Shown one piece after another: positions 1 to 6,583 of a DNA stretch of 6,583 nt (the stretch's first letter is position 1; each line of letters begins with the position of its first letter). The stretch spans positions 1-6,583 of the forward strand of contig JASEIO010000059.1 of NCBI GenBank assembly GCA_030017475.1, read 5' to 3'. Below the pieces are notes generated by a model. It did no database searches and was not told the DNA's origin. It saw only the letters and a list, made by a program, of their open reading frames with translations. Source of the DNA: a bacterium. GTDB taxonomy: Bacteria > UBA9089 > JASEIO01. The position numbers and the translations under genes were made by a program.

Positions 1-183
1 TTGTAACCCATTGATTTTACAGAACTTATTTTTTGAAGTCATGAACTTGGGTTAAAGTCATCGAGGATTTTTTGGTAAACGAGAGAAGTGAAAGATTAGA
101 AAAGGAGATGAGTACGTGGTAAATTAAATAATATAGGCTGGGTTCGGAACTCTGCGGTTGCTTCGTAACCTTGCCCTTCGGGT
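1..183. other. 3' end of an upstream cassette, no confident gene
   Basis: This stretch before the first attC site holds no intact gene on either strand that I can support. Two small TTC-loop hairpins lie next to the attC site. One is GGTTGC/GTAACC around 156-170, with one G-T pair; the other is CCC/GGG at 174-182. They could be part of an extended attC or simply a GC-rich cassette end. An AAAGGAG-like sequence at 101-107 sits directly against an ATG at 108, but that frame has only four codons before a stop, so it is not a gene. The only coding-like signal is the short tail described separately. Confidence 0.5.
2..122 (+). pseudogene. possible C-terminal tail of an upstream cassette gene, perhaps frameshifted
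   Basis: One frame is open from the window edge and ends at the TAA at 53-55 (…LFFEVMNLG). A second frame, opened by the TGA at 42-44, reads TWVKVIEDFLVNERSERLEK… and ends at the TAA at 120-122. Removing one A near 44-45 joins them into one plausible polypeptide end (LFFEVMTWVKVIEDFLV…), rich in charged residues and likely helical. A gene ending here would have the expected position, just upstream of an attC site. The stretch is too short to identify a family, and the reading could be chance. Confidence 0.2.
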
Positions 184-184
184 C

Positions 185-259
185 ATATAACAGCGGATAA
201 AAGGCTTCGCTTCGCCCAAATTGCCTTCGGCAACTTCTTTTATCCGCAAAACGTTAGCT
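185..259 (+). repeat. attC-like recombination site 1
   Basis: The left box ATATAAC (185-191) is followed by one A and then the stem arm GCGGATAAAAG (193-203). The exact complement CTTTTATCCGC lies at 237-247, then a five-base spacer AAAAC and the right box GTTAGCT (253-259). Crossover would fall between G253 and T254. The right box departs from GTTRRRY at one base (C258). The centre contains a TTGCC/GGCAA hairpin at 221-233. This attC belongs to the upstream cassette and forms the left border of cassette A. Its right half, 215-249, is identical over 35 bp to 5227-5261 in attC 3. Confidence 0.8.
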
Positions 260-279
260 GAAATGGCGGTTTTAATAAA

Positions 280-1407
280 ATGAATGAACAACAATTACGA
301 AAGCAAGTTATTAAGGTTTTAAAAGAACAGGGTTTTAAAATAAATCCTCATGTTAGGCCAAGAGGACATAGTAAAACTACATATCGTCAGATTCAGCAAA
401 AGACGAAGTTTGAGCAGATATCTTTGCATAAAAATTTTCTAATAGGTTTTACTAAAAAAGTAAGAGACTATTGTAGAGATGGCAATAAAATCATTCCTAA
501 GGAAATTTCTTTAGAATTAAGAGATGTTCAATCAGGTTCTTTTGAAGAAATTTTATTTAGATGGTGGAACTTAATTTGGTGGAGTATTCCATATCAACGC
601 TCTTATGGTCGCCAGATGAGATTTTTATTATGGGATACAACACATAATGCACCTTTTGGACTAATTTGTTTGCAAAGTCCTGTGCTGAAAATGTCTGTTC
701 GTGACAAAGCACTCGGTTTACCTGAGAATGAATTAGATATATGGGTTAATAGGTCGATGAACGCTCAGCGAGTTGGAGCTTTACCACCGTATAATGAGTT
801 ATTAGGTGGTAAAATGGCTGCCCTCGCCTTGACTTCAAATGAGATAAGAGAAACATATAAAAGAAAATATAAAAACTATGTTACAATCATTAAAAGGAGA
901 AAATTGAAACCCGAACTTTTATTTATTACAACAACAAGTGCCTTTGGAAAAAGCAGCTTATATAACCGTTTGAAATATAATGGTGAAATAGTTGCAGAAA
1001 GTTTGGGTTATACCCAAGGTTCGGGGACATTTCATATCCCGGAAGAATTGTATGTAGAAATTTTAGCTTTTTTGAAGAATAAGGGTTTTAATATTGATAG
1101 AGGTTATGGTCATGGTCCCTCAAGAAAGATGAGGCTAATTGCCCTTGGGCTCCGTTATTTAGGACTACCTTCCTTTGAATATCATAATATCAAAAGAGAG
1201 TTCTACTTATTTCCTCTTGTTAATAATCTAAGAGAGGTTATCCAGAAAAGACAGAAACCCATCTGGGTTGATCGCCCATTCGATGAATTGGTTAATTATT
1301 GGAAAGAAAAATGGGCTATACCAAGGGCAGAGAGAATGCCTAAATGGAGAGATTTTAATAGTGATAAATTTTTTAAAAAGACAGAAAAAATGTTAAAGGA
1401 GTTATAA
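280..1407 (+). CDS. DUF4338 / DruA-like protein (Druantia-type component)
   Basis: This 375-residue protein resembles the DUF4338 family, whose best-known member is DruA of the Druantia anti-phage system. Its biochemical activity is not known to me. Family-like blocks, in order, are YGRQMRFLLWD with the following PFGLICLQSP (about 109-135), RDKALGLP (141-148), NRSMNAQRVGALPPYNELLGGK (157-178) and an ITTTSAFGKSSLYNRL block (216-231). The N-terminal 90 residues are basic and probably helical. No signal peptide or membrane segment is visible, so it is likely cytoplasmic. The ATG at 280 is the first in frame after a TGA at 259-261 that overlaps the attC right box; the Shine-Dalgarno sequence is poor. 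The stop codon abuts the next start, so this is the first gene of a nurA-herA-type operon. The other Druantia genes, notably the large helicase DruE, are absent. Confidence 0.72.
   Translation: MNEQQLRKQVIKVLKEQGFKINPHVRPRGHSKTTYRQIQQKTKFEQISLHKNFLIGFTKKVRDYCRDGNKIIPKEISLELRDVQSGSFEEILFRWWNLIWWSIPYQRSYGRQMRFLLWDTTHNAPFGLICLQSPVLKMSVRDKALGLPENELDIWVNRSMNAQRVGALPPYNELLGGKMAALALTSNEIRETYKRKYKNYVTIIKRRKLKPELLFITTTSAFGKSSLYNRLKYNGEIVAESLGYTQGSGTFHIPEELYVEILAFLKNKGFNIDRGYGHGPSRKMRLIALGLRYLGLPSFEYHNIKREFYLFPLVNNLREVIQKRQKPIWVDRPFDELVNYWKEKWAIPRAERMPKWRDFNSDKFFKKTEKMLKEL
1395..1401 (+). promoter_or_regulatory. ribosome binding site of the nurA-like gene
   Basis: AAAGGAG lies inside the last codons of the DruA-like gene, six bases before the ATG at 1408. 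The ATG follows the TAA of the upstream gene without a gap. This placement fixes the start and supports translational coupling. Confidence 0.8.
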
Positions 1408-2547
1408 ATGGAGAGAGTAAAACAAAACACTTTTGCTGAATTACCAGAAGCCCTTGTAGAAGAAATGCTTTCCAAGAGCGAATTGGCCGGGGATAGGCTT
1501 TATGCTTCTTTTAAGGAAATTCAGAATAATAGAGCTAAGATGCGGAAACAATTACAAGAGCAAAATATATTGAAACAAGATACTGAGGTGGGATACCCAG
1601 GGATACCGACGACTTGTGGAGTAGATGGTTCTTATGCGGTAGAGAAACTTTTAGCAACTGACTTTGCTGCTTGTGCAGCAGTTGCAATTGAAGGACTAAC
1701 TCCACCCTCAGAAAAAAGACATTGGGAGAAACCACACCATAGAGTACTTATTCACCCAGAGAAACATGATTCAGATACAAGCACTGTTATTAGAGGAGTA
1801 ATGATGGAAATGGAGGTTGAACTTGCAGCAAGGGCGCCACACGATATAGTTTTTTTAGATGGTTCTCTTACAACACCTCTAATATACATGAACCAGGCGA
1901 TAAACAAGGTATCAGAATCAGACGAAACAATCATTGGAAAGAGCCTTGTAGAAAAATTCAAGGACTTTCTTGATTCATATAAAACAATATTAGAATCATC
2001 CCGAACCGATAAATTATGGGTAAGTATGCCAAAATATACCACGAGAAGAGAGTTAGGCAAAAAACTCAACTGGCCATCTCATTACGATGATAGAGCAATC
2101 CTGACAACTATTTTATCCTCAGGTGAATTTACCTTACCAATCTCATTAGAAGAACCTCAGCAGCCCTGGCACTTAAAACTTCCTTCCAATGATAAAGAAC
2201 TCGAAAGATTAAGAGAGGAGGTACTACCAGATATAAAGAGGCTTTATGTCTTGTATTACAAACCACACAATTGGACACCGGCTTTTAGAATTGAAATGGC
2301 ATCTTCTATCGCCACAAACAATTCTCGGATAGCAATATTACTTCAAGGTCTCAAATATCAATGCGGCACACCTGGTATTCTTGAACCCTATCCTCTCTAT
2401 ATGGCAGACCGTATGGTAAAACACCTTGGGAGTGCTATTCCTACATTTAGGCAAACATCTACTAGGCGAATGGCAGAACTACATCAAGGAGATATAGGAG
2501 AAATATTTTTTAGTATGCATAGTTATAGAAGCGAAAGCGGGAGGTAA
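1408..2547 (+). CDS. nurA: NurA-type nuclease
   Basis: This 379-residue protein has the layout of the NurA family, metal-dependent 5'-3' nucleases with an RNase H-like fold that work with the HerA translocase on DNA ends. The first acidic motif is CGVDGSYAVEKL, with D73-G74-S75. The second is DIVFLDGSLTTPL, with D151-G152-S153. A C-terminal EPYPLYMADRMVKH block carries D334, in the position of the conserved late NurA motif. The first 65 residues are charged and probably helical. No membrane segment is seen. It starts immediately after the DruA-like gene and ends two bases before the herA-like start, so the nuclease and motor are co-translated. Known NurA-HerA pairs process DNA ends in archaea; some bacterial pairs lie in defence loci. 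The family call is firm, but metal-binding competence has not been tested by alignment. Confidence 0.85.
   Translation: MERVKQNTFAELPEALVEEMLSKSELAGDRLYASFKEIQNNRAKMRKQLQEQNILKQDTEVGYPGIPTTCGVDGSYAVEKLLATDFAACAAVAIEGLTPPSEKRHWEKPHHRVLIHPEKHDSDTSTVIRGVMMEMEVELAARAPHDIVFLDGSLTTPLIYMNQAINKVSESDETIIGKSLVEKFKDFLDSYKTILESSRTDKLWVSMPKYTTRRELGKKLNWPSHYDDRAILTTILSSGEFTLPISLEEPQQPWHLKLPSNDKELERLREEVLPDIKRLYVLYYKPHNWTPAFRIEMASSIATNNSRIAILLQGLKYQCGTPGILEPYPLYMADRMVKHLGSAIPTFRQTSTRRMAELHQGDIGEIFFSMHSYRSESGR
2539..2544 (+). promoter_or_regulatory. ribosome binding site of the herA-like gene
   Basis: GGGAGG lies just before the TAA of the nurA-like gene and five bases upstream of the ATG at 2550. Only two bases separate that stop from this start, so ribosomes ending on one gene can start the next. 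Confidence 0.8.
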
Positions 2548-2549
2548 AT

Positions 2550-4307
2550 ATGAGTGGCGAAAGAACCAATATTGAGCAATTAATCAGTTCATCTGAGCGA
2601 ATTGGAACGATAGGTTCACCTTCTTCTACCAGCGGACTTTCTTTAGATATTCTTGGAACAGCGGTTGGCAAAAAACTTGTAGGAGAACTTGCCTTTTTTA
2701 GATTTTCTCAGGATGGCAAACCACATTATGCATTAGGACAAATAACAGAAGTTCAACTTAAGAATATCTGGCTTGAAGACCCAACAATGAGGTCTCTTGC
2801 ACGACAAAGAGGGCAGGTTAATCCTGTAAGTGGACAGCAAGATACTCACCTTGGGGATATGACGGTAAGTGCAGTATTTAGTGACGATGCTAATAGATTT
2901 GAACCAAGTATTTTGGGGACTGTTCCAGCCACAGGAACATTTATCCATTTAGCTACTGATCAAATACTAGATAGGTTGCTAGAAAGATACCAAGATGAAA
3001 TTTTTTACTTGGGTTATGTCTATGGTTCAACACCCAAATTGCCTCTCTGGTTTAAGCACTTTGGGACAGAACCGCATGGAGCCGGTGAAGCATATCACCT
3101 CGGAATCTTCGGTAAAACTGGTTCTGGTAAATCAGTTCTGGCAAAGATGATCCTTTTGGCCTATGCAAGATATTCAGATATGGCTATATTTGTAATAGAC
3201 CCTCAAGGTGAGTTTAGTAAGGATATAAGCGGACAACTAGCAATGGAAGGATTTCCATTGCATTTGGGTAATATTTTAAAAAGTTTAAACAAGAATGTTA
3301 TACCTATTAGTGTTATAAATTTAGTTCTTGATAGATGGGATCTTTTCGAGCATATACTTGCACAATCAGATTTCTTTGAGCGACTTGCCATTCACACGGC
3401 AGATAAAAAAATGTTAGCCGCTGAAGTTTTGAGGGAAAATCTAGAGAGAAGGCATGTTAGACTTTCCGATTTACATACACAAGAGGCTTTCCAAACAACA
3501 TGGAGTATATTACAGGAAGAAAGAGTTTTGAAACAGATCTATTCTGGTGCTGAATACAGGAACCGCCTTCTCGATATGATCAATCAAACTGATTCCAATG
3601 ATCATTATCAAACATACTGGTTGCCAGTTTGTAGGTTATTTCAGAGTAATAGGCAAAATGCCGTCACAGTAGATAGTCTCCTAAGACAGGCCTTTACACA
3701 ACAGCAAACAAAACCTGTGATAATAGTAAATGTTTCTCGTGAAAAAGCAAGAAAAGACGACTTTTATTGGAATGATATTATACAAGCTTTAGTAATAAAA
3801 AGGCTTTTAGATGGAATAAATCTTCAAGCGGAATCAAATTATCAAGGAAATAGAAGTTTAAATACACTTGTAATAATAGATGAAGCCCATAGATTTGCAC
3901 CACGCGAGAAGCCAGAACAGGAAGAACTTAAGCAAGTGGGGGAAACTCTTGTTAGAGCGTCAAAGGAAACAAGAAAATACGGCCTTGGATGGATGTTTAT
4001 CAGTCAGACTCTATCAAGTTTACATAGAGAAATTATCGGACAATTGCGAACTTTCTTCTTCGGATTCGGCTTGGCCTTAGGGACTGAGTTTATGTCCTTG
4101 AAAGAAATCGTTGGAGGAGACCCTAATGCTCTTAAACTTTATCAATCATTTCGTGATCCCCATAGCACCTTTGATATAGCTTCTCGACAATATTCTTTTA
4201 TGACTATTGGCCCAGTTTCTCCTCTTTCCTTTGCTGGCACGCCCTTATTCCTAACAGCGTTCAATACTCCTGAGGAATTTCTCAGAATAAATAAATTAGG
4301 ATTATGA
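2550..4307 (+). CDS. herA: HerA-type DNA translocase ATPase with HAS barrel
   Basis: This 585-residue protein is a HerA/FtsK-superfamily ATPase, expected to form a hexamer that pumps or opens double-stranded DNA and to dock with NurA. The N-terminal region (about 25-140) fits a HAS barrel, including the ILGTVPATGTFIHLAT stretch. The Walker A motif is GKTGSGKS at 188-195. A DPQGEF element follows at 217-222, as in HerA proteins. The Walker B motif is LVIIDEAHRF, with D444 and E445. Next come a KETRKYGLGWMFISQT block and a GQLRTFFFGFGLA block, the usual sensor and arginine-finger region. All ATPase motifs look intact. The region between about 235 and 405 has no motif I recognise and may hold a family-specific insertion. 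It is the last gene of the operon; attC 2 begins about 40 bp after its TGA. Confidence 0.93.
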   Translation: MSGERTNIEQLISSSERIGTIGSPSSTSGLSLDILGTAVGKKLVGELAFFRFSQDGKPHYALGQITEVQLKNIWLEDPTMRSLARQRGQVNPVSGQQDTHLGDMTVSAVFSDDANRFEPSILGTVPATGTFIHLATDQILDRLLERYQDEIFYLGYVYGSTPKLPLWFKHFGTEPHGAGEAYHLGIFGKTGSGKSVLAKMILLAYARYSDMAIFVIDPQGEFSKDISGQLAMEGFPLHLGNILKSLNKNVIPISVINLVLDRWDLFEHILAQSDFFERLAIHTADKKMLAAEVLRENLERRHVRLSDLHTQEAFQTTWSILQEERVLKQIYSGAEYRNRLLDMINQTDSNDHYQTYWLPVCRLFQSNRQNAVTVDSLLRQAFTQQQTKPVIIVNVSREKARKDDFYWNDIIQALVIKRLLDGINLQAESNYQGNRSLNTLVIIDEAHRFAPREKPEQEELKQVGETLVRASKETRKYGLGWMFISQTLSSLHREIIGQLRTFFFGFGLALGTEFMSLKEIVGGDPNALKLYQSFRDPHSTFDIASRQYSFMTIGPVSPLSFAGTPLFLTAFNTPEEFLRINKLGL

Positions 4308-4346
4308 ACGAAATGAATTGTCAAATGGTTGTAAAACTGCCACTTC

Positions 4347-4422
4347 ATATAACACAGTATATACGCTACGGCTTACGCCTCGCCCTTCGGTCACAACGTC
4401 GTATATGCTGGAGCCGTTAGAC
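4347..4422 (+). repeat. attC-like recombination site 2 (of cassette A)
   Basis: The left box ATATAAC (4347-4353) is followed by one A and the stem arm CAGTATATAC (4355-4364). The pairing arm GTATATGCTG is at 4401-4410, nine Watson-Crick pairs plus one G-T. A five-base spacer GAGCC precedes the right box GTTAGAC (4416-4422), which matches GTTRRRY exactly. The architecture equals that of the other three sites, but the stem sequence is unrelated to their GCGGATAAAAG stem. Crossover would fall between G4416 and T4417. This is the 3' end of the DruA-like/NurA/HerA cassette. Confidence 0.8.
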
Positions 4423-4455
4423 GAAATGCTCACTTCGGGGTAAAATATAAAAAAT

Positions 4456-4460
4456 GGAGG
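4456..4460 (+). promoter_or_regulatory. ribosome binding site of the CPBP gene
   Basis: GGAGG is placed ten bases before the ATG at 4471. It supports this start over the internal ATG two codons later. A nearer ATG at 4454 opens only a few codons and is not used. Confidence 0.6.
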
Positions 4461-4470
4461 GAATAATTAA

Positions 4471-5058
4471 ATGAACATGTTAACTACCTCTCTATTCGGC
4501 CTTTTACTTGCATTTTTGTTACCCATAGGCCTGGTAACTATTATTTTAGGTTGTATCTGTAAATGGAGAGAAAATACTTACGCAGCCTTTTTTACTTATG
4601 GACTTTCTAATTGGATAACCTTTGTATTATTACTATTGTTCTTTTTCCCCAAGCTTGGTTTAAGTTTATCAGATGTGGGTTTTAAAAGTACAATCACTCT
4701 GGAAGAAATTTCCTTAGCATTACTTTTTACTTTAGCTGGCTTCGGTTGGTTTGCTTTGATGGAAAAGCTTAAAGTCTTAGAAATGAGGGGGATGGATTTC
4801 AAAATTGCCAATTGGAAACATATAGTTATTCTTTCTTTTTATGCACCGGTAACTGCTGCATTCTGTGAAGAGTTTTTCTATCGGGGGTTTGCCATCACCA
4901 CTTTAGGCTCTATACTTGGAAATTTTTGGATTGCTGGTATAATTTCATGTTTTGCTTTTGCGTTTTTACATCTTCCATATTTTTTAAAAATTAGGTGGAT
5001 GTGTACAAATCGGGATCTGGGGTCTTTTTCCTATGATATTGTTCATAATTACTGGTAG
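4471..5058 (+). CDS. CPBP-family intramembrane metalloprotease, truncated by frameshift
   Basis: This frame encodes 195 residues of a multi-pass membrane protein of the CPBP (CAAX protease and bacteriocin-processing, Rce1-like) family. Hydrophobic segments lie at roughly 7-30, 40-62, 78-97, 115-131 and 143-166. The first catalytic motif is EEFFYRG, with E133, E134 and R138. The second is FAFLHLPYF, with H167. After residue 174 the reading becomes non-family sequence and stops at the TAG at 5056. The missing fourth motif is present one frame over (see the next entry). Removing one base from the T6A5 tract at 4980-4990 restores a 227-residue protein, a normal family length. Bacterial members can give bacteriocin self-immunity or process membrane proteins; the substrate here is unknown. 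The shift may be real decay or an assembly error in a homopolymer. Confidence 0.88.
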   Translation: MNMLTTSLFGLLLAFLLPIGLVTIILGCICKWRENTYAAFFTYGLSNWITFVLLLLFFFPKLGLSLSDVGFKSTITLEEISLALLFTLAGFGWFALMEKLKVLEMRGMDFKIANWKHIVILSFYAPVTAAFCEEFFYRGFAITTLGSILGNFWIAGIISCFAFAFLHLPYFLKIRWMCTNRDLGSFSYDIVHNYW

Positions 5059-5155
5059 TATATATCCTGGACTAATTATGCATTTTTTGAATAACATTTT
5101 TGCGTATATCTTGCGTCCACTATTCTTAACGAAATCAGCGAGATTGAGAGGTTAA
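4988..5155 (+). pseudogene. out-of-frame C-terminal part of the CPBP protease
   Basis: This stretch in the +1 frame reads KLGGCVQIGIWGLFPMIL, then ITGSIYPGLIMHFLNNIFAY, and ends at the TAA at 5153-5155. The H and N of IMHFLNN (codons at 5081 and 5090-5095) are the last conserved CPBP motif. The join FLHLPYFLKLGG is exactly what the family shows at this point. There is no separate start signal, so it is the tail of the gene above and not a gene of its own. The repaired gene would end 36 bp before attC 3. Confidence 0.85.
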
Positions 5156-5191
5156 TGGAGAAGAAAATGATGCCCTTTCGTTCACACTATC

Positions 5192-5271
5192 GTATAACAG
5201 CTGATAAAAGAAAAATTGAAGATTTCCCCAAATTGCCTTCGGCAACTTCTTTTATCCGCAAGACGTTATAC
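5192..5271 (+). repeat. attC-like recombination site 3 (of cassette B)
   Basis: The outer boxes GTATAAC (5192-5198) and GTTATAC (5265-5271) are a perfect 7-bp inverted repeat. The stem arm GCTGATAAAAG (5200-5210) pairs with CTTTTATCCGC (5249-5259) at ten of eleven positions. As in the other sites, the left spacer is one A and the right spacer is five bases (AAGAC). A TTGCC/GGCAA hairpin at 5233-5245 fills the centre. The right half is identical over 35 bp to that of attC 1, while the left half has diverged. Confidence 0.82.
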
Positions 5272-6321
5272 TACGCAATCGGCTTCGGGACGCAAAAATT
5301 TATTTATTCAATAGTTTTAAAGATAATATAATGGACATATTAAACCTAATTTCATTAGTTGTTGGTACAGTTATTAGTATTGCTGGCATCTGGATCGGAT
5401 ATAAAATAGCCAAGAAATCTGGAGCCTTTAGGAAAGTTAAGCTCGATATTTCTTTAATGAACCAATCTCTAATTCCCGATCCCCAATTTGAACAGATTAT
5501 TTATGGTTATTCAGTAGAGGAGAATGCTATAGCCTTATGTATTCTTCCGTTTATGATAAAAAATGCGGGAGAGCTATCGGCAAAGAATGTTAATATCAGA
5601 TTAGCTATACCCTTAGGTCTTAGAGAATTTAAAGCATCTATTGACGAGGAAGAACTTTTTAAACGGATGGACATATTTGGAGGTTATGACAAATCAGACA
5701 TTAAAAGAAGAGCATATAAATTTGGAGGTGTTCGGCATATCGATTATGTAATTCCTGCTATAAACCCAAGAAGTAGTGTTGTAATAGAGGAAGCAATTGA
5801 TATTACTAATGCATCTGGTATGCCGTTTAAAGTAAACGCTATTAGCAAAGATGGCGTTCCACTCCAAGTCAAGGGTTATTTAAAATGGTCTGCTCCTTCA
5901 ATATATGTTGGAGTATCGGCTACCGATGTAGAACCAATTGGGGGGTATTTTTGGGTTAGGTCGTATCAAGTAAAGGACAAGGAAGAATTAGGAGAGAAAA
6001 TCATGGAGGATGAAACACAAGCTTTAAGAGAAGAACTCTCTAAAATAGGGGCTCCCAAAGGATTTGTATCAAAAGTTTACGCTCCTGGTATTAGCAAGAA
6101 GGCCATTGTTATAATACCAAAGCTGGAAAAGGCTCTAAAGCCAAAAGCATATGCGACCATTAAGAGGCCAATCTATATGGAAGAACCTGAGAAATCTGAG
6201 AGATGGTTAATTGGTAATGTTAAAAAGAAATAAAATGTCCCTTCGCCGACAGCATATAATAGCGGATAAAAGGCTTGGCTTCGCCAAAATTTGCTAACAA
6301 ACTTCTTTTATCCGCAAACCG
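5266..6321 (+). mobile_element. integron cassette C: membrane-anchored hypothetical protein
   Basis: The segment between the crossover points of attC 3 and attC 4 is about 1.06 kb, with one + strand gene and attC 4 at its end. The 59 bp between the right box and the ATG hold a short CGGCTTCGGG stretch followed by AT-rich sequence. No clear Shine-Dalgarno or promoter is seen. Confidence 0.7.
5331..6233 (+). CDS. hypothetical protein with one N-terminal membrane anchor
   Basis: I do not recognise this 300-residue protein. Residues 4-26 form one hydrophobic segment (LISLVVGTVISIAGIWIGY), followed by a basic stretch, KIAKKSGAFRKVK. By the positive-inside rule this suggests an uncleaved anchor with the large C-terminal part in the cytoplasm. 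The middle (about 60-200) alternates hydrophobic and polar residues as in beta-rich domains, for example AKNVNIRLAIPLGLREF and the HIDYVIPAINPRSSVVIEEA region. A charged, probably helical part follows (about 220-240), then a basic tail ending VKKK. No catalytic motif is apparent. The Shine-Dalgarno is poor and the ATG is simply the first good start in frame. It is the only gene of its cassette; the TAA lies about 20 bp before attC 4. A defence or sensing role is possible but unsupported. Confidence 0.8.
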   Translation: MDILNLISLVVGTVISIAGIWIGYKIAKKSGAFRKVKLDISLMNQSLIPDPQFEQIIYGYSVEENAIALCILPFMIKNAGELSAKNVNIRLAIPLGLREFKASIDEEELFKRMDIFGGYDKSDIKRRAYKFGGVRHIDYVIPAINPRSSVVIEEAIDITNASGMPFKVNAISKDGVPLQVKGYLKWSAPSIYVGVSATDVEPIGGYFWVRSYQVKDKEELGEKIMEDETQALREELSKIGAPKGFVSKVYAPGISKKAIVIIPKLEKALKPKAYATIKRPIYMEEPEKSERWLIGNVKKK

Positions 6322-6327
6322 TTATAC
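6254..6327 (+). repeat. attC-like recombination site 4 (of cassette C)
   Basis: The left box is ATATAAT (6254-6260), then one A and the stem arm GCGGATAAAAG (6262-6272). The perfect complement CTTTTATCCGC is at 6305-6315. A five-base spacer AAACC leads to the right box GTTATAC (6321-6327). The centre holds a TTGGC/GCCAA hairpin at 6275-6287. An outer inverted repeat, ACAGCAT at 6249-6255 with ATGCTGT at 6331-6337, extends the dyad beyond the boxes. The left half (6261-6276) is identical to 192-207 in attC 1. Confidence 0.8.
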
Positions 6328-6376
6328 GCAATGCTGTGCCTAAAAAGAAAGGACTAATCCTGTGGAGAATCTAACC

Positions 6377-6583
6377 ATGAGTGAAAAGGAATGGTTTAAC
6401 AAAGGTGTTGAGCTTGGCAAGCTTAGGAGACATAAAGAAGCGATAAAGGCTTTCGAGAAAGCCATTGAGATAAATCCACAGTATGCCGAAGCCTGGGTTA
6501 ACAAAGGTTTTTGCCTTGGCGAGCTTGGGATAGATGAAGAAGCGATAAAGGCTTTCGAGAAAGCCATTGAGATAAATCCACAG
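6377..6583 (+). CDS. tetratricopeptide-repeat (TPR) protein, N-terminal part
   Basis: The first 69 residues of an open frame that runs off the window. Two TPR units of 34 residues are visible, about 5-35 and 39-69. Each has the W-x3-G start (W6 and W40) and the EAIKAFEKAIEINP end. TPR proteins are protein-binding scaffolds; the partner cannot be told from this. No signal peptide is seen. GGAG at 6364-6367 favours the ATG at 6377. A GTG at 6362, in frame and eight bases after AAAGGA (6348-6353), is a real alternative and would add five residues (VENLT). The near-identical repeat units suggest recent expansion by tandem duplication. Confidence 0.85.
   Translation, partial: MSEKEWFNKGVELGKLRRHKEAIKAFEKAIEINPQYAEAWVNKGFCLGELGIDEEAIKAFEKAIEINPQ
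6437..6583 (+). repeat. two identical 45-bp copies within TPR units
   Basis: Positions 6437-6481 and 6539-6583 are identical at all 45 bases, spaced 102 bp apart, which is one 34-codon TPR unit. The intervening half-units differ. Synonymous positions are conserved too, so this reflects recent duplication or gene conversion and not only protein selection. Confidence 0.9.

Follow-up and report, generated by a model that had tools for sequence, protein, structure and literature searches.

DruA encoded with the NurA-HerA nuclease-motor pair in an integron cassette: a candidate mobile defence system

Type I Druantia is encoded by the genes druABCDE. A type IV, added by PADLOC, consists of DruE, DruF, and DruL (PMC8565338) and is unlike the DruA-NurA-HerA trio analyzed here. 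The trio shares a full-length DruA with type I; however, no druB, druC, or druD gene is present in its cassette, no DruE is encoded in the window or in the genome, and HerA and NurA serve as motor and nuclease. According to the titles cited in PMC11291478, HerA and NurA are an established DNA end-resection pair of archaea and bacteria. Like the complexes of the Sulfolobus, Pyrococcus, and Deinococcus type, the trio has adjacent genes for a motor and a nuclease and retains the conserved catalytic residues, but its NurA is distant (PDB profile E 0.16) and has DruA as the linked partner, and the locus is mobile and patchily distributed. The linkage to Mre11-Rad50, a feature of archaeal HerA-NurA, was not found: no mre11 or rad50 gene lies in the cassette or the window. 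A HerA-family pump beside an effector enzyme is also a property of the SIR2-HerA, DUF4297-HerA, DndFGH, HerA/FtsK capture, and BRC systems. Some HerA-based defence systems have a GNAT partner, and a GNAT together with HerA/FtsK has been found in predicted BRC systems (PMC12839542); in the trio, the partner with a predicted GNAT fold is DruA. Its effector is NurA and not SIR2, DUF4297, or a restriction endonuclease, and neither a SIR2 nor a DUF4297 domain was found in the three proteins by Pfam and PADLOC. Additionally, Mom-type GNATs coupled to nucleases have been described (PMC7824862). Chromosomal integrons, finally, can carry defence genes in attC-bounded cassettes within arrays; the trio has the same setting, although its cassette is unusually long and holds three genes.

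The window, i.e., the whole stretch of DNA analyzed (6,583 nucleotides), is one entire contig (C66) of a 1.64-Mb draft genome consisting of 111 contigs. The following features were found in it.

179..267, + strand: attC site 1, left border of the trio cassette; imperfect palindrome, CM R1 99.8 bits, bottom-strand fold z=-3.1
254..4416 (about), + strand: integron gene cassette with all three genes, ~4.2 kb (4.16), from the GTTA core of attC site 1 to that of attC site 2
280..1407, + strand: DruA-like protein (DUF4338/PF14236), 375 aa; Pfam E=9.4e-70, PADLOC DruA1 E=1e-86
505..1245, + strand: DruA residues 76-322, predicted GNAT-fold core; AlphaFold2 pLDDT 93.4, pTM 0.90
1408..2547, + strand: NurA-type nuclease, 379 aa; Pfam PF09376 E=1.5e-12
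1624..1626, + strand: NurA D73 (DGS motif 1), aligned with the DG motif of solved NurA; 100% in 44 loci
1813..1815, + strand: NurA E136, matching the conserved Glu of solved NurA; 98% in 44 loci
1858..1860, + strand: NurA D151 (DGS motif 2); 100% in 44 loci
2550..4307, + strand: HerA-type hexameric motor ATPase (DUF87), 585 aa; Pfam PF01935 E=3e-10
3111..3134, + strand: HerA Walker A motif GKTGSGKS, residues 188-195; K194 at 100% in about 44 trio loci
3225..3749, + strand: HerA residues 226-400, fast-evolving insert amid conserved motor segments
3879..3884, + strand: HerA Walker B D444-E445; 100% in 42 loci
4341..4430, + strand: attC site 2, right border of the trio cassette; CM R1 85.9 bits
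5186..5279, + strand: attC site 3, array context; CM R1 85.0 bits
6248..6335, + strand: attC site 4, array context; CM R1 94.9 bits

The genes for DruA, NurA, and HerA are all intact and arranged head to tail with gaps of 0 bp and then 2 bp. The three Pfam matches exceed the curated cut-offs, and HerA also matches its PADLOC model (E=3.6e-18); no NCBIfam family was found for DruA or NurA. The first-pass annotation had described a three-gene operon here, and its coordinates, gaps, and domains were all reproduced. The lack of DruE, the usual partner of DruA, which it had also pointed out, extends to the whole genome: no match to the MZB/DUF1998 domains of DruE-type proteins was found there, and the same search was positive in 8 of 14 control genomes. 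The genome encodes a single NurA and no second intact DruA; a short degraded DruA-family match (48.8 bits, one stop) is located near flagellar genes (L002, G000:C56:4961-5146). A promoter scan gave a result no better than shuffles.

The attC sites framing the trio were absent from the first-pass annotation and were identified in the follow-up. The four attC-like palindromes of the window share one stem. In integrons, the bottom strand is the one recombined; folding of this strand is far above shuffles for three of the four sites, and only site 2, whose stem has compensatory changes relative to other attC sites, folds poorly. For site 1, the recombination point is predicted between G253 and T254. 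Since attC sites lie on both flanks, the trio fills one cassette. Six further attC sites were found by the covariance model elsewhere in the genome. No intact integron integrase gene intI was found in the 111-contig draft; tyrosine-recombinase fragments scoring under the IntI cut-off are present near an attC-like site (G000:C31:9365-9945 and 11505-11607). The product of the cassette after the trio (window 4471-5160) is a CPBP/Rce1-like membrane protease (Pfam E=5e-9), seemingly frameshifted near the C-terminus, the continuation (...PGLIMHFLNNIFAYIL) being in a different frame. It is followed by a cassette for a 300-aa protein with zero Pfam matches (5331-6233) and by a cassette with the start of a TPR-repeat protein (6362-6583).

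The NurA protein aligns with solved NurA structures at both DG motifs and at the Glu between them, and HerA aligns with defence-associated and archaeal HerA structures (PDB profile E to 5.8e-15). The HerA Walker motifs that the first-pass annotation had read as intact are present, as are the NurA residues D73 and D151 that it had named as targets for mutation; HerA K194 and NurA D73 and D151 are invariant in about 44 loci. In nine close trios, the HerA insert has a pairwise identity of 0.47-0.67, whereas most of the motor core on either side of it reaches 0.75-0.98; the insert could be a contact surface.

Two AlphaFold2 models of DruA were built, the first from 11 sequences and the better one from 51. 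The top rows of VIA-align searches against the PDB were nearly all GNAT acyltransferases for these models. Mom of phage Mu (8bv8) was first for both, with Z 9.8 and 10.2 (176 residues aligned at Z 10.2), and its alignment was the longest to a small single-domain protein; its lead over other GNATs is below 1 Z, i.e., a tie. Mom is a DNA-modifying GNAT that acts on adenine. DruA differs from it in extra N- and C-terminal helical parts, and no sequence similarity between the two was found. Foldseek alone gave nothing under E 0.001 for the models, and a sequence search of the PDB using the DruA profile found nothing credible. When profiles of Mom or of generic GNATs were compared with that of DruA, there was zero signal, but the Mom-GNAT positive control failed likewise, and this comparison is therefore without power. 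Among Pfam families, DruA matches only PF14236 and not the Mom family PF25680, which Mu Mom itself matches with E=2e-75. Aravind and co-workers remark in passing that DUF4338, which they class as a GNAT domain, is found as a fusion with some DndF proteins (PMC10853773). Thus, DruA is predicted by modeling to have a GNAT acyltransferase fold. Given this prediction, an enzymatic role, modifying or licensing, would be at least as plausible as the pure recognition of the first-pass model, in which DruA would recognize the DNA and HerA-NurA would degrade it. Structural matches of DruA were also found in BFVD for the giant viruses Faunusvirus, Yasminevirus, and Dasosvirus (E down to 5e-17), which suggests, at the level of predicted structures, DruA-like proteins in giant viruses of eukaryotes.

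For analysis of the genomic context, a DruA alignment was scanned against 84,980 species genomes, and the best 80 of 372 relatives were kept; neighborhoods were readable for 70 of these 80. NurA and HerA genes on the same strand, no more than three genes from druA, were found in 48 of the 70. The order is DruA-NurA-HerA in 43 trios and NurA-HerA-DruA in five, and the genes mostly overlap or lie a few bases apart. Chance adjacency is rejected, since dozens of genomes share this gene order. The first-pass annotation had proposed to look for such co-occurrence and had considered that DruA-like genes might never adjoin nurA-herA elsewhere; the recurrent linkage contradicts the latter. Among the best 80 relatives, trio hosts belong to about a dozen bacterial phyla and two archaeal lineages, most loci coming from metagenome-assembled genomes, so that individual labels may be wrong. 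Copies are also carried by the isolates Thermanaerothrix daxensis (L061), Thermogemmatispora tikiterensis (L080), and Thermovorax subterraneus (L093). One near-identical clade spans Acidobacteriota, Deltaproteobacteria, Zixibacteria, Nitrospirota, Kapaibacterium, and one archaeon. In an independent sample of 386 genomes, DruA was found in 11, adjoined by NurA-HerA in 10; in the eleventh carrier, its neighbors are a PD-(D/E)XK-like protein and a helicase resembling DruE. In the reverse search, DruA was found in seven of the ten genomes carrying NurA of the window type. For G016, a contig end leaves only the 3' end of druA, judged from an antisense translation matching that of the window. NurA-HerA without DruA was found in two genomes (G054 and G163) and on large plasmids (L008-L010), and NurA alone in G219. 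Thus, NurA-HerA pairs of the same type occur without DruA, and DruA is not obligatory.

A neighboring DruE was found for seven of the 70 DruA relatives, and the remainder have other partners. A few close DruA proteins, such as that of L041, have no NurA-HerA nearby. L031 and L091 may represent another Druantia variant, in which DruA adjoins both a helicase resembling DruE and an AddB/Cas4-like protein of the PD-(D/E)XK type. In L089, L112, and L076, NurA-HerA is absent, and the gene after druA encodes a very large protein of up to 2630 aa that is truncated at the contig end. In Pseudomonadota (L090, L102, L110, and L075), DruA faces a conserved cluster for proteins of about 370-406, 383, and 880 aa, which is also present in viral contigs L231/L232. 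DruA matches on plasmids of Pseudomonas putida, Nitrosococcus, and Meiothermus were set aside, as they adjoin DEAD/DEAH helicases (Druantia-type) and not NurA-HerA.

Protein distance matrices were compared over 38 complete trios with 2000 permutations. The distances correlate at r=0.90 for NurA-HerA, 0.68 for DruA-NurA, and 0.52 for DruA-HerA, values reached by none of the 2000 permutations. In three loci the partners have been exchanged (L053, L055, and L107): their DruA is 41-52% identical to that of the window and their NurA only 22-24%; L095 is re-paired in the opposite sense. In all, DruA is linked to three NurA-HerA lineages, and the re-pairing has taken place inside one of them. The second includes L033, L032, L028, and L105, with both NurA and HerA of L033 recognized by Pfam; the third includes L034, L106, and L113, with HerA of L034 recognized by Pfam and its NurA-like neighbor not. 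On the DruA tree, the NurA-HerA label requires 9 changes, versus 21.4 for shuffled labels. The distance correlation, the re-pairing, the additional lineages, and the clustered label together indicate that the association is old, repeated, and modular.

Within the phylum, NurA of this type was found in only four of 19 genomes. The first-pass annotation had allowed for a housekeeping locus fixed in all relatives; the trio occupies unrelated sites instead. In a related genome of a different family (G007/L012), the trio is 72-76% identical to that of the window. An attC site 43 bp 3' of herA (12046-12131) makes it a second integron-cassette trio, and attC-bounded genes (HicAB-like, MNT/HEPN) lie 5' of it. 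An attC site just before this trio is apparently split (L012:7496-7932), its first half lying around 7500-7540 and an R'-like end around 7917-7932, and appears as if disrupted by insertion. In G015 and G016, the trio adjoins panB, with HEPN-MNT genes there in G015. NurA-HerA, with or without DruA, is located at or near panB in L013, L011, L014, and L133 (three genomes, two phyla), and the panB neighborhood is a possible insertion hotspot. Two viral contigs, L235 and L236, carry the trio; scans of viral contigs that used NurA by itself or an alignment of six NurA sequences found no relatives, and the same was true for phage records. Some trios are interrupted by further genes, for a GmrSD restriction enzyme (L045:10284-12056), a Sacsin+NOV_C (TmtA-like) protein (L037:9134-12265), a similar protein of about 1050 aa (L044:2769-5933), or a pentapeptide-repeat protein (L038:5817-8114). 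Restriction-type insertions are what a defence locus would show. The enrichment in defence islands that the first-pass annotation had proposed to test stands only as suggestive: in the genes flanking the 48 trios, 155 PADLOC models were matched versus 67 in a small and taxonomically narrow control dominated by one cas1 locus, these being counts of models and not of individual members.

Several other readings of the trio were weighed. DruA could be a Mom-like enzyme that acyl-modifies bases of host DNA, leaving NurA-HerA to degrade unmarked DNA much as in restriction-modification. The GNAT-fold model with Mom ranked first twice, the known coupling of Mom-type GNATs to nucleases, and the joint occurrence of GNAT and HerA/FtsK in predicted BRC systems all speak for this; however, Mom is tied with other GNATs, no signal exists at the sequence level, DruA falls outside the Mom Pfam family, and NurA-HerA pairs lacking DruA would be odd if DruA protected self. 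On balance, we consider it unlikely, albeit the foremost of the rivals. A broader form, in which a DNA-modifying DruA would introduce a new base modification and HerA-NurA would read either the mark or its absence as motor-driven restriction, is a speculative and rather doubtful proposal; if true, it would account for what DruA does in Druantia as well.

Processing of double-strand breaks, with DruA joining NurA-HerA in a repair or end-resection operon as in archaea, would agree with the established function of the pair and its intact catalytic residues. It fits poorly with transfer between phyla and between domains with about 70% identity, the absence of mre11 and rad50 beside the trio, and a genome that has no other NurA while most relatives miss the trio altogether. 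The unrelated sites, the patchiness, the second integron cassette, the viral contigs, and the inserted restriction-type genes make a housekeeping repair locus unlikely, and we regard this explanation as improbable. Little probability is also given to a module that serves its carrier (integron, plasmid, or phage) against rivals or in processing of the carrier's own DNA, with protection of the cell being incidental: the integron array, the two viral contigs, and the large plasmids lacking DruA are compatible with it, but most copies seem chromosomal and no consistent mobile-element genes lie alongside. An independent DruA, for instance a toxin or a transposition-related protein, that merely travels with NurA-HerA is the least credible reading, and very improbable. 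DruA does occur alone, with DruE, or with large uncharacterized proteins, but the near-zero-gap linkage on one strand in tens of loci, its recurrence with three separate NurA-HerA lineages, and the strong clustering of the partner label on the DruA tree argue against it.

The preferred reading, to which we assign a probability of roughly 0.6, is a mobile three-gene system that guards the cell against invading DNA (phage, plasmid, or other mobile element), with HerA-NurA degrading this DNA and DruA providing or gating specificity. It builds on computed features: gene content, catalytic residues, recurrent linkage, re-pairing, mobility, and the predicted GNAT fold. HerA, as a hexameric DNA pump, and NurA, as a nuclease, would form a motor-nuclease complex of a known type and degrade the DNA threaded into it; conserved active sites and established knowledge of HerA-NurA point to this effector part. 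DruA would give or gate specificity and trigger degradation, either by an acyl mark placed on DNA or protein or as a catalytically dead reader, and its role as the specificity or licensing component is hypothetical. By analogy, the occurrence of DruA in Druantia and of HerA in known defence systems favors a probable role in defence. The new composition proposed by the first-pass annotation is upheld as conserved, mobile, and patchy, with defence as a candidate role. In the literature searched, a scope outside which subscription papers and preprints lie, no description of DruA with NurA and HerA as a system was found; the trio is accordingly presented as an undescribed HerA-family defence candidate with a Druantia subunit, priority being not proven.

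If the preferred reading is true, the trio would add a widespread defence system to those of bacteria and archaea, often in thermophilic or uncultured lineages, and the Druantia protein DruA would also function outside Druantia, in company with another motor. The three-protein setting makes the function of DruA testable. It also places HerA-NurA, a pair known for end resection, in a bacterial setting where it may serve immunity, carried on integron cassettes.
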